IMG/VR virus record: IMGVR_UViG_3300037011_001068
Coordinates: 1 to 64,000 of that record
Length of the DNA: 64,000 bases
Source: a virus
Reading direction: 5' to 3' (one strand)
The notes beneath the pieces are model-generated. The model was not told the DNA's origin. It saw only the letters and a program-made list of their open reading frames with translations, and did no database searches. Below are positions 1 to 64,000 of the stretch, piece by piece. Position 1 is the stretch's first letter. Each line of letters starts with the position of its first letter. The translations under genes were made by a program, and so were the position numbers.

Positions 1-2
1 AT

Positions 3-230
3 CTAGATCAAGGCAAGGTGAAATTCTATCCAGGAAAAGCGCCGGGAGTTAGCACACGCCTTGGAATCCATTATCTCTGCCATCCGACATGGCTTGTCGT
101 GGAATACCCGCATTTGTTACGCGGAACATTGAAAGCCTTGAAGCAAAAGCACCCTACAACGACAGAAGGAACCCTCATGCTTTTGCCAAATCAAGCGCTC
201 ATCCGTTACGATTTTTTACCGGGACCCTGA
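3..230 (+). CDS. 3' end of a neck/head-completion region protein (partial)
   Basis: An open frame runs in from the left edge and stops with TGA at 228-230. About 75 residues are visible, ending in ALIRYDFLPGP. A GTG at 18 could be read as a start, but the frame is open upstream of it and there is no ribosome site, so I treat it as the C-terminus of a longer gene. The next gene begins 2 nt later. I do not recognise the family; its place just before tail genes suggests a virion or head-tail joining protein. Confidence 0.5.
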   Translation, partial: LDQGKVKFYPGKAPGVSTRLGIHYLCHPTWLVVEYPHLLRGTLKALKQKHPTTTEGTLMLLPNQALIRYDFLPGP

Positions 231-232
231 TC

Positions 233-1048
233 ATGATTAGAACGTATTTTGTTGGAGATCTCATTCCAAGTGGTCTAGCTTCTCCACCCCCTTCCGAGGT
301 GGTGGATGCGATTCTCATGGACATAGCAACCGGGGTCCGTGCGGAATGGCAACGGCTTGCGAGTGCGGATTCTTCATCTTTTCGCTTTGACTACTTGAAT
401 GGAATTCAAGAAGTTGAAATGCTTTCCGGCCGAGCAGTGGTCTCCCTGGTAGGAGAAATTCCACATCTTCTGGAAGATGGATCTTCGGCATTCGACCTCC
501 GAAATACGCTCCTCGGGCCCAACGTGCCTGTGAAACCCTTCGGGCAGAAGGGAAAGAGGCTTGGGAAGAAGGGGCAGTTTTATCGAGCCATTCCTTTTAG
601 GCACACAAACCCCAATGCTGGAAAGACCCTTGGGCAGCCGATGGGATCCGCATACCAGGGGCATGAAGCAATCTCCAATGCCAAGAAGCTCGGGAAATCG
701 GTGTATGGCGAAGCGAAGCAGCTCGCTGCTACCGTAGGGGCTCCCTACCAGCAAACCGTTTGGGGCGGAAAGCTTGATACCTCTTCCCTCGGGCCAGGGG
801 GCGGGCTCATCCCACTTTTAAAATCCCACCATAAGACTGACATTTATTCTGGGATGTATAAGATGCAAAAAACCTATGAAAGTGCAACCCAATCGCAGTA
901 CATGACTTTTCGCACCATTTCAACTAATGTTACAACGGGCTGGATACGTAAACCTATTCGAGCAAGGCATTATGCTGCGAATGTGGCGGATTATGCGGCA
1001 AAGATAGCGCCTACAGCTTTTTCGGCCTATTTTGGGGGTAAAGAATGA
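233..1048 (+). CDS. Putative virion structural protein, 271 aa
   Basis: The start ATG at 233 follows the previous stop by 2 nt. The same frame is open to 89, but that part overlaps the upstream gene out of phase and carries no ribosome site. The protein begins MIRTYFVGDL, has a basic Gly/Lys-rich middle (GKRLGKKGQFYRAIPF) and an alanine- and tyrosine-rich C-terminus (YAANVADYAAKIAPTAFSAY). No signal peptide or membrane segment is visible. It sits two genes before the sheath, where myoviruses encode neck and tail-completion proteins; this role is inferred from position only. Confidence 0.55.
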   Translation: MIRTYFVGDLIPSGLASPPPSEVVDAILMDIATGVRAEWQRLASADSSSFRFDYLNGIQEVEMLSGRAVVSLVGEIPHLLEDGSSAFDLRNTLLGPNVPVKPFGQKGKRLGKKGQFYRAIPFRHTNPNAGKTLGQPMGSAYQGHEAISNAKKLGKSVYGEAKQLAATVGAPYQQTVWGGKLDTSSLGPGGGLIPLLKSHHKTDIYSGMYKMQKTYESATQSQYMTFRTISTNVTTGWIRKPIRARHYAANVADYAAKIAPTAFSAYFGGKE

Positions 1049-1719
1049 TCCATCGTCTTCTTTATACGACGTTACAACAGGGTGTCCAGCAATTTTTGGG
1101 CAATCTATCCCTGCTTGAGGATATTTTTCTTTGGGATTATGACTTGGAGCAAAGCGAGATGGATCTCATCAAGAAGTATTTTGTGGAACATCCTCCAGTA
1201 GTGATCAATGGGTACATGAGGAGGGATGCAGTTTTTCCTTCGGTAGCGATTGTTTTGGGGCAAGAGCAAGAGACTGACAAGTTTATTGGGGATCATGCTG
1301 GTATATTGGATGAAGAAAATGAAGAGCATAATGGGGCTGATATTAAGGGTTCAATCTGGGATTACGTTTACCATATATTCATTTATACTGAGCATCCTGA
1401 CATTACAGCATATTATTATGAGATTATGAAAGCTATCTTGATTTTGAATCTTCCGGTTTTCTATAAGTACGGACTCTTTGACGTTGCATTTTCTGGACAG
1501 GATTTGGCACCCGACGTGCAGTATCTCCCAGAACATCTTTTTGTTCGCCAGCTTCAGATGTCTTGTCGAAGGGAATCTAATCACGTTGATCAGGGATCGC
1601 GGTTAGGCAAAGCTTACAAGGTGACAGGCATTGCCATTGACAGATCGGGCAGTCCGCGCGATCCTGGCGAAGTAAAAACCCTTGTCACGCTTACTGATCC
1701 AGGAGGCACCCATGACTAA
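1045..1719 (+). CDS. Putative tail completion/terminator-type protein, 224 aa
   Basis: It starts ATGA-style, overlapping the upstream stop by 4 nt, which indicates translational coupling. It is an acidic protein rich in Tyr and Leu with no membrane segment. The length and position, directly before a short linker gene and the sheath gene, fit the tail terminator or neck proteins of contractile phages, but I see no diagnostic motif. The last 8 nt overlap the next gene, whose ribosome site (aggagg, 1701-1706) lies inside this one. Confidence 0.5.
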   Translation: MIHRLLYTTLQQGVQQFLGNLSLLEDIFLWDYDLEQSEMDLIKKYFVEHPPVVINGYMRRDAVFPSVAIVLGQEQETDKFIGDHAGILDEENEEHNGADIKGSIWDYVYHIFIYTEHPDITAYYYEIMKAILILNLPVFYKYGLFDVAFSGQDLAPDVQYLPEHLFVRQLQMSCRRESNHVDQGSRLGKAYKVTGIAIDRSGSPRDPGEVKTLVTLTDPGGTHD

Positions 1720-2014
1720 GGCCAAGCAGGACACCCCCGAGACCCCCTTGGAGGGTTCAACCCCTAAAAGCGATCCTGTTCTTTTTGGTGCAGCCGAGGC
1801 ACGTATGACCCCTATGCCTCAAGCTTCGCCAGTGGAACCACCCTTGGAGACAAAAGTCGCGGTTCCTTTCGCGATTTTTGCGTCTTTGAGTGGGCTCAAA
1901 GTAGACCAGATCGCAAGCTTTAGACACTTTGCCCAGAAATCGAAGCTCGGGCCCATGGCAGTTGAGTCATGGAGACTTGCGCTTCAGGAATTTCTGGCCC
2001 GGCCGTGCAAGTGA
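1712..2014 (+). CDS. Small hypothetical protein before the tail sheath, 100 aa
   Basis: The ATG at 1712 is chosen because aggagg lies at 1701-1706; an in-frame start at 1682 has no such site. The N-terminal half is Pro/Thr-rich and probably disordered (residues 1-50). The C-terminal half looks helical (LSGLKVDQIASFRHFAQ) and ends with FLARPCK. Small proteins of this kind often precede sheath genes in myoviruses, but their function is not known to me. The sheath gene follows after 10 nt. Confidence 0.6.
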   Translation: MTKAKQDTPETPLEGSTPKSDPVLFGAAEARMTPMPQASPVEPPLETKVAVPFAIFASLSGLKVDQIASFRHFAQKSKLGPMAVESWRLALQEFLARPCK

Positions 2015-2024
2015 GAGGTGACGC

Positions 2025-4331
2025 ATGCCCACGTCAATTTTTTTCAACGGCAAGCTGATCTCGGTTCCAGGAGCCTATTCGCGGGTGGATGCTTCCGGTC
2101 TTGAGCAGGTAGGTCTTGGCGCTTCGGGGATTGTGGCTGTAATTGGGTCCGCGGTTGGCGGGAAGCCCGCTTCAGCGATGTTTGAGCCAAAGGATTTCCT
2201 CCGAATTAAGAAGCCAGAGACCGCCCGCGTAATTTTTCGCTCCGGAGATCTTCGCGAAGTAGCGGACATGGTGTTTGCCCCCTCGAGTGATCCGGATATC
2301 CAAGCGGGGGCTCAAGAGCTCGTGTGCATGAAGGTGAATCCAGCTACCCAGAGCGTAGCCACGATGGCCAATGCTTATGGGAATTCCCTTTCGCTCACTT
2401 CCCTGGATTACGGGGCGTACACCGGGCAGATCAATGCATCGGTGGCGGCCGGTACGTCTAAGGGTAAGCTCCTTTCGATTGTTTTCGAGGATTCGGTGGA
2501 GTCGGTGGACGATCTTGGCGGAGACGTGATCCTCAAGGTCAAGTACGTGAAGCCGACAGGCGGCTGGGATACCATGTCCAGTCAGATCCAAGCGGATGGC
2601 TCCTTGAAGTGTCTGGCAACTCGATCTTCTGCCGGCTTGGATACCGATATCTCCGGACAGCTCTCTGGCAACATTGCGTTGCAAGTGAAATCCTCGAGCG
2701 CTTCAGACGTTGGCCTGGTGGTGACCGTATACGGGCTAGATGCCTCTAGCGCGGCAATTTCTGCCTCCTACACTTTGAGTGGTGTCACAGCAGTTCCGGG
2801 AGCCACGGTGTTCTCCAAAGTTCTCGGCGCGCGTGTAGCTGGCACCACAGTGGGTACGGTGACTGTGGAGCCTTCCGGCGGAGGTACTGCGGTGCTCACC
2901 CTGGCAGCCGGAGCGAACCCCCTCAAAGGCCTCTCCAAGGCCTCCTGCATGTATGCCAGTGGAGCGCTCACAGTGGTCGCTAGCGGAGCAAGCGCGGTTC
3001 CTCTCCTCCTCATCGGCTATAGCGCGACCGGGCTCGCACAGCTCGAGAAGCTCACCCTGAACGGAACAACACCTGTGGTCGGGACAGCTAATTGGTCAGA
3101 GGTGACTTACGTTGCGCTTGGCATGGTCTTGGTCGCGACCTCGGTAACGGTGAGCGGAATAGCGCTCCTCTCCACCGCGGCGGTGCAGAGTACAGTCCAG
3201 AAATTGACGGACTACGTGAACGCCAAGGCGGCTGGGGGGTCAGGGTTCGTGATGACTCTTGAGACTGGCTTGACCACCTTGGCAGTCATTGATTTGGACG
3301 TGACTACCGGGGCGCAAGGCGCGGTTAGTTGCTTGAGCCCAGCGGAGCCATCCTATTACGCTGATCTTTGGGCCATGAAAAATTGGATCAACCAAACTTC
3401 GGTGCTCGTTACTGCAACGAAAGCTACAGGTGCAAAAGGTGGGGCCCCTGCTAACACCGTGGCGGCAGTATTTCTGGCTGGAGGCTCTGAGGGAACCACT
3501 TCCGTCTCAGATTGGCAAAATGCGCTCAATCTGCTCAAAAAAACTCGGGTCAATTCGATTGTGGTTCTCACCGCGGATCCGGCCGTGCATATAGCGTTGG
3601 ATGCTCATTGCGCGTATATGTGCGGAGAAGGGCGATCGGAACGAGATGGTTTTGTCGGCTTGCTGAATGCGGGCCTGACCGATGTCGCAACCAAGGCTGA
3701 GATCAAAGATCAGATCGTGAGCTTGAACAGCCGGCACATTCGAGCTTTTGGACAAGCTTTTGAGCGGTACAACACGGCGGGTGATCGGCAGGAATTCCCG
3801 CCCTGCTTTCTTGCCGCTATTGCGGCAGGTATGCAAGCGGGAAGCCCGGTCGGAACAAGCCTCACCTTCAAATACGCAAACCTCCTTTCTCTTCGCCAGC
3901 ATTCCACCTGGAATCCCATGGACGATGCAGAGGAAATGGTGCAGGCGGGTTTGTGTTTTCTTGAAAGCGTGGAAGGTATTGGTCGGCGATTTGTTCGGAA
4001 CGTGACCACACATCTTTCCAGCAACATAATCGCTTACTGCGAAGGCTCGGTCAATGAAGCGGTGAACTACGCAGTCTACAATTTTAGAACCGTGCTCGAG
4101 TGGGCGGTGGGTCGCACGGGTTTTGCGGGAACGGTCAACGCTCTCAAAGCCATTGCCATCAATGCTCTTGGGCTTTTAAAAGATGCAGGGGTGATCATTG
4201 ATTCCAGATCTTTGAGCATCGAGCTCATCGTGGATGTGATGGAAGTCTCGGTGGAGATTGCAGCAGCGATCCCAGTCAATTTCGTTCCGATCACAGTGCA
4301 TCTAAACACCGTTAAACAAACGGCTGTTTGA
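2025..4331 (+). CDS. Tail sheath protein, 768 aa
   Basis: This is the contractile tail sheath subunit. Evidence is the sheath-like N-terminus (pro-Gly-Ala-Tyr-Ser near residue 16, then GASGIVAVIGSAVGGKP) and the classical C-terminal domain, which ends in a conserved beta-hairpin (EVSVEIAAAIPVNFVPITVH) that interlocks neighbouring subunits. The middle (roughly residues 180-400) is a variable Ala/Val/Thr/Ser-rich insertion with beta character, making the protein longer than the usual 400-500 aa. It is followed immediately by the tube gene, the standard sheath-tube order. Upstream ribosome site gagaggtgacgc. Confidence 0.92.
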   Translation: MPTSIFFNGKLISVPGAYSRVDASGLEQVGLGASGIVAVIGSAVGGKPASAMFEPKDFLRIKKPETARVIFRSGDLREVADMVFAPSSDPDIQAGAQELVCMKVNPATQSVATMANAYGNSLSLTSLDYGAYTGQINASVAAGTSKGKLLSIVFEDSVESVDDLGGDVILKVKYVKPTGGWDTMSSQIQADGSLKCLATRSSAGLDTDISGQLSGNIALQVKSSSASDVGLVVTVYGLDASSAAISASYTLSGVTAVPGATVFSKVLGARVAGTTVGTVTVEPSGGGTAVLTLAAGANPLKGLSKASCMYASGALTVVASGASAVPLLLIGYSATGLAQLEKLTLNGTTPVVGTANWSEVTYVALGMVLVATSVTVSGIALLSTAAVQSTVQKLTDYVNAKAAGGSGFVMTLETGLTTLAVIDLDVTTGAQGAVSCLSPAEPSYYADLWAMKNWINQTSVLVTATKATGAKGGAPANTVAAVFLAGGSEGTTSVSDWQNALNLLKKTRVNSIVVLTADPAVHIALDAHCAYMCGEGRSERDGFVGLLNAGLTDVATKAEIKDQIVSLNSRHIRAFGQAFERYNTAGDRQEFPPCFLAAIAAGMQAGSPVGTSLTFKYANLLSLRQHSTWNPMDDAEEMVQAGLCFLESVEGIGRRFVRNVTTHLSSNIIAYCEGSVNEAVNYAVYNFRTVLEWAVGRTGFAGTVNALKAIAINALGLLKDAGVIIDSRSLSIELIVDVMEVSVEIAAAIPVNFVPITVHLNTVKQTAV

Positions 4332-4360
4332 GTCGCGAGATCAGAAAGGATAGGTGCGCT

Positions 4361-4834
4361 ATGCCCCAAAAAAGAAATATTATGAGTGGATCGCGGCTCC
4401 GGTTCTTTGTGGATGGTAAGCCAGTTGGCCATGCACGCGGGGTTCGCGTAACAGAAGAATACACCTACGAGCCGGCGGATGTCATGGGAAACATCGAAGT
4501 GGAAGAGTATGTGCCCACTGGATATCGCGTTCGGCTATCCTGCAACAAATTTCGCATTATTAACCAAAGTTTGAAAGCATTAGGATGGCTTCCGACAGTT
4601 GGAAGTAAACCTGAAGATCATTTACTAAATGTTCTTACTTCTGGAGACCTAGAAGCGCATCTAGATGCTTACAAAGTTAGTGATGATGGAAAAACTACTG
4701 AGCAGGTTACCATGCAAACATTTGAGCAGGTGAAGGTGACCACGCACAATTGGACAGTGGACTCTCGAGGTCTAGTGGGTGAAGACGTGGAATTCGTTGC
4801 CATCCGCACTCGAGACGAAGCGGATAAAATTTAG
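4361..4834 (+). CDS. Tail tube protein, 157 aa
   Basis: The inner tube of a contractile tail polymerises inside the sheath and carries DNA. Size, position directly after the sheath and beta-rich content (VTEEYTYEPADVMGNIEVEE; CNKFRIINQ; HNWTVDSRGLVGEDVEFVAI) fit the tube fold. The ATG at 4361 was chosen over the in-frame GTG/TTG at 4328 because that one overlaps the sheath stop and lacks a ribosome site, while agaaagga precedes 4361. A terminator hairpin follows the gene, as expected for a highly expressed structural pair. Confidence 0.85.
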   Translation: MPQKRNIMSGSRLRFFVDGKPVGHARGVRVTEEYTYEPADVMGNIEVEEYVPTGYRVRLSCNKFRIINQSLKALGWLPTVGSKPEDHLLNVLTSGDLEAHLDAYKVSDDGKTTEQVTMQTFEQVKVTTHNWTVDSRGLVGEDVEFVAIRTRDEADKI

Positions 4835-4914
4835 GTTTTCCACAGGCAGGTGCCTCCAAGTTGGACCCCCTCCTCACGGGTACGTCCACGGTTCCTCACC
4901 GTCATTGAGGAAAA

Positions 4915-4950
4915 GGGAGCCTTCTCTTGGTCGGAGGCTCCTCTTTTTTT
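4915..4950 (+). terminator. Rho-independent terminator after sheath-tube
   Basis: The stem ggagcc (4916-4921) pairs with ggctcc (4936-4941) across a 14-nt loop and is followed by a run of seven T within ctcttttttt. It lies in the gap between the tube gene and the tail chaperone gene. The stem is short, so it may be only partly efficient and serve to reduce transcription after the abundant sheath and tube. Confidence 0.6.
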
Positions 4951-5016
4951 CAGCTCTTGCTCCCTTCTTGCAGCTCACCGATGCTTAAAGAAACTACTCG
5001 AGAGGATGGAAGGGCA

Positions 5017-5502
5017 ATGAACACGGAAAGAACGAGATCGCCGAAAGAAATTTTGGACCGGTTGACTCCTACCCATTTGCAGGTTCCGGATGTGACCGAA
5101 GACCTCAAGGAGGAGCTCACCCAAAAATTAGACCTTGATCAAAAGGAGGCAAAGCCAGACCCTAAAGCAGAAAAAGAGTACACGTTCCAGATCGATTACA
5201 AGGGTGGGAACGGAAAAATGTGGAAGGGGGCCTTTCGGAACCGCATTCTTTCTATCCGCGATCGGCAAGTGGTGGGCGTCATGCGTGCGCGCCTCTGTGG
5301 TGGCCTTCCCCAGGAGTCGCTGGATCCACTCACCCGAGAAATCAACCTCATGGTCTCTCACCTTGCTTTCAGCTTAGTCGAAAAGCCAGCGTGGGCGGAA
5401 GAGCTTCGCGATTTGGATGATGTTCGGCTCCTGCAAGCGATTTATGAGGAGGTGCTCTCCCACGAGGCATCCTTTCACGGCTACGGAAACGGTCCGGTGT
5501 AG
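5017..5502 (+). CDS. Tail assembly chaperone, short form (G-like), 161 aa
   Basis: This gene lies between tube and tape measure, the invariant place of the tail assembly chaperone that coats the tape measure during tail building. The ATG at 5017 has gaagggca upstream; in-frame ATG 4981 lacks a ribosome site. The N-terminus is charged (LKEELTQKLDLDQKEAKPD); the C-terminal half is helical. The stop is TAG at 5500-5502. The last 86 nt overlap another open frame that has no ribosome site of its own, so part of the product is probably shifted into that frame (see next entry). Confidence 0.75.
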   Translation: MNTERTRSPKEILDRLTPTHLQVPDVTEDLKEELTQKLDLDQKEAKPDPKAEKEYTFQIDYKGGNGKMWKGAFRNRILSIRDRQVVGVMRARLCGGLPQESLDPLTREINLMVSHLAFSLVEKPAWAEELRDLDDVRLLQAIYEEVLSHEASFHGYGNGPV

Positions 5503-5848
5503 AGCTGAAAAGAATTTCTGGACGACAGCCCGGCAGCTTCAGCGGTGGTGGTCCCGAAAGTACAAGCTTCCCCTGAATCATCCCCTCTGCATCGGGCAGG
5601 CTGAAGGGGAGCTTCGGCAAGAATTTATCGAGGACCTCCTTGAGCGGCGACATGACCTCGAACAGGAAATCAAGGAGACGAAAGGTGCGGATCTTTCAGC
5701 GATCGAGCGCCAGCTCCGAGGGGTACTCCGAGCTCTTGGGGAGGAGCCGGAAGAGGAGTACGATCCTCTCATTGAGCAGTGGGAAAAAGACATAGAAGCG
5801 GGCCTAGACCCTTATGTGGAGGAACCTAAATGGCCGATAAAGAAGTAA
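5417..5848 (+). CDS. Tail chaperone frameshift extension (GT-like C-terminus)
   Basis: The frame is open from 5417 to a stop at 5848. Only the part after about 5500 looks protein-like: EKNFWTTARQLQRWWSRKYK, then a charged coiled region with an RLEER-type pattern and an acidic end. ATG codons at 5417 and 5441 have no ribosome site and lie within the chaperone gene, so independent translation is unlikely. Reaching this frame from the upstream gene needs a +1 (or -2) shift before the TAG at 5500, near GGT CCG GTG TAG. Programmed shifts at this locus are known in many tailed phages; lambda uses -1, and -2 or +1 variants are described. The stop overlaps the tape measure start. Confidence 0.7.
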   Translation: MMFGSCKRFMRRCSPTRHPFTATETVRCRAEKNFWTTARQLQRWWSRKYKLPLNHPLCIGQAEGELRQEFIEDLLERRHDLEQEIKETKGADLSAIERQLRGVLRALGEEPEEEYDPLIEQWEKDIEAGLDPYVEEPKWPIKK

Positions 5849-8199
5849 AGACTTCTGTAATTCTGGAAGCACAGGCCAAAGGTTTTGAACAGGCGGAGCG
5901 GCAAGTGACGGGCTTGAAGGAGTCGGCTGCTAATCTTGCTCTAGATGAAGCGTACAAAAAGGGAGAAAAAGCGGCCGATGGGATGATCAAGAGTGCCGAA
6001 GGTCTTTCTAAGGCGCTTTCGGGCCAGCAAATCTCGGTGACCAAACTCGCAGAATCCATCAAGCAAAAGCTTGAGGATATTGATAAAATCACCTACGAGA
6101 ACGCAGCCGACCAGATCAAGGAGCTGAAGGAAAATCTGTTTGGAGTAGAAAAGCAGGGCATCGCTATGGCGAAAGCGCTGCAAGAAAGTGGGGAGAAGGG
6201 ATCCGAAGAGTACCAGGAGACCAAGAAAGTGCTGAAGGCGCTTGAAGAGCAAGCGAAGACCACCCGCAAAGAAATCGAGATGCTCACCCGGGCTTTCATG
6301 CAAGCGAAGCCGGCGCAGGGCGCTCTTCTTCAGGGTTTTCTCCAGGGGGTTGGTCCGATGGCTTCCGCGTTCCTTCAGCGGGGCCCTGGCATGGGTTCGC
6401 AGTTTCTTGGGCAAATGCTGGGAACAGGCGCTCGGCGAATGGCCATGGCGGGAATCGGGATCGCAGGGTCCATGTTCACGGGTCTTGGAGGCCTTCAGCA
6501 AGGGATTGCTCAGATGCCTTATATGGGGGGCTTTTTTGCTGGCCAGCTTGGGGCAGCGGCCGGGCATGCCGGCCGAGCTTTGGACTGGCAGAAGGCCCAG
6601 CTTGAGCTCCTTCCGTATTTCGGTTCTTCTGGATTTCTGGAAAAAAGAGCAAGTAGAAAAGAAGAGGCTGAGGCGGACTGGAATCTTTTTTCTAAAAAAG
6701 AGGAGCCTCCTAAGCCAAAGTTTCCAGAGGGTGTTAGTGCAACGATGATTTTGGGTAAAGATAATAAAATGCATGCGATACCTGTGATTGATGCTGAAGT
6801 TGCAATAGGTGCTGCCAAAGATATTGCACTTGAAGAGCAAACTAGAAATGTAGGGCGTCGCGGTGAAATGAGAGCTTCTCGGTTGGGATGGGAAGCCAAA
6901 GGTGGAGCAAAACAGTTAGAGGGAATGGATTTGCGTATGTATCAAATGGATAAAGCAACTAAAGATTATGAAGCACAGCAGCTTTGGAAAGAGGAGGAGC
7001 AGCGAAAGAGGACCCAGCTTTTGCAGGAACGCCAGGGATCTTTCGGGGCAGTAGGAGGTGTGGGGCACGAATTACGTGGTCTGGATTTCTTGCAGTCCGT
7101 TCAGGAGGCAGGGCAGCTTATTCAAGCTGGAGGAGGATGGGTAGGAGAAGCAACGCGGAGGGGGGCTATCAGCACAGGTTTTGCAGCGAAAACCATGTAT
7201 GGGGTGGATTATGAGACCTCGGGTGGCTATCTTCGCGCAGCAAGGCGGGGGGGAATGATCAGCGTGGGAGCGGAACAGGATGCGGGAACGCTTCTCTTGT
7301 CTGGATTAAAAGATGCCGTAACCCTGGGGCTCACTGGTGCAGAAGTACCAGAGTATTTGCAGACCATGGTCGGGCAATTTCAACAATGGCAAACGACAGG
7401 CCTTCCCCTCAACGATAAAGGCTTTGGACGGGTTGCATTGAGCCTTTCTCAAGCGGGAATTGCAGCTCCTCGAGCAATGGAGATGACTCGAGGCATTTCC
7501 AATTATCTGCAAGGAATGGGTCAACGTGGAATTCAAAGTGGCTTGGATCTCTACATGCTCCATGCTGTGGGTGGCTATAAAGGCGGCGGTGCAGCGGGGT
7601 ATGTGGGAGCTATCACCGGCATGGAGAGTCTCAAGGGAAGCACAGAAGGGCTTACAAAGGAGAGCCCCATTGGAAAAGCGCTCCTCGGTGTGGTGCAGAT
7701 GATGGCCCTCGGTTCTCCTGCAGGCCAACAAATTTTTATGCAAAAACAGCTTGGAAAAATGGGAATTGCGGCGGGGATGGAAGAAAGTGGCTTGATCTTA
7801 AAAAATCTTACGGGTGCCAAGCTTACTTCTAAAGAGCAAATGGCAATTAATCGTGAAAATCTGCAAAGAGAGCAGGCTACACCAGAGCTTGCAGCGCTTC
7901 AGGGTAAAGATGCACTTTTGACGACCGCAAAGAAATACATCGATGAGCTCACCCCCGGTCTCAAGAAGCAATCAGAAATTCAGAATCATCAACTGGAAGT
8001 TGGAACCAGGCTTTTAACGGCGGTCCAATCATTAGAATCTTCTGCAACGAACACAAATTCTGCTTTTGCATCTCTGGCGTCAGGGCCCATCACACGGTTG
8101 TCCTCCGCTTTTGAAAGCCTTACCGGGTTGATCGATAAATTGACAAATAAGTGGTGGCAAAATACCGAGGCAGAAGCAATAAAGGTTGGTCATAATTGA
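5830..8199 (+). CDS. Tape measure protein, 789 aa
   Basis: This protein sets tail length and is ejected with the DNA. Evidence: position after the chaperone pair; N-terminal coiled coil (residues 1-150, Lys/Glu/Ala-rich); a hydrophobic glycine-rich stretch at about 160-250 typical of tape measures (for example GIGIAGSMFTGLGGLQQGIA); a second coiled region; and glycine-rich segments near the C-terminus. The ATG at 5830 follows ggagg and overlaps the upstream stop. At roughly 1.5 angstrom per residue, 789 aa would suggest a tail of about 115-120 nm; this is an inference. Confidence 0.85.
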   Translation: MADKEVKTSVILEAQAKGFEQAERQVTGLKESAANLALDEAYKKGEKAADGMIKSAEGLSKALSGQQISVTKLAESIKQKLEDIDKITYENAADQIKELKENLFGVEKQGIAMAKALQESGEKGSEEYQETKKVLKALEEQAKTTRKEIEMLTRAFMQAKPAQGALLQGFLQGVGPMASAFLQRGPGMGSQFLGQMLGTGARRMAMAGIGIAGSMFTGLGGLQQGIAQMPYMGGFFAGQLGAAAGHAGRALDWQKAQLELLPYFGSSGFLEKRASRKEEAEADWNLFSKKEEPPKPKFPEGVSATMILGKDNKMHAIPVIDAEVAIGAAKDIALEEQTRNVGRRGEMRASRLGWEAKGGAKQLEGMDLRMYQMDKATKDYEAQQLWKEEEQRKRTQLLQERQGSFGAVGGVGHELRGLDFLQSVQEAGQLIQAGGGWVGEATRRGAISTGFAAKTMYGVDYETSGGYLRAARRGGMISVGAEQDAGTLLLSGLKDAVTLGLTGAEVPEYLQTMVGQFQQWQTTGLPLNDKGFGRVALSLSQAGIAAPRAMEMTRGISNYLQGMGQRGIQSGLDLYMLHAVGGYKGGGAAGYVGAITGMESLKGSTEGLTKESPIGKALLGVVQMMALGSPAGQQIFMQKQLGKMGIAAGMEESGLILKNLTGAKLTSKEQMAINRENLQREQATPELAALQGKDALLTTAKKYIDELTPGLKKQSEIQNHQLEVGTRLLTAVQSLESSATNTNSAFASLASGPITRLSSAFESLTGLIDKLTNKWWQNTEAEAIKVGHN

Positions 8200-8224
8200 T
8201 CTATAATTATATATAAGGTGAAAC

Positions 8225-9715
8225 ATGCCGCGAGGATTTCAAGGTAGCGAGACCACCAGGGCTCTTGTGACCGTTTATCAGCACGGGGATGATCCTATCC
8301 TTTTGAGCTCGGAGCCTGGGGAATTTGGAATTGCTGGACGAGGCGGAGAGGATGTTCGTCCAGTTGTACGGATGGTATCAGCGAGTAAAATTTTAGGGGA
8401 TCCTTCGGGTTCTTTCCAGGTGGATGTGAAGCCCTCTCGCGCAGCGGCTTCGCTCTTTCAGCGTCTTGATGGGGATGACTGGATCGATATTTCTTTTGGG
8501 AGGCATGGGCAATATTGGCACGTCTTCCGAGGGCTAATCAAAGATCTTCGGCGTTCCCAGACGGTCAACGGACGAGGCGCGACCGTGGAGTCTTTTACAA
8601 TTTCTGGAGAGGATTTTGGCTCAATCTGGATGAACAGCCCGATTTGGTTCTCCCCTTATGCCAACGACATGGTAACTGAAGCTGTATGCGCCAAAATTTT
8701 TGATTTTAAGCCAGCAATTCGAGGAGCTCCCAATGAAGCGGTGAAAGGTTACTTGAAAGGCTTTCTCGAGGAGCTTCGGAGTAACAAGGGCCCTAATTGG
8801 AATCCCCCAAATTCCATGCCTGGGATCGTGGAGGGAAGCTTTTTGAAGAGCGTTTCCTTTTGGGATGACGCGGGAGCGGGTGGCTTTCAAAATCTCCCGA
8901 AACGGCAAGCCTTCAATCCAAACTTTGGAAATGAAGATGCTCAGCTATGGCAGCTTGCCATTGAGCATTCTGATCCACTTTTTGTAGAGGTGTTCACGGA
9001 GCTTTTCGCTGAGGGAAGTCCGGTTGGATCAAAAACGCAGAAAGGAGATCCTCTTTCGCCAAAGGATTCCAAGATGACGGTGGTCATTCGGGATCGGCCT
9101 TTTCCAGTAGTCGATCCAGAAATTGCGGCGATCGGTTACAAGGCCTCCTGGGATAAGCTCCCCGTGTTTGTAATTTCTCCTCAGCAGATTGTCTCTCGGG
9201 AGCTTGTGCGTAGTGAGCGAGAGCGATTCAATGCCTATTTCGTCTCGAGCCTTTTGCAGCAGGAAGTTGCGGGTCCCTATGCTTTGAGCCTCATGGCCCC
9301 CCTGATTCATGAGAAGAGCATGCAACGGCATGGGCTTCGACGGATGGACATTCAAACCCTACAAGTGCCGGTTGATCTGCGGTTCGATCGTCTTGCTGAG
9401 GTGCAGAGGCGTATTCTTCGAGATTTTTACTGCATGAACCCTTATTTTTTGAGCGGAACAATTGATCTCGCGATAGGTCGTCCAGAAATTAAGCTCGGAA
9501 CGCGCGTTCGGGTGCTTCCTATGCGCGTGGATGAACCGGAAGAAAATTTTTATGTGGAGTCTTGGACCCATCGTTGGCAATTCGGGCAGGGAATTCGGAC
9601 CTCCCTCGGTGTAACCCGCGGATGGCTTGGGGATGACAGAGACTACCTTGGGTGCTTGCAAGAGGAGAGTAAAAATTATCGAGTGCCTACTTTTTTGGGA
9701 ACCTTTGGAGTTTAA
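8225..9715 (+). CDS. Baseplate hub protein (gp27/gpD-like), 496 aa
   Basis: It is placed after the tape measure and before the spike, where the hub that holds the spike is encoded. The N-terminal domain contains a tube-like barrel pattern (DPSGSFQVDVKP; DWIDISFGRHGQYWHVFRGL) and SGEDFGSIW, resembling the gpD/late-control hub family. The C-terminal region carries GTRVRVLPMRVDEPEENFYVESW, a barrel segment common near the end of hubs. An AT-rich stretch with ctataattatata lies just upstream of the ribosome site (aaggtgaaac). The assignment rests on family resemblance and synteny. Confidence 0.72.
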   Translation: MPRGFQGSETTRALVTVYQHGDDPILLSSEPGEFGIAGRGGEDVRPVVRMVSASKILGDPSGSFQVDVKPSRAAASLFQRLDGDDWIDISFGRHGQYWHVFRGLIKDLRRSQTVNGRGATVESFTISGEDFGSIWMNSPIWFSPYANDMVTEAVCAKIFDFKPAIRGAPNEAVKGYLKGFLEELRSNKGPNWNPPNSMPGIVEGSFLKSVSFWDDAGAGGFQNLPKRQAFNPNFGNEDAQLWQLAIEHSDPLFVEVFTELFAEGSPVGSKTQKGDPLSPKDSKMTVVIRDRPFPVVDPEIAAIGYKASWDKLPVFVISPQQIVSRELVRSERERFNAYFVSSLLQQEVAGPYALSLMAPLIHEKSMQRHGLRRMDIQTLQVPVDLRFDRLAEVQRRILRDFYCMNPYFLSGTIDLAIGRPEIKLGTRVRVLPMRVDEPEENFYVESWTHRWQFGQGIRTSLGVTRGWLGDDRDYLGCLQEESKNYRVPTFLGTFGV

Positions 9716-9717
9716 AA

Positions 9718-10803
9718 ATGAGCTCATTCGTGTCGAAAAAAATAGGACCTGGGTCTCGCCTACAAGCGGGGATTCCCAAGTCCTACCGAAGCAAGGCAGG
9801 AAAAGCGGCAGGAGGGCTACTCCTACGTGGAGTAGTCACAGCGACCTATGTATCCGATGAGGGGGGGCATCCACAAGCAGAAAATTCGATCTGTCCTCCG
9901 GTAGCGGTTTACTGCGACGTTCTTGTCTACTCCAATCTTCCGGGGCTTCGTTGGTTTGGGCTTACCCAGGTTCTCGTCGCGCAAGAACGGTCAGGCCTCC
10001 ATGATGGAACGATCTGGAAGCCTCGAGCGGCGACCGTGGATTTCACGGGAACGATTGACCCAGAGGGAGGCACCAATCCCGCGTACATCGACGGGGACCA
10101 CGTTCTCGTGGGGTTTATCGATGATTGTTTGGATCTTCCGGTGATCCTCCGGGCCATACCGCACCCAGCGCAGGACCTCGGACAGGAAAGCCAGGAGCTC
10201 GGGCATCGAACCAAGCTCAAGCTCGCCGATGGGAACCCACTTTTCTTCCGGCAGCACGGTTCTTTTTTCGGGCTCAATACCGAGGGGGGTTTTTCGGTGG
10301 ACACAACCCGGGCCCATGATGGGAAACTCGGAAGTGACGGAAAAGAACCTGCGGCACCTACGGACGGAAAGGGGGGACAGGTGTTCAGTCTTCCGCAAGA
10401 TGCCACTTTCCGAGTGATGCTCCTCGACATGGTAGACCCGGAAAACCCAGTGGAGGTCTCCTCCTTTACCCTCTCGAAAATTGGAATCGAGGAGGTAGTG
10501 GCTGATGCTGCGGCCAGCCGTAAATGGGAGCTCGCAGGCGGAGACACTCTCCTTATTCAGGGGGCGGATAGTGAGGCAGCGCTCAAGCTGGGGGATGGGG
10601 CAAAGCATGTCGCTCTGGCAGAGGCTCTCCAGAGCCTTTATGGAAGCCTCAAGATCGCTTTGGAACTTTGGGGTGGAGTAGGGGGACACACGCACCTTTG
10701 CACGGGCCCAGGGAGCCCTTCTGGCCCCCCAGTGCCTACTCTAGCAGCTCCCTCCTGGGATGCTGGGGTTGCCTCTCAGAAATTGACCGTCCCGGCCAAT
10801 TGA
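9718..10803 (+). CDS. Baseplate central spike protein with OB-fold, 361 aa
   Basis: A tail-tip spike in the gpV/gp5 style. An OB-fold occupies about residues 70-155 and contains the signature GDHVLVGFIDDCLDLPVILR, followed by a beta-rich needle and a C-terminal end with GGHTHLCTGPGSPSG, similar to the terminal segments of many spike proteins. The His and Cys there might bind a metal ion, as spike tips often do. The gene follows the hub by 2 nt and is translationally coupled. No lysozyme insert is visible. Confidence 0.75.
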   Translation: MSSFVSKKIGPGSRLQAGIPKSYRSKAGKAAGGLLLRGVVTATYVSDEGGHPQAENSICPPVAVYCDVLVYSNLPGLRWFGLTQVLVAQERSGLHDGTIWKPRAATVDFTGTIDPEGGTNPAYIDGDHVLVGFIDDCLDLPVILRAIPHPAQDLGQESQELGHRTKLKLADGNPLFFRQHGSFFGLNTEGGFSVDTTRAHDGKLGSDGKEPAAPTDGKGGQVFSLPQDATFRVMLLDMVDPENPVEVSSFTLSKIGIEEVVADAAASRKWELAGGDTLLIQGADSEAALKLGDGAKHVALAEALQSLYGSLKIALELWGGVGGHTHLCTGPGSPSGPPVPTLAAPSWDAGVASQKLTVPAN

Positions 10804-10842
10804 GTGACCGTTGAAGGGTAGCAGACGAGTTTGAGGTGATGC

Positions 10843-12864
10843 ATGGGTACACTGGAAAGAATCCAGGAAAATGCGCGAGAGATTCTCGAGCAAGACAGCA
10901 AATTTCTGGAGAGGAGCCTATTTTTTTTCGAGCTTCGATTGCCTACCCGGTATTCCGTGACCGGGAGCAACCGATTTCTTTTCCCGATCATGCTTCCACC
11001 GAATTCTTATACCCTGGAAGAGCCGTTTTCGCTGGAAGTGACTCGCACCCAAGACGCGGGGCTTTACGTTGAGGAAAACGGGATCATCGAACGGAAAATT
11101 CAACTTCGAGGGCATACCGGTTTTCGACCTCGGTCGCTTACGGTAGCCAAGGGAAGTGGGGTAAATGTAGCGGTTCCGATTCATTCAGTAGAGCAGAGCC
11201 ATTCTCGTACACTTCCGATGACAGTTTATTCCCAGATTTCTGGACAACGCCACTTTCAGTATTTACAGGATTCTGTGTTTCGAGCGTATGGAGACTTGAA
11301 AAAAAATCCGGAGACTGCTAAGGACACGGCACTTATTTTCCACAATACCCATGATCAAGAAGCCTGGTGGGTAGTCCCGGAAACCTTTACGCTCGAGCGG
11401 GATTCCAAAAGTCCTTTCTTGTACCGCTATTCGATAACGCTTCTCGTGGTAGGCGCGGGAGCTCTCCTGAATATCGATTTTTCGGAAGATATTAGTATCT
11501 TTAATAAATTGAAAAATTTTGTGTCAAATATAAAAGAAGCTGTTCAATTAGCGCAGGGGGCATTAAATGATTTAAACGCTCTTTCTAATGAGGTAGGTAA
11601 ATTCGTCCGGAATCTCAGAGATATTATTTTTCAAGTTGGGGATATTTTGGATGGGGCACAGAAATTCGCTGATGGTATTTCACCTATGATTGATATTCCT
11701 CTAGCATCTTTAAAAGCTACTTTGAATCTCATAACCAATGCTGCAGCAAGCATTGAAGCATATATAGAGCATAATGAAGGATCCGCAAAAACTTTTCCGG
11801 ATACCGTAAAACAGAAATTTTATGCTATTGAAGGCGCACTTGAGAATCTTGGAACGAATTCTGCAGTTTGGGAAACACCTTATGAGACTACCATCCGAAA
11901 GATTCGAGAACAGCAAGAGGGGCGATATCGAAATGAGGTTGCAGGATGGTCTTCCTCTGCTTATGCGTTAGATTCAGCGCAAGTCCAAAAGGACATGGCG
12001 GCTAAGGGGATTGCTCTTAAGCCTGTGAGCACCCTAGAAGATGTTCGGAACCTTGGAACAGCTTACACCCCCGGCGAGCTCACAAGCTTGCAGGGGAAGA
12101 GCGTAGTCGGTCGGGCAACCCCACAATATCGATCCGCGCGATCGGTAACCGTGGCGCAGGGGGATACCTTATCCTCTCTGGCGGCACGCTACCTGGGAGA
12201 CGCGAGGCTTTGGCAGAAGATCGCGATCCTGAATGGTTTGAAGCCCCCATTTCTGGATTATCAGGCTTCTGCTCCACTGGTCGGGTCAGTGCGGATAGCG
12301 AGCGAGATCACGGGTGCTGCTAGTGGAGCAGACGAGGCTCCTTTTATCAACGCTTTGGGCCTCGGTTCGGAAATTCTGATCCCATCCAACATGCTCACTC
12401 CTAATGATTTCCCCCTTCTCCCCGTGCTGGGAGTGCAGTCTGATGAAAGCTCTGAAAACCAGTTTTGCGGAACCGATCTTCTCCTCAAGCCGGTTCAGGA
12501 TGCTACCGCTTCCAGCCGTGTTTTGTACGATGTTCCGATCGAAACTGAGCTAGGGAGCGTGGACGCACAAACGATTTCTGGGGTTCAAAACGTTATTCAA
12601 ATGCTCCAAACAAGGCTCACCACTGAGAGAGGGGCAGATACGCTTTACAAGCAGGTAGGGATCGATCGTGTGGTAGGCCTTGGGTTCAGTGGAATCGATA
12701 TCGAGCTTTTCAAATTTCGGATTGTGGAGGCGGTCATGAAAGACCCTCGAATTGCTGGAGTAAGAAAGCTCGAGGTACTTGAGGAGCTCGATCAAATGCA
12801 GGTTCGGATGGAAATCACGGTACGTGGATTTGCGGAAGCTCGAGTGCTCCGCGTGAATTTGTGA
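10843..12864 (+). CDS. Baseplate protein with LysM domain and gp25-like C-terminus, 673 aa
   Basis: Three regions are visible. Residues 1-220 form a beta-rich domain (RHFQYLQDSVFRAYGDLK). A helical/coiled section follows, and then a LysM domain near residues 430-475 (SVTVAQGDTLSSLAARYLGD...WQKIAILNGL). The C-terminal 100 residues (DRVVGLGFSGIDIELFKFRI; VEVLEELDQMQVRMEI-type end) resemble the gp25/gpW wedge protein. In T4 the LysM-like gp53 and gp25 are separate wedge proteins, so this looks like a fusion. The ATG at 10843 follows gaggtgatgc. Confidence 0.7.
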   Translation: MGTLERIQENAREILEQDSKFLERSLFFFELRLPTRYSVTGSNRFLFPIMLPPNSYTLEEPFSLEVTRTQDAGLYVEENGIIERKIQLRGHTGFRPRSLTVAKGSGVNVAVPIHSVEQSHSRTLPMTVYSQISGQRHFQYLQDSVFRAYGDLKKNPETAKDTALIFHNTHDQEAWWVVPETFTLERDSKSPFLYRYSITLLVVGAGALLNIDFSEDISIFNKLKNFVSNIKEAVQLAQGALNDLNALSNEVGKFVRNLRDIIFQVGDILDGAQKFADGISPMIDIPLASLKATLNLITNAAASIEAYIEHNEGSAKTFPDTVKQKFYAIEGALENLGTNSAVWETPYETTIRKIREQQEGRYRNEVAGWSSSAYALDSAQVQKDMAAKGIALKPVSTLEDVRNLGTAYTPGELTSLQGKSVVGRATPQYRSARSVTVAQGDTLSSLAARYLGDARLWQKIAILNGLKPPFLDYQASAPLVGSVRIASEITGAASGADEAPFINALGLGSEILIPSNMLTPNDFPLLPVLGVQSDESSENQFCGTDLLLKPVQDATASSRVLYDVPIETELGSVDAQTISGVQNVIQMLQTRLTTERGADTLYKQVGIDRVVGLGFSGIDIELFKFRIVEAVMKDPRIAGVRKLEVLEELDQMQVRMEITVRGFAEARVLRVNL

Positions 12865-12871
12865 GGACAGC

Positions 12872-14284
12872 ATGCCCCGTTTTGGAATCAAAAGGTACGA
12901 GCAAATCCTTTCTCAAATGCTCGCGAAAGTGGTTACGCGGACCGAGCTTTCGGACATCTCAGATACTTCGGTCGTGAAGCATATTCTTGCGGCAGCGGCA
13001 AGGCAGGACGACGAGATCTATTATCAAATGACCCTTCTCCTGGACATGTTCTCGATCGACAAGGCGGCCGGCGAGGACCTCGATGAGAGGGCGAAAGATA
13101 TTCAGCCGGCGCTCATCAGCCGGAATCCGGCGGCGAAGGCCTCCGGGAACTTGGTTTTTTCCCGGGAGACAGTTTCCGGAACCGTGGTGATCCCTGCAGG
13201 AACGAAAGGGAAGACAGCTTCCGGTCAAATATTCACGACCACGGCCGCAGGGTCCATCACCCCCACTTCCCCCGCTATCCTTCCCGGGCATGGGGTTGGC
13301 CAGGATTCGGGTCTTATCTCAGCGCTCGCGGATGTAGCGGGAATAGATGGAAATGTGGTTATGGGGACCATCATTAAATTCGCACAGAAGCCGATAGGTG
13401 TTGACGCGGTGTATAATCCAGATCCTTTTCTTTGGGGTACAGATCGCGAGTCGGATGACTCTTTTCGAGAGCGTTTGAAGCGCTACATTGCAACCTTGGC
13501 CAGGAGTACACCGAGCAGCCTGCAGAACGCAGTTTTAGGAGCTCAAGATCCGGTAACTGGTTCGATTGTTCTCTTCGCTTCAGTGGTGGAGGATCCCGCC
13601 AACCGAGGATACGTGACCGTTTATGTGGACGACGGGACGGGATCCGCAGAAGCTTACGAGGCGATAACTGGGGAAATCCTGACAGAAGCCCTTTCAGGCC
13701 CTCCTCCAGGAGCAGCAGTTGGGGGAGAAGAGGTGCTATTCACCACGAGAAAGCCCATTAAAGGGGATACGCTTTTCACGATTGCGAGCACGATTCGTGG
13801 AATTCTCACGATTGGCTCTGACTTTTTTTTGAACAGAGCGAGTGGGCAAATCAATTTCACCCCTGGGCTCACCGCGGGTGAAATTCTCACGGTGGACTAT
13901 ACGGCCTACACAGGGCTTATCGCGTTTGTCCAGAAAATCGTGGATGGGGATTTGCTGGACCCGATAAATTTTCCAGGGTATCGCGCAGCGGGTATTCTGG
14001 TTTACGTGAGAACCCCCCAGGTACTTACGCAATCAGTGACGGCAACGGTAGTGGTCAAAGACGGATACGACCATTCTGAAGTGCGAGCAAACGTCAAAAA
14101 TTCGATCATGGAGTACATTAATGGTCTTGGAATTTCTGGAGATGTTCTAGTGGCTGAAATCGTGCGAAAAGCTATGACTGTAGCTGGCGTTTATAATTTT
14201 TATTTGATCAGCCCAACTGGTGATATTTATTTGCTGGACGATCAGATCGCACGAATCACGGAAGGGAACATCATCATTAATTGA
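12872..14284 (+). CDS. Baseplate wedge protein J (gp6/gpJ-like), 470 aa
   Basis: The baseplate J family forms the ring that links wedges around the hub. Characteristic parts are the helical N-terminus, then AAGEDLDERAKDIQPALISR, then a beta domain (GTVVIPAGTKGKTASGQIF), the DGNVVMGTI stretch, and the REDESDDSFRERLK-like segment (here DRESDDSFRERLKRYIATLA), all hallmarks of the family. An insertion at about residues 285-345 adds beta repeats. Start ATG 12872 follows gaggacag; the gene directly follows the gp25-like domain, as in P2 and Mu-like phages. Confidence 0.9.
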   Translation: MPRFGIKRYEQILSQMLAKVVTRTELSDISDTSVVKHILAAAARQDDEIYYQMTLLLDMFSIDKAAGEDLDERAKDIQPALISRNPAAKASGNLVFSRETVSGTVVIPAGTKGKTASGQIFTTTAAGSITPTSPAILPGHGVGQDSGLISALADVAGIDGNVVMGTIIKFAQKPIGVDAVYNPDPFLWGTDRESDDSFRERLKRYIATLARSTPSSLQNAVLGAQDPVTGSIVLFASVVEDPANRGYVTVYVDDGTGSAEAYEAITGEILTEALSGPPPGAAVGGEEVLFTTRKPIKGDTLFTIASTIRGILTIGSDFFLNRASGQINFTPGLTAGEILTVDYTAYTGLIAFVQKIVDGDLLDPINFPGYRAAGILVYVRTPQVLTQSVTATVVVKDGYDHSEVRANVKNSIMEYINGLGISGDVLVAEIVRKAMTVAGVYNFYLISPTGDIYLLDDQIARITEGNIIIN

Positions 14285-14292
14285 GGTGCTGA

Positions 14293-14682
14293 ATGTCCTT
14301 ATCCATTATGAGCGTATTTCCAGAGACGATTTTTGAGGATGCAGGATACCTCGTAAAAATTACTGGAATTTTCGATATGACCCATCGATACCACGCGCAC
14401 ATTGGAGACACAGGAACGATCTTGGATGCGAAGATGCATTCGGGTTTGGCTGGACAAGGATTTATTTTGTACCCTTGGACTGCTACCATTCTTCGAGGGT
14501 ATACCCCACGGGTGATAAACAGCGCTCCATTGTCAGTATACGTGCAAGATCTTGAAACGCTCGAGGAGGATGTGCTGGCTGGAGCCCTGCAAGCTACCCC
14601 TCGGTGTTTTCATAAATCAGTTTTTGAGCTCCGAAAAGTTCTTCCCTCAAATTATAAAGTCGGTATCCGTGGGCTTGAATAG
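14293..14682 (+). CDS. Small baseplate-region protein, 129 aa
   Basis: This protein begins after baseplate J with gaggtgctga as ribosome site. The sequence FEDAGYLVKITGIFDMTHRY has the look of an IPT/TIG-type immunoglobulin-like strand pattern, but the match is weak. There is no signal peptide or membrane segment. Lying between baseplate J and adhesion proteins, it is probably a virion protein. Its function is unknown to me. Confidence 0.55.
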   Translation: MSLSIMSVFPETIFEDAGYLVKITGIFDMTHRYHAHIGDTGTILDAKMHSGLAGQGFILYPWTATILRGYTPRVINSAPLSVYVQDLETLEEDVLAGALQATPRCFHKSVFELRKVLPSNYKVGIRGLE

Positions 14683-14696
14683 GAGAATTTCAGGAT

Positions 14697-14912
14697 ATGG
14701 AAATTCAAAATATTACAATTCGCTTCTTGGATATCAGAAAAGATACGCCTCCAGTTACGGTCAATTGCATGGTGAATGACTACCAGATTTTACTCAATTT
14801 GGAGCTCACGCCTGAAGATCTCGCAAAGCCCTTTTATGTAGGAGGGGCTTTTGGAGAATTCATTCCGAATCTGATTGACCGGATCACAGAAGCAGTCCAA
14901 GAAAGGGATTAG
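14697..14912 (+). CDS. Small hypothetical protein, 71 aa
   Basis: This short acidic protein starts at ATG 14697 with aggag upstream (14681-14685), slightly distant. It is beta-rich at the N-terminus (IQNITIRFLDIRKD) and ends in a helix (FIPNLIDRITEAVQERD). It is tightly packed between two virion genes (14 nt and 2 nt gaps) and is probably co-translated with them. I do not recognise it. Confidence 0.5.
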   Translation: MEIQNITIRFLDIRKDTPPVTVNCMVNDYQILLNLELTPEDLAKPFYVGGAFGEFIPNLIDRITEAVQERD

Positions 14913-14914
14913 TC

Positions 14915-16771
14915 ATGTCCTACTACGGGAAACACGTCGTTGTGAATTCAGCGGTTGATCTCAACAAAAAATTGAAAGATTTTCTTGTCTCCTGTGGATG
15001 GGTACTTGAAGGACCGACAGATACCGAGCCCCATCGAATCGCGCAAGAAGACAAGCATGCTTTTATCTTGGGCTGGTTTTTACGTTCCAATGGGGAGGAC
15101 GGGAAAAAGGATATCCCCATTCACATTGGCTGGCAAACGCTCTCAACAACGACGCGCACTTTCAAGGGAGCCACAGGTTACTTAAGCGCTGAAATCGACG
15201 CTGTAGTAACAACCATCCCACTTTTTACCGCGATTACGGGTGTAGTCTCTGGTGATGTCGTCCAGATTGGCGATGAGTGTATCAGCGTGGGAAGTATTGC
15301 TGGATCTAACCTTGTCAACTGTGTGCGTGGAATATTTAATACCACACCGGCAGCGCATGACTCTGGGGATGTTGTTGCTCGCGGAACAAGTTCTATTCCA
15401 GGTATCACAGTTTATGGGGGACGTGATCTCACAAATCCAGTCCTTTCTTCTAGCGGGACGCCAACCTGGAATTTCACGCAAAATACAAGTACAAACATCA
15501 CATTGAACACCACGAATTTCTTGGCTGCACGAAGCGCTTCAAAAGTGAATTTAGGGGGGCTCGTTCGTTTTCCGGATGGTCGAATGCGTTGGATACTCAC
15601 ACAGACAGCGCCTTCAGATAATGTCATGGCAATTACGTATGATGATTTATTAACAGCACCAGGAGCAGTGAGTGCAACTTTTCTAAGTGCAGGATGGTTT
15701 CCTCATAGCTCACGAAAAATGATAGTGGGGCCTAGTTCTGGTCTTCGATCACCTTGCGTGTATTGCACTATAAGCTCTCCGAGAGATGTTTGGTTTTACG
15801 GTTCTAAAGATGGTGTAGCCATCGTTTTCATGTCCGGGAATGGAGCTTATAGAGTTTTTTACTGGGGTACATATGTTCCATTTGCCAATTCAAATTATAC
15901 AATCGCTAGATCTACTATTGACGGAACTATTGCCAAAGGCGCAACGCAAATCAAGGTAACCGATGTTAGCCTTTTTACGGCAGGTGCTCGTTATGTCATT
16001 TTTTCCCAAAAATATCAAGATTGGTTCAATAACCGAAATTGCTATGCGTCAACCTATATGGGAGCGGCCGGCACGGGGCAATGGGCAGATTTGGATATAG
16101 ATGAGACAGCTTTCGAGCATATTGTGGTTACAGCAGTAAATCCAGAGACAAAGATTCTCACGTTGCAAAATGGTCTTTGTTACAGCTATACGGCAGATCT
16201 TACCACTGGCCCCGTAATCGGGGAAGATCCACGACCCCATTGCGGATATGCTTTTAATAATCAAACAAGTTCACAATATACACAATTTGGAGATACTGCA
16301 GTAAATGCCACGTCTACATGTTTTCATGCAAGCGCACAACCACGGATCGGAACCCACCCTTGTCATAGAACACCCTGGCGTTGCACAACGAGCGTTTTTT
16401 TCAAACCTGATGGTACTGTAGATCCTTGGAATGCTGATTTTGGTCAAAATCTTTTTGCAGTGATGCATCAATCAGGCGGTTCTCTTGGAATCGGGGTTGA
16501 TTATGACAATCGATTCAGCCGAGGGCATCTTTCTCCATTTATAGTCAAAGGGGGTGGAACAGATACTTCATGGTATAAATATGGTGGTGATGTAAATTGT
16601 TATTTTGGACTTATTACACAGGTACGTGACACAGGGAACGCTTGGGGAGGTGTTTCAGAGGATACGGTCAAAGCCATGTGGAACGGACAATTTGAAACTT
16701 TTAGACTCTTTTATTTTGATTGGTCCAATGGTTGGATTGCGATGGGTCCAGAAATCAGTCCGCCAGTTTGA
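14915..16771 (+). CDS. Large baseplate/adhesion structural protein, 618 aa
   Basis: This protein has a short helical N-terminus (MSYYGKHVVVNSAVDLNKKL) of a type often found in tail-tip proteins, then a long beta-rich Ser/Thr/Gly/Asn-rich body containing aromatic clusters. The visible segment VVSGDVVQIGDECISV followed by VNCVRGIFNTTPAAHDSGD resembles repeated short beta domains found in phage tail proteins. There is no signal peptide. It is likely a receptor-proximal structural protein; this is inferred from composition and position. Confidence 0.6.
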   Translation: MSYYGKHVVVNSAVDLNKKLKDFLVSCGWVLEGPTDTEPHRIAQEDKHAFILGWFLRSNGEDGKKDIPIHIGWQTLSTTTRTFKGATGYLSAEIDAVVTTIPLFTAITGVVSGDVVQIGDECISVGSIAGSNLVNCVRGIFNTTPAAHDSGDVVARGTSSIPGITVYGGRDLTNPVLSSSGTPTWNFTQNTSTNITLNTTNFLAARSASKVNLGGLVRFPDGRMRWILTQTAPSDNVMAITYDDLLTAPGAVSATFLSAGWFPHSSRKMIVGPSSGLRSPCVYCTISSPRDVWFYGSKDGVAIVFMSGNGAYRVFYWGTYVPFANSNYTIARSTIDGTIAKGATQIKVTDVSLFTAGARYVIFSQKYQDWFNNRNCYASTYMGAAGTGQWADLDIDETAFEHIVVTAVNPETKILTLQNGLCYSYTADLTTGPVIGEDPRPHCGYAFNNQTSSQYTQFGDTAVNATSTCFHASAQPRIGTHPCHRTPWRCTTSVFFKPDGTVDPWNADFGQNLFAVMHQSGGSLGIGVDYDNRFSRGHLSPFIVKGGGTDTSWYKYGGDVNCYFGLITQVRDTGNAWGGVSEDTVKAMWNGQFETFRLFYFDWSNGWIAMGPEISPPV

Positions 16772-16782
16772 GAAAGGGGCTC

Positions 16783-18369
16783 ATGATGCCACGAAAATAC
16801 CCATTGACCTCTGCCTGGTGGGCCCTGAATGGAATCAATGCAAACCTCCGTTTGTTGGGATCCAATGCGCGTGCGCCACTTTTTGATCCAGAGAGCCAAG
16901 CGCACAGTTTTTCCATTTTTGGAATTCTCCTTCCCACGTCAGTAAGTGCAATCGACGCTGGGGTTATCTCGAAATGGAATACCGTAGGGGACAAACGAAG
17001 CTGGCTAGTACGACAGAATTCTGCAAATTTAGAATTCAGTATTTCTCAAGACGGGACAGCAACGCCAGTATCAACAATTGTGAAAAGTGCATGTCTTACT
17101 GCGGGTGTGCGCTCAGCTTTTTGTGCGCGATACGGCTGGATCTCAGACGGCGCTTCCACGTTGGATCTCAATGTCGATGGCGCGGATGCCACGCAAATTG
17201 CCGACGGACATGGGCCAGTTTTTTCTTCCGTGCTCTCGGATATTCTACTCGGGGCTTACGATGACTCCACAGTTAAGCGATTGGGGGGAAATCTTTTCGC
17301 ACTTGCCCTCTGGAATCGCCGTTTGTCCGATGCAGAGCTCGGAAAGCTCATGGGGGAAGAGCTTTCTCTCCAAGACCTCGGCGCTTCCTTCATCATCGAT
17401 TTTCATAAAACGGTCGCTGCAACCTATGCAGCAGAATACCCAGGAGCGAACGAAAGCGGAGTGGTTACCTTTACCGTGGAGGGTTCTCCTACAGCCTACA
17501 GTTTGAATGACGGTTTTCTTTTTGATGGCATCGATGACTACTACAGCCTCGCCGGAACAGATCCGCTTGCTGCTAATTTCGATCCGAATTTGAATGGGAA
17601 TGAGTTTACAATCGTGGGTGAAATAACACCGCTTGTGGCAGTTTCCAGCTTTAAAACCATCTTCGGCAAATTTCTTGCAGCCGCGCGATCCTGGTCTTTT
17701 TATCAAACTGCCTCTTTGGTATTTGGTTTTCAGGTATCCAAAGACGCAAGCGGAAGCGCCTCAACCTCGGTCTCTACTACCAGCGTATCGCTAGGAAATA
17801 AGCAATTTTTCTGTGGACGCTACAAGTATATTGCAGATAACACGAGCCTTCTCGATCTTAGCGTTGATGCAGTTTCGGCAACTTCTGCCATTGCGCGAGG
17901 TCCCGTATATTCATCCACTACCATTCCCGTGCGTATCGGATCGCATGACGCGGCTTTCTGGAACGGGCGAACACACTGGCTGGCTTTTTGGAAGCGACGC
18001 CTTTCCAATGCGGAAATGCTCTCTTTACAGGCAAAAGCGCAAACACCCCAACAACTGGGTTGCTATTTTTATCTGAAATTTCCAGCAAAAGACCCGACTA
18101 CAGCATCAATTAATTCGGATATTCCCTCAGGAGCGGGTGTAATCCCTTTTACAAAGAATGGTGCTCCCGCCTATTACGTTGGAACCGCCTTAGCGTCGGT
18201 TGATAGTGTATGCTCAACGCCTGGTGAAATTACGGATCCTTTGCAGCCAGGGTATTTCAGGGAAATCATGAAAGTGTCATGCTCTTCTTTGAGCAAACAG
18301 GATCGGCCAAGAGAGCTTTCTAAGGAGGTCTCAACCCCTGCAGCATTAATCCAGAAAATGGTGCGTTAA
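16783..18369 (+). CDS. Tail adhesin with two LamG-like domains, 528 aa
   Basis: Two tandem concanavalin/LamG-like domains are visible. The first (about residues 30-190) ends in FALALWNRRLSDAELGKLMG, the second (about 260-430) in HWLAFWKRRLSNAEMLSLQA. The repeated W-x-R-x-L-S-x-A-E motif marks the end of LamG folds in phage adhesins and suggests binding of cell-surface carbohydrate. The ATG at 16783 is chosen for its upstream agaaagggg; an earlier in-frame start at 16720 overlaps the previous gene. A 2-nt gap leads to the next LamG gene. Confidence 0.75.
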   Translation: MMPRKYPLTSAWWALNGINANLRLLGSNARAPLFDPESQAHSFSIFGILLPTSVSAIDAGVISKWNTVGDKRSWLVRQNSANLEFSISQDGTATPVSTIVKSACLTAGVRSAFCARYGWISDGASTLDLNVDGADATQIADGHGPVFSSVLSDILLGAYDDSTVKRLGGNLFALALWNRRLSDAELGKLMGEELSLQDLGASFIIDFHKTVAATYAAEYPGANESGVVTFTVEGSPTAYSLNDGFLFDGIDDYYSLAGTDPLAANFDPNLNGNEFTIVGEITPLVAVSSFKTIFGKFLAAARSWSFYQTASLVFGFQVSKDASGSASTSVSTTSVSLGNKQFFCGRYKYIADNTSLLDLSVDAVSATSAIARGPVYSSTTIPVRIGSHDAAFWNGRTHWLAFWKRRLSNAEMLSLQAKAQTPQQLGCYFYLKFPAKDPTTASINSDIPSGAGVIPFTKNGAPAYYVGTALASVDSVCSTPGEITDPLQPGYFREIMKVSCSSLSKQDRPRELSKEVSTPAALIQKMVR

Positions 18370-18371
18370 TC

Positions 18372-21300
18372 ATGGTTGCTATTCTCAATCATCCGACCCT
18401 GGCAGATTCGCTTCTCGCGTATTATGCGCTAGAAGGTAGTGTCCTTGATAGCTTTGATTCGCATAATGGAACCGCAGAAAAAACGATCAGCACAAACAAT
18501 TCTGGAGCACTCCGAAAAGCTATCAACCTGGATGGCGCAAGCGCAGCAGCGCAAAATATCGGGGTCTATCAATGCCTAAATTTCGCTGATCTTCTTGCAG
18601 GCTTTGCAAGCTTCTCGATTTCTTTTTGGCATAAGCCTGCAAATGCTGGATACGCTGTTTGCCCTCTGTCTATTGGCGGCTGGACTGGATCTGTGAATCA
18701 CCCAGAGACCCGGCTTTTGCTGGAGCACGCAACAGGGGCGAGCGGTGCGGTCAGTTTGAATTATTTTGGCACGGTGGGCTCGATTGCACTTGGATCTACT
18801 TTTGCGGCAGGATCCTGGCATCATTGGGTGATTACGGTGGGCTATAGCGTGCCTACCGGTCTCACGACGGTCTGCCTATACAAAAACGGTTTCCTCGCGC
18901 AGAGCTCCACGGTCAATATCGGTCTTGCGAAAACATCGACCTTGGCACTTCTCGTAGGAGCGAAGCATTACGGCGTGTCTGAACCTTTTCAGCGGATTAA
19001 TCTCGCAAATGCTGTGATCGATGAAATCGCCATTGCAGGCCGCGCATGGACTTCTGCGGAAGCTTTTGATCTCTGGCATTCCGGAATGCCTTTGCGCTTA
19101 GCTGAAGTGGTAGTTTCAGGCGCGGGGGACATTGAAGACTATATGGACAGCGCGCAGTACGCGCCAGGGTACGTTTATTATCCTGTGACTGATTTTGTAG
19201 CAGAGCCAGGAGCTAGTCAGGGGAGAATTGCTCTTTCTTGGGAAAACCCAATACGGGAAGACTTCCAACGTGTTATGCTCCGACGATCAGATACTTCTTA
19301 TCCGATGGAACCAGACGAAGGAGATCTCGTCTATGAAGGGATCGCAGAAGGTTTAGTTGATCTGGGTTTAGACTGGCATAAAACCTACTACTATTCGCTC
19401 TGGGCTTACGATATTTATGGATCAATCTCTTCGGCAACGAAAAGATCAGCAGTACCCTTCCCAGACATCACCCCCCCGGGGCCCATCGACGATTTTTGCG
19501 CTATTCCTGGGGTGAATAGAATTTTCCTGACCTGGACGAATCCTACTGACGGAGATCTCGCTGGCATCCTAATTCGACGATCGCAGGCTGGTTTTCCACC
19601 AGATCCAGAAAGTGGTGATCTCGTCTATGATGGCTTGGAAGAAGACACCATCGATGAAAATCTTTACAGCACGGATCCCTACTATTACAGCGGATGGGCT
19701 TATGATCCGGACTTCAATTATTCTCCTAGCACGATGGTTGCTGGACAAATCCTGATACCCTTAGAAGTGCAAACGAAACCTACGGGGCTTCTAGAAGCAG
19801 TCACAGGGGCGATCGGAGAAAGTGATTCTGAAATTGCTGGATTCCAACTGACTCGCACCACAGCAATGGTTTCCAAGGGAAGTGCGTTTCTCCCAGTGGA
19901 AACCACGCTTAATTGGCCAGAGAGTGGTGCGCTTGCAATTGATGGGATAAAGTATCGCTACACTTCTAAATCTCTTAGCTCGTTTTTAGGGTTGACTTGC
20001 TTTACAGGGGGAGTGGAAGAAAATGGTACGCTAATTTCTCATCGCGCACAATCAATAGTCATGGATGCTTCGCGTGAGTGGAATGCGATCGAGCAGCTCC
20101 GAAGAGCGCTTTTGGTCGATTACGCGAAAGCAGAGGATTTGAACGTGATCGGTCGAAACCTCGGGGTTCCCCGAATCCCCCTCTACTCGACTGAAGAGCA
20201 ATTTCGCGCGGTGATCAAGGCGACAGCCTACAATCCAAAAGCTACTATGCTTGGAATCAGGCTTGCGCTAGATGCCTTACTTGGGCCCGAAAACTATTCC
20301 CTGTACGAGGATCTTGTTAGCCATCCTTGCACCCTTTATGTTCGGATTGCCGGCATGGAATCCATGCTTCTCTCGGTCGGGAAAACCTACTTTACGTCTC
20401 TCGCGTGGACGGCAATTCAGGGAATCATGACCACCCTCGAGCTCGAAGATGCCCCCCTCAAAGTGGAGGGCGTGCGCCTCAAAAAGATGTCCGAGGTATT
20501 CAATCTGAAAACCGCTATCCCCTCGGCGGTGACCTATGACTACTATCCCGAAGCGCCGGCTCCAGGGAATGCCTTTTCCTATCAGGGGGGGCTCAGTGAG
20601 GGAACGAATGTCCTTTTGACCGCTGGGGAGTATACCACCATCCAGGCGCTCTCCATCGGAACAGTGTTTTACCGGATGGCGGATACCCAGGGCGCGAGGA
20701 TTACCCCTCAGAGCCGTGCGGAGGTCTCCTGGCTTGTTTGCATTCCTACGGGGGCTACCTTGAAGGCAGGGGAGCTCTCCCAGGCTTCCTTGAGCCTCTA
20801 TAACGGTTCTCGCAGCTTGAATATCGGCATGGAGAGCGACCGGACGATCGGGCTCTATGCCAATAACGTGGGGGGATTTCTAGGAGCGACCTTCGGGCCC
20901 CTCGAGCTTGATCGGTTTTACGAGGTGGCTCTGAAGCAGACCCCCAGGGGGCAGGCAGAGCTCTGGGTGGATGGTCGGAAGGTCTCCTCGGTGGGGACGA
21001 ACCTTTTTGACGCCACATCCTTTCATCGGATCGAATTTGGCATTCGAGGGGCTCCTTCTGCGGGAATGCGCCTTCGCGTAAAGCAGGTGGGAGTCTTCTC
21101 TGAAACCATTCTGGATTTCTGGAATTGTAGATTTACAGGAATGGTGGAATCAGTAAATCCAGAAAAAATCACAGCGGAGACGGCGGTATTCGTGACGAGC
21201 GATGTGGGGAAACAGATTGAACTTTCCGGAGCTATAGCGGTGAATCCTTCTGGGGGAACCAATAACGGAATTTTCTGTATTTCTGGATTACTGGGTGTCG

Positions 21301-21914
21301 CACCCACCGACACGATAACGGTCCAAGGCTACCCTCGGAAAGGCGCGCAAGTCTCTGGTGCCGAGCCCCTTCAAGTGCGGGATACCTGGGAGTCGATGGC
21401 GTTCTGTTACCCAGACGATTTGGGGAAGAGACTCGTAATTTCTGGATCGATTCATGGGAACGATGGAATCTACCTTGTGACCAAAATTCTCTTGCCGGAT
21501 ACAGGAGACGAGATCACGGGGTCTAGTAAGGCCTGGTCAAATCTTTGCGAAGTTTCGGGTGCAGATTTTTCCGGTGAGGAAGATCTCGAATACCGGTTGG
21601 ACCCTGCATTCATCGACGAGGCAGCGCTTCTACTGGAGCTCTCGGATGCGGGGATCCAAGCGGGTGATGTGTTGACGCTTCGGAGCCCTTTGTGGAACAA
21701 CGGGATCATCATGGAGATCGAATACTCGGTGATGCCCACGGCTCAATTGATGCCGATTGAGGAGCGCCTCAATACGGCGCTTACCGAGACCCCGCCTATC
21801 ACCTATCGGGTGTACCCCTTTTACTTGGCTGACCCGGAGGGGGTGGTACGGGCTTACCTGGACAACTTGACCGCGGCCGGCGTGATTGCCGAAGTCGCGA
21901 TTCTAGAGACATGA
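18372..21914 (+). CDS. Giant tail protein with LamG, fibronectin-like and gpI-like domains, 1180 aa
   Basis: This is a mosaic tail protein. Order: LamG-like domain (residues 1-240, with AFDLWHSGMPLR at the end); two fibronectin type III-like repeats (about 270-460, sharing MLRRSDTSYP/LIRRSQAGFP and PYYYSGWAYDPD patterns); a tail-assembly segment like P2 gpI (about 570-690, YAKAEDLNVIGRNLGVPRIP); another LamG-like domain (about 740-910); and a beta-rich end. Such proteins tether fibres to the baseplate. The GTG-free ATG start at 18372 lies 2 nt after the previous stop, so the two are coupled. Confidence 0.78.
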   Translation: MVAILNHPTLADSLLAYYALEGSVLDSFDSHNGTAEKTISTNNSGALRKAINLDGASAAAQNIGVYQCLNFADLLAGFASFSISFWHKPANAGYAVCPLSIGGWTGSVNHPETRLLLEHATGASGAVSLNYFGTVGSIALGSTFAAGSWHHWVITVGYSVPTGLTTVCLYKNGFLAQSSTVNIGLAKTSTLALLVGAKHYGVSEPFQRINLANAVIDEIAIAGRAWTSAEAFDLWHSGMPLRLAEVVVSGAGDIEDYMDSAQYAPGYVYYPVTDFVAEPGASQGRIALSWENPIREDFQRVMLRRSDTSYPMEPDEGDLVYEGIAEGLVDLGLDWHKTYYYSLWAYDIYGSISSATKRSAVPFPDITPPGPIDDFCAIPGVNRIFLTWTNPTDGDLAGILIRRSQAGFPPDPESGDLVYDGLEEDTIDENLYSTDPYYYSGWAYDPDFNYSPSTMVAGQILIPLEVQTKPTGLLEAVTGAIGESDSEIAGFQLTRTTAMVSKGSAFLPVETTLNWPESGALAIDGIKYRYTSKSLSSFLGLTCFTGGVEENGTLISHRAQSIVMDASREWNAIEQLRRALLVDYAKAEDLNVIGRNLGVPRIPLYSTEEQFRAVIKATAYNPKATMLGIRLALDALLGPENYSLYEDLVSHPCTLYVRIAGMESMLLSVGKTYFTSLAWTAIQGIMTTLELEDAPLKVEGVRLKKMSEVFNLKTAIPSAVTYDYYPEAPAPGNAFSYQGGLSEGTNVLLTAGEYTTIQALSIGTVFYRMADTQGARITPQSRAEVSWLVCIPTGATLKAGELSQASLSLYNGSRSLNIGMESDRTIGLYANNVGGFLGATFGPLELDRFYEVALKQTPRGQAELWVDGRKVSSVGTNLFDATSFHRIEFGIRGAPSAGMRLRVKQVGVFSETILDFWNCRFTGMVESVNPEKITAETAVFVTSDVGKQIELSGAIAVNPSGGTNNGIFCISGLLGVAPTDTITVQGYPRKGAQVSGAEPLQVRDTWESMAFCYPDDLGKRLVISGSIHGNDGIYLVTKILLPDTGDEITGSSKAWSNLCEVSGADFSGEEDLEYRLDPAFIDEAALLLELSDAGIQAGDVLTLRSPLWNNGIIMEIEYSVMPTAQLMPIEERLNTALTETPPITYRVYPFYLADPEGVVRAYLDNLTAAGVIAEVAILET

Positions 21915-21923
21915 GAGGATGCC

Positions 21924-24914
21924 ATGGCCGTGGATCTCGTCAGAGTCGAATCTTTTGAGCGGGTTGACCTTACTGATTTTCAACAGATCGCCAAAGAATC
22001 TTTCCAGAAGCAAGAGGAGCAAATATTCGGTAGTTTCACGACAGACCCTTTAAAAGATCAATTCTGGATTCTTGATGGCTTCAACATGGAAAATCCCTCG
22101 GGAAAGAATCTGCAAATTTTCAAAGGTCGGGCGCTTCTTGCGCGGCGCGAGGGCGCGGAGATTTTCAAAGGTGTTCTTTCCACTGAGGGTGACGACAGTA
22201 TCACGGTGGATTTGAATACTTATGCTCCCGGAATCTACAACGTCTATATCCGATTTGAATCTGTTCCGGGGGAAAATCAGACTCGAATTTTTTGGAATCC
22301 AGACGGGACTGGAAGCGAATATGGGCGTTCGATGGCTACCCGGTATCTTGCGCGGTGGAGCGTGCGAGTGGAAGGCTCAAGTCCTGGAGCCGAGTGGATG
22401 AAAATCGGTGAAGTGGATCAAGCCACCATGGGGATTGAAGATCTTCGACAATTCTTCTTTGAAGGGATCATGCACCCAGACAACGTATGGAAGACTGGGT
22501 GGAGTGAAGATGGCGGAGGATCGGCGGACGATCGAAATCCTTCCCGCTCGCAATTTGGGATTCGGGATCTACAAACTTTTACAGCGGCTATGCGTCAGTG
22601 CATTGAGGACATCAAGGGGCGGGGACTCGGAAAGTGGTATCAGCGGGAGATCAACGGGATGAACATCGGTTTCGATGACGATCCTGAGTATCGTCGATTG
22701 GCAGTTGGGGACGAGAATTTCTCGATGAACAAGTTCTCCACGAACCCTTATTTGTACTTTGATTCTAATGATTACCTAGTTTATGACCGGTCTGCCAATG
22801 TATTCAGCAAGTACATCAATAGTACGCAAGTGACCTCTCTAAGCACTACAGCTCTCCAGCCAGGGATTGATGCTACCCAACTTGATTTGGGGGGTTCCAC
22901 GAAACGCTGGAAGGACATTTGGGTAGGGGGATCTTTGCGGAATACTCTGGATATAGTGCTCAATTCTGGAGCGAGCCTTATTCGTCCTGTCACAGCGAGC
23001 ACGCATGCGCTTGGGAATACTAGCTACCCTTGGAAGTCCTTTGCGATCGATGGAAGTGGCGCTTCCTTGACTGGCGTTGAATCACACCTTGTTCCGATGT
23101 CGGATAATGCTTCCTATGATTTAGGTCTTTCCACGAAACGGTGGAAGGATTTGTGGATCGGTGGAGCGCTCAGGAATACTTCGGATATAGTGGTGACATC
23201 GGGTTCGTCAATTTTTCGAGCTTCAGCCGTTGGGTATGGTTTGGGGACTACCACTTACCCTTGGGGAACTACTTATCTCGGGCAGCTTTACCTAAGGTCA
23301 CCCTCATCAGACGCTTATACTAATTTCTTCATGCGAAATACCTATAGCGGTGTTCCCACCGATGGTGGAACCTACTTGTTCCGGGTGGATCGCTATGGGG
23401 TATTTACCTTCTCAGGTGCATCAGAGATCTATAGCCCCCAAAGTAAAATTTTCAATGTAAAGCGCGTTCCTACAATGCTTGATCCTATCCTTAATCTAAT
23501 CCCTCAGGGGAATGGTTATATTGGGATTGGGGGAGAAAATGCAGGCGTAAGCAATCCGCTTGAATTTTTTCTTCATCTGCTTCCCAACGCTGGATACGAT
23601 ATAAATCTAGGAGGGGCAGGCAACGCTTTTGCAAAATTGTACCTCAAGACAAGCGCCGGAAATGGGATGGCGACAGATTTTATCCCAGCGACAACCTCTC
23701 TGTTTTTGGGGTCGGATTCCTACAAGTGGAGCTGGATGCATGGGGCGAGTGCAAAAATCTGGAACGCGCTGGATGGGAGCAACCTTGCTTACAATGTAGA
23801 AGTTCATCCGGGTTTGCGAATCACAGATAGTTATATGGCAGCTTTATTTTTATCGAACACTTTGGGATCTCCTACCCAAAAGGCGTACATGTTTTGCGCT
23901 TACACAGATGCTTTAGGCATCGAAGGAACTACTGACGCTTGTGAAGGATGGTCGCACTATCCTTTTATGCTCTTCCGAAAAGCTTCTGGCTCCCTTAATC
24001 CAGAATTCATCGATTGTGAGACCACTGTTCGTTCAAGAGACATTTATCCAAAAATAGATAACTATAGGAACTTCGGTAATGCTTCTTATAAGTGGAAGCA
24101 ATTTTATATCGCCGAGGCGGATGGAACCCCTAATTCAGGATGTGCGACAAATTTCTTACCCGTGAATGCAGGTTTAGATCTTGGAAAAGCAGCACGTCGC
24201 TGGGATGCTTTCCTCGGGACGCTTGATGTCACATCCTTTGGCAGTAACGCCACGCCGGACGCTACCGTGAACAACCGATTACTCGGGACCTCGGGGAGCC
24301 GCTGGTACACTGCCTATATTACCACGGTGCAAACCAACAGCATCGTGTCCCCCGACTATGGTTATGTAGAATTCCAAGATTCCATCAATCCTTACTCATC
24401 CGGATTGAAGCTTGGGGATTACTATGCTCCTTGGACCTATCTCTATGCTCAATATCTCCTGGGAGATTTTAGTGGGAGTCCTCTTTATTGCTCACGCGAT
24501 CTGGTACCCTACAGCGGTACTTGGTCTCTGGGGAGTCCAAGTGGGAAGTGGTACCAGCTCTATGTCTCGAGCACGGTTAATTGCGCTTCCATAGAATGCA
24601 GCGGGATCGTCCATGGATCCTACCTGTACCAGGATGTTGCTCCAGCCACAAAAGATCCAAACTACTATGATGTCTGGACCTACGATAGCGAAGATGATCT
24701 CGAGCTCATTCGGCAGACCGAGCTCACGGGGAGAAGCCAGGCAACCATCGTGAAGGGGATTGAGCGGAATCTTCATACCCAGAAAATTGATTCATTGCCC
24801 TGGCCCATGTTTTCGCGGGACGGGAAGAGCTTCGACATCTTCAACTCCATTCTTTTCTTGTTAGGAGCGATCAAACAGCTTCACCAGCAAGTGGAAGCTC
24901 TTGCCAAGAGTTGA
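21924..24914 (+). CDS. Tail fibre protein with repeated LG-xxx-W motifs, 996 aa
   Basis: A distal tail fibre. The N-terminal 250 residues form an attachment part (VDLVRVESFERVDLTDFQQI). After it come many repeats of the form [D]LG-x-S-x-x-x-W-K-D-x-W, for example DLGGSTKRWKDIWVGG, DLGLSTKRWKDLWIGG, LGTTTYPWGTTYLG and DLGKAARRWDAFLG, typical of trimeric beta-helical fibres. The extreme C-terminus (KSFDIFNSILFLLGAIKQLH) is a helix that may be a chaperone or trimerisation element. Repeats are partly conserved at the DNA level (around 22896 and 23131), suggesting past unequal recombination. Confidence 0.85.
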   Translation: MAVDLVRVESFERVDLTDFQQIAKESFQKQEEQIFGSFTTDPLKDQFWILDGFNMENPSGKNLQIFKGRALLARREGAEIFKGVLSTEGDDSITVDLNTYAPGIYNVYIRFESVPGENQTRIFWNPDGTGSEYGRSMATRYLARWSVRVEGSSPGAEWMKIGEVDQATMGIEDLRQFFFEGIMHPDNVWKTGWSEDGGGSADDRNPSRSQFGIRDLQTFTAAMRQCIEDIKGRGLGKWYQREINGMNIGFDDDPEYRRLAVGDENFSMNKFSTNPYLYFDSNDYLVYDRSANVFSKYINSTQVTSLSTTALQPGIDATQLDLGGSTKRWKDIWVGGSLRNTLDIVLNSGASLIRPVTASTHALGNTSYPWKSFAIDGSGASLTGVESHLVPMSDNASYDLGLSTKRWKDLWIGGALRNTSDIVVTSGSSIFRASAVGYGLGTTTYPWGTTYLGQLYLRSPSSDAYTNFFMRNTYSGVPTDGGTYLFRVDRYGVFTFSGASEIYSPQSKIFNVKRVPTMLDPILNLIPQGNGYIGIGGENAGVSNPLEFFLHLLPNAGYDINLGGAGNAFAKLYLKTSAGNGMATDFIPATTSLFLGSDSYKWSWMHGASAKIWNALDGSNLAYNVEVHPGLRITDSYMAALFLSNTLGSPTQKAYMFCAYTDALGIEGTTDACEGWSHYPFMLFRKASGSLNPEFIDCETTVRSRDIYPKIDNYRNFGNASYKWKQFYIAEADGTPNSGCATNFLPVNAGLDLGKAARRWDAFLGTLDVTSFGSNATPDATVNNRLLGTSGSRWYTAYITTVQTNSIVSPDYGYVEFQDSINPYSSGLKLGDYYAPWTYLYAQYLLGDFSGSPLYCSRDLVPYSGTWSLGSPSGKWYQLYVSSTVNCASIECSGIVHGSYLYQDVAPATKDPNYYDVWTYDSEDDLELIRQTELTGRSQATIVKGIERNLHTQKIDSLPWPMFSRDGKSFDIFNSILFLLGAIKQLHQQVEALAKS

Positions 24915-24991
24915 ATCTGGAAATAAAGTTATCCAGAAGCACATATATAAATAAGTAAAAAACAGCGCAAGCAAAGAAAGGAAAATTCGTC

Positions 24992-25228
24992 ATGGCAAAA
25001 GAAATCGGATCGTTCGAGATCATCATTCGTGGCACTTCTTCCGGCGGGCCCACTGAGCAATTCGTTCAGTTTCGGGTGCAGGAATCGACGGACGTGGACC
25101 TCGGCAAAAACAAGAGCCAGAAAATCGAAACCCCCGTGTTCAACAAAGTCCTCCACAATACCGGCGCAACCGGCGAGCTCTGGAAGGATTTGCTGGACGC
25201 AATTAAGACCCAAGAGGACATTTCTTGA
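24992..25228 (+). CDS. Hypothetical protein, 78 aa
   Basis: The ATG at 24992 has a good ribosome site (agaaagg). The protein is a small mixed alpha/beta one (EIGSFEIIIRGTSSGGPTEQ), hydrophilic and without membrane segment. It opens a run of four or five small genes between fibre and gene-free region. No family recognised. Confidence 0.5.
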   Translation: MAKEIGSFEIIIRGTSSGGPTEQFVQFRVQESTDVDLGKNKSQKIETPVFNKVLHNTGATGELWKDLLDAIKTQEDIS

Positions 25229-25248
25229 GGTAGCGAAGGAGGGAATTT

Positions 25249-25662
25249 GTGACACGCAATGAACAAAAAATAAATATGACGGAGAGCGAAGCAACCGAAT
25301 ACATGCAGGCGCTCGTGGAGGGAAAGCGCACCGTGGAGCAGCCAATGGAGGCATTTGCGCTCGAGCGCTTGAAAAAAGGGTTCCAGCGGATTCAGCAGCT
25401 CCAAAGTGCTGTCCAGCAATTTCAAGCGGACCTCCAGCGGGCGCAGGCGGAAATCCAGCAATTGATCGGAGAGCGCGGAGCGTACAGCTCGATCCTGGTA
25501 AGCGCGGAAAATGATCGGCGGCGGCTAGGAAAAGAAATTCCTCCGGAACTCATTTTTCCGCCAGGTGCTCGAGCAGCGGGAAATCCAGCGGCAATTGCGG
25601 ATTTCATTGCGGAAAAAAATCGGAAGGAGGCGATAAATGCCCCCGATGCCAGCGCCCAATGA
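25249..25662 (+). CDS. Coiled-coil hypothetical protein, 137 aa
   Basis: It starts at GTG 25249, supported by aaggaggg eight bases upstream. Residues 45-90 form a coiled coil rich in Gln (QQLQSAVQQFQADLQRAQAE). Two copies of the dispersed motif TCCAGCAATT lie inside this gene (25412 and 25454). The C-terminus overlaps the start of the next gene by 26 nt, suggesting coupled translation in a lysis or envelope cassette. Function unknown. Confidence 0.6.
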   Translation: MTRNEQKINMTESEATEYMQALVEGKRTVEQPMEAFALERLKKGFQRIQQLQSAVQQFQADLQRAQAEIQQLIGERGAYSSILVSAENDRRRLGKEIPPELIFPPGARAAGNPAAIADFIAEKNRKEAINAPDASAQ

Positions 25663-26008
25663 AAATAGCGGCGAAGGTGACGGCTTCGACGTGGAAACCG
25701 GGAAAATCGGCGCTAATCTGCCAGGGGACGGTCCAGAAAATTCTGGAGGAAAAGCAGAATGGGTGAGGCGCTACCTCGGCGGATTAATTTTGGACAAGCG
25801 AGGGCAATATTGGTCGATTTCCCTCGGGCGAGTGGCTTTCGTCGCGATCCTCGTCCAATTTTTTATCCGCTGGAATTTTAATCCGGACGCGAAGGAGCTC
25901 CCCGCGGGCCTGCTCGAGGTTTTCGGCGTGCTCGCAGCCTACGTGTTTGGCTCGAAAATCACTTCCCTGTTTGGCGATAAAATTAAATTAGCCAATCCCG
26001 AAAAATGA
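25637..26008 (+). CDS. Small membrane protein, candidate holin, 123 aa
   Basis: Two hydrophobic segments are visible after a charged N-terminus: SLGRVAFVAILVQFFI (about residues 62-80) and LLEVFGVLAAYVFGS (about 92-110). Two membrane spans with a short hairpin and a basic tail fit some holins. It has a strong ribosome site (aaggaggcg). The next genes look like Rz-type proteins, which strengthens the lysis idea, but the endolysin is far away at 48.7 kb. A general membrane protein remains possible. Confidence 0.45.
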   Translation: MPPMPAPNENSGEGDGFDVETGKIGANLPGDGPENSGGKAEWVRRYLGGLILDKRGQYWSISLGRVAFVAILVQFFIRWNFNPDAKELPAGLLEVFGVLAAYVFGSKITSLFGDKIKLANPEK

Positions 26009-26018
26009 AAGGAGCCGC

Positions 26019-26348
26019 ATGAGCCTCATCGCCTGGAAAAAATGGGCGTGGGTGCCGCTGCTTTTTTTGGCGGGCTTCATCGCCTGGATCATTTTCCGCG
26101 GCAGGCGTTCTCCGTTTTCTGCAGCCAAGGCGGAATTGCGCGCCATCGACGCTGAGCGCGAGGTTCTCCTCATCCAAGAGGAGAATGGAAAGGAGAAGGC
26201 CCTTCAGTATGTCAAAGAACGGTATCTCTTGAGTCTCTTGTCCCTAAAGGATAAATCCAGGGAGAGGGTGAAGGAGCTGGAAAATGACCCACCGCGGTTG
26301 GCGGCGCATCTTCGCAGGCTTATTTCTAGGCGTGATTTGGAGCAATAG
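26019..26348 (+). CDS. Rz-like inner-membrane spanin candidate, 109 aa
   Basis: It has one N-terminal membrane segment (WAWVPLLFLAGFIAWIIF, residues 9-26) followed by a long charged helical region (residues 35-105) ending LENDPPRLAAHLRRL, a pattern seen in Rz i-spanins. In that family the helix spans the periplasm and works with an outer-membrane partner to disrupt the envelope. The following gene overlaps it by 65 nt out of frame, like the nested Rz/Rz1 arrangement. Assignment is by architecture only. Confidence 0.5.
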   Translation: MSLIAWKKWAWVPLLFLAGFIAWIIFRGRRSPFSAAKAELRAIDAEREVLLIQEENGKEKALQYVKERYLLSLLSLKDKSRERVKELENDPPRLAAHLRRLISRRDLEQ

Positions 26349-26742
26349 CCCCCCAGAAGCGTTTGCAGGCGATTTGAGGCGTGTGACCCCCCAAAAGGTT
26401 ACCGAGGTAGCCCTCGAGGGGTCCGAGCGCATTCTAGCCCTATCGCAAGGCCAGCCAGCGCCCTTCGCGGGGGTGCTGATGGACCTACATTCGGCGGCAG
26501 AGCTCGGTGTACGTGCCGAAATGTGCGATGAGCGCGTGGCGCTCGAAAAGAAAAATTGTAAGGAAAATGCTGACATAGAGAAAAAATACTGGGAAGACGT
26601 GCTCCGAATTGATAGAGATGCCTGCCAAAAGAAGATAAGTCTAACAAAAATTCCCTGGTACGCGCGGCCGGCGGCCGTCGCCCTCTTTTCTATCCTGGGG
26701 ACGTTGGGGGTACTACAGGTAGCGATTAATTTTCGACGCTAA
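26284..26742 (+). CDS. Secreted or membrane protein overlapping the Rz-like gene, 152 aa
   Basis: The N-terminus is a likely signal peptide (basic MTHRGWRR, hydrophobic core, AFA-GD cleavage near residue 28). A helical region with two pairs of Cys follows and a C-terminal membrane segment (AAVALFSILGTLGVLQVAINF). It overlaps the upstream gene by 65 nt in a different frame, which resembles Rz/Rz1 nesting, but there is no lipobox cysteine, so it is not a standard o-spanin. Ribosome site: ggagctgg before ATG 26284. Confidence 0.5.
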   Translation: MTHRGWRRIFAGLFLGVIWSNSPPEAFAGDLRRVTPQKVTEVALEGSERILALSQGQPAPFAGVLMDLHSAAELGVRAEMCDERVALEKKNCKENADIEKKYWEDVLRIDRDACQKKISLTKIPWYARPAAVALFSILGTLGVLQVAINFRR

Positions 26743-27384
26743 AAAATTTATTTTTCAGCTCACTCCCATTTTCCCCATTTTCCACTCCACTTTTTCTCAG
26801 ATTTCCAAAAAAAGGTGAAAAATATTACGTAAAGTTTTTTTTTTCTTTAATTTCATCCTTCTGTATGTTTTAATCCAATGAGAAATTAAAAGATCATTAA
26901 ACCACAAGGATCAAGAAGGTTAATTAACAACAATACTCCTCAGGTATTAAAAACTTGTTAATTAAGCTTTACTTAATGCGCGCGAGCGCTCTGATTATTT
27001 CGCGTGCATAGACTATGCGCGTGCGCGACAACCTGAACGCGCGCACGTAGGCGCGCGCACGTTAATAGATAAAAGCTTCAAAAGGAGGGGGCAGAAAAGG
27101 GGGTGTTTTGGGGGTGGGAGGGATTTTTTGGGGAAAAATTTCTTAAAAAAGTGTTTGCATTCTTTTTTTATTTGAGTTTGAATGTCTACATAAAAACCCT
27201 TTTTTTTCTGTATTTCAGTATTTCTGGGTAAAATTTCTCGAGAAAAAAACTTTTTCCTTTTTTTAAATTTTTTTTTATTTTTTTTTCTGAAGAAAAAATT
27301 AAAATTGTGGGTAAAATTTCTCGAAAAAAAAGTCGGATGCTCTCCTTCCCTAAAACGTTAATCTAGGGCAGGAGGTGTGCGGTA
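26743..27384. other. AT-rich gene-free region with nested repeats, candidate origin or control region
   Basis: This 640-bp stretch has no convincing gene. It holds (a) an 11-bp perfect inverted repeat TTAATTAACAA (26920-26930) / TTGTTAATTAA (26955-26965) enclosing a shorter one, AATAC...GTATT; (b) a GC-alternating island at about 26978-27062 with CGCGCGCACGT twice in direct repeat and GCATA-gac-TATGC; (c) purine/pyrimidine runs; (d) a 15-bp direct repeat GGGTAAAATTTCTCG at 27226 and 27309. It separates the structural and replication modules. An origin or early promoter region is a reasonable guess; I cannot point to a clear promoter. Confidence 0.5.
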
Positions 27385-28872
27385 GTGCTTCTGATCTCAG
27401 TTGAGAATTCTCGAGCGAAGCTTTTTGGCGCTGATGCCTTTGTTTTGAGGGTGCTAGATGCAGAGCTTCGCTATCCCTCGGTATCCATGTCTGGCATTGA
27501 GAAGGGATTCATTGAGACGGCGTGGGATGGCTGGATCCGGTTGCTTCATATTCCGAAGCAGGATTTACCATGGTTTCCAAGCGGGCTCCTTTTTCGCGCA
27601 GTGGAGGTTCTTCAGAAATTTCAGGTGCCTCATCAGGTGGTGGACGTGCGAAAGCGGCCTGACCTTGGGTTTCCGGAAGTTACGGTGTCCATTCCGCTTC
27701 GGGATTATCAGGATGAGGCAGTGCGTTTGGCGGTGAAGGCGGGTCGGGGGGTTTTATCGCTCCCGCCGCGGAGCGGGAAGACTCGGATTGCTTGCGAGCT
27801 CCAGCGGCATCTTGCGCTTCCTACCCTCTGGATTGCGCCCACGGATGCGATCGTGCGGCAAACTCAGGGGGTGATTGAGGGATTTTTTGGCGGAAATTAT
27901 GTAAAGCGCTTGGTTGGTTCTTCTCGGTGGTCTGAGGTTGTGGATGTGGCGGTAGTGGTTTGCACCGCGGCGACGGCTTATGGCCTTCCGTTTGATTTTT
28001 TTCGATCCCGGAAAGTGATCATCGTGGACGAATTTCACCATGGAGCGGCCAAGCAGTATCGTACTATTTTTGGGCAGTGCGACCATGTTTTTTACCGATT
28101 TGGCCTCACGGGAACCTATTTCCGCTCCGGTGACGATGCGCTCGCTATGCATGCCCATATTTCCCAGGTGATTTATGAGATGACCTCGGAGGAGCTCTTG
28201 CGGCGGGGTTACTTGGTCCCGTTGTTTGGTTGTTTTCTTCCATTTGAAGCCAAGAGGCTTCATGGCCTTCCGGTGAAGTCGTTTCATGGAGGCCATGGAA
28301 AGTATGGGATTCACGAGCATGAGGTTCGGAATGCTCTTGTGGTCGATGCGGCGACCTATCTAAGCGAAGCGGGGAAGCGGGTAGTGGTGCTGGTCGGGGT
28401 TAAAAGCCAAGGAGATGAGATCGAGCGGCAGCTTTTAAAAAGATTTCCCAAGCAATCTGGGACTCAGTTTTGTCCGGTGGAGTTTTTGAGCACTAATCGC
28501 CCTCGTTATGTGCAGCAGGCGGTCTTGAAGAGCTTTCTGGCTCACGAGGAGGTTCGGATCCTCATCGGGACCTCGCTACTCGGAGAAGGCGTGGATCTAC
28601 CGGATGCGGATGCGCTTGTTTATGCACGGGGTGAAAAGGCCGCGGTGAGCCTCACCCAGGGAATTTACCGCGTGTGTACCGCGGTTGAGGGAAAAAAATA
28701 CGGGCTTGTGATCGATTTTGTAGATCGCCACAACCGCTACCTGAAGGCGCATGCGCTGGAGAGGCTCCGGATTTATTGGGAGGAGCCTATTTTTGATGTA
28801 AGCGTGCTGGCGGATATGGGGGAATTTGTTCCATGGTTGCGAAAAGTGGAGGCGGAAATGTCGGCTCGTTGA
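27385..28872 (+). CDS. Superfamily 2 DNA helicase (UvsW-like), 495 aa
   Basis: An SF2 ATP-dependent helicase probably used in recombination-dependent replication. Motif I is LPPRSGKT (residues 126-133), motif II VDEFHH (213-218), motif III FGLTGTYFR, and motif VI is QGIYRVCT, lacking the first Arg-Gly found in most QxxGRxxR motifs. The N-terminal 100 residues are a separate domain as in UvsW and XPB-type helicases. It starts at GTG 27385 with aggagg at 27370. It heads the replication block after the gene-free region and ends before a terminator. Confidence 0.85.
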   Translation: MLLISVENSRAKLFGADAFVLRVLDAELRYPSVSMSGIEKGFIETAWDGWIRLLHIPKQDLPWFPSGLLFRAVEVLQKFQVPHQVVDVRKRPDLGFPEVTVSIPLRDYQDEAVRLAVKAGRGVLSLPPRSGKTRIACELQRHLALPTLWIAPTDAIVRQTQGVIEGFFGGNYVKRLVGSSRWSEVVDVAVVVCTAATAYGLPFDFFRSRKVIIVDEFHHGAAKQYRTIFGQCDHVFYRFGLTGTYFRSGDDALAMHAHISQVIYEMTSEELLRRGYLVPLFGCFLPFEAKRLHGLPVKSFHGGHGKYGIHEHEVRNALVVDAATYLSEAGKRVVVLVGVKSQGDEIERQLLKRFPKQSGTQFCPVEFLSTNRPRYVQQAVLKSFLAHEEVRILIGTSLLGEGVDLPDADALVYARGEKAAVSLTQGIYRVCTAVEGKKYGLVIDFVDRHNRYLKAHALERLRIYWEEPIFDVSVLADMGEFVPWLRKVEAEMSAR

Positions 28873-28884
28873 AAAAATATTCTT

Positions 28885-28948
28885 GCGCTCGGGACGAATC
28901 CATGGGAAGGTCGGGCTATCTGCGGTAAGAGATTACCCAAGATCCCGA
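28885..28948 (+). ncRNA. Candidate structured RNA upstream of the Hfq-like gene
   Basis: No ORF fits here. Closing helix tcggga (28889-28894) / tcccga (28943-28948) surrounds a hairpin ggtaa-GAGA-ttacc (28924-28937) with a GNRA tetraloop, and a strong terminator follows directly. This hairpin-plus-terminator layout is what a short phage RNA or a leader attenuator would look like. It lies just before the Hfq-like gene. The pairing is drawn by eye and not tested by covariation. Confidence 0.35.
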
Positions 28949-28949
28949 A

Positions 28950-28985
28950 GCCCGGTGCCACGTCCCGCACCGGGCCATTTTTTTG
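28950..28985 (+). terminator. Strong Rho-independent terminator
   Basis: A 9-bp stem gcccggtgc (28950-28958) / gcaccgggc (28967-28975) closes an 8-nt loop and is followed by a T-rich tract (28978-28984, ttttttt). It ends the helicase transcript or the candidate small RNA. Because the downstream genes continue on the same strand, they would need read-through or an extra promoter. Confidence 0.8.
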
Positions 28986-29002
28986 GCTAGAAGGGAGGTT
29001 TC

Positions 29003-29098
29003 ATGATGTGGCTAGAAGGCATTGACTCGTTCATGCGAATGGGGGCATCCTACGGGGACCAGTGCATACTCGACGTTGTCAATCGGGTGATTCGATGA
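29003..29098 (+). CDS. Very small protein, 31 aa, coupled to the Hfq-like gene
   Basis: A short frame MMWLEGIDSFMRMGASYGDQ... of 31 codons with a very good ribosome site (aagggaggtt) and a stop that overlaps the next start (ATGA at 29095). The coupling and the site suggest real translation, possibly as a leader peptide for the next gene. Too short to identify. Confidence 0.45.
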   Translation: MMWLEGIDSFMRMGASYGDQCILDVVNRVIR

Positions 29099-29361
29099 GT
29101 GGCATAAAAAGTCCAGGTGTAGGACTTGGAATGGCGTCCAGAAAATCTTTTTCTGCTCCTTCGGCCGCGGTTTTCGGAAAAGGGGCAGAATCGAATTTTT
29201 TTGCGAGAGCAGTGGGCAGGGTAGTCACTCTGAGGCTGCGGGAGGGTGTGAAATCGACGGTGAAGCTTCTCTGGGTAGATATGTATACGATCGGGATTTT
29301 GGACGACCAGGGCCAGGAAGTATTGCTCTACAAGAGTGCGGTTGCATCGATCACGCTATAG
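29095..29361 (+). CDS. Hfq-like Sm-fold protein, 88 aa
   Basis: An Sm/Hfq-like fold at residues 36-88. The Sm1 part reads GRVVTLRLREGVKSTVKLLW and the Sm2 part LLYKSAVASITL (residues 77-88), close to the YKHAIS signature of Hfq, with Ser in place of the His. Hfq is a hexameric RNA chaperone that pairs small RNAs with mRNAs. Residues 1-35 form a flexible basic extension. The ATG at 29095 is chosen as it overlaps the upstream stop. A candidate structured RNA sits about 150 nt upstream. Family identity is by motif; confirm by structure prediction. Confidence 0.6.
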   Translation: MSGIKSPGVGLGMASRKSFSAPSAAVFGKGAESNFFARAVGRVVTLRLREGVKSTVKLLWVDMYTIGILDDQGQEVLLYKSAVASITL

Positions 29362-29404
29362 TGGCGTGTTTTTTTGGGCCGCCTTACCGCAGAAGGGACG
29401 ACAG

Positions 29405-30028
29405 ATGACATCGCTGAACGTGTCGGAAAAACTTTTCAAAGACTATTCTTATTATAGGGAGCAAACGGCATGGGTAAGAGCTCGTCGCGCTAATAATCCT
29501 TTTGTTTGCGTTTTGAAAGTTACACCAGAGCGATTGAAGCTATTCGGGGTTTTGCAGGCGTGGTGTGCAAATCGGGGGATCAATCCGCGGGAGTGGCTTT
29601 ACACTTTATTTGCTATTCGGAAATTTAATTTTCCACCTAAGCTAGAAGAGGCGTATCTTTGCAGCGAGAAGCACCTTAAGAAATTTCGCACCATTAAGAG
29701 TTTTGAGCCATTCAAGCAGCGGATTTTGGAGGAGGCTTTTACGGAGAATTCACTTTCTGGGGATCGATTTGATCCCAATAAAGACCTTCTTTTACCAGTG
29801 GAGCTCGAGAAGGCACACTATCAACGTTTGGGAAGTCCAGAAATTTGTCTGCAGCAGATCAAGGAGCAGACTTTTGGGTATCATCCCCTTAGCGTTATTT
29901 GCCGGCAGTGTAGGATCCAGGAGGCTTGCAAGAGACATTTAAAATCGATTGTGGGTTTTGATGTCCTTGCACTCCGGCTCGGGCAGATAACGCCGGAGAA
30001 TGCGCGGCGACAAGCTTTTACGAGGTGA
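29405..30028 (+). CDS. Hypothetical protein with C-terminal Cys cluster, 207 aa
   Basis: The ATG at 29405 (with gaaggga upstream) is preferred over an in-frame GTG at 29336 that overlaps the previous gene. The protein is basic and helical. Near the C-terminus ICRQCRIQEACKRHL carries three Cys and a His (CxxCx5Cx2H), probably zinc-binding. It directly precedes the DnaB-type helicase with 3 nt between them, where a helicase loader such as gp59 is encoded in some phages. That role is a positional guess. Confidence 0.55.
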   Translation: MTSLNVSEKLFKDYSYYREQTAWVRARRANNPFVCVLKVTPERLKLFGVLQAWCANRGINPREWLYTLFAIRKFNFPPKLEEAYLCSEKHLKKFRTIKSFEPFKQRILEEAFTENSLSGDRFDPNKDLLLPVELEKAHYQRLGSPEICLQQIKEQTFGYHPLSVICRQCRIQEACKRHLKSIVGFDVLALRLGQITPENARRQAFTR

Positions 30029-30031
30029 GCC

Positions 30032-31486
30032 ATGACACGCGATAATGGCTCATCCGTGCAACGGCAACCCGTTGGGTCGGTACAATTTCCATTTGGCGTT
30101 TCCTTCCAGAAAACGCTTGTTCGGCTTCTTTGCGAGGATCCGAATTTTGCCTCTGCAGTCCTTTCTTATCTGGCTTCACAGTTTTTTGAGAATGATGCGC
30201 TTTCTTGGGCTTTTGAGCGAATTTTGGCTTACCATGCAAAGTATGATGCTATTCCCCCGCTTCCCGTGCTTCTCGATGAGTCGCGGCGTGTGGATTCGTC
30301 GGTAGCTCAGATCTATCAAGCGACGCTTGAAGAGGTGCGGATCGCGGATCTTACCGCTGAGCAGTGGCTTCGTGATCAGGTGCTCGAATTTATCAGGCGG
30401 AACGTGTTTGTGAAGGCTTTCCGTGACAGCCGTGAGCAGTACAATCAAGGGGATTTTCAAGCGGCTTATGATACGATGATGGAAGCGGTGGATCGCATAT
30501 CTAATGTGCAGATTCAGGCGGTAGATCGGGAATTCTTTTTCGAGGCATTTTCTCAGCGGCAGGCAAAGCGTTTGAGCGGGGATGCAAAAGAGGATCCGGT
30601 TCCCACTGGTATTTTTGACCTTGATAAGATTTTGAATGGCGGGTTGTCCCGCGGAGAGCTGGGGATTTGGGTAGCATACCCTAAGAGGGGTAAGTCCACG
30701 CTCCTCGTGAATCATGGGGTGCAAGCTATTCGGAGAGCAAATGTGAACGTTCTCCATTTGATCTATGAGGGGAAACGACAAATGGCATCGGATCGGTACG
30801 ATGCTATTTTCGCTCAGGAGCAATATTGGCAGATTCGGCGTGGTGACATGAGCGAGGAGAGGGTTCGTGCGCTCCAATATGAATATGGAATGTATAGGCA
30901 GAAGCTTGTGATTCGTGGGTTCACGGAGCATTGGGATTATTCGGTGGAATCGATCCATGAGGAGATCCGTGGGCTCCAGAGACAATTTGGGTGGGAGCCG
31001 GCTCTTGTGATCATTGATTACGGGGATCTTTTGAAGGGCCGAGGAAAATATCGGGACAGCTTTGAGAGCCAGCGAACGGTGTATCGTGACATTAAAACCC
31101 TTGCCAATCGGGGATACGCGATTTGGACGGCGAGTCAGGCGCAGCGTCCTTCCGGAGACGTGGACATGAGCTCTGAGATTTTAAAGAGCCGCCGGGTTGC
31201 AGATTGCTATGACAAAGTTCGAGTCGCGGATTTTCTTGGCACGATTAATCAAACGCTTGAGGAGCGAAAGGCTAGGCAAATGCGGCTTTTTGCGGAGCTT
31301 TATCGGGATAATGAAGCTGACAAGGTTATTTCGGTGAAGGCGGACTTCGCAAAAATGACTATTAGCTCGGTTGTAGATCCAAGTGAAGGAATTATTCTTA
31401 ATCCAGTGCATGCTCCTATTCCTTTGGGTTACAAATCAGGGGGAACAACCGGAAAATATCCTACGCAGCGGAGGGCGCCGTTATGA
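30032..31486 (+). CDS. Replicative DNA helicase, DnaB/gp41 family, 484 aa
   Basis: This drives the phage replication fork. The RecA-like core follows the family pattern: PTGIFDLDKILNGGLSRGEL (the DnaB-type lead-in), Walker A AYPKRGKST (residues 215-223, with Ala instead of the usual first Gly), Walker B-like LVIIDYGDLL, and the QAQRP segment resembling the DnaB SQLNR motif. The N-terminal 160 residues form a helical domain. It overlaps the primase gene by 4 nt (ATGA), fitting the physical coupling of helicase and primase. Confidence 0.9.
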   Translation: MTRDNGSSVQRQPVGSVQFPFGVSFQKTLVRLLCEDPNFASAVLSYLASQFFENDALSWAFERILAYHAKYDAIPPLPVLLDESRRVDSSVAQIYQATLEEVRIADLTAEQWLRDQVLEFIRRNVFVKAFRDSREQYNQGDFQAAYDTMMEAVDRISNVQIQAVDREFFFEAFSQRQAKRLSGDAKEDPVPTGIFDLDKILNGGLSRGELGIWVAYPKRGKSTLLVNHGVQAIRRANVNVLHLIYEGKRQMASDRYDAIFAQEQYWQIRRGDMSEERVRALQYEYGMYRQKLVIRGFTEHWDYSVESIHEEIRGLQRQFGWEPALVIIDYGDLLKGRGKYRDSFESQRTVYRDIKTLANRGYAIWTASQAQRPSGDVDMSSEILKSRRVADCYDKVRVADFLGTINQTLEERKARQMRLFAELYRDNEADKVISVKADFAKMTISSVVDPSEGIILNPVHAPIPLGYKSGGTTGKYPTQRRAPL

Positions 31487-32496
31487 TCAACGGGTTTGAT
31501 CTTGAGGGATACTTGCAGTTCAAGGGTGCAAGGCCGGTACAGCGAGATGAGTGGGTTCTTCAGTGTCCGATTTGCGAGAAGCTGAAGCTCGCGGTGAACA
31601 TCACGAAAAAGCGCTGGCATTGCTGGATTTGCGAGACCTATCAGGCACGGTCGGATGGGAGCCGGGTAGCGACGAAAGGCGCTGGGGGGATCGTTGCGCT
31701 CATCATGCTGCTTGAGAATTGCACGCGGGAGCGAGCGGAGGCTTGGTTATCCTGGTATGGCTGGCGAGGGCAATCGCTTGGAGGGGTATCGCAGATCGAT
31801 GGTGACTTGATCGAGGATTTTCGGATTTCGGACGGTTCGAGACCTCTTCCAGAAATAGCCTATCCACCGTATACGCGATCTTTAGGTGGAGGCAATTTGC
31901 CTTATTGTCAAAAGCGTGGTATTATGGCGGAAGATGTCCAGCAATTCGGCCTTGCCTACTGTGAGGCAGGTCGGTATGGCGGGCGTCTTCTTTTTCCGGT
32001 CTTTGAGTTTCAGAGGTTGGTCTACTTTCAAGCTCGGGCCACTTGGGATCCGCAGCCGGGGGAACCTTACGTGAAGGCGTTGAATCCTCCGGTGCATTCA
32101 GGAGGGGCGGGCGCGAAGGATGTGCTCCTGAATTTGGATGTGGCGCGGAATTTTCGCAGGGTGGCGGTGGTGGAAGGGCCCGTGGACGCGATTCATACGG
32201 GGCCCTCGGCGGTGGCGACGTTTGGAAAACACATCAGTCCGGCGCAGACGATGAAGCTTCGTCAGGCGGGTGTACGGGCCCTGGACTTGATGTGGGACGG
32301 TCCCGGACCAACTGAGCCTATGGGGGCATGGCCGGAGATGATGAAGGCATCCAGGCAGCTTGCAGGGCTCTTTGATGTGCGGTTGGTTTTCCTTCCTCGA
32401 GGGGATCCCGGGGAGTATCACCGGGGGGAGCTGGAGTGGTTCCGTCGGTATCACGCGAGGCCTGCAGAGTCGGTGTCGGGGCTCGCGTATCTATAA
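31483..32496 (+). CDS. DNA primase (DnaG-like), 337 aa
   Basis: A compact primase that makes primers for lagging-strand synthesis. Residues 28-50 form a zinc ribbon (CPIC at 28-31, CWIC at 47-50); a catalytic TOPRIM core follows, with VAVVEGPVDAIHTG (glutamate of TOPRIM) about residue 228 and RALDLMWDGPGP as the DxD-type motif with only one obvious Asp pair position. No helicase-binding domain is recognised, which fits the separate helicase gene that overlaps it upstream. Confidence 0.88.
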   Translation: MINGFDLEGYLQFKGARPVQRDEWVLQCPICEKLKLAVNITKKRWHCWICETYQARSDGSRVATKGAGGIVALIMLLENCTRERAEAWLSWYGWRGQSLGGVSQIDGDLIEDFRISDGSRPLPEIAYPPYTRSLGGGNLPYCQKRGIMAEDVQQFGLAYCEAGRYGGRLLFPVFEFQRLVYFQARATWDPQPGEPYVKALNPPVHSGGAGAKDVLLNLDVARNFRRVAVVEGPVDAIHTGPSAVATFGKHISPAQTMKLRQAGVRALDLMWDGPGPTEPMGAWPEMMKASRQLAGLFDVRLVFLPRGDPGEYHRGELEWFRRYHARPAESVSGLAYL

Positions 32497-32511
32497 GGAG
32501 AGGAGGATTTT

Positions 32512-32775
32512 ATGGGTAGAGCAGTCAGGGAGCCTTTTTTAGGGGGTGCAGGCCGAAAAAAGACAGACACGCGGATCCCAGAGCCTCTTGTGGAGGTCCT
32601 CAAGGAGATAGCGGTGGTCTTGGGAGTTTCGATGAACGCGGTTTTTTGCCTCTCGGTAGCGAATTTTCTTCTGCAGATGGTTCCAGTGCTCCCCGGAAGG
32701 AAGCGGGCGGCGGTTTTCAAGGTGCTGGAATCTAATGTCCAGAAATTGCTAGAAGACATTCGATCGAAGCTTTAG
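32512..32775 (+). CDS. Ribbon-helix-helix-like DNA-binding protein, 87 aa
   Basis: It has a strong ribosome site (aaggagagg) and ATG 32512. After a basic N-terminus, TRIPEPLVEVLKEIAVVLGV then SMNAVFCLSVANFLLQM matches the strand-helix-helix pattern of Arc/CopG-type regulators. Such proteins act as dimers on operator DNA. It sits between the primase and the sigma-like gene and might control replication-module promoters. The motif TCCAGAAATT occurs inside it (32738). Confidence 0.5.
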   Translation: MGRAVREPFLGGAGRKKTDTRIPEPLVEVLKEIAVVLGVSMNAVFCLSVANFLLQMVPVLPGRKRAAVFKVLESNVQKLLEDIRSKL

Positions 32776-32978
32776 ATATTTCCCAAAAAAAGGCTAGTGT
32801 TTCCTTGAGGAAAACGGTTCTTTGATTGTGTACTCTTGAGGCATTTTGCCCTATTTTCATTCTAACCCTCCGATTCTTCATCAAAAAAATTTTTAGAATA
32901 TTTTGCTTTACAACTGCTGGGGGGTTCGTTACTGGTAAGGGGCGGGATCGTTTTTGGGATATCGCAGATAGGCATTTT

Positions 32979-33000
32979 GACCCCCTGCTCCAGGGGGGTC
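32979..33000 (+). promoter_or_regulatory. GC-rich hairpin in the leader of the sigma-like gene
   Basis: gaccccc (32979-32985) and ggggggtc (32993-33000) form a strong stem with a small bulge, and the ribosome site ggaaaggg begins directly after it. No T-tract follows, so it is not a simple terminator. Its place, 18 nt before the start codon, suggests control of translation or mRNA stability. A second small hairpin (tttccttgaggaaa) is at about 32800. Confidence 0.4.
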
Positions 33001-33017
33001 GGAAAGGGACGTGTGGC

Positions 33018-33527
33018 ATGGAGATTCCATCTTCTATTGAGACTTACATCCGGAAATTGAGTGGGCAGCTTGGATGCTACCTGGGTTTAGATGTTTCGGG
33101 GTGCGATCGAGAGGATTATGAGGCGCGGTTGCGCTTGCACGCTCTCGAGGTCCTTCGCAAAGTGCGTCCAGAAATTGCAGGGGAAGCGCTCGAAAAGTAT
33201 TTGGGGAAGGCGCTGTACTACCGTTCGATGGATTTTTTTCGCGAACGGCGCCGTTTTCCAGCGGCTAAGGATCTTGTGCCAGTTACTGATTTTATCGTGG
33301 GGTATTACGATTCTGTGGCGCGTTTGGATGCGCGGAAGGCCCTAAAAATTCTTCATGAGAATCTTTCTCCAGTGGATTGGCGTCGCCTATGGGCCGTTGC
33401 TCAAGGAGCGACAGCTCAAGAGGCGGCGAGGGGGCGGCTGAGGAGGTTTTCCTTGCAGACTCAGCGAGCCAAAATTCGGGAATCCCGGAGAAAGGCGAAA
33501 AAGATTCTGGATGCTTTTCGATGGTAG
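33018..33527 (+). CDS. Sigma-factor-like protein (ECF-like), 169 aa
   Basis: The length and layout fit a small sigma-70 type factor. The region around residues 30-80 (EVLRKVRPEIAGEALEKYLG; YYRSMDFFRERRRF) resembles sigma region 2, and about 118-169 (LSPVDWRRLWAVAQGATAQE, then a basic helix) resembles region 4 with its helix-turn-helix. It would direct host polymerase to middle or late promoters. The ATG at 33018 was chosen over an upstream in-frame start that runs through the hairpin; ggaaaggg precedes it. No promoter consensus for it is deduced. Confidence 0.5.
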   Translation: MEIPSSIETYIRKLSGQLGCYLGLDVSGCDREDYEARLRLHALEVLRKVRPEIAGEALEKYLGKALYYRSMDFFRERRRFPAAKDLVPVTDFIVGYYDSVARLDARKALKILHENLSPVDWRRLWAVAQGATAQEAARGRLRRFSLQTQRAKIRESRRKAKKILDAFRW

Positions 33528-33578
33528 AGCGTTAAGGTATACAGGAAGGATGAAGTCCAGAAAATCGTGGAGGAAAAA

Positions 33579-34736
33579 ATGGGTGCTCAAACCCCCGAAT
33601 GTTACGGAATTCTTTGGGATGGCAGTCCTGAGGGAGAGTGCTTGCGATGCCAAGTCCAGGCAGACTGCTTGGATGTTTTCACTCTCCAGGAGCTTCCAAA
33701 ACTGAAAGCGAAGGCAGGACCTAATTTTTCGGTGGAGAAATTGGCAATGCTGGCGGGGGTGCCTGAGGCGGCAATAGAAATCGCTCTCCAGCGTGAGGCG
33801 CGAGAACCTGTAACTCCCCCAGGATTCGCAGCTCAGCTGGTGGGTCCTACTTCGCCTCTTCCGCACTCGCCAGCATCGTCTCAACGTGTGGATCTCGATT
33901 TTGCTGAAGAGGGATCCGAAGGAGAAGAGGAGCCTGAAGAGGAGCTTGAGGGGGAGGGTGCGCGGGGATTAGAGAAACCAGCGCATCTAGTCATTGAGGC
34001 TTTTCCGGAGAAGCCGGGGGAGCCTGAGGAAACAAAGTTTGTGAAGGAGGAGGTAATGCCCCGTAAAAGAGGGCGCCCGCGAAAGGTGCCACCGACCCCG
34101 CTTCTCGAAAAGAAGGGGGGCAAGAAAGAGAGCCCGCTGAAGCATCTTGCTACGCGGACCCCAGCGTCGGAGCTCCCTCCGGAGCCCAAGAAGTCTGCTC
34201 TGGAGGCTAAGAAGGGTACTCCGGTGGTGGGAAAAGGAAGAAAGAAGGAGCCGGTCAAAAAGCCGGAACAACTTCCCCGCCCTTCGAGGGCCCGATCTGC
34301 CAAGCCTGTGGTGGATCGGGCCGGGGACAGACAGGCATATGCCAGGAGTGTAGCGGAGCTGGCAGAAATAGCACTCAGAAAGAAGGAAGCGATCCCGCAG
34401 TGGGAATGGGGCTCGGATCACGATCAGAGCCGATTTTTTCGGGAACGGAAGAGGAGCCGGATCATTGCCCTCCTGACTCCGGGGATGAAAATCCTCCGGG
34501 AATGGGAGGGGCGGATCTACGAGGTCCTGGTCCAAAAAGACGGATACCGGTTTGCAGGCAAAAAATATCCCACCCTGTATGCAGTCAGGATTGCGATAAC
34601 GGGGAGGCGATGGACCCTGAAACAAACGAGGGATGGGAAGAGGAGCCCGGGTCTTCGCCCGACAGGGAATTGCGGGGCAGTAAGATGGTTCCAGTTGGAG
34701 AAATTTCTGGAGAAGAGAGGAGTTTCTTTGACCTGA
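33579..34736 (+). CDS. Protein with Cys cluster, AT-hook and DUF2924-like domain, 385 aa
   Basis: The ATG at 33579 follows ggaggaa by 5 nt. The N-terminus (residues 5-35) has four Cys: ECYGILWD...GECLRCQVQADCL. The middle (about 90-270) is disordered, alternating acidic and Lys/Pro-rich stretches, with an AT-hook PRKRGRPRK. The C-terminal part matches the DUF2924 pattern (REWEGRIYEVLVQKDGYRF then YPTLYAVRIAITGRRW), a domain with unknown function in phages and mobile elements. The Cys cluster resembles the C-terminal one of the SSB in this window. Confidence 0.6.
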   Translation: MGAQTPECYGILWDGSPEGECLRCQVQADCLDVFTLQELPKLKAKAGPNFSVEKLAMLAGVPEAAIEIALQREAREPVTPPGFAAQLVGPTSPLPHSPASSQRVDLDFAEEGSEGEEEPEEELEGEGARGLEKPAHLVIEAFPEKPGEPEETKFVKEEVMPRKRGRPRKVPPTPLLEKKGGKKESPLKHLATRTPASELPPEPKKSALEAKKGTPVVGKGRKKEPVKKPEQLPRPSRARSAKPVVDRAGDRQAYARSVAELAEIALRKKEAIPQWEWGSDHDQSRFFRERKRSRIIALLTPGMKILREWEGRIYEVLVQKDGYRFAGKKYPTLYAVRIAITGRRWTLKQTRDGKRSPGLRPTGNCGAVRWFQLEKFLEKRGVSLT

Positions 34737-34999
34737 TCGTGGATTTGCGAAAAGCGCAATTTCAGATCGTGTACTGGCCAGCTTATCCAGCGCTTTTGAC
34801 TTTTGGAAATTGTAGGATTCTTCAAGTAGGCGGTTATAGTGACTATTTCCAAAAGTACGTGAAGCTTGTACCGGAAAAAACAGGGGAGCCGGGTGTCGTT
34901 GAGGTTCTCCTCGAGGAGCTCGCAGCCTTGCCAGGTGCAATAGGTCCGGCTTTAGAGGCTCTTTTCGCGAATGCCCAATCCTTCCTCAAAAAAAGTTAG
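34610..34999 (+). CDS. Hypothetical protein, 129 aa, overlapping the DUF2924 gene
   Basis: The frame overlaps the end of the DUF2924-like gene by 127 nt if started at ATG 34610 (ggggaggc upstream); ATG 34685 would give 104 aa with a weaker site. The C-terminal 100 residues look real: FFDLIVDLRKAQFQIVYWPA, a beta-alpha pattern. No known family. Start is uncertain. Confidence 0.5.
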   Translation: MDPETNEGWEEEPGSSPDRELRGSKMVPVGEISGEERSFFDLIVDLRKAQFQIVYWPAYPALLTFGNCRILQVGGYSDYFQKYVKLVPEKTGEPGVVEVLLEELAALPGAIGPALEALFANAQSFLKKS

Positions 35000-35201
35000 G
35001 TGGCGCGTCCGGGTTCCAATTGTCGGCCTGGCAGAGGCGGACGTGTGGGCGCGGACGCGAGAAGAAGCGGAAGAGACCCTGCGGGGCACTTCCCCTCTTT
35101 CTGTCCTTCGGGGCTCTCTTTCGCTTCTTCGCTTAGGGTATAATTTCGAGGCGGCAACGGTGGAATGTGCAGGGGGATCTCCTGATGCCGATGCAGATTA
35201 A
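34971..35201 (+). CDS. Hypothetical protein, 76 aa
   Basis: A small basic protein, MPNPSSKKVRWRVRVPIVGL, overlapping the previous gene by 29 nt and the polymerase gene by 17 nt. The acidic end DADAD coincides with the polymerase start region. ATG 34971 lacks a strong ribosome site, so translation may depend on coupling. No recognised family. Confidence 0.45.
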   Translation: MPNPSSKKVRWRVRVPIVGLAEADVWARTREEAEETLRGTSPLSVLRGSLSLLRLGYNFEAATVECAGGSPDADAD

Positions 35202-38019
35202 TCCCCATCAATGCACTTCGGGGGCTTTGGACACCGGATCGCCCGATAAGGAAATCGTGTGGCGAATGGATCAGGTTGGGCCGATGGTTCGCTTTCTTCA
35301 GGCGAGCCCCATTTTAATTTTCGATTTTGAGACCTCTGGGCTGGCGTATTTTCGGGATGCTGCGGCTTGTGGCATTGCCTTGGCGGGAGTGGATCAGGAG
35401 GGCCAGAGGCGCTCTTATTATGTGCCTTTCAGGCATGCGACCATTTTTCGCCAGCTCCCTATCGAGGTGGTTTCCCAGGGGGTGGCGCCGCTTCTCGCGG
35501 ATCCGAATAAGCTGAAGATCGCGCACCACATTAAATTCGATGAGCACATGGCGCGGCGGGAAGGATGGCGCGTGGAAGGGAAGCGCTATGACACCATGAT
35601 TGCCGCGCACATTGCGGATGAAAATAAGCCTATAGGATTGAAAAGTCGTGCGATGAGCGATCTGCATCGAAATGATGCAGATTATTGGGAAGGTCGTGTT
35701 GATGCGGAAGTTCGACAGCTCGCAAAAAAAGAAGGTCTTGGGATCGCTGCTTATCGTGAAAAATATGGTTATTCTCAGGTGCCACTTCCGATCGTTGGTC
35801 CATACGCATGCTTGGATGTGGAGCTCACGCATGAGCTCTACAAGCTTTACGAGAAAAATGGGCTTTCTTCTTTTTATGGGCCCATTTTCAGCACTGAATC
35901 CAAGCTCACGGGAATTCTCTGCGAAATGGAGGAGGAGGGCCTTCCCATCGATGTGCCTTACGTCCAGAAATTGAGGGAAAATCTTGTGGCGGTGCAGGCT
36001 CAATTGCTGGATTCTATTTTTCGGATAATTCCTGGGAAGCGTTTTAATTTGGCGTCCGATCAGGAGCTCCGTGATTTTTTGACTTGCGATCTGCGGCTCC
36101 CTCTCCACAAATTAACGGAGAAGGAACAGCTTGCGGTGGATGCGGAGGTCCTCGAGGAATTTTCTGCAGCTCATCCAGCAATTTCATTTATTTTGCAATG
36201 GAGAGAAGCGGAAAAAATTCGGAATACCTACACCACGTCTATCCTCTCTCGGTTGGATCGGAATAATATTCTGCACCCGGATTATCAGCAAGTCGGGACG
36301 GTGACTGGTCGGCTTGCTTGCAAATCCCCGAATTTTCAAAATCAGGTGAGGGATGATGATGATCGAGCAAAGAAGCACAGTGGGAAGGGGCTCAAGGAAG
36401 GGGGTGTGGATCCCTGGTCAGTCCGGAGGGCGTATGTTAATCGTGGGCCCGGTTGGGTGCGGTTATTTTTTGACTATTGTTTACATCCTTCGACGTTAGT
36501 GGAGACGGTTGCGGGAAAGCGGGCTTTGGGAGATCTTAAACCTAGGGATAGGGTTTTCACTTGTCGGAATATGGAGATTTCGAGTGGTGAGGTTTCTCGA
36601 GCAGTTCGGATCGGGAAACTCCCCGCTTACAAGATCAATTTCGATAATGGGGAAAGCGTAATTGCTTCTGTGGATCATGAGTGGCCTGTGGCGATTATAA
36701 AAGGTCAGCAGTTTTATCAGATTAAAAGAAAGACGGAGAATCTTCAGGAGGGCCAGTGGGTATTATCTGCGAAGTTGACTGAAAAGGGATGTATATATGA
36801 TGATAGGGTTAGCTCCATTGAATATGTAGGTTTACAAGAGATGTTTGCGATCACAGTGGAGCCTGATCATAATTATATTCTTGGGTGCGGGGTGGTTACC
36901 TGTAATTCTCAAATCGAATTGAGGGTTTTGGCTCATTATTCTCAGGATCCCACTTTGGTTGAGGCGTATCTTACCGGGGAAGATATTCATTCCAGGACTT
37001 CGATGGAGGTTTTTGGGAATAAGTCTTCTCGCCAGCTCGCGAAGATTCTTAATTTCGGCCTTTGTATTGCTGGTGGGCAGAAGGTCTTGACGCGCCAAGA
37101 TGGCCTTGTGCCGATTGAGCAAGTGCAGGATAGGCATTTTCTCTGGGATGGCGTTGATTGGGTTAGACATGCTGGCCTAGTATGCCGGGGGGAAAAGGGT
37201 GTCGTGACGTATGAGGATCTCACTGCGACGCCAGAGCATTTGGTTTTTTTGAAAGGTGGCCGATCTATTCCGATCGGATGCCTTGCATCCTCTATTAGTT
37301 CTGGGCGTCTTGCTCTTGGCGCGGTTGGAGAGGATCCCGTTAAATATTTTGCAGCTTATGGGCCACACTGGTATGCGATAGAGAATTCAGGTTGTGAGAG
37401 CTGCATGAGTTGTTCGCCATGCTTGAAGACAGCAGTGGTATATGATCTTCTGGATGCTGGCCCGCGAAATAGATTTACGGTTGAGGGGAAAATTGTGTCT
37501 AACTCCTATTGTATGTCGGCGATTGGTTACAGCCGCAACGCCAAGATCCCTCAAGAAGAGGCTGAAAAGCACATGGCTCAGTTTTTTGCTCGGTATAGCG
37601 GTATTAAACCCTTTCGCGAGAAACTATGGGCGGAAGTGCAGAGTCAGCGGGGTTATTTCCAGAATATTTTTGGGCGACCCCGAAGAGTGATCGGAATTCT
37701 TTCTCCGGGACGGCAGGCTGTATCGAGGGCTCGCCGGCAGATTATCTCGACCTTGATTCAAGGTACTGCAGCCGAGCTCACGAAAGAGAGCCTTTGCCGG
37801 ATTCATGATTTTTTGCGAGCAGAGAATATTCCCGCGAAGATTGTTGCGACCGTACATGATGAGATTCAGATTGATTGCCCGGTTGGGTCCTTGTCCAGAG
37901 TCGCGCGTGAGACGAAACGATTGATGGAGGATTTTTCACAGTTTGCTCCGATTCCTATCCTCGTGGATGGGCAATATTCCACGCAGAGCTGGAGCGATAA
38001 GCAATCGCTTCCACTGTGA
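35185..38019 (+). CDS. polA: Family A DNA polymerase with two inteins, 944 aa
   Basis: The phage replicative polymerase. The 3'-5' exonuclease domain is at the N-terminus (FDFETSGLAYF near residue 50, IAHHIKFDEHM, YACLDVELTHELY). Palm motif A FDY...SQIELRVLAHYS is split by intein 1 (residues 432-574); fingers motif B RQLAKILNFGL...SYCMSAIGYS is split by intein 2 (627-773), and motif C is VHDE (890-893). The mature extein would be 654 aa, near phage Pol I-type size. Removal of both inteins is needed to rebuild the active site. The start ATG 35185 has aggggga upstream; GTG 35167 is a poorer choice. Confidence 0.93.
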   Translation: MPMQINPHQCTSGALDTGSPDKEIVWRMDQVGPMVRFLQASPILIFDFETSGLAYFRDAAACGIALAGVDQEGQRRSYYVPFRHATIFRQLPIEVVSQGVAPLLADPNKLKIAHHIKFDEHMARREGWRVEGKRYDTMIAAHIADENKPIGLKSRAMSDLHRNDADYWEGRVDAEVRQLAKKEGLGIAAYREKYGYSQVPLPIVGPYACLDVELTHELYKLYEKNGLSSFYGPIFSTESKLTGILCEMEEEGLPIDVPYVQKLRENLVAVQAQLLDSIFRIIPGKRFNLASDQELRDFLTCDLRLPLHKLTEKEQLAVDAEVLEEFSAAHPAISFILQWREAEKIRNTYTTSILSRLDRNNILHPDYQQVGTVTGRLACKSPNFQNQVRDDDDRAKKHSGKGLKEGGVDPWSVRRAYVNRGPGWVRLFFDYCLHPSTLVETVAGKRALGDLKPRDRVFTCRNMEISSGEVSRAVRIGKLPAYKINFDNGESVIASVDHEWPVAIIKGQQFYQIKRKTENLQEGQWVLSAKLTEKGCIYDDRVSSIEYVGLQEMFAITVEPDHNYILGCGVVTCNSQIELRVLAHYSQDPTLVEAYLTGEDIHSRTSMEVFGNKSSRQLAKILNFGLCIAGGQKVLTRQDGLVPIEQVQDRHFLWDGVDWVRHAGLVCRGEKGVVTYEDLTATPEHLVFLKGGRSIPIGCLASSISSGRLALGAVGEDPVKYFAAYGPHWYAIENSGCESCMSCSPCLKTAVVYDLLDAGPRNRFTVEGKIVSNSYCMSAIGYSRNAKIPQEEAEKHMAQFFARYSGIKPFREKLWAEVQSQRGYFQNIFGRPRRVIGILSPGRQAVSRARRQIISTLIQGTAAELTKESLCRIHDFLRAENIPAKIVATVHDEIQIDCPVGSLSRVARETKRLMEDFSQFAPIPILVDGQYSTQSWSDKQSLPL
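36478..36906 (+). other. Mini-intein 1 in polymerase motif A, 143 aa
   Basis: Begins with Cys (CLHPSTLVETVAG) directly after FDY and ends ...YILGCGVVTCN before the +1 Ser of SQIELR. Block B is IASVDHEWPV with its His; block F resembles VEPDHNYIL. Only 143 residues, so there is no homing endonuclease. The penultimate residue is Cys in place of the usual His. Insertion lies two residues after the catalytic Asp of motif A, so unspliced protein should be inactive. Confidence 0.9.
37063..37503 (+). other. Mini-intein 2 in polymerase motif B, 147 aa
   Basis: Begins CIAGGQKVLTRQDGLVPIEQ after NFGL and ends VYDLLDAGPRNRFTVEGKI-VSN before the +1 Ser. Block B is TATPEHLVFL. The end pattern VYDLxxAGPxxRFTVxG is typical of a phage intein group. 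No endonuclease domain. The penultimate residue is Ser rather than His. A CxxCxxC cluster (CESCMSCSPC) is unusual for such a short intein. The two inteins differ in sequence and so were likely acquired separately. Confidence 0.9.
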
Positions 38020-38026
38020 GGTGCTC

Positions 38027-38527
38027 ATGCAGAATTCCTTGGATGCGGTGATTTTTCGTCTTTCGAGCCACCCACCGTTTAATATTTATTACGTGGGCGA
38101 TGATGGGATGCCTCGGCCGTGGTTCGAGGTGAAGCCGGGTATTTTGTGGGAGCTTGCGATCCAGCAAATAGGCTTAGCAACCCAGGTTGAAGCGATCGGC
38201 GCTCAGATCATGTTTTGGGGGCGGATGGTCGCGCAGGCAAAGCGTGTTTGGGATGTGGAGCAAAGGCTCTATCGTGTTTGGCGGGATAAGCGTTACCTTG
38301 ATCTTCTGGGAGAGAAGGAGAAAGGGAAAAAGCTTACGCAGGCGAACCTCGATCGGCTCATTCGATCGGAGGCGGTCTACACGGAATTTTATCGAAGGAT
38401 TGAGCGGGCAGAGGAAGCGTACAATGCGGCCGGCGCTGTTTTGGAAGGATTTAGAGCGAAGAAAGATTTGATGAAAACTGCGATTATACGGCAGCATGAG
38501 GACGGTGCTCCGCGTCTCAGCGTGTGA
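38027..38527 (+). CDS. UvsY-like recombination mediator candidate, 166 aa
   Basis: The protein is almost entirely helical after residue 45 and highly charged (QAKRVWDVEQRLYRVWRDKR, then KLTQANLDRLIRSEAVYTE). Its length and helix pattern, and its place between polymerase, SSB and UvsX genes, recall the T4 UvsY mediator that helps UvsX load on SSB-coated DNA. No fixed motif proves this. Ribosome site: gtgaggtgctc before ATG 38027. Confidence 0.4.
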   Translation: MQNSLDAVIFRLSSHPPFNIYYVGDDGMPRPWFEVKPGILWELAIQQIGLATQVEAIGAQIMFWGRMVAQAKRVWDVEQRLYRVWRDKRYLDLLGEKEKGKKLTQANLDRLIRSEAVYTEFYRRIERAEEAYNAAGAVLEGFRAKKDLMKTAIIRQHEDGAPRLSV

Positions 38528-38592
38528 TTGTGCTTTCGCGTTTTTGCGTTTGTACGTTAATTAATAGTGGCGTTTAACTTTGGAGGAAAATC

Positions 38593-40386
38593 ATGTATCC
38601 AGCAAATCCATGGCCACAGCAGGGCCAGCAACCGCAGCAGCCACAGCAATTTCAGCAACCGCAGCAATTTCAGCAACCGCAACAATTTCAGCAACCGCAA
38701 CAATTTCAGCAACCACAGCAGCCACAGCAGCCACAAGCAATTCAGGGTTCAGGGCAATTTGGTTCTCCGGTAGGCCCGATGGCGCCGGCAGGAATTCCCG
38801 ATTTTTTCGCTCCGAATGAGGAGCAGATTCAGGAGGAGTTTCGGCGGGCATCGGCAGAAGATCGGTTTAAAGGTCCACCCTTCGTGAAATTTTTGGGCCC
38901 GCAGGGACAGGCTAGATGGGATAAATCGGTCCCAGTGGGTCATAAAGACGATATTTTTGTGGCTTTTGCGCCTTGTTGGGGTCCTGGAAAGCCCTTGTTC
39001 AAAGTATCTCGGAGTCATTATTGGAAAAGCTTCCAGCATCCCAGAGGAAAATCTATCGGTTGCGCTGGTAAGGAGTGTTTAATTTGTAAAGCGAGGGAAT
39101 TGGCTCTCAATAGCCCGGATAATGCTGTGAAGGAGCGGGCAAAAGATATCGGTAGATCGCGTGTGCAAAATCTCTACAATGTATTTCTCCTTAAGAGTCC
39201 TCAATTGCATCCAGTAGATCCTATCACAGGGCTCATGCGACCGTTCATTCTTGGCGCTGGCAGGAATTTGCACGCTGAAATTTTTAATCTAATCGACGGT
39301 CGGGGGGGTGCAATGGCTCTCATAAATCCCAGCCATCTCCGTCCTGTGCGGATCACAAAAATTAAGAATGGTGAAGACGAGAAGGATGTTGAATATAAGT
39401 TAATTGATTACGATCCTATTGTCCTTCCACGAGAATTTTGGGGAGCACTATCGAATCTTTGGGATTTAGATGCCTTAGAGAAGCTGGTGAGTCCGGAAGA
39501 TCAAATTAAGGTGATCCAGGAGATGCAATTTCCACTTCCTCCCGGGGTTTTTCCAGGCATGTCGGCTCCTCAAGCTCCTCAAGCTCCTTCTGGATGGGCT
39601 CCTCAAGCTCCTCAAGCTCCTCAAGCTCCTTCTGGATGGGCTCCTCAAGCTCCTCAAGCTCCTTCTGGATGGGTTCCTCAAGCTCCTCAAGCTCCTCAAG
39701 CTCCTTCTGGATGGGCTCCTCAAGCTCCTCAAGCTCCTTCTGGATGGGTTCCTCAAGCTCCTCAAGCTCCTCAAGCTCCTCAAGCTCCTTCTGGATGGGC
39801 TCCTCAAGCTCCTCAAGCTCCTCAAGCTCCTTCTGGATGGGCTCCCTCCCAAACTCCTTCCCAAACTCCTTCTCAGGCTCCTTCTGGATGGTCCCCTCAA
39901 GCCCCTTCTGGATGGTCCCCTCAAGCTCCTCAAGCTCCTTCTGGATGGGCTCCTCAAGCTCCTCAAGCTCCTCAAGCTCCCTCTGGATGGGGGGCTCCTG
40001 TTCCTCCTCCAATGACTCCTCCCCCGGTGTCCTCTGGAGGAGGGGCTCCTGGGAGTTATTCTCCCCAGCCCTCGCAGGCAGGGGGGCCTGTTCCGCCGCC
40101 TGCCTACCCTATGCAGTCTCCTGGGGGTTTCGGGGATCCTTTTGCTAGTCAGCAGGCGGCTCTTCCGGGGCAAGCGATTCCGTGGCCTTTTCCTGCGGGT
40201 TTTTCTTTGCCGGACGGCAGAGAGCGTTGTTATAGTCGTTTTCATGCCGAGCATACTTTCTGCCGTCAATGCCCCGGGTGGATTCAGGCGCAATGCCAAT
40301 TGTTGGCTCGGTCTATGCTTGGTTCCGGAGGGGCGCCAAAGCCGACCTTAGAGGCGTTGCAGGCGCAGCTATCCGGCAAGGTATAA
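38593..40386 (+). CDS. Single-stranded DNA-binding protein (gp32-like) with Gln/Pro and APQAPSGW repeats, 597 aa
   Basis: The core (about residues 70-320) resembles gp32: a WKSFQHPRGKSIGCAGKECL segment gives a Cys cluster, and later beta strands. The N-terminal 50 residues are PQQFQQ repeats (disordered). After residue 320 there is a long low-complexity region of APQAPSGW units (39559-39990), and a C-terminal Cys-His set (ERCYSRFHAEHTFCRQCPG...QCQ). Wild expansions of this kind are rare in SSBs. It precedes UvsX. A long antisense ORF here is only a mirror of the repeats. Confidence 0.72.
   Translation: MYPANPWPQQGQQPQQPQQFQQPQQFQQPQQFQQPQQFQQPQQPQQPQAIQGSGQFGSPVGPMAPAGIPDFFAPNEEQIQEEFRRASAEDRFKGPPFVKFLGPQGQARWDKSVPVGHKDDIFVAFAPCWGPGKPLFKVSRSHYWKSFQHPRGKSIGCAGKECLICKARELALNSPDNAVKERAKDIGRSRVQNLYNVFLLKSPQLHPVDPITGLMRPFILGAGRNLHAEIFNLIDGRGGAMALINPSHLRPVRITKIKNGEDEKDVEYKLIDYDPIVLPREFWGALSNLWDLDALEKLVSPEDQIKVIQEMQFPLPPGVFPGMSAPQAPQAPSGWAPQAPQAPQAPSGWAPQAPQAPSGWVPQAPQAPQAPSGWAPQAPQAPSGWVPQAPQAPQAPQAPSGWAPQAPQAPQAPSGWAPSQTPSQTPSQAPSGWSPQAPSGWSPQAPQAPSGWAPQAPQAPQAPSGWGAPVPPPMTPPPVSSGGGAPGSYSPQPSQAGGPVPPPAYPMQSPGGFGDPFASQQAALPGQAIPWPFPAGFSLPDGRERCYSRFHAEHTFCRQCPGWIQAQCQLLARSMLGSGGAPKPTLEALQAQLSGKV
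39559..39990 (+). repeat. Tandem repeat encoding APQAPQAPSGW units
   Basis: About 430 bp of near-identical units, cctcaagctcct and ccttctggatgg(gct), repeated in runs of two to four PQA blocks each followed by PSGW. The codons are identical between copies, pointing to recent expansion by slippage or unequal crossing-over. It lies inside the SSB gene and makes the length of that protein likely to vary among relatives. Confidence 0.9.
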
Positions 40387-40389
40387 TTG

Positions 40390-41502
40390 ATGGGAAAGCA
40401 GAAAAAGATCTCGAGAAAGCCGGTTTGGGCTGGCAAGAAAAATCGGCCTTCTCGAGAGCCCGTAAAATCTGGACCTAAAATTAAGTCAGATCCGCGTAAA
40501 GAATATGATGAGCGGATTAAGAGTGCAGGGGTGCGGGTTTTGGCTTTAGAGGATCCGGACTGTCTAGCGCATGTTCGGGACCATATTTCCACTCAATCTT
40601 TGGAGCTCGATCGGCTGATCAATGGCAAAGGTATTCCCACGGGGAGAGTTACTGAAATATATGGTCCGGCGCATATTGGGAAGAGTACGATAATGGATCA
40701 TATGTTTGCGGAGGTTCAAAGGCGCGATGGGGTTGCCGTGCTTATCGATTCTGAAGGGGCTCGCGATGTGAATTACTCTCGAGCGATCGGCGTGAATCCT
40801 GCAACTTTGAAATACCTGGAATTTGAGCCAGAAAATTTGCATATTGAGGCGGTGATTCAAGCGATTTATGCAACGATTGAATTCTGGTCTTCCAGGGATC
40901 CAGATCGGCTTGTGCTTATTGGCTGGGATGCTCTTGGCGGTACATCTACACGGGATGAGCTTGAAAAGCGTTTGGAGCGAGATTCGAGGCCTGCGATGGC
41001 TGCAAGCATCATGCGAAAGGCTTGCAGGCAGATACCGCCGAAGCTTGGAAACACGCGGATTGCGGTTGTGATCAGCAATCATGAGTATCAGCATCTTGAT
41101 CTAGGTGGACGGGTAGGGGTACGGAGAGAGACCTACGGGGGGGAAGCAGTACGTTTGCTTTCGTCCATCCGGGTTCAGCTTTTTCACGGTGGGTGGATCA
41201 AGCGGTCAGACGGGGTTGTCGTTGGTCGTGAAATCGGTGCGAAACTCATAAAAAATAGGCTAGGGGATCCTTGGGGGGAAGTACGTTTTGCGCTGATTCC
41301 CTCTATTGGAGTGGACAACTTATGGTCCATTTATGAGAGGCTTAAGCACAAGCGCATCATTGAAGTAAAAGGTAGTTGGAGCGCTATTAATTTGGATGGG
41401 AAGGTTATTAATTTCCAAGGTTGGTCCGGCTTGATTGAGCAGTGCAAGGCGGATTCAACCCTTTTTCCGCGGCTGGTATCGGTGTACCGCGCGGCAGGGT
41501 GA
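40390..41502 (+). CDS. uvsX: RecA/UvsX-type recombinase, 370 aa
   Basis: The strand-exchange recombinase. It has the RecA-like core with Walker A GPAHIGKST (residues 92-100), VAVLIDSEGARDVNYSRAIG (the RecA EGA region), and the Walker B-type VLIGWDALGG. The N-terminal 35 residues are very basic. It begins at ATG 40390; a TTG at 40387 directly before it is a less likely start. The preceding SSB stops 4 nt earlier, so the genes are coupled. Confidence 0.88.
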   Translation: MGKQKKISRKPVWAGKKNRPSREPVKSGPKIKSDPRKEYDERIKSAGVRVLALEDPDCLAHVRDHISTQSLELDRLINGKGIPTGRVTEIYGPAHIGKSTIMDHMFAEVQRRDGVAVLIDSEGARDVNYSRAIGVNPATLKYLEFEPENLHIEAVIQAIYATIEFWSSRDPDRLVLIGWDALGGTSTRDELEKRLERDSRPAMAASIMRKACRQIPPKLGNTRIAVVISNHEYQHLDLGGRVGVRRETYGGEAVRLLSSIRVQLFHGGWIKRSDGVVVGREIGAKLIKNRLGDPWGEVRFALIPSIGVDNLWSIYERLKHKRIIEVKGSWSAINLDGKVINFQGWSGLIEQCKADSTLFPRLVSVYRAAG

Positions 41503-41505
41503 TGC

Positions 41506-41757
41506 ATGCCTCTTTATCAGTTTGAGTGCGAGTGCGGAAATTCCTTGGAAGACCTCCGTTCGATGAAGGAGCGAAATGTGCCTATCCTCTGCAAGGAGTG
41601 TGGGCGGGTGATGTCGCGCGTGATGTCCTCGTCGAATTTTGGAAAGCCCGCTTATCGGATGACGGCAATTCTGGAGGACGGGCGGAAGGTGCAGGGAAAC
41701 TTCGGTCAGAGGCCGAAGCTGGAAGCCTCCATGCGATCGAGCTCAAGGGTGAAGTGA
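41506..41757 (+). CDS. FmdB-type zinc ribbon protein, 83 aa
   Basis: Starts MPLYQFECECGN with ILCKECGRVMSRVMS afterwards, the layout of the small FmdB/CxxC-SSSS regulatory zinc ribbon (one Cys of the first pair is shifted to give CECG). Function in phages is unclear, perhaps regulation or protein contact. The stop overlaps the start of the nuclease gene (TGATG), indicating coupling with recombination genes. Confidence 0.7.
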   Translation: MPLYQFECECGNSLEDLRSMKERNVPILCKECGRVMSRVMSSSNFGKPAYRMTAILEDGRKVQGNFGQRPKLEASMRSSSRVK

Positions 41758-42737
41758 TGATGCTTGTATTTTCGGATTTGCATTTGCGGGAAGAGACCGC
41801 AGAAGTTGTCTTTAAATCTGTACTTCCGGGTATCTTGCAGGCTGCAATTAAGCGTAAAATCATGGTTATCGCCTGCTTGGGGGATTTTTATCATCTGCGT
41901 TACCGTATTTCTGTATTTCTGCAAAACAAGGTGGCGGAGTGGCTTCGGGAGACGGGGAAGCGGGGCATTCATGTGGTGCTTCTTCCGGGGAACCATGATC
42001 AAGTGGATAGCCATGGTCGCCATGCGCTCGAGGTGTTCCGAGAATTCCCGCATGTCCATGTGATCGATGAGCCGAAAAGCCGGGATGATGGGCTCTGGAT
42101 TCCTTACCGGCAGGACCCGGAGGAGCTCGAGTGCGCGTTTAAGATCAAGAAGCACCCTTACCAGGACCCGGTAGTGTGGATGCATCATGGGGTTCGAGGG
42201 GCGCTTATGAATGCCAGAAAGAAAGATGAAGATGGGATTGATCCGACGTTTTTTGAGAAGCGTAAAGTTCAAGTGTTTTGCGGGCATTATCACAAAAGGC
42301 AGAAGGTCGGGGTGGTGCAGTACGTTGGAAGCCCCTATCAGACGCGAGCGGATGAGGCGGGGGATCCCAAGGGCTTCATGATCCTTTCCAAGCAGCATGG
42401 GGTTGAATTTGTGGATACTGCTTGGGGACCTCGGTTTCATGTTTTCCGCTTTGAAGCGGGGAAGCCCTTTCTCCTCGAGGGAGTGGCTCCGGGAGATGAA
42501 GTGAGGGCTGTGGCTGGCCCGGGGGTTCTGCCGGAGCAAGTAGGCCAATTTCTTCAGAGTCAAGGAATCCAGAAATTTGTTGTGTCGGCGGAAATGGAGG
42601 CTTCTGGATCTCGGCTGCAGGTACGGCCCGGGGCAACAATCCTGGATTATGCTGAGGCTTACGTCAGGGAATTCCGCGGGCAGTTGGATGCTTCATTTTT
42701 GATGGAGGTGTTGGAGGGATTCGCTCGTGAAATTTGA
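41757..42737 (+). CDS. SbcD/gp47-like recombination exonuclease, 326 aa
   Basis: A calcineurin-like metallophosphoesterase with the Mre11 motif set: FSDLHL (motif I), LGDFYH (II), LPGNHDQVDSHG (III), WMHHGVRG (IV) and CGHYHKRQ (V). With the SbcC/gp46 ATPase gene downstream it forms the complex that resects DNA ends for recombination-dependent replication. ATG 41757 overlaps the previous stop; an upstream in-frame start at 41526 would overlap the zinc ribbon gene and is rejected. Confidence 0.88.
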   Translation: MMLVFSDLHLREETAEVVFKSVLPGILQAAIKRKIMVIACLGDFYHLRYRISVFLQNKVAEWLRETGKRGIHVVLLPGNHDQVDSHGRHALEVFREFPHVHVIDEPKSRDDGLWIPYRQDPEELECAFKIKKHPYQDPVVWMHHGVRGALMNARKKDEDGIDPTFFEKRKVQVFCGHYHKRQKVGVVQYVGSPYQTRADEAGDPKGFMILSKQHGVEFVDTAWGPRFHVFRFEAGKPFLLEGVAPGDEVRAVAGPGVLPEQVGQFLQSQGIQKFVVSAEMEASGSRLQVRPGATILDYAEAYVREFRGQLDASFLMEVLEGFAREI

Positions 42738-44766
42738 ATACCTGGAGCTCGAGAATTATGGCTCTTTTTTTGGCAAGCATCGGTTGGACCTCGCGGACCG
42801 GGGGCTTCTTCTTGTGTCTGGGGATAACCGGGATGACCCCCGCACCAGTTCCAATGGGGCGGGGAAGAGCACGATCTTCGATGCGCTCGATTGGGCCCTC
42901 TTTGGCGCGGTGCCGCGGGGGGATCGGGTGGAGTCGGTGGTCAATGCCGAGGCTTCTGAGTGTCGGGTGCGGGTCGGGATCAGGACTGATAGTGGTGAGG
43001 CTCTCGTGGTGGAGAGGACACGGGTGGAGGGGGCTACCGGGCTTGCGCTCTGGCAAGGTGGCCAGGAGGTTCGTTGTCTTGATGTCACAGAAACCCAGAA
43101 CGTCCTTGAGCAGAAGCTCGGTCTTGACCGGGAGGTTTTCCACGCCGCTGTTCTCTTTTCCCAGGGCGATCTGACTCATTACGCGGATGAGACGGATGCC
43201 GGGAAGATGGACATCCTCACGCGGATTCTCCAGTTGGGTGTGATTGACCAGTTGCAGGGGGTGGCAAAGAAGCGTCTTGCCGCCTTGGAGGAAGAGCTCC
43301 TGGAAGTTGATCGGGTACTTGTGGATATCCGCGGGCAGATTTCTGGATTGGAGAGTGCTGGAGTGGCAAGCCAGGCGCAGGCCTGGGAAGAGCAGCGGCA
43401 GAAGGAGCTCGCTTTTGTCCGGGCGGAGATAGTTCGCCGGCAGCAAGCCATTCAGCAATTGCCGGTGTCCACCGGTTTGTCCGCGGGGGCCATCCGGGCG
43501 GAAATGGAGGCGCTTCAGAAATCGGGGGCAGCCTACGGTTCGCCGGAAGAGCGTTCGGCGCTTTTGGCGGCCGAGCAGGCGGTGGCGGAGTGGAAGGCGG
43601 AGCTCCGGCAGCGGGACCAGGAGATCGGGATTATCCGGGGCGAGATGGAACGGTTTCGCACTTTCAAGGGGGAGGTTTGCTCTTTATGCGGGCAGCCGGT
43701 GACGCAGGAGCATTTGGGGCGTGAGTATGCCTTGAGAGGGCAGAAGCTCCAGGGCCTCCTGCAAGCTAAGGGGGAGGCCGAGAGTACCCTGGGAGCCTGG
43801 GAAGCCCGCTTGGGGGAGCTCAAGGCTTCAGAGCAGGCAAAGAATCGAGCTTTGCAGGAGAGGATAGCAGCCGAGCGATCGAAGCTCTATGTGCTCCAGG
43901 AATCCCTCCGGAAGGCCGAGGCGCTCGAGCGTGAGGGGATTGAAGCGCAGCGAGCGTTCCAGGCAGAGCGGGACAAGGCGGAGGAGGTTTTCAGGCGGGT
44001 GAATCCTTTCCAGGCGCAGCAGGCGGAGCTCGACAAGAAGCGGCAGGAACTTGAGTGGAGGCTCAAGACTACGGAACATCTTTTGGGGCAACAGATGCTC
44101 CTGAAGGAGCATATCTTCTTTTGGGTGAAAGCCCTCGGCGCTAAGGGGCTCAAGAGTTACATCCTGGACCAACGTCTCCAGGAGCTCTCTGACGCGGTGA
44201 ACGGGTGGCTGGCGCCTTTGACCGGGGGAGCTATGTGGTGTCGGTTCGATAGCACGAAGCAAACGAAGACTCGGGGCGTTCAGAATTCCCCTACTCTCCG
44301 GATTTTTCGGTGGGAGGGCGATGGAGTGGTCGCAGAGCGTGGGTACAAGAGTTGGAGCGGTGGCGAGAAACAGAGGATTTCTTTTGCCGTGGATTTTGGG
44401 CTTTCGCGGCTCCTTGCACGGCGGGCCAGAAATCAGTATGACTTGCTCATTCTTGATGAGGTATTTAAACATCTTGATTCATCGGGGAAAGAAGCGGTAG
44501 TAGAGATGTTGCATGCTATCGCGCAGGAGAAATCGAGCGTTTTTGTTGTTGAGCATGATCACGAGCTACAGGGGAGCTTTGAGCGTGTGATGGTGGTCCA
44601 GAAAATTAAACGTCGCAGTCAGATCAAGGAGGGATCCGATGGGATCCAGATCAAAGCGAAAAAAGCAATCAAAAGAGCGCCCGTCCACCATGTATCTGGT
44701 GAAGCCCTACCAGCGGGAAAATCTTGCAGAGCCCCCCTCCGAAGAGCACCCATTATCGGCGGGTGA
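42727..44766 (+). CDS. SbcC/gp46-like (Rad50) ATPase, 679 aa
   Basis: The SMC-like partner of the nuclease. Walker A SSNGAGKST (residues 41-49), coiled coils with a zinc hook CSLC near residue 318, the ABC signature WSGGEKQR near 544 and Walker B DLLILDEVF near 578. The start is GTG 42727 with ggaggg before it, overlapping the nuclease gene. After about residue 630 the tail (basic, no pattern) overlaps the next gene by 128 nt and may not be important. Confidence 0.9.
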   Translation: MKFEYLELENYGSFFGKHRLDLADRGLLLVSGDNRDDPRTSSNGAGKSTIFDALDWALFGAVPRGDRVESVVNAEASECRVRVGIRTDSGEALVVERTRVEGATGLALWQGGQEVRCLDVTETQNVLEQKLGLDREVFHAAVLFSQGDLTHYADETDAGKMDILTRILQLGVIDQLQGVAKKRLAALEEELLEVDRVLVDIRGQISGLESAGVASQAQAWEEQRQKELAFVRAEIVRRQQAIQQLPVSTGLSAGAIRAEMEALQKSGAAYGSPEERSALLAAEQAVAEWKAELRQRDQEIGIIRGEMERFRTFKGEVCSLCGQPVTQEHLGREYALRGQKLQGLLQAKGEAESTLGAWEARLGELKASEQAKNRALQERIAAERSKLYVLQESLRKAEALEREGIEAQRAFQAERDKAEEVFRRVNPFQAQQAELDKKRQELEWRLKTTEHLLGQQMLLKEHIFFWVKALGAKGLKSYILDQRLQELSDAVNGWLAPLTGGAMWCRFDSTKQTKTRGVQNSPTLRIFRWEGDGVVAERGYKSWSGGEKQRISFAVDFGLSRLLARRARNQYDLLILDEVFKHLDSSGKEAVVEMLHAIAQEKSSVFVVEHDHELQGSFERVMVVQKIKRRSQIKEGSDGIQIKAKKAIKRAPVHHVSGEALPAGKSCRAPLRRAPIIGG

Positions 44767-45208
44767 GCCATTTTTCGTTCGCGGTGAGATCGATGGGGCT
44801 ATTATTGTGAGCGTACCAGAGACTATCAGTAGGTCTTCCGCGGAAAATCTTCATAAGGCGTTTGCAGACACTTTTCCGGGGAAGCCTGTTCTTGTCCTCA
44901 CACACAACGTACAATTTCTTGAATTGCGAAGGCTCACCGAGCAGGAGGAACAAAAGGTCAGGGCTTTCGTCCAAAGGAGCAACTCTGATGCCAGAGGGCT
45001 TGAAAAGAACGCCGATTCCCCTGCAGAAAAAGGATTGGGCGCTCAATCCGTCTCAAGTGGTGCTGGGGATAGACCCGGGCTTCGGGTCGTTGGGGATGGC
45101 GGTTTTGGAGGCGGAGCCCGGGAAGAAGCCTCGAACATTAGCAGCGCGCGTGGTGAGCACGGCGAGGGCGAGCAAGAAGCAAATCAAGGATTTTCGGGTA
45201 ACGAATGA
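44639..45208 (+). CDS. Hypothetical protein, 189 aa, overlapping both neighbours
   Basis: A strong ribosome site (aaggaggga) precedes ATG 44639. The domain at residues 40-115 (GEPFFVRGEIDGAIIVSVPE; PVLVLTHNVQFLELRRL) looks real. The part after about residue 116 overlaps the RuvC-like gene by 221 nt and is Gly/Ser/Glu-rich, without a clear pattern. The true end might be earlier if a frameshift or sequencing error is present. No family recognised. Confidence 0.5.
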   Translation: MGSRSKRKKQSKERPSTMYLVKPYQRENLAEPPSEEHPLSAGEPFFVRGEIDGAIIVSVPETISRSSAENLHKAFADTFPGKPVLVLTHNVQFLELRRLTEQEEQKVRAFVQRSNSDARGLEKNADSPAEKGLGAQSVSSGAGDRPGLRVVGDGGFGGGAREEASNISSARGEHGEGEQEANQGFSGNE

Positions 45209-45647
45209 TGATCAGCGGCGTGTTTCTGAAATTTACTATGCGTTAGAGGGTGTCTACAGCGAATTTCACCCCGGTTCTGTTGGCGTGGAAGCGTATAACC
45301 CTTTTCGGAAGATGGGAAAGGGCGCTGGACCTCGGCAAAGCACAATTTCTGGATGGAAGGCGGGTGGTATTTATTTTGGCGTGAATTTTTGGGCTTTATC
45401 CCGGCATCTTCTCATTACGGCATTTTTGCCGATGGATCTGAAAAAGAGATTTTGTGGGAAAATTTCCGCGTCAAAAGAAGAGGTGGAGAAGGCGCTTTAC
45501 AGCCAGGTGGATGGGCTTTACCCTGTGATCCAGCAATTGCCGGTGACCAAGCGGGAGCACGCAGCAGATGCCGCGGGGCATGCTGTTCTCGTCCTGGAAG
45601 AGGTGTGGCGCATGCGGCAAATGCTTGGTTTAGGAGGTGCCGAGTGA
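44988..45647 (+). CDS. ruvC: RuvC-like Holliday junction resolvase, 219 aa
   Basis: An RNase H-fold nuclease for resolving recombination branches. The first strand LGIDPGFGSLG carries catalytic Asp29; VGVEAYNPF carries Glu101; the C-terminal HAADAAGHA pattern holds the last acidic residue. The ATG at 44988 has aaaggagc upstream; the longer in-frame start at 44862 lacks one and overlaps more of the previous gene. It completes the recombination set downstream of UvsX and gp46/47. Confidence 0.82.
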   Translation: MPEGLKRTPIPLQKKDWALNPSQVVLGIDPGFGSLGMAVLEAEPGKKPRTLAARVVSTARASKKQIKDFRVTNDDQRRVSEIYYALEGVYSEFHPGSVGVEAYNPFRKMGKGAGPRQSTISGWKAGGIYFGVNFWALSRHLLITAFLPMDLKKRFCGKISASKEEVEKALYSQVDGLYPVIQQLPVTKREHAADAAGHAVLVLEEVWRMRQMLGLGGAE

Positions 45648-45973
45648 TTTTTTTATTGAACACTGAATTGGTCCTGTCTGAAATTTTGGAGCTTGCCTTG
45701 TTGAACGTTTCAAAGGCGCTTGATGTACCGAAATCGAAGGTGCGTATCTCCCTGAATTTCTCGGATGGGAAGCTTGTTCCAGATTTCAGGGTGGACAAGG
45801 ATTTTTCGGATGTGCTCGAGCAGCAGAAGGCGGAAGAGGCGATTCGGGCCATTTGGCTTGAAAATATGAAGCCGGAGCTCACGACGCGATTTCGTGGGCT
45901 TAAGGAGCGGCGTTATGTTGACCGAAGAGACAAAGCCTCGGAGGCGGCGTCCAATCCATCCGCCGAAGGCTAA
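45644..45973 (+). CDS. Hypothetical protein, 109 aa
   Basis: Starts at GTG 45644 with taggagg 7 nt upstream, overlapping the RuvC stop by 4 nt. N-terminal helix (LVLSEILELALLNVSKALDV) and a beta segment VRISLNFSDGKLVPDFRVD. The acidic/basic C-terminus overlaps the next gene by 59 nt. I do not recognise it. Confidence 0.55.
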   Translation: MIFLLNTELVLSEILELALLNVSKALDVPKSKVRISLNFSDGKLVPDFRVDKDFSDVLEQQKAEEAIRAIWLENMKPELTTRFRGLKERRYVDRRDKASEAASNPSAEG

Positions 45974-46706
45974 GGCAGCTCCCAGAGTCACTCTGGCGCC
46001 GGATGCGGTGCTCGAGGCACGCCGGATAACACGGGGCACTCAAGAGCAGCCGGAGTGGGTGCTGGATGGGACCTCGGAGAATCCAGAGGATTCGATTTCC
46101 ACCGCCTGGCTGCGGCAGCTTGCGGGGATCCAATATTCTACTTCGCAGGCGGGAATCACCGTGCCGGAAATGAGTCGTATGCCTCCGTTTGACCATGTGT
46201 CGATTCGGACGCTCGAGGGATGGTGCGCGTATGATCATTGGGAGGATAAGCGGAAAGAGTATTTTGCTCGGCTGCGAGATCAAATTGAGCAGCGGCTCGC
46301 AGCGTCAGTGGTGGAGACGCGTGTCCAGCATTTGCAGCGAATCGACAGCATTGCCGAAGCCATTATAGCTGACATTGAGAGCAAAGAGGTTGGTTACAAG
46401 AGCAGGGAAGGCATGATCACGGCTCTAGTAAAATTGCTGGAGGTTGGGGATCGCATGCGTGAAAAGGTTGCTGCTCGGATAGCTCCTAAGCTCGATTGTG
46501 CGGGTGTCCTCACCCTCACAGCAGAGCTTTCCGAAGATGAAGCTCGTGCTGCAGCCAAGTTGATTATGAAGACTCGGCGAGAGAAGCTTCGGGCGGGGTT
46601 ACCTAGTCCAGAAATTCGAGAGCAGGATTCTGGGGAACCAGGCCGTTCTAAAATGATCCGTCGTCCGGTATGCGATGGTAAGAATAATGGCGAAACGGTG
46701 GAGTAA
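45915..46706 (+). CDS. Terminase small subunit-like DNA-binding protein, 263 aa
   Basis: The ATG at 45915 follows aaggag by 8 nt. After a basic N-terminus, WLRQLAGIQYSTSQAGITVP then SIRTLEGWCAYDHWEDKR forms a helix-turn-helix of the type that recognises packaging sites in small terminases. A long helical region follows (about 140-200). The matching large terminase is not in the window. It could also be another DNA-binding factor. Confidence 0.45.
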   Translation: MLTEETKPRRRRPIHPPKAKAAPRVTLAPDAVLEARRITRGTQEQPEWVLDGTSENPEDSISTAWLRQLAGIQYSTSQAGITVPEMSRMPPFDHVSIRTLEGWCAYDHWEDKRKEYFARLRDQIEQRLAASVVETRVQHLQRIDSIAEAIIADIESKEVGYKSREGMITALVKLLEVGDRMREKVAARIAPKLDCAGVLTLTAELSEDEARAAAKLIMKTRREKLRAGLPSPEIREQDSGEPGRSKMIRRPVCDGKNNGETVE

Positions 46707-47394
46707 AAAGGAAGAGAATCAGTTGTTGCAAGGTGCAGGAGTTTATGGGCTTTCTTGGTTCCAGAGACACACTGAGAGCGCCTACTCCTGGCCGAATGCT
46801 CCGAAAGGAAGATCGTACAAAGCGCTGTACTCTAAGGCTCGCCGGCTTTTTGGTCTTGGCGGATTTTCCAAAGGGAGCTATTCGCTGTCCAAGGCTTGTC
46901 GAATGACGGGATACTCGAAAACGCAATTGCGACGGGCTCAAGCGGCGTTAGGCCAAAAATGGAAGCGGCTGTCTTCCACGGGGAGCTACCTGATTTTTGA
47001 GGAGCAGCTAGGGGAGCTGTCTGATTGGCTGGGGAAAGACTACTGGTATCGGAAGGGGCGTCTTTATTGCTGTTCATGGTGCCACACGGAAAAGAGGGCG
47101 CATAGAAGCCAGGGGCTTTGCTCTAAGTGCTATTCCAAGTATGCAGCGCGGTTACGTCGAATGGGGGTTCCTTTGCGCGCTGAGGATTTGCTGGACTACT
47201 TGAATGCTCATGAGAATGCTGGTAAGGTGCCACAGGCTGTGAAAACAGCGCTGGAGAAGAAAATAGCCATACCGGAGAAGGAGCTTTTGACGTTAATAAA
47301 ATCGTGGAGAAATCATGCTCGTTCACTTGAAGATGGACGATTCGGATTTCGATCTATTGATTCGGGCCTTGAGTGCAGGGAGGTTATCAAGTGA
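46687..47394 (+). CDS. DNA-binding protein with Myb-like helix and zinc ribbon, 235 aa
   Basis: The N-terminal region (MAKRWSKKEENQLLQGA) looks like a SANT/Myb helix set, followed by SKACRMTGYSKTQLRRAQAA (second helix-turn-helix). A zinc ribbon C..CHTEKRAHRSQGLCSKC is near residues 120-145. Proteins of this kind appear as phage endonuclease-linked or regulatory factors. The start codon is uncertain (ATG 46675 or 46687). Not otherwise identified. Confidence 0.6.
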   Translation: MAKRWSKKEENQLLQGAGVYGLSWFQRHTESAYSWPNAPKGRSYKALYSKARRLFGLGGFSKGSYSLSKACRMTGYSKTQLRRAQAALGQKWKRLSSTGSYLIFEEQLGELSDWLGKDYWYRKGRLYCCSWCHTEKRAHRSQGLCSKCYSKYAARLRRMGVPLRAEDLLDYLNAHENAGKVPQAVKTALEKKIAIPEKELLTLIKSWRNHARSLEDGRFGFRSIDSGLECREVIK

Positions 47395-47684
47395 TTTTAC
47401 CGAGAGAGAGGCAGCCACGCTCAAAAAACTCGCTGAACGTTTGTTCCAAGAAAAAGAGGCGCAAGAAAATAGATCATTTGGCGATAGCAAGTAAATTTTT
47501 GAATTTATCTTTGCGGGATTTTAGGGATGAAGGGCTGGAGTCTTACGATATAATGCTTATTTTGCATTATGTTTTGAAGTTAGCGCAGGGAAGTTGCCAG
47601 GATCATGCGATGGTAGCAGCGGCGATTATGGAGGTGGAGGCTACCTTTGCGCTTTTCCATAATACGGCGGGAGATCCGGCTTGA
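47391..47684 (+). CDS. Hypothetical protein, 97 aa
   Basis: GTG 47391 is chosen because gggagg lies 8 nt upstream; it overlaps the previous stop. The first third is very basic (SKKKRRKKIDH), the rest helical with two Cys-free hydrophobic stretches (YDIMLILHYVLKLAQG). It may bind nucleic acid or the clamp encoded next. No known family. Confidence 0.5.
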   Translation: MILPRERQPRSKNSLNVCSKKKRRKKIDHLAIASKFLNLSLRDFRDEGLESYDIMLILHYVLKLAQGSCQDHAMVAAAIMEVEATFALFHNTAGDPA

Positions 47685-48712
47685 GTCTTAGTATCAAAAA
47701 GGCTATACAGCGTGTGTATAAAGTTACTGGAAGCGTGAAAGAAAAAAGTTCCATGTTTCGATGTATGCGATTTCTTCCAGGTTCCGAGAAGAATCCTCCT
47801 TTTTTGTACGGGACAGATGGGTTGATTTTTTCGATTGTTGCCTTGGATAGGAATGTACCCCTTTTGCTTTTGGATGGTCATCTATTAGCGAAAGTGTCAA
47901 AAGATCCTGGAGAGCTAGAGCTTATTGAGACAGGGTATGGTCTTGTTCAGATCAAGAGCTCCACGGCAACGTATGCGCTTGAGAGCATCGATGAAAAGCG
48001 CTATCCTTTTTTTCCTTACTGGCCAGAGAGCGGGTTTGTTTTTATGGAAGCTTGGGATCTCGTTCGGAAAGTATTTTACGCTGCAGCAAAGGCAAAAGAG
48101 GCTTCCCACTTGGCGTTTGTGCATTTTGCTTCCCATTACGTGGAGGCGACAGATCAGGCACGTATCGCGCGGGTGGGTGTCGAATGGCCTTATTCAGGGG
48201 TGGTTCCCTCGGCGGTTTTTCGGTCTTTTCCCGAGGGCTTTGTTCAGGTGGCTTTCACGGAGGAACACGCTTTTTTTTCGGTGGGCGATGAAATGCGAAT
48301 CGCTCCATTATTTCGTGGATCTTTCGTGGTAACGGACAAGCTCTTACCAGCGAATCATGCGGGGGCAAGAGTGCTTCTTTCGACCTCGCAATTTCAGCAT
48401 GTGGTGAGCCAGGGGCAGTTGATTGCTGAGCGTGGTTTTATTCATCTTTACTTCAGTGCAGATTGTGTTAATGCAGAATGCTGGGGACGGGATATCGCAC
48501 GGAAGGTGTTCATCGGATCGCTCCCTGTTTTGCATGCGAAAGACGTGGGGCAGCCAGTGAAGATTCTCGTCGATGGGCGTTACCTGAAAGAGGCTTTGAG
48601 GCCTGTAGAGACTCCCAACGTTCAGATCTGTTTTTCGGAGGATCCTGTGATCCCTTTACGGATCGAGAGTGGTGCTTACGTGGCATGCGTTTGGCAAATG
48701 CTGGACCAGTGA
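47681..48712 (+). CDS. dnaN: DNA sliding clamp (beta/DnaN-like), 343 aa
   Basis: The protein has the length of bacterial beta clamps (about 370 aa) and a C-terminal region that fits the third clamp domain (GQPVKILVDGRYLKEALRP, then QICFSEDPVIPLRIESGAYV). It would tether the family A polymerase to DNA. The start is TTG 47681, overlapping the upstream stop, with gcgggaga as ribosome site. No clamp loader is seen in the window. The first two domains are diverged, so this is a motif-level call. Confidence 0.7.
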   Translation: MSLSIKKAIQRVYKVTGSVKEKSSMFRCMRFLPGSEKNPPFLYGTDGLIFSIVALDRNVPLLLLDGHLLAKVSKDPGELELIETGYGLVQIKSSTATYALESIDEKRYPFFPYWPESGFVFMEAWDLVRKVFYAAAKAKEASHLAFVHFASHYVEATDQARIARVGVEWPYSGVVPSAVFRSFPEGFVQVAFTEEHAFFSVGDEMRIAPLFRGSFVVTDKLLPANHAGARVLLSTSQFQHVVSQGQLIAERGFIHLYFSADCVNAECWGRDIARKVFIGSLPVLHAKDVGQPVKILVDGRYLKEALRPVETPNVQICFSEDPVIPLRIESGAYVACVWQMLDQ

Positions 48713-48726
48713 TTGGAGGCCTAGAA

Positions 48727-49830
48727 ATGGATGCAAAAGAGTTTTTTGGGGAGCTCACGGAATTTTCTAGACGAGTGTTTAAGAAGCTTCGCGTTGGAAA
48801 TCAGAGTCCGTGGGGAGGTGTGCCTATGAAAAATGGCGCACCTAAAGGGGTCATTCTACATGGAACCTCGGCGCCGGAGCCTTTGGGATCGATCGGTTGG
48901 TTCATGAAGCAGGAGCTTCGATCGAATGTTTCTGCTCATGTCGTGATCGGTCAGGATTGGCCGGCTGGCTATCAGGATCTTGCGAAAGATCTTCCTTTAA
49001 TTCATGAGTTGCCGGCCATGATTGTTGAGTGCATGCCGTGGAATCTTGTCGCGCAGCATGCTACCTGGACCAATGCTACCTGCTATGGCGTTGAGCTTGT
49101 GAGTCTCGGAGAAATCCGGAATTTTAGTGGGCAATGGCGCGATTGGCGCGCCAACTGGACGAAACCTTACCCGAGAGAAGATCCCCCGGTTTTTTCTTGC
49201 GGCCGCTATTGGGATCCTTACCCTTTGGGGCAATTTGAAACGACGGTTGCTTTGCTCCGGAACTTGCGAGAGCTTGCACCCTTGGAGGAAGTTTGGGTTC
49301 TCGGTCATGAGCAGGTGCAGGGGGTTTCTACTAACGTGGCTCTTGGGCGGGATAAACGCGATCCAGGGCCCCACTTTAATCTTGCGCTTTTGCGGGGGGC
49401 GGTATTTCACGGCGTTTCTGGAAATCTGGATGACTCGAGCGTGAGCACTCCTTATTTCAGTAGCATGGATAGATATAGGAATCATACGGTATGCTCTTGG
49501 GCGAGAACATATTGGCAGGCGCAGGTAGCAGCGGGAGAGGCATTCGATGGTTTTGTCGAAAGGTGCTGGTGGGAGCTGGAAAGGGAACTTTGGCAACCTG
49601 ATTTTGTGAAAGGTAAACTGTCGTTCACCCCGCTTGGAAGGGTGGCTCTCTCTCTTCTTGGTTATCATGTATATTCGATTCCCGTGCTTGATATGCAGCC
49701 AGAGGATTTAGAATCGGTGCGGATTTTTCAGCGGATGGCTGGATGTACCGTCGATGGGGATCCGGGTTCAGAGACCCGGGAGGCGCTCTTGAGCAGGCTC
49801 CTTGATCGTGGCTGCATCGATCGCAGTTGA
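48727..49830 (+). CDS. Endolysin: N-acetylmuramoyl-L-alanine amidase with peptidoglycan-binding domain, 367 aa
   Basis: Cleaves the amide link of host peptidoglycan for lysis. Amidase_2-type motifs: VILHGTSAP (zinc His, residue 45), SAHVVIGQDW, the WNLVAQHATWTNATCYGVEL core, and DPGPHFN (zinc His). A C-terminal peptidoglycan-binding segment fits SVRIFQRMAGCTVDGDPGSE. No signal peptide, so a holin is needed for export. ATG 48727 follows ggagg. It lies apart from the lysis-like membrane genes at 25.6-26.7 kb. Confidence 0.85.
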   Translation: MDAKEFFGELTEFSRRVFKKLRVGNQSPWGGVPMKNGAPKGVILHGTSAPEPLGSIGWFMKQELRSNVSAHVVIGQDWPAGYQDLAKDLPLIHELPAMIVECMPWNLVAQHATWTNATCYGVELVSLGEIRNFSGQWRDWRANWTKPYPREDPPVFSCGRYWDPYPLGQFETTVALLRNLRELAPLEEVWVLGHEQVQGVSTNVALGRDKRDPGPHFNLALLRGAVFHGVSGNLDDSSVSTPYFSSMDRYRNHTVCSWARTYWQAQVAAGEAFDGFVERCWWELERELWQPDFVKGKLSFTPLGRVALSLLGYHVYSIPVLDMQPEDLESVRIFQRMAGCTVDGDPGSETREALLSRLLDRGCIDRS

Positions 49831-49897
49831 CGAAAAGCTTTCTTCTTTTCAGTACATAAAGAAAAAAAGATTTCTTGATTTCAATGCTTCTTTTTTC

Positions 49898-49926
49898 TTG
49901 ACATAGGAGGCAATTTGCCTCATACT
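49898..49926 (+). promoter_or_regulatory. Sigma70-like promoter with a palindromic operator
   Basis: -35 TTGACA (49898-49903), a 17-nt spacer and -10 CATACT (49921-49926). Most of the spacer is the palindrome GAGGCAATTTGCCTC (49907-49921), which would block polymerase if bound. The same element is found at 62503-62531 (identical spacer) and, with one base changed, at 57757-57785. It drives the genes starting at 49970. This is the first gene of the accessory region. Confidence 0.75.
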
Positions 49927-49969
49927 GAGATCAAGATCGGAAACAGGGTAAAAACCAAAGGAGAAGAAA

Positions 49970-50365
49970 ATGACGAAGTTCAGTTTGACGTTCAGTATTT
50001 CAGGAATTCCGGCAATCTTTCGGGTGTTGAATCACACATCGCAGAAGGACAAGATCGTGGTCAAGGTTGAGAAGGATCTGGCCATGTATACCCTCGTTAA
50101 GGGTGTCCTTGCGGAAGCGGGGGCCAACTCCATGGCGAGTTGGGAAGGAACCCACTTTTTCATCGTGGAGTACATCCGGGCGGAGTTCTTCCAGGCAATG
50201 GGTCAGATTCAGGAGCGTATGACCCAGCGGGAGGGGTCCCAGGAGCCTCAGGAGACTGAGAAGAAGCCCCAGGAGGCTGGAGAGACCTCGGAAGAGGAGC
50301 CTCAGGAGGCTAGTGGGGTGTCGGCAGAGGAGCCTCTCCTTCTTTCCCCGCCGGGCGATTGCTGA
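49970..50365 (+). CDS. Hypothetical protein with acidic tail, 131 aa
   Basis: The first gene after the operator-bearing promoter, with aaaggagaagaaa as ribosome site. Residues 1-85 form a folded-looking domain (SLTFSISGIPAIFRVLNHTS); the remaining part is Glu/Pro/Gln-rich and likely disordered. A terminator follows the gene, so it may be a single-gene transcript under strict control. Unknown function. Confidence 0.6.
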   Translation: MTKFSLTFSISGIPAIFRVLNHTSQKDKIVVKVEKDLAMYTLVKGVLAEAGANSMASWEGTHFFIVEYIRAEFFQAMGQIQERMTQREGSQEPQETEKKPQEAGETSEEEPQEASGVSAEEPLLLSPPGDC

Positions 50366-50386
50366 AGGGGATGGTAGGGGGGGGTT

Positions 50387-50407
50387 GGGCCCAAGGGGGC
50401 CTTTTTT
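50387..50407 (+). terminator. Rho-independent terminator
   Basis: ggccc (50388-50392) pairs with gggcc (50397-50401) around aagg, followed by six T (50402-50407). It sits after the operator-controlled gene at 49970 and before the next ribosome site. Confidence 0.65.
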
Positions 50408-50421
50408 GATCGGAGGATATC

Positions 50422-50646
50422 GTGACTTTACGAGAGGCTCTTGAAATGCCAGGAATAGCGGTTCATACCTCGGGGAGGTATCTTTTGGACCGGCAGATTA
50501 TCCCTCGGAGGTACATTTTCCTCGATTACATCGATCCCGAGGGGCCGGGGGGTTGGAGCAGCGCAGAGAATTTCGTCGGGGTTCGTTTCGCGTCAGCTCC
50601 CCCGGAGTTTCCGGAGGAGGACTGGATTCCGATTGATGAGTCATGA
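50422..50646 (+). CDS. Hypothetical protein, 74 aa
   Basis: Starts at GTG 50422 with cggaggata upstream. A compact acidic protein (PRRYIFLDYIDPEGPGGWSS), no Cys and no membrane segment. It precedes the ADP-ribosylglycohydrolase by 21 nt. Not recognised. Confidence 0.5.
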   Translation: MTLREALEMPGIAVHTSGRYLLDRQIIPRRYIFLDYIDPEGPGGWSSAENFVGVRFASAPPEFPEEDWIPIDES

Positions 50647-50667
50647 CATAAGGGGGATGGAGGCATT

Positions 50668-51627
50668 ATGCTGCGATTAGATCAAGACAAGGTTCGGGGG
50701 GTGGTGTTCGGGGTGGCAGTGGGGGATGCAATCGGATACCCTGTTGAGTTTCTTTCCAGAGATCAAATCCGAGAGGTTTGTGGGGGTTCGCTTCAGGGAT
50801 ACCTTCGTCTGGTGGATGGGGTGGCGGAGTATTCCGACGACACTCAGATGTTTTTGGCTGTTCTCCGAGGCCTTCTGAGGGCTATTGGGGGCAAGCTCTC
50901 GGTGGATTGGGATAGCATCCACCTGGCGGTGGCTGAGGAGCTTATTGCTTGGGGGAAATCTTCAGAGAATAACCGGGCTCCAGGAGCGGCGTGCATGTTC
51001 GGGGTCCATAACCTAGCCACGGGGGTTCATTGGAGGGAGGCTGGGAAGGTGCATGCTGGTGGGTGCGGGGCAGCCATGCGCTCCATGGCCTACGCTCTGG
51101 TATTTGATGTTCAGGCGGCCTGGGAGACCGCCAGGGCGCATGCAGCCATGACCCATAGGTCTCCTTCAGGGGAAGCCTCTTCGGCAGCGGTAGCAGCTAT
51201 CACAGGGCTTCTCCTGCGGGGCAAGAAACCTACGGACGCCTGTCTTCAGGGTCATATTATTGCGCGGCGCATTGATCCTTTGACCGGGCAGCTCATCTGG
51301 GAGGCGATCGAGGCATCGCAGGAGATTCTTGAGGGGTCCTTATCGGGGGTGGGCCCTCGGATGGTGGAGCTCCTGGACAAATGGCGGGGCTGGACGGGCC
51401 ATGAGGCGGTGGCCGCCTCGGTTCTGTGCTTCTTGGTTTCTCGGTCTTACCGCGAGGCTGTTCTGTGGGCGGTGAACAGCTCCGGGGATTCGGATTCTCT
51501 GGGGGCCATAACGGGGGCTTTCGCGGGGGCCCATTGGGGCTTTGCTTCTATCCCGCATGCTTGGGTGGGTAGGATCGAGAATCGATTAGGGTTAGAGAAG
51601 ATAGTGGAGTCCGCTTGTGAGGGGTGA
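50668..51627 (+). CDS. ADP-ribosylglycohydrolase family protein, 319 aa
   Basis: Removes ADP-ribose from proteins, nucleic acids or small molecules in this family. The signatures are GVAVGDAIGYPVEF near the N-terminus, YSDDTQM (residues about 54-60, Mg ligands), GGCGAAMRS in the middle, and SSGDSDSLGAITGAFAGAHWG (Asp-Ser-Asp ligands) near the end. It is complete in length. In a phage it could reverse host defence by ADP-ribosylating toxins (inferred). Codons are GC-rich compared with nearby small genes, hinting at separate origin. Confidence 0.88.
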   Translation: MLRLDQDKVRGVVFGVAVGDAIGYPVEFLSRDQIREVCGGSLQGYLRLVDGVAEYSDDTQMFLAVLRGLLRAIGGKLSVDWDSIHLAVAEELIAWGKSSENNRAPGAACMFGVHNLATGVHWREAGKVHAGGCGAAMRSMAYALVFDVQAAWETARAHAAMTHRSPSGEASSAAVAAITGLLLRGKKPTDACLQGHIIARRIDPLTGQLIWEAIEASQEILEGSLSGVGPRMVELLDKWRGWTGHEAVAASVLCFLVSRSYREAVLWAVNSSGDSDSLGAITGAFAGAHWGFASIPHAWVGRIENRLGLEKIVESACEG

Positions 51628-51680
51628 CCCTTCTCCTTTTAAATCTTTCCAGAAAGTCCAGAAATACGTTAAATAGGGGT

Positions 51681-51869
51681 ATGGATGTGCTGTGCAAGCA
51701 TTGCGGTAGGCGCGGTATTTTCATTTACTCCACGAGGTTTGGAGGATCTTTTCACCAGGAATGCTGGGAGGAACTTTTGGAAAATTGGAGGCGTGGGGAG
51801 AAAGTCAAAGAGGAGTGGGGGAAAGTGGTTAGGCGTCCAGTCTTGCGGCGGACGCCTGTGGAGAGGTGA
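51681..51869 (+). CDS. Small zinc-ribbon protein, 62 aa
   Basis: ATG 51681 begins MDVLCKHCGRRGIF with HQECW later, giving a probable treble-clef zinc site. Many such small proteins lie in this region. It overlaps the next gene by 4 nt. The upstream sequence has two motif copies (ccagaaagtccagaaat). The ribosome site (aggggt) is close to the ATG. Confidence 0.5.
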   Translation: MDVLCKHCGRRGIFIYSTRFGGSFHQECWEELLENWRRGEKVKEEWGKVVRRPVLRRTPVER

Positions 51870-52231
51870 TTGTGGTTAAGGTGCATCCCGAAAAATTTCG
51901 AGTGTCTGTTTATACGGACGGGCATTTTTTTTATTTTTACGAGAGCTCTTTTACATCTGGCTCTGAAGGTTTTCTCGCTCCTTCGGTTGTGCAGCTCGCG
52001 CAATCGATGCGGGTGGAGGGCCTGGATTTAAAGCAGGTGGTGGTGCTCAAGAACAACAGGACGGCGGTTTCATTTTTTTCCTGGTTAGCTGGATTATTGG
52101 AAGAGGCGCTGGGGATTAGCGTTCTTCCGATGCTTGATTCGGGGAGTGCTGATGAACGGTGTAATTGCCCCCAATGCCAAGCGCATTTTGCATCTATGAT
52201 GCGTGGCGTGGGGAATGGCGTAGTGCAGTGA
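51866..52231 (+). CDS. Hypothetical protein, 121 aa
   Basis: GTG 51866 overlaps the previous stop; GTG 51872 would also suit. It is a beta-rich N-terminus (FRVSVYTDGHFFYFYESS) with a helical middle, and CNCPQCQAHF near the end, a Cys pair-type cluster. No family recognised. Confidence 0.5.
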   Translation: MIVVKVHPEKFRVSVYTDGHFFYFYESSFTSGSEGFLAPSVVQLAQSMRVEGLDLKQVVVLKNNRTAVSFFSWLAGLLEEALGISVLPMLDSGSADERCNCPQCQAHFASMMRGVGNGVVQ

Positions 52232-52244
52232 GTGGAGAGTGGAT

Positions 52245-52493
52245 ATGCGGGTGGCTGCTCGGAGGGTGCTTATGGGAGAGCTTGAGATAATCGAGATGTC
52301 GGGTCTTCAGGGTGAGCTCATCATGCATGCGTGGGTGGATGATGTGATCTCGCTAGAAGCATGCATCAAGGCGGCCCTCAATAATACACGTCCGAATGGG
52401 CATTTTCGCGTGTTGCTGGATGGGCGAGAGATTACGCAAGATGAGTACGCTCAGTGGCTTTTCCGAGATAGCGCAATGCCTGTTTCCTTTTGA
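52245..52493 (+). CDS. Hypothetical protein, 82 aa
   Basis: ATG 52245 follows ggagag by 6 nt; an in-frame GTG at 52239 is less well placed. Alpha/beta mix (MHAWVDDVISLEACIKAALN; FRVLLDGREITQDEYAQWLF) of ubiquitin-like size. No family recognised. The downstream 200 bp carries no gene. Confidence 0.5.
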   Translation: MRVAARRVLMGELEIIEMSGLQGELIMHAWVDDVISLEACIKAALNNTRPNGHFRVLLDGREITQDEYAQWLFRDSAMPVSF

Positions 52494-52584
52494 GGTTTTC
52501 CGACCCGAGGCGGAACCTTCGGGGTGCTCTTTAAAAATGCTCCATGTTGCACAATCAGCCGTGGCCCCGGGTGACGGGGCATTT

Positions 52585-52664
52585 GTGGGCATGGCTGGCG
52601 CGGCTGACAGGACGGGGAGTGCCCCCTTAATGCAGCCGGAGGGTTCGATTCCCCCCTTGCCCAC
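52585..52664 (+). ncRNA. Candidate structured, tRNA-like RNA (not a canonical tRNA)
   Basis: A 7-bp helix gtgggca (52585-52591) / tgcccac (52658-52664) closes a domain with the hairpin GGAGGG-TTCGATT-CCCCCC, whose loop is a perfect T-arm consensus, and an internal ggctg/cagcc helix enclosing GGGG-agtg-CCCC. No anticodon arm with a uridine before a triplet can be drawn, so it is not a normal tRNA. It lies in a 200-bp gap (52494-52695) between genes. Could be a degenerate tRNA or a phage regulatory RNA. Confidence 0.35.
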
Positions 52665-52695
52665 TGTTGATCCAGAAATTTGAAGGAGGTAGCAA

Positions 52696-52818
52696 ATGAC
52701 CAAGGATAGCAGGGATTCTGAGATACGTTGCTCCGGATGCTATAGCGTTCTTCAGATTGTGCGGGTGGTTTCAGGCGTATCAATTATTCAGCCATGCCCT
52801 GTTTGCTGGGAGAGGTAA
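52696..52818 (+). CDS. Small zinc-ribbon protein, 40 aa
   Basis: A short frame with an excellent ribosome site (gaaggaggt). Sequence MTKDSRDSEIRCSGCYSVLQ then CPVCWER, a CxxC...CxxC ribbon. Too short for many gene finders. The stop at 52816-52818 precedes the next ATG by 6 nt. Confidence 0.6.
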   Translation: MTKDSRDSEIRCSGCYSVLQIVRVVSGVSIIQPCPVCWER

Positions 52819-52824
52819 TCATGC

Positions 52825-53235
52825 ATGGCAGCCGAGGCGCTTGAAAAAATAGATGCTTCTTTGCGAGTGCTTGAAGAGTGCGTGATTTATCGTTGGGCTG
52901 AGATAGAAGGGCTTATCATAGAGGATCTAAGGCGCCAGGGGCTCTCTCTGCTACCTGGCTCGTTTTTTATCATGCAGGGATACCAGCAGATTATGGCGAT
53001 GGTGGCTCCTACGGATCAGCTTAAGGTTAAGGCTATAGATCGGATGCAGGGTATGAGTGTGATTGCAAGTCCAGAAATTGGGTTGGAGGCTTTGCATGCG
53101 GAGCAGGCAACTCCGTTGACGGCAGAAGAGCTGGCGGATGGTCGAAGTGAGGATGAAATGAAGCGTGTAGAAGAGCTGGCGAATTTATTCTGGGATCCAG
53201 AAATGAAGGGAGGAGGCTCCTTTGAAAAATCGTAG
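52825..53235 (+). CDS. Hypothetical helical protein, 136 aa
   Basis: ATG 52825 with gggagagg upstream. Mostly helical (LEKIDASLRVLEECVIYRWA), hydrophilic, with TPLTAEELADGRSEDEMKRV. No recognised family. The C-terminus overlaps the next gene (start 53222). Contains two motif copies (53070 and the near-variant at 53196). Confidence 0.55.
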   Translation: MAAEALEKIDASLRVLEECVIYRWAEIEGLIIEDLRRQGLSLLPGSFFIMQGYQQIMAMVAPTDQLKVKAIDRMQGMSVIASPEIGLEALHAEQATPLTAEELADGRSEDEMKRVEELANLFWDPEMKGGGSFEKS

Positions 53236-53677
53236 TCAGGAGGCTTGTGAAGTATGTGGAATCGATCTTTTGTCGAATGAAAAAAAGAAGTGCTGCATGT
53301 GCCGGCGTGGAGACTCCTACCCACCCGTCATAAAGCCGCTAGTGAATGTTACAGGGCATTTTTCCCTGCAATTTGAGCTACAGGTGCCTGATGGTGTGGA
53401 CGATGAGACGATCCAGCAAATCATCGAAGCGCGTCTCTGCGAGGAGTGGGTGGAATTGCCGAGGGGTGGCGCTTTTGGTTCAGCGAGGCTCCATGTTTTT
53501 CGGCAGGATCCATTTTTGCTGGTGTTGGGTGAGGATGGACGGATGGAGAAGCCGAAAATATGGGAGGATTGCCGATATAGCCGAGCGGTGAAGCGGGCGG
53601 TAGCGCTCTACATGTGGGGGCCTACGTCAGAGGGGATATCGGCGTCTGGAGATCAATCCAGCAATTTGGAAAAATAG
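53222..53677 (+). CDS. Hypothetical protein with N-terminal zinc knuckles, 151 aa
   Basis: Starts at TTG 53222 (tgggaggaggctcc upstream). CEVCGIDLLSNEKKKCCMC gives two Cys pairs near residues 9-27. The following beta domain (FSLQFELQVPDGVDDETI) may be a dimerisation fold. It ends DQSSNLEK where the dispersed motif encodes the last residues. Function not known. Confidence 0.55.
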   Translation: MKNRSQEACEVCGIDLLSNEKKKCCMCRRGDSYPPVIKPLVNVTGHFSLQFELQVPDGVDDETIQQIIEARLCEEWVELPRGGAFGSARLHVFRQDPFLLVLGEDGRMEKPKIWEDCRYSRAVKRAVALYMWGPTSEGISASGDQSSNLEK

Positions 53678-53719
53678 GATTGGTTGAGTGGAAAGTAATT
53701 TCTGGATCGAGGTTGTAGG

Positions 53720-54033
53720 ATGAGCATATCGGCAGTAACAGAAGAGCAGAATGTCGATGAGCTCCTGGAGGTGCTCGAGGCTTCGGAGTCGGAAGGGGTG
53801 GAGACGCCAGAGGAGACGGTGTTTCGGTTTGAGGTGCAGGAGATTGTGCGGAGGGCTATTTTGGATTTGGATTTTCGATCTTGGTACGTGATCGTTAGGA
53901 GGTTTGGAATGTACGGGATGAGGGAGAAGCTCTTGATGTGCAGAAGGCGCGGGTAGCGCAGATCGAAGTCAAAGCATTCCGGTTTCTTAGGTGTCCACAA
54001 CGATCGCGCCCTCTCAGGTGTGTTTTTGAGTAG
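53720..54033 (+). pseudogene. Sigma-70 region 3/4-like gene broken by a -1 frameshift
   Basis: The frame starting at 53720 (MSISAVTEEQNVDELLEVLE) reads TPEETVFRFEVQEIVRRAIL then RSWYVIVRRFGM, as in sigma-70 region 4.1, but ends at a TAG at 53954. In the -1 frame the next part reads EALDVQKARVAQIEVKAFRF then LRCPQRSRPLRCVFE, the region 4.2 helix-turn-helix end of a sigma factor, stopping at 54031-54033. So one complete sigma C-terminus is split at about 53905-53926. It may be a true mutation, a sequencing error or a programmed shift. The motif TCCAGCAATT begins directly after the stop. Confidence 0.7.
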
Positions 54034-54059
54034 TCCAGCAATTCAGAAAGGGGCAGTAC

Positions 54060-54329
54060 ATGGAGTTTATTCGTTGTTTTAGGGTAGTTCCTTGAGGGCT
54101 CGAGCCGTTCGAGGCTGTGGAGGAGGATGCGGAATTCGGCTGTGAGGGGGTGATCGATGATGGGGCTCCTGCGGATCTGATAATTCTTGAACGACCCGTT
54201 AATGGGAATATTTGGGAAGAGATATCGAGGAAGGAATTTCTGAATCCGAAAGAGGCCAGCTATTTTTTAATAGAGCTCGTTGCTGGCAAGCGCCTTTGGG
54301 AAGATCAATCCAGCAATTTGAAAAAATAG
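54060..54329 (+). pseudogene. Small gene interrupted by in-frame TGA, 89 codons
   Basis: ATG 54060 (gaaagggg 7 nt upstream) reads MEFIRCFRVVP, then TGA at 54093-54095, and the same frame continues GLEPFEAVEEDAEFGCEGVI to TAG at 54327. The downstream part has sensible coding composition and ends DQSSNLKK. Translation could restart at GTG 54117. A nonsense mutation, a sequencing error or UGA read-through are all possible. Confidence 0.5.
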
Positions 54330-54338
54330 GAGGTAGCC

Positions 54339-54533
54339 ATGCCGGAAGTAGTGGAAGAGGTGGATTATCTGGATGCGTGCGAGAGCTATCTTGGATGGTG
54401 CAAGGTATGCAAGGCCTTTACACGCTACAATACCGAGCCGGACGCGGGGGATTACGATTGCGAGAAGTGTGGGAACACGGATTCGGTGATCGGGGCTGAG
54501 CAGGCGCTTATCACGGAAGAAATCATTTTTTAG
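54339..54533 (+). CDS. Zinc-ribbon protein, 64 aa
   Basis: ATG 54339 follows aggaggtagcc. CKVCKAFTRYNTEPDAGDYD then CEKCGNTDSVIG gives two CxxC pairs of a rubredoxin-like ribbon. Acidic overall. Function unknown. It is followed by the motif (54535) and another strong ribosome site. Confidence 0.6.
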   Translation: MPEVVEEVDYLDACESYLGWCKVCKAFTRYNTEPDAGDYDCEKCGNTDSVIGAEQALITEEIIF

Positions 54534-54561
54534 TCCAGCAATTTTTACCTAGGAGGCGATT

Positions 54562-54897
54562 ATGGAAGAGCGGAAAAAGGGTTCGTTGACTGAAGCTGGG
54601 GTTTTTCGGATTTTGCGGGATAAGGGTTTGTTGGTTGAAGCCAAAGATTCGCGGATTCCATGGGACGGGGAACTATTGATTGAAGCCAAAGCTGCTTGGA
54701 TTTTGCATGACAGGGATGTTTTAAATTGGCGGGGCAAGCTTGCGCGGAGGCTGCAGTATTTTTTAAAGGAAAATGCCGGGGTGAAAATCAGCTACCGCAT
54801 GGCGGTGCAAGCGCTAGGATCTGTCTTTGGGCTGGACCAGTATTTAAGGAAGGCGATTATTGATCGTCTTCACGAGGCTAAGAAATCCAGCAATTAG
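54562..54897 (+). CDS. Hypothetical protein, 111 aa
   Basis: ATG 54562 with ctaggaggcga upstream. A basic-acidic helical protein with internal near-repeats (SLTEAGVFRILRDKGLLVEA; ELLIEAKAAWILHDRDVLNW), C-terminal helix QYLRKAIIDRLHEAKKSS. No family recognised. The last codons include the dispersed motif at 54886. Confidence 0.5.
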   Translation: MEERKKGSLTEAGVFRILRDKGLLVEAKDSRIPWDGELLIEAKAAWILHDRDVLNWRGKLARRLQYFLKENAGVKISYRMAVQALGSVFGLDQYLRKAIIDRLHEAKKSSN

Positions 54898-54914
54898 TTT
54901 CGTGGGAGGTTTTT

Positions 54915-55139
54915 ATGAAAAGCAGTAGGGTTCAGGATGTGGAGCCAATAGCATGTGATTGGTGCCGTTGGGTAGAGTGATTATCGGGCGGGAAGAATTG
55001 TTGCGAGAAGGTGGAGGGGTGTTGGCTTGAGGATGCTCCCCCACCTTGTGGAGGCAGGTATTTTGATAGCTCCGGAATGTGGGATGATTTACGAAGTTCA
55101 GGGTACATGCGGGATCTTTTATCTCGGATTTTTCGCTAG
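54915..55139 (+). pseudogene. Cys-rich small gene interrupted by in-frame TGA, 74 codons
   Basis: ATG 54915 with gtgggagg upstream reads MKSSRVQDVEPIACDWCRWV-E, then TGA at 54978-54980, and continues LSGGKNCCEKVEGCWLEDAP with PPCGG to TAG at 55137. The Cys pattern (CxxC, then CC, C, C) spans the stop, which strongly indicates one original protein. Either mutation, sequencing error or UGA read-through. Confidence 0.6.
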
Positions 55140-55207
55140 AGAAAAAGAATCCAGCAATTGAATTTTCTAAATCAGGAGTGTGGTCGAATTTTCGATCGGA
55201 AGGTGCG

Positions 55208-55648
55208 ATGCATATCATTGAAAATCCACTAGATGGAAGCGCGGAAATCAAGTTTTTAAGAGCAGAAAATGGTGCCCCAATTACGGATGTTCGCTGTCCG
55301 GTCGGGTGTGGGGATTGCTGCAAGTATTGGGTTGCAATTAAGGAGCTCCAACATTTTGTGGTGGGGGTGTCCATCCGAAAAAATAAATGCCCCGCACTCC
55401 GAAAGTACGGGTGCAGGTTGAAGCGCTCGAAAATGCCACCGGTGTGCCGAGGATACCTCTGTGAGCTCGGGATGCTCGCGTATATGGGGCTTGTGAATCA
55501 AGAGGAGATTTCTCAGACGGTGGCGGCGCATGCTCAGAACAGAGCTGCTCAAGAGCTTAAGAAGGTATTTCCTGTGGAAATGCGGGATATCGCGCGGGGG
55601 GCAATTAGTTTAGATGAGTTACGATCAAAAATACGAGAATATCGGTGA
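55208..55648 (+). CDS. YkgJ-type Cys-cluster (zinc/iron-binding) protein, 146 aa
   Basis: ATG 55208 with ggaaggtgcg before it. VRCPVGCGDCCKYWVAIKEL then CPALRKYGCRL...PPVCRGYLC fits the CxxxCxxCC...C...C pattern of the YkgJ/UPF0153 family, thought to chelate zinc or iron. Its role in phages is unclear. The longer in-frame GTG at 55178 is less well placed. Confidence 0.7.
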   Translation: MHIIENPLDGSAEIKFLRAENGAPITDVRCPVGCGDCCKYWVAIKELQHFVVGVSIRKNKCPALRKYGCRLKRSKMPPVCRGYLCELGMLAYMGLVNQEEISQTVAAHAQNRAAQELKKVFPVEMRDIARGAISLDELRSKIREYR

Positions 55649-55662
55649 GGGAGGAGTGTGCT

Positions 55663-55881
55663 GTGGAAGAAAGAAATCCAGAAATTGAGGTAGCGACCGA
55701 AGGGAAGAAGCTGCGGACATGCTTTTTGTGCAAGGTGGAAAAGCCTCTCGCTGAATATTATTCCCGCGCGGGGGCGCGGTACGCTTACAGCGTGTGGTGT
55801 AAGAGCTGCAGGCGCGTGAAGGCAGTAGAGTGCGTGAGGCATTTGCGGTTGACCAAAGAGGAGGTGCTCGAATGGACGTGA
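55663..55881 (+). CDS. Zinc-ribbon protein related to HNH accessory ribbons, 72 aa
   Basis: GTG 55663 follows gggaggag by 6 nt; GTG 55645 is the alternative. The pattern CFLCKVEKPLAEYYSRAGAR then WCKSCRR is the short ribbon often found N-terminal to HNH endonucleases; here no HNH domain follows. Probably a stand-alone regulator or a remnant. Confidence 0.6.
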   Translation: MEERNPEIEVATEGKKLRTCFLCKVEKPLAEYYSRAGARYAYSVWCKSCRRVKAVECVRHLRLTKEEVLEWT

Positions 55882-56363
55882 CTTCAGAGATGCGATGGCG
55901 GCCGATGAGTAAAGCCCCCCGGTCATGCATCTTGCTCGGGTGGGATGGGCTCGTGACGGAAGGGATCCGGGGTGAGGACGGGCGGTGGTGCGTTCGAGGC
56001 GCGTATTTTCCGGAGCAAGAATTTCGGGCTTGGCTGCCTTTCCCAGAGGTCTTTCCTTTTTTTCCATGGGAGCCGGCGCTTGGCATTCAGAAGAGCTCCG
56101 AGCAGCCTGTTTTTATCTCTCTCATCATCGAGGCGTTCTCCCGAGAGCTCCAGGTGCGCTTCAGCGGGAGGGTCCTTGGGATGGTCGTGGAGGAGAGCCT
56201 CTGGGAGAAGCTCCGAGCGGAAATACCAGTGGCTTGCTTGGGGGTGGAGACCCGGGTGAGTATTCGTTCGCCGGTCTCTCTTCTAGAGCTTTCTGGGGTC
56301 CTGATCAATACTGAGGTGGGCCCGGTGCGGGTCGTTCGGGAAAGCGAGGGGAGGTGGCCATGA
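55872..56363 (+). CDS. DUF551-like hypothetical protein, 163 aa
   Basis: ATG 55872 with gaggaggtgctcga upstream, overlapping the previous gene by 10 nt. Residues 7-60 fit the DUF551 pattern WRPMSKAPRSCILLGWDG...GRWCVRGAYF...RAWLPFPE, common in phages with unknown role. The rest (FISLIIEAFSRELQVRFSGR) is a separate helical domain. GC-rich codons. Confidence 0.6.
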   Translation: MDVTSEMRWRPMSKAPRSCILLGWDGLVTEGIRGEDGRWCVRGAYFPEQEFRAWLPFPEVFPFFPWEPALGIQKSSEQPVFISLIIEAFSRELQVRFSGRVLGMVVEESLWEKLRAEIPVACLGVETRVSIRSPVSLLELSGVLINTEVGPVRVVRESEGRWP

Positions 56364-56611
56364 GGTTCACGATTGATGTGGTGGCGAAGTGCTCAGCGTG
56401 CGGGGGGCTCATGGAGGTTCGGGACATGCAGCCGGATATTCAGGGGTGCGCGGTGTTCACGGTGGACAATTGCCAGGTGTGCCGAATCGCGCTGGAAAAA
56501 GAGACACGCGAAGGTGTTATCCAGAAATTTTTTGGTCGTAGGTCTAAGGCTTTGACTAAGGTCTCAACGAAATGCGGTAAGAAGCGGGGAACCAAGCGAG
56601 CGAAAGGATAA
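56360..56611 (+). CDS. Zinc-ribbon protein with basic tail, 83 aa
   Basis: ATG 56360 after ggggaggtggcc; GTG 56354 is alternative. CSACGGLMEVRDMQPD then CQVCRIALEKETREG gives two CxxC pairs. The C-terminus is strongly basic (KKRGTKRAKG), so nucleic acid binding is likely. Contains the motif at 56520. Confidence 0.6.
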   Translation: MRFTIDVVAKCSACGGLMEVRDMQPDIQGCAVFTVDNCQVCRIALEKETREGVIQKFFGRRSKALTKVSTKCGKKRGTKRAKG

Positions 56612-56615
56612 TTTC

Positions 56616-56867
56616 ATGGGTGAAAAATTGGGTCCTGGTCCGACAGGTGATTTTTCGGACGGTAAATTACAGGAGGGTGACGAGGGTGGGATTAACCTGA
56701 CGATTGCTGCTTGCAAAGGCAGGGTGCTTCTCGAGTTTGGATGCTCGGTGCAGTGGCTTGGATTTGAGGTACATCAAGCAAGAGAGGTTGCTGAAGCGCT
56801 CTTGAAGCAAGCGGCGAATGCAGAGGATCAGTTGCGGGTGGAGGTGCAACAATGCTTGAGAAATTAG
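56616..56867 (+). CDS. Paralogous small protein A, 83 aa
   Basis: ATG 56616 with cgaaagga upstream. The core INLTIAACKGRVLLEFGCSV-QWLGF-HQAREVAEALLKQA aligns with that of the next gene (VNLQEGKICLDFGKLVQCIG, DQAVALADALLEKV). The two are thus a tandem duplication, with the second lacking the first 20 residues. Function unknown. Confidence 0.6.
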   Translation: MGEKLGPGPTGDFSDGKLQEGDEGGINLTIAACKGRVLLEFGCSVQWLGFEVHQAREVAEALLKQAANAEDQLRVEVQQCLRN

Positions 56868-57064
56868 ATGATCAATCCTCTTTCCTTATGGGGGTAAATT
56901 TGCAGGAGGGGAAAATTTGCCTCGATTTTGGGAAGCTTGTTCAGTGCATCGGATTTTATCCAGATCAGGCGGTAGCATTGGCGGATGCGCTGCTTGAAAA
57001 GGTGCAGAAAATAAGGGAATTTGAATGCCCTTCAGTGGAGCAGAAAGGCGGGTTGCTGTCATGA
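56852..57064 (+). CDS. Paralogous small protein B, 70 aa
   Basis: ATG 56852 (ggaggtgcaac upstream), overlapping protein A by 16 nt. Shares the FGxxVQxxGFxxxQAxxxAxALL pattern with it. It is a diverged copy; the two probably form related dimers. Its stop overlaps the next start (ATGA). Confidence 0.6.
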   Translation: MLEKLDDQSSFLMGVNLQEGKICLDFGKLVQCIGFYPDQAVALADALLEKVQKIREFECPSVEQKGGLLS

Positions 57065-57720
57065 GTGACAACGGGGATAAATTGCTGGATTCAGAGATCA
57101 AGCTTGAGCCTGCGGTGCTGACAAAAGACGGGGGCGTGACGGTTGAGTACATTTACGAGCGGACTTGGACGGCGCTTAATCGTCTGCGGTCATGGGCTCA
57201 GATGATCTCTTGTAAATTGCGCCCCCCTGATAAGGAGGGCAGCGATAAAATTTGTGACGGCATGGAAGATTTTTCGTATATACAAGATTCCATTGATGCG
57301 CTTGCATTATGGGATATTTTTGCTGAGCTCCGTATACATGAGTGTCGTTCTGGGGTTGTGTGGAAGAAAAAAGTGGAAGGTGAGGAAGAGCGAATTTCCG
57401 CTGGGGCTATGGAAAGGCGCATTTCCGAGCTTGCGGCCAAAGGCCCTTGTTCCGATTTTCTCAGATTCGATCTTGAGCAGGAATTTTGGCAGAAAATCCT
57501 TGGTGGGGAAGCGGCCGCGGAATCGGTGCTTCGGGTGTCACGAGCGGCAGTGGACTTTCGATTTGCCATTGAGGCGCTTTGTGCGTCTTCGCGGGAGCGC
57601 TCTCTTGCGATTACTAAGCTCGAGGAGGCGGTTTTGTGGGCGCGAGAATACGTGCTCAAGCGGGCATTGCAGGAGGCTTCATGCGGGGTGCTTCGTGGTC
57701 TATCTTCCCAGAAAAAGTGA
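57061..57720 (+). CDS. Protein with Acb2-like C-terminal domain (anti-CBASS candidate), 219 aa
   Basis: ATG 57061 overlaps the upstream stop (ATGA). Residues 1-150 are helical and unfamiliar. The last 60 or so contain SSRERSLAITKLEEAVLWAR, matching the SxxRxxSLAxTKxEEAxMWA signature of the small phage proteins to which Acb2 belongs; Acb2 sequesters cyclic nucleotides and blocks CBASS defence. Here that motif is fused to a longer N-terminus. Function is inferred from the motif alone. Confidence 0.55.
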   Translation: MSDNGDKLLDSEIKLEPAVLTKDGGVTVEYIYERTWTALNRLRSWAQMISCKLRPPDKEGSDKICDGMEDFSYIQDSIDALALWDIFAELRIHECRSGVVWKKKVEGEEERISAGAMERRISELAAKGPCSDFLRFDLEQEFWQKILGGEAAAESVLRVSRAAVDFRFAIEALCASSRERSLAITKLEEAVLWAREYVLKRALQEASCGVLRGLSSQKK

Positions 57721-57756
57721 GTGGTTCTCTTCGATTGCAATCCAGAAATTTCGGGG

Positions 57757-57785
57757 TTGATTCATGGGGCAATTTGCCTCATAAT
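57757..57785 (+). promoter_or_regulatory. Sigma70-like promoter with shared palindromic operator
   Basis: -35 TTGATT (57757-57762), 17-nt spacer, -10 CATAAT (57780-57785). The spacer holds GGGGCAATTTGCCTC (57766-57780), one base from the palindrome in the promoters at 49898 and 62503, at the same distance from the boxes. Just upstream is the motif TCCAGAAATT (57741). Drives the gene at 57803. Confidence 0.75.
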
Positions 57786-57802
57786 TGGGCAGGAGGTTGT
57801 GC

Positions 57803-58192
57803 ATGATACGCTACATTGATCGAGCCGTGATTTATTATCTGGATTGGGTAAGGGCTCAGGTGGAGGTTCCGGAGGCCTTCCAAGAGAGGGGTGTAGAGCC
57901 GCTAGATCCCGTGTTCTATTTTCCGGCGTATGAGGAATTTCCTGGACCGTGGGATATTTTTCTTTATGCAAATAAGATTTTCTCTTTCCTCAGCGATCCC
58001 ATCTACATCAATCCGAGAAAGATTCGATCCATGTCGGTTGGGGATCTGATTGCGCTCAAGTTTCGGAATGGCGAGACGGATGCCTTGCTTTGCGGCCTTA
58101 CCGGGTGGAAATCCCTGGAAGGTAGCGGGTGGTTCGATCGGTTGGCAAATGGCGGTGGATTTAACTCCGCAGATTACGTTTGCACGCTTTGA
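57803..58192 (+). CDS. Hypothetical protein, 129 aa
   Basis: The first gene after the operator promoter, with aggagg at 57791. An acidic alpha/beta protein (RYIDRAVIYYLDWVRAQVEV; NPRKIRSMSVGDLIALKFRN) without Cys-rich motifs. The last segment LANGGGFNSADYVCTL seems like a small catalytic-style loop but no family is recognised. Confidence 0.55.
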   Translation: MIRYIDRAVIYYLDWVRAQVEVPEAFQERGVEPLDPVFYFPAYEEFPGPWDIFLYANKIFSFLSDPIYINPRKIRSMSVGDLIALKFRNGETDALLCGLTGWKSLEGSGWFDRLANGGGFNSADYVCTL

Positions 58193-58207
58193 AAGTGAGG
58201 TAAGAAG

Positions 58208-58399
58208 ATGTCATTTGAAAGTGAAATTGTGAAGTATTGCTTGACGTGCCAAAATATAATTGCTGGACGCGATGGAAATCGTTGTGCTGTGCATCAAAAT
58301 CTTTTGATTTTTCCTGATGACGCGTTAAAAGTGCCTCCACCTTGCGGTGGAAAAAGCTGGGTGATTCAGTCAGCCTTGGAGCTATTATGGCTAAAATAA
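58208..58399 (+). CDS. Small Cys protein, 63 aa
   Basis: ATG 58208 with tgaggtaagaag upstream. YCLTCQNIIAGRDGNRCAVH gives three Cys and a His in a zinc-finger-like layout, followed by PPPCGGKSW. Function unknown. Contains motif AATTGCTGGA at 58258. Confidence 0.5.
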   Translation: MSFESEIVKYCLTCQNIIAGRDGNRCAVHQNLLIFPDDALKVPPPCGGKSWVIQSALELLWLK

Positions 58400-58701
58400 A
58401 TGTGCTGGTGTTCGAGGTTGGGAGGGTAGGCGTGATTCGGGAGATTGAAAATGAGCTAAGCAGCTATCAGGAGGTGGTTGGGGGAGATATCGAAGGCTGG
58501 GGTTTCCCGGCAGCTATGGGCTACGCGGTGATATGTCGCGATTATGGGCGGTATGAGTGCCCTCCGAATCGGGTGATTCACGGGCTTGACATGATCTATG
58601 GCCCTTTCATGATCGTGAAGGTGGACTCTTCAGGGGACGAGGTTTCTATGAGTAAAACGGAAGCGGTTTTTATCCTGAAGTTTTTTTTACAGGAGGGGTA
58701 A
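58387..58701 (+). CDS. DUF3846-like protein, 104 aa
   Basis: ATG 58387 overlaps the previous gene. The pattern INVLVFEVGRVGVIREIENE...QEVVGGDIEG...PPNRVIHGLDMIYGPFMIVK fits DUF3846, a family frequent in phages and plasmids with no assigned role. Complete length for that family. Confidence 0.65.
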   Translation: MAKINVLVFEVGRVGVIREIENELSSYQEVVGGDIEGWGFPAAMGYAVICRDYGRYECPPNRVIHGLDMIYGPFMIVKVDSSGDEVSMSKTEAVFILKFFLQEG

Positions 58702-58711
58702 GGAGAGGGTC

Positions 58712-59017
58712 ATGCTGAAGGACGCAAGGAAGCATTTAAAGACGTTGGGGGGCCTTCTGGGGGGTCCAAATCATGGTGCTGCGGTTGGCACCATGGCCAT
58801 GGCAATGGAAGAGCTCTTGGAGGCTGTGGAGGCTCAGCAAGCGTTGTATGAGAAGATTTGTAAGGTGGAATTTCTTTTTCAAGACCTCGACCGGCGGGTG
58901 CAGGTACTTGAGAGTGGGGAGCTTGAGGAGGGGATCTGCAAGATAGAGGATAAACTCGTTGCCAGGATCAAGGATCTAGAGCAGCGGTTGGCTGCTCTGG
59001 AAGGTTTGCATATCTAA
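58712..59017 (+). CDS. Coiled-coil protein, 101 aa
   Basis: ATG 58712 with taaggagagggt upstream. Two helical heptad regions (MAMAMEELLEAVEAQQALYE and RIKDLEQRLAALEGL). Acidic. No known family; probably forms a dimer. Confidence 0.55.
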   Translation: MLKDARKHLKTLGGLLGGPNHGAAVGTMAMAMEELLEAVEAQQALYEKICKVEFLFQDLDRRVQVLESGELEEGICKIEDKLVARIKDLEQRLAALEGLHI

Positions 59018-59028
59018 GGAGGTGAGGA

Positions 59029-59418
59029 ATGCTGACGGATAGGCCTAAATGCGTGTACTGTGGGCGTGCTCTCTCCAGGTACACTCGAGGGTGGGTCCTT
59101 CGGGTTAACCGGCAAGAGGATGAGCCGATCGTGGGGCAGCAAGGGGTTCTTGAAATTCTCAAGGTGCGAGAAAATGCCTATGGAAAATTCATACGTTACT
59201 GGAAGGGGGAACACGGTTTTCACGGGGATGGTTATTTTTGCTCTCAAAAATGCTTGCATGCATTTGCTTACGTTCTACTGGAATTTTTGGAAGTCAGCGC
59301 TGGAGATCATGAGTGGGATATTTCACGGGCGCTATTTATCGCGATTCGGGAAAAGCGAATGCCTGAGTTTATTCGGGAGGTTTGCGCTAAGGTGCGGAAG
59401 GAAAAAAATACTCCTTGA
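59029..59418 (+). CDS. Zinc-binding hypothetical protein, 129 aa
   Basis: ATG 59029 after taaggaggtg. CVYCGRALSRYTRGW at the N-terminus pairs with YFCSQKCLHAFAYV near residue 77, a split treble-clef pattern (like MYM or TRASH domains). The end is basic. Its last codons overlap the next promoter (-35 at 59415). Confidence 0.6.
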   Translation: MLTDRPKCVYCGRALSRYTRGWVLRVNRQEDEPIVGQQGVLEILKVRENAYGKFIRYWKGEHGFHGDGYFCSQKCLHAFAYVLLEFLEVSAGDHEWDISRALFIAIREKRMPEFIREVCAKVRKEKNTP

Positions 59419-59444
59419 CATCGTAATACGATTCGTAGTATGAT
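59415..59444 (+). promoter_or_regulatory. Promoter with overlapping TCGTA operator half-sites
   Basis: -35 TTGACA (59415-59420), 18-nt spacer, -10 TATGAT (59439-59444). The spacer contains TCGTA-a-TACGA-t-TCGTA (59421-59437), giving two overlapping palindromes ATCGTAATACGAT and TACGATTCGTA. A repressor with three half-sites could bind here, different from the GAGGCAA palindrome. It drives the small genes from 59484 on. Confidence 0.7.
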
Positions 59445-59483
59445 TAGATCATGGGTCAAGGAGACCCAAAAAGGAGCGGAAAA

Positions 59484-59690
59484 ATGAAATGCGAATTTTG
59501 CTTGAATAGCGGAAAAATAGACCCTGATGATGCACTAGAGGCCGTTGAGAAGGTGTGGATGCATCGTCCATTCAGCACTCCCGATTGCCGATGGGTGCAT
59601 CTCTGCCAGGAGTGCATGGACCAAGGGGCCGAGGATGAGGTGGACGAGAAATGCCCGTGTGGGCATGACTATAAGGAGGAGGGTCCATGA
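59484..59690 (+). CDS. Zinc-ribbon protein, 68 aa
   Basis: ATG 59484 after aaggagcgg. Pattern CEFCLNSGKIDPDDALEAVE, CRWVHLCQEC and CPCGHD gives several Cys for a zinc site. It is the first gene after the TCGTA promoter and overlaps the next start by 4 nt. Confidence 0.6.
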   Translation: MKCEFCLNSGKIDPDDALEAVEKVWMHRPFSTPDCRWVHLCQECMDQGAEDEVDEKCPCGHDYKEEGP

Positions 59691-60001
59691 CCACAAAAGA
59701 AAAACAGGTCCTATGCAAGGCTGAGGTCGTCTGGACACAGGCCTGCGATGCCTGGGAGGATGCCAGAGTGATATGGCGGCAAGAACGTGCGGACTGGGAT
59801 GAGGCCAGAGTGGTATGGCGGCGAGCACGTTCCGCCAGGAGAGATGCAGGGCCCTGTCTAGAGGCAGAGGCCGCTTGGCGTCTAGCCCGGGGGATTTGGG
59901 CCCAGGTTTGCGACGCTTGGGTTGGAGCTGATGCCGTCTGGATCGAGGCCGAGACTGCCCTGGCCGAGGCCGAGGCCATCTGGATCGGAGCCGTGTTGTG
60001 A
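59687..60001 (+). CDS. Helical Ala/Trp repeat protein, 104 aa
   Basis: ATG 59687 overlaps the previous stop. The protein is made of seven-residue-like repeats with Trp: CDAWEDARVIWRQERADWDE, ARVVWRRARSARRDAG, then AWRLARGIWAQVCDAW and ADAVWIEAETALAEAEAIWI. About nine Trp in 104 residues is extreme. It could form a long amphipathic helix or a Trp ladder. Unknown function; GC-rich. Confidence 0.55.
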   Translation: MTTKEKQVLCKAEVVWTQACDAWEDARVIWRQERADWDEARVVWRRARSARRDAGPCLEAEAAWRLARGIWAQVCDAWVGADAVWIEAETALAEAEAIWIGAVL

Positions 60002-60204
60002 CTGCCCGTGACGTGGTATGCGTTCGGCTCTCTTCCAAGGAGCGCTCGATCCTCGAGCGCCACGGGAGACAGCTCGCCGACCAGCTTCGGCGAGATCTCC
60101 ATCTCATTTATGTGATCGAGGAGGCGGAGCGCAAAAAGAAGGAGAAGGGCGCTAGTAAATCGAGTTTGACTATCCAGGAGCTTCGGGATCTCCTGGATTT
60201 TTAG
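59998..60204 (+). CDS. Small helical protein, 68 aa
   Basis: GTG 59998 overlaps the upstream stop (GTGA). Basic-acidic helix (SSKERSILERHGRQLADQLR), then EEAERKKKEKG and a C-terminal TIQELRDLLDF. May be a DNA- or protein-binding adapter. Not recognised. Confidence 0.5.
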   Translation: MTARDVVCVRLSSKERSILERHGRQLADQLRRDLHLIYVIEEAERKKKEKGASKSSLTIQELRDLLDF

Positions 60205-60219
60205 GAAAAGAGGTGAAGG

Positions 60220-60450
60220 ATGAACACAAAAGCGGAAGGTGACGCTATTGCAGAAGAAAGAGCAGAGTTTTTCAGGAGAGCGGAAGCGGAAGCTATTGCA
60301 GAAGAAAGAGCAGAGTTTTTCCTGAGAGCGGAAGCGGAGTATGACCGCACGCACCCTCCCATTCCCGGGCCGGGTCCGAGGGAGCGGCTCATTGTGGGGC
60401 GTCGTGCGCTCCCTACGGGGGATGGTGTGTCCGCGCAAACGAGGGATTGA
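60220..60450 (+). CDS. Small protein with internal duplication, 76 aa
   Basis: ATG 60220 (aggtgaagg upstream). The helical N-terminal half contains two copies of AIAEERAEFF-RAEAE; the remainder is Pro/Gly-rich. The stop overlaps the next start (TGATG), so it is coupled to the AcrVA2-like gene. Function unknown. Confidence 0.55.
   Translation: MNTKAEGDAIAEERAEFFRRAEAEAIAEERAEFFLRAEAEYDRTHPPIPGPGPRERLIVGRRALPTGDGVSAQTRD
60244..60339 (+). repeat. 48-bp tandem duplication
   Basis: gctattgcagaagaaagagc... starts at 60244 and again at 60292, 48 bp apart, with only a few base differences. It keeps the reading frame of the small gene at 60220, doubling a helical segment. Few differences mean a recent event. 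Confidence 0.85.
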
Positions 60451-61442
60451 TGGCTATGTCACATACAAGACCAGTTGAGCTCATGCGAGCAATGGCAGAG
60501 AAATATCCCAATGCATGGAAGGAGTATGCGGACTTTCGGGCGCGTAAAGGCTCCCCAGATTTCGATGATTGGCCATCGTGGTGCTGGGTGCCCCTTCATG
60601 GCGCTTATGCGATCATTTCTGGAGGGGGTGATGAAAAAGTGCCAGATACAATGTTAAACGACGTATCAATCCTTGGGGCTGTTGCGGCCTGGAGGCAAAC
60701 CCAAGGTGTTTATCATATTGATGTTGATCTAGCATTAGAGCTTCTTGAAGTTCCATTCTCTGGTGAAATTCCTTCCGAGGTTCTTTTTTGCCTTCCGGAA
60801 TGGTGTGTGTATGTTGAGCTAAGTGAAGAGGTTTCTTTTTTTGCTCATCTCGATTGGGATGTCAGTGAGCAACATGCAGAGTTACGGGTTGTTTTATTGA
60901 GGAGCGATCGTAAACCTATGCCTATTGTTGCTCATATTTATTCTAAATCAACAATTGAGGAAATGGTCATTGGCACGGAGAGAGAAATAGAGAAGTTGGG
61001 TCTCATGGTTGATGCGGTTAGAAATTTACGCGATCACATCATTTGTACTTTGCGTACTATTATTCCTGTGCTTCTTTATCTCTGTTCAGATAAGCCTGAT
61101 ATAATCGATCGTGCTGGAAAGAGGAGAAAGCCGGGTCCTCCTCCACCTGTATCAACCGCTACTGGACATAAGTTCTTTCCGCCTGCAAATCCAACGCAAT
61201 GGGATGTTGGATATAAGGTAGGAGCGGTGTTAAGAAGTCACAAGGCAGCAGAGTCAATTCGAGGAGAGGGAACGCATGCGTCACCGAAGCCCCATGTCAG
61301 GCGAGCGCATTGGCACTCTTACTGGACAGGCCCTCGGGACGATCTTGAGAAGCGAAGTATCGTGCTGAAATGGATACATCCTCTCCTGGTAGGAGGCGAT
61401 AAGATCATTCCCACGGTTTATCAGGTAAAGAAGGATCCTTAG
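60450..61442 (+). CDS. AcrVA2-like protein (anti-CRISPR candidate), 330 aa
   Basis: ATG 60450 overlaps the upstream stop. The last third contains KPHVRRAHWHSYWTGPRDD then VLKWIHPLLVGG and PTVYQV, which I recognise as the conserved C-terminal pattern of AcrVA2-related proteins. AcrVA2 of Moraxella elements lowers Cas12a production by acting on its nascent chain and mRNA. Length (330 aa) is close to AcrVA2 (about 320 aa). Homologues are widespread in mobile elements, so the true target here could differ. Confidence 0.55.
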   Translation: MAMSHTRPVELMRAMAEKYPNAWKEYADFRARKGSPDFDDWPSWCWVPLHGAYAIISGGGDEKVPDTMLNDVSILGAVAAWRQTQGVYHIDVDLALELLEVPFSGEIPSEVLFCLPEWCVYVELSEEVSFFAHLDWDVSEQHAELRVVLLRSDRKPMPIVAHIYSKSTIEEMVIGTEREIEKLGLMVDAVRNLRDHIICTLRTIIPVLLYLCSDKPDIIDRAGKRRKPGPPPPVSTATGHKFFPPANPTQWDVGYKVGAVLRSHKAAESIRGEGTHASPKPHVRRAHWHSYWTGPRDDLEKRSIVLKWIHPLLVGGDKIIPTVYQVKKDP

Positions 61443-61469
61443 GAGTTTCTGGATCGGGAGCCTAGGGAT
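61435..61469. terminator. Hairpin between convergent genes
   Basis: ATCCTTAGG (61435-61443) pairs with CCTAGGGAT (61461-61469), with a G-U pair, across a 17-nt loop. It separates the rightward AcrVA2-like gene from the leftward RHH gene (stop at 61469) and could end both transcripts. T-tracts are weak on both sides. Confidence 0.5.
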
Positions 61470-61765
61470 TAGAGATTCTTTTCCACGATACATTCAATAA
61501 TGGATACCATGGGGACTCCTTTCTCCGCGGCTGCTAAGCGCAGCCGTTTATGGAGCTCGGCAGAGATATCGAGCGTGACCCGGCGGACTTCGCGTTTGCT
61601 GGGTTTTTTTTGTGGAGAAGAATTTATGGACGAGAATTTGACCTCTTCGGGTTTTGCGAGTGCTGCGGGCTCTGCGGGCTCTGCGGTATCCAAGGGAACC
61701 TCGGTGCCTTGCACCCAGGAGTCGGCGGAGGCCTTCGGGGGGATGATGATTTTTTTCTGGGTCAT
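61469..61765 (-). CDS. Ribbon-helix-helix partition partner (ParG/ParB-type), 98 aa
   Basis: The N-terminal half is disordered, Pro/Ala/Glu-rich. The C-terminal half [20 protein letters not shown] then [20 protein letters not shown] is a strand followed by two helices, the RHH fold. It directly follows parA with overlapping stop/start (4 nt). In type Ib par systems such a protein binds the centromere and represses the operon. The flexible N-terminus of ParG-type proteins stimulates ParA; an Arg there would be expected. Confidence 0.75.
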
Positions 61766-62400
61766 GACATGTACCCTTTCACGATTTCTGAGAGTACGGC
61801 GAGGATTTCTTGGGCGGCCTTGTTGTCGTCGGTCAGCGGTTGCTCCAAGACCGTGCTTCCAGAGCTCGCGGTTTCAGCAAAGCTGACCCGCTGGCAAATA
61901 GAGGCTGCAAGGACAGGGAGCTGGTATTCCGCGAGAGCGCTTGCCACGTCTCGTCCAATTGCGGTTCCGACGATTTTTCTGTTCACCACGAAGGCGCATT
62001 TCATTTTGGGGTTGTAGATGGCTGCTTCTTTGGCGAGATTCACTACGTCCTGAGCGGCCCATACGTCGTAGGGGGAGGGCTGGACGGGGATCAAGATGAG
62101 GGCGGAGGCGAGCATGGCGCTCCGCACAAGTTCTGTGGTCCGTGGGGGTCCGTCCACGATGACGTGATCATACCCTTTTGCGATGCCGTCGAGGTCTCGG
62201 TGGAGGACCGGTCGATCCATCGCGACGACCGAGAAGAGGGGCGCGATTTGGCGGGTGGCGAGCCAATCCCGGGCGCTCCCTTGGGGGTCCGCGTCCACGA
62301 GGAGGACTTTGTGGTGCCGGAGCGCGAGCCCGGTTGCGAGGTGGAGAGCGACGGTGGTTTTTCCGACGCCTCCCTTTTGGTTCAAAATAGCGATGTGCAT
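61762..62400 (-). CDS. parA: ParA family partition ATPase, 212 aa
   Basis: A short ParA of the ParF type with deviant Walker A KGGVGKTT near residue 9-16, [11 protein letters not shown], and [17 protein letters not shown]. It lacks the N-terminal helix-turn-helix of P1-type ParA. Start is ATG at 62400 (aaaggagtaatc upstream on this strand); the longer ORF to 62856 overlaps rightward genes and is rejected. With the RHH partner it should segregate low-copy DNA, so this element may live as a plasmid. Confidence 0.9.
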
Positions 62401-62424
62401 GATTACTCCTTTCAGTGGTACAGT

Positions 62425-62453
62425 AAATCCAGAAATCCAGTATTCTGGATTTC
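62425..62453. promoter_or_regulatory. Candidate parS/operator: AAATCCAG half-sites
   Basis: Upstream of parA lie AAATCCAG at 62425 and 62433 (direct) and CTGGATTT at 62445 (inverted). GAAATCCAG-tatt-CTGGATTTC (62432-62453) is a perfect 9-bp inverted repeat. Such arrays before par operons are usual sites of the centromere-binding protein. The half-site overlaps the sequence of the dispersed motif TCCAGAAAT. Confidence 0.55.
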
Positions 62454-62502
62454 CGGGTGCTAGGTGTATCGGAGCGCGTTCTTGGAAGCAAGGAAATAAT
62501 GC

Positions 62503-62531
62503 TTGACATAGGAGGCAATTTGCCTCATAGT
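62503..62531 (+). promoter_or_regulatory. Sigma70-like promoter with palindromic operator (third copy)
   Basis: -35 TTGACA (62503-62508), 17-nt spacer, -10 CATAGT (62526-62531). The spacer GAGGCAATTTGCCTC (62512-62526) is identical to that at 49907. It points away from the parA gene and drives the genes at 62557 onwards. Confidence 0.8.
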
Positions 62532-62556
62532 GAAGGATGAGGTAAAGGAGGCGACC

Positions 62557-62934
62557 ATGAAGCGGTATCGGACGATTGAAGAGGTGACGGTCCAGCGGTG
62601 GTATTACGTGGCGGATGGCGCTGTGGACCATATCTGTCAGCAGTCGGAAGTGATGGGCCCCTACTCGTGCCGGCCGGACAAGTCGGAAGAGATGGCTATT
62701 CGGTGGGTGGATGCGGATGGGTATCTCTACATTGAGCAACCTCAGTATAAGTGGAGGATCGTGGCTCGTTACAAGCAGTGGATTGGGAAGAGCGATCCAA
62801 GTAATTTTGGACAGTTTTTTGTCTATTCTAATGATCCTTCGTGGTTGCACGAACACGCGAACAAGTTAAAATCTCGCGGACACAAAGTATACCGAATAGA
62901 GAAGGTTCTTTACATAGGAAGAGGTGTTTCATGA
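62557..62934 (+). CDS. Hypothetical protein, 125 aa
   Basis: ATG 62557 with a perfect taaaggaggcgacc. It is the first gene of the third operator-controlled promoter. Beta-rich ([40 protein letters not shown]), no Cys cluster. Function unknown. Overlaps the next gene (ATGA). Confidence 0.6.
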
Positions 62935-63203
62935 AACGAGAACAGGCGAAAAAGATGTCGGGTGTGCATTTAGAGGAGTATCTGGATGCGTTTCACCAGG
63001 AGACTTCACTGCGATTATCAAAGGCGGAGTTTCAGCGCGTGCTGGAAGAATTCTTTTTCCTAACATTTGATGCTTATGTTGGCGGAGAGGGGGATCGAGC
63101 GGAGGCTTGGGATAAGTTCGAGAAATGGTTATGGGGAAAAAATACGAATATATCGCCGATTGCGGTATTTCGGGCAGTGGATAATGTGGATTCCTACACG
63201 TAA
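62931..63203 (+). CDS. Hypothetical protein, 90 aa
   Basis: ATG 62931 overlaps the upstream stop. Helical and acidic (GVHLEEYLDAFHQETSLRLS; FFFLTFDAYVGGEGDRAEAW). May be a small regulator or adaptor. Not recognised. Confidence 0.5.
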   Translation: MKREQAKKMSGVHLEEYLDAFHQETSLRLSKAEFQRVLEEFFFLTFDAYVGGEGDRAEAWDKFEKWLWGKNTNISPIAVFRAVDNVDSYT

Positions 63204-63222
63204 AACGTAAAGGAGGTTTCTA

Positions 63223-63471
63223 ATGACATTGAAAGAAATTTTGAAGCACGCACGCATGCTGGCTTTTGCGGGTGCGGAAAGCCTGCAATCGTTGGATGAA
63301 GTTGAGATGCTCGGTGATTAGCATTTGGAAATTTTGGAGCTTGCGGTGGAGGACCTCGGACGCGCGAAGGAGGAAATCGAGGTTCTTCTGGGGAGGATTC
63401 GGAAAGAATGCGAGGGCGCTTTTACCGACGCGGCAACGCGGACTGGAATGTACGATCGCGACGAGGGTTGA
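63223..63471 (+). pseudogene. Small helical gene interrupted by in-frame TAG
   Basis: ATG 63223 with a strong aggaggtttcta reads MTLKEILKHARMLAFAGAES...MLGD, then TAG at 63319-63321, and continues HLEILELAVEDLGRAKEEIE to TGA at 63469-63471. The second half keeps a coiled-coil composition. Mutation, sequencing error or suppression of UAG are possible. Confidence 0.5.
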
Positions 63472-63475
63472 GGCT

Positions 63476-64000
63476 ATGCGGATTGATCTTCACATCCACA
63501 CCCAGGGAAGCGATGGCATCGGGAGGCCTTCGGAGATTGCCGAGGCGGCGGTCCGGGCTGGGCTCGAGGGGATTGCCATCACGGACCACCATCGCACACG
63601 GACTAAGGCGGGCGAGCAAGTGGCGGAGGCGTGCCGGGCGCGAGGCCTTCTCGTGGTCCGCGGGGCGGAGTATTCGGCAGCCGAGGGGCATGTTTTGGTT
63701 TTCGGGGTGGCAATGGAGGACCTCGCTTTTGGGTTCTATGCCCCCATGCAGACCGTGATTCAGCGGGCATGGGAAGCCGGTGGGGTGGCTATCCCGGCTC
63801 ACCCCTACCACGGATACCGTTCTTGCCTTGGGAGTGGTCTAGCGGCCCTCTCTGGCCTTGTGGCGGTGGAGACCTTCAACGGCCAGGTGGAGACTCGTTC
63901 CCCGGAGGAAAATTGGATGGCTCGGGTGGCGGCGCAGGCGATGGGCCTTCCAGGGGTGGGCGGGAGCGACGCTCATTTTCCTCTGGCTGTGGGGCGATGC
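63476..64000 (+). CDS. PHP-domain phosphoesterase, N-terminal 175 residues (runs off the right edge)
   Basis: ATG 63476, 4 nt after the previous stop. The frame continues to the last base. It starts MRIDLHIHTQGSDG (His-x-His), then IAITDHH, RGAEYS, IPAHPYHGY and VGGSDAHFP: all metal-binding motifs of the PHP superfamily, as in DNA polymerase III alpha N-termini and stand-alone PHP phosphatases. Substrate cannot be told; a polymerase-type repair or a nucleotide phosphatase are possible. Confidence 0.85.
   Translation, partial: MRIDLHIHTQGSDGIGRPSEIAEAAVRAGLEGIAITDHHRTRTKAGEQVAEACRARGLLVVRGAEYSAAEGHVLVFGVAMEDLAFGFYAPMQTVIQRAWEAGGVAIPAHPYHGYRSCLGSGLAALSGLVAVETFNGQVETRSPEENWMARVAAQAMGLPGVGGSDAHFPLAVGRC

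Follow-up and report, generated by a model that had tools for sequence, protein, structure and literature searches.

The window, the whole stretch of DNA analyzed here, covers positions 1-64000 (64,000 nucleotides) of IMGVR_UViG_3300037011_001068, a phage contig of 105,756 bp. Its central gene for the present analysis is polA, which encodes a family-A DNA polymerase with two in-frame inserts. The features of the locus are listed below, with slashes marking insertion points or junctions.

35167-38019, + strand: polA, family-A DNA polymerase with a 3'-5' exonuclease domain; a single open frame of 950 codons
36478-36906, + strand: intein 1, 143 aa (CLHPST...VVTCN, followed by SQIELR), in motif A (DY/SQIELR)
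36765-36766, + strand: proposed deletion scar in intein 1 (...GQWVL/SAKLTEKGC...), where the relatives L103 and L181 have an in-frame HNH region
36907-37062, + strand: middle extein, from motif A to motif B; 52 codons
37063-37503, + strand: intein 2, 147 aa (CIAGGQ...KIVSN, followed by SYCMSA), in motif B (K-x-x-NFGL/SYC)
37250-37447, + strand: decayed HNH fossil within intein 2, in the +1 frame, from a translated match to the HNH of the relative L018
37393-37422, + strand: CESCMSCSPC, the cysteine cluster in the intein 2 linker, aligning with RCGSCVWC of L018
37423-37437, + strand: proposed endpoint of the deletion in which the remainder of the HNH gene was lost, just before block F (VYDLLDAG), from alignment with L018, L104, and L119
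37504-38016, + strand: C-terminal extein with motif C (VHDE), from the DNA_pol_A match and the spliced alignment

The presence of motifs A, B, and C, together with matches to PF00476 (E 2e-73) and the exonuclease family PF01612 (E 5e-9), places polA in family A. The Pfam DNA_pol_A match is split into three pieces along the gene, and the gaps between the pieces are the two inserts. Without the inserts, the product measures 660 aa from a GTG at 35167 or 654 aa from an ATG at 35185, the latter being the spliced length given in the preliminary description of this DNA. In the comparison with intein-free relatives suggested there, the insert-free sequence aligns with such relatives without gaps at motifs A and B. 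A third intein of the phage record is located in the large terminase subunit, just beyond the window edge.

Intein 1 begins with a cysteine (Cys1) and ends with an asparagine (N143) that is preceded by a penultimate cysteine and followed by a +1 serine. It retains the block-F histidine (DHN), and its block B reads SVDH, with serine in place of threonine as in the inteins of two other polymerases, L103 and L181. A match to PF14890, the Pfam intein splicing domain (E 9e-8), falls under the curated cut-off, and intein 1 also matches the Ssp DnaB mini-intein. Its AlphaFold2 model has a pLDDT of 82, and the top Foldseek matches in the PDB are DnaB inteins (E 2e-8). The N-terminal cysteine, terminal asparagine, +1 serine, and in-frame position in a conserved motif are those of a class 1 intein, as are block B, with SVDH in place of TxxH, and the predicted Hint fold.

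The closest comparison for intein 1 is the same-site intein of L103, a 279-aa element with an in-frame HNH_3 domain (E 1e-11). The two are 56% identical in aligned columns and share an identical end (...LGCGVVTCN/SQIELR). A second relative, found at the same motif in L181, carries an in-frame HNH-like region and has glutamine as its penultimate residue. Where L103 has its HNH region, intein 1 has a gap between residues 96 and 97, with a few residues remaining aligned to the C-terminal part of the HNH.

Intein 2 matches no family in Pfam or NCBIfam, but inserts of annotated phage polymerases share 34-45% identity with it. Its AlphaFold2 model reaches a pLDDT of 90, and the top PDB matches listed are exclusively inteins and other Hint-fold proteins. 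Intein 2 contains Cys1, a block B of TPEH, the block-F aspartate, an asparagine in place of the block-F histidine, a penultimate serine, a terminal asparagine, and a +1 serine. Cys1, TxxH, the terminal asparagine, the +1 nucleophile, and the predicted Hint fold are again those of class 1. Members of the intein-2 family occupy several offsets in the motif-B helix, with those of Ruminococcus and Streptococcus phages shifted by one residue, and the exact insertion site of intein 2 is also used by IMG/VR relatives.

Sequence families, insertion sites, and predicted folds confirm both inserts as class-1-type mini-inteins with a predicted Hint fold, in agreement with the preliminary description, which had placed inteins of these lengths at the two motifs and assigned each a +1 serine (the SQIELR and SYCMSA junctions). 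A class 3 assignment, which calls for the absence of an N-terminal nucleophile and for cysteine at block-F position 4 (WCT), does not fit, as both inserts have Cys1 and block-F position 4 is alanine in intein 1 and aspartate in intein 2. The reported lack of a homing domain holds as well. Neither insert has the intact endonuclease of a functional homing intein, a search of the whole 105,756-bp record for HNH_3 found none, and the overprinted HNH described below is a fossil with four stops. The penultimate histidine, which is typical of inteins without being obligatory, is missing from both, as the preliminary description had observed. Its reading of these residues as something special fares less well: cysteine is common to intein 1 and L103, L181 has glutamine, and in the intein-2 family the residue is histidine in 54 of 76 non-redundant members, serine in 21, and glycine in 1. 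Since the same residues recur in same-site relatives, they are family traits, inherited per intein family.

The long relatives of intein 2 show an unusual arrangement. Between blocks B and F, their intein frame contains non-conserved, basic, filler-like sequence, and the same DNA read in another forward frame encodes a protein of 190-270 aa that PHROGs identifies as an HNH endonuclease (phrog_374, E 2e-15 to 1e-59). The intein scan collected 80 viral loci of the family, 19 of which are mini-inteins, and the HNH lies in the +1 frame in all 61 long members, one of which ends at a contig edge. A second collection, drawn from bacterial genomes, gave the same result in 36/36 long members; the two sets are not fully independent, since some of the bacterial genomes are prophage hosts of the viral loci. 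The HNH occupies the +2 frame in Pseudomonas phage MR14 and Vibrio phage 97.13. Truncated HNH pieces are present in several of the mini-inteins (L022, L025, L036, and L072).

The two overlapping frames bear distinct marks of selection. Across the middle regions of 69 long members (15,964 codons), the intein frame contains 0 stops, the +1 frame 79, and the +2 frame 906, with the +1 frame carrying the HNH in 67 of the 69. Among 20 non-redundant inteins of 309 aa, identity in the overlap is 66% in the +1 frame and 34% in both the intein frame and the remaining frame. Differences in the overlap of these 20 inteins are distributed over the three intein codon positions as 10694/5429/4082, an excess at the third position of the +1 frame, whereas in the N-terminal splicing part the distribution is 2861/1974/6477, an excess at the intein's own third position. 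Synonymous-codon resampling of the HNH in 49 inteins predicts about 449 stops in the intein frame, against 0 observed. The evolution of the overlap and the missing stops indicate that the HNH is a selected gene and that selection also holds the intein frame open. Keeping this frame stop-free across the overlap would let the ribosome get to the C-terminal splicing block. A search for a uniform start codon or Shine-Dalgarno site for the HNH found neither; many inteins of the 309-aa group, though not all, have an ATG at codon 85.

Intein 2 belongs to this family, as its splicing domain is homologous and L018, L104, and L119 carry members at the same site. The L018 HNH has one match in the whole 105,756-bp record, and that match lies in intein 2, in the +1 frame. 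It spans query residues 13-77 (65 residues) at 36% identity with an E-value of 0.0017, making it short and weak on its own, and it is interrupted by three TGA stops and one TAG. In a shuffle test limited to the part beyond the best-conserved start, p was 0.0005 in the +1 frame versus 0.037 in the intein frame. At the nucleotide level, the intein 2 linker did not align significantly with L018 (p 0.43 for the whole linker and 0.15 for the cysteine segment), so the claim of linker homology rests on translated comparisons.

Conserved catalytic residues, the predicted fold, the open frame, and conservation at the protein level suggest that both inteins most likely splice by the class 1 route, rebuilding motifs A and B. 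In close pairs, the splicing domains show pN of 0.17-0.23 versus pS of 0.76-0.85; pS is saturated in these pairs, and no dN/dS value is given. Splicing would proceed through an acyl shift at Cys1, transfer to the +1 serine, and asparagine cyclization, with the last step assisted by the block-F histidine in intein 1 and by some other residue in intein 2. The intein chemistry here is ordinary. Because both inserts break catalytic motifs, excision is very probably required for polymerase function. An intein in such a motif either stays functional or must leave precisely, which would explain why the splicing domains have been kept.

It is improbable that intein 2 is instead decaying and splices poorly or never, a situation that would leave the phage short of active polymerase or relying on that of its host. 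The block-F asparagine and the penultimate serine, standing where histidines usually help asparagine cyclization, point in this direction, as does an HNH frame that is already dead. The preliminary description was right about the missing penultimate histidine of intein 2 and did not mention that the block-F histidine is gone too. However, both histidines are absent from 5 of the 76 members, that is, from intein 2 and four others (L027, L034, L037, and L091). Intein 2 also keeps Cys1, TxxH, the block-F aspartate, the terminal asparagine, the +1 serine, and an open frame, its family is strongly conserved at the protein level, and no second DNA_pol_A gene turned up in the 105,756-bp record.

Scans of IMG/VR with single proteins (the whole polymerase and a UvsX-like protein) returned no matches, and relatives of the polymerase were found by an alignment-based scan. 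They form a separate clade with 46-55% identity over the aligned polymerase, and several are located on contigs of 97-110 kb. Nine clade polymerases have neither intein (L096, L097, L098, L099, L100, L101, L105, L107, and L108), and none is seen in L102, which is partial but extends beyond motif B. L103 has a motif-A intein only, while L104, L119, and L018 (whose contig is the same as that of L106) have a motif-B intein only, with a +1 serine. The window is the sole clade member with both inteins, neither of which has an endonuclease. Double-intein polymerases as such are not unique to the window, a proposal that was rejected on finding two inteins in L021, L022, and L196 as well.

In the polymerase tree, carriers of the motif-B intein are dispersed among intein-free relatives, and L103 (motif A only) and L119 (motif B only) are sisters with support of 1.0. 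The motif-B inteins of the clade cluster together (0.865), with those of the window and L018 forming a pair (0.75). This pattern of occupancy and relationship is that of mobile or recently mobile elements.

In all likelihood, both inserts are self-splicing class-1-type inteins that descend from mobile inteins and lost their endonucleases by internal deletion, an in-frame HNH in intein 1 and an overprinted HNH in intein 2. The ancestors of both would have homed into these sites in a phage clade of roughly 100-110 kb. The in-frame HNH domain of intein 1 would have been deleted, and the HNH gene of intein 2, nearly always in the +1 frame in this family, would have been deleted from the middle of the intein. 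We infer this deletion history and homing by HNH cleavage; at the level of identity seen within the clade, endonuclease loss is deduced from shared remnants rather than from a very recent ancestor. The frequency of mini-inteins in the family leaves some room for the reverse history, in which the inserts are mini-inteins by origin, endonuclease-free from the start, and the long forms acquired their endonucleases later. Such an origin is very unlikely, as intein 2 matches the HNH in the HNH frame, intein 1 still has residues that align with the C-terminal stretch of the HNH region in L103, and other mini-inteins of the family contain truncated HNH.

The preliminary description had further proposed that a CxxCxxC cluster in intein 2 could act as a metal or redox switch, such that splicing would gate replication. 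The cluster is present, although its pattern is fuller than stated (CxxCxxCxxC). A conditional switch, in which the cysteines and the odd penultimate residues tie excision to redox state or metal, has a precedent in a mycobacterial DnaB intein that is blocked by zinc and oxidation (PMC7360933, PMC6195587), and CxxCxxC also occurs in L018. Here, however, such a switch finds no support and is very unlikely. L018 is the only one of the 75 other non-redundant family members with CxxCxxC, and the cluster sits in a low-confidence loop (pLDDT 52-62) outside the conserved splicing blocks. Known sensing depends on catalytic cysteines (PMC7360933), which are present in every Cys1 intein. Most related polymerases have no intein at the motif A and B sites, a distribution easier to reconcile with mobile elements than with a conserved switch that gates replication.

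Compared with L018, the cysteine segment also fits better when read in the frame of the HNH than in that of the intein. CESCMSC of intein 2 faces RCGSCVWC of L018, and that L018 DNA, read in the +1 frame, encodes one half of the HNH zinc finger, CGVCGKQRW. Together with the rarity of the cluster in the family and the low confidence of the loop, this fit suggests that the cysteine cluster is, most simply, the intein-frame shadow of a decayed out-of-frame zinc finger, a relic of overprinting. The notion that the out-of-frame HNH is an artefact of frameshift errors in mostly metagenomic contigs, with the HNH truly in frame, can be dismissed, as the +1 placement recurs in ~100 loci drawn from IMG/VR, from isolate phages, and from genomes of bacterial isolates, the flanking splicing blocks share one stop-free open frame while the HNH lies entirely in +1, and a real in-frame HNH does get detected (L103 and L181).

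Taken together, it is highly likely that, in a widespread family of inteins from phage polymerases, the putative homing endonuclease is encoded by a gene of its own, overprinted on the intein in another frame, that selection on the overlapping intein frame acts only against stops, and that intein 2 of the window is a relic of this family with a readable but dead HNH and a misleading cysteine cluster. If the overprinting is true, one stretch of DNA would specify both a protein that excises itself and an enzyme that cuts DNA, and splicing would be parted from homing at the level of translation. The arrangement offers a clear example, from nature, of overlapping genes, with one frame held to its amino acids and the other only kept clear of stops. 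An overprinted endonuclease also escapes normal annotation, with relatives labelled only as 'DNA polymerase' or 'hypothetical protein'. Apparent metal sites in intein linkers call for caution, given that a cysteine cluster may simply reflect a zinc finger encoded in another frame.

Among known systems, the inteins of the window share the Hint fold, Cys1, (T/S)xxH, terminal asparagine, +1 nucleophile, and length of ~140 aa with class 1 mini-inteins such as Npu DnaE, the Ssp DnaB mini-intein, and the Mtu RecA splicing domain. They differ from these in interrupting motifs A and B of a family-A polymerase from a phage and, for intein 2, in lacking both assisting histidines and in having a linker that appears to be an out-of-frame HNH fossil. 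According to a reference in PMC4031507, DnaE inteins splice without a penultimate histidine. Kelley et al. 2016 (PMC5050341) found this residue to be poorly conserved in mycobacteriophage inteins, noted that a block-F histidine can substitute for it, and described one mycobacteriophage intein in which the native residue splices better than histidine. The mycobacteriophage inteins resemble those of the window in having a non-histidine penultimate residue and in residing in phage DNA-metabolism proteins. Their residues are glycine, lysine, and serine, in other host genes, as opposed to cysteine and serine here, and they are described with functional homing endonucleases, which the inteins of the window lack.

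The ShiLan domain (Arsenault et al. 2025, PMC11855218) is an out-of-frame HNH in a phage methylase that is stated not to be an intein. As in the intein-2 family, a phage gene contains a stop-free insert that conceals an HNH in a different frame, and the distribution is homing-like. ShiLan and the Pacc40 insert are reported without a splicing domain, whereas the host element here, an intein, has blocks A, B, F, and G along with a predicted Hint domain and does not qualify as a ShiLan-type insert. Unlike ShiLan, such an insert should be able to excise itself.

Standard homing inteins, such as those of L103 and L181 and the CDC21 inteins (PMC6801210), have in common with the intein-2 family an endonuclease between blocks B and F and a patchy, parasitic distribution. 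Their endonuclease domain is in frame, whereas that of the intein-2 family is a separate overprinted gene. Out-of-frame HNH genes in phage methylases (PMC11855218) and in-frame endonuclease domains of inteins (PMC6801210) have already been reported. A literature search, thin on subscription journals and thus uncertain as to priority, found no published intein whose endonuclease is overprinted. The inserts themselves are probably two deletion-derived mini-inteins, and the new point is the overprinted endonuclease in an intein.

The intein-2 family, comprising relatives of the 147-aa mini-intein at motif B of the phage polA, is an element that is not bound to polA. Three of its members (L083, L095 and L240) lie in genes without the appearance of a polymerase, and the C-extein of L095 is helicase-like. 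Among the related loci L016-L095, insertions fall at several offsets inside the motif-B helix with no single fixed site, and the residue following the insertion is almost without exception a Cys or Ser.

A homing-endonuclease ORF of the HNH type is overprinted within polymerase inteins in the +1 frame relative to the intein at loci L005, L008, L011, L013, L015 and L018, along with about 90 further loci. In Gardnerella vB_Gva_AB1, Streptococcus Javan113, Caulobacter GB2A, APSE-7 and Shewanella SFCi1, all of them named phages, annotation has missed the overprinted HNH. Two phages carry it in the +2 frame instead:

L009:3057-3815, HNH overprinted on the intein in frame +2, Pseudomonas phage MR14
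L010:3054-3803, HNH overprinted on the intein in frame +2, Vibrio phage 97.13

These +2-frame copies suggest that HNH overprinting arose, or changed frame, more than once. An HNH of the same family, possibly free-standing, occupies a different frame about 600 bp downstream of a mini-intein, and outside it, at L035:4493-4693.

Within the window, positions 27385-48712 form a replication block encoding two helicases, a primase, PolA, a UvsX-like protein, a processivity factor and a pair resembling SbcC/SbcD. The genes lying upstream for tail sheath and baseplate indicate a contractile-tailed phage. Immediately preceding the UvsX-like gene, positions 38593-40386 encode a 597-aa protein with PQQ/QFQQ repeats and numerous PQAPQAPSGW repeats, possibly a single-stranded DNA-binding protein.

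The same phage carries a third intein, of 292 aa, in its large terminase subunit at record positions 64413-65288 (L179:1914-2789), outside the window. It is inserted after the P-loop, with junctions RDHGK/C...VNHN/TYFF, and contains an in-frame LAGLIDADG_3 domain.

Further family-A polymerases with two inteins are found at three loci:

L021 and L196, mini-intein at motif B and a long intein near the C-terminus
L022, motif-B mini-intein and a different long intein at GRW/SGRH
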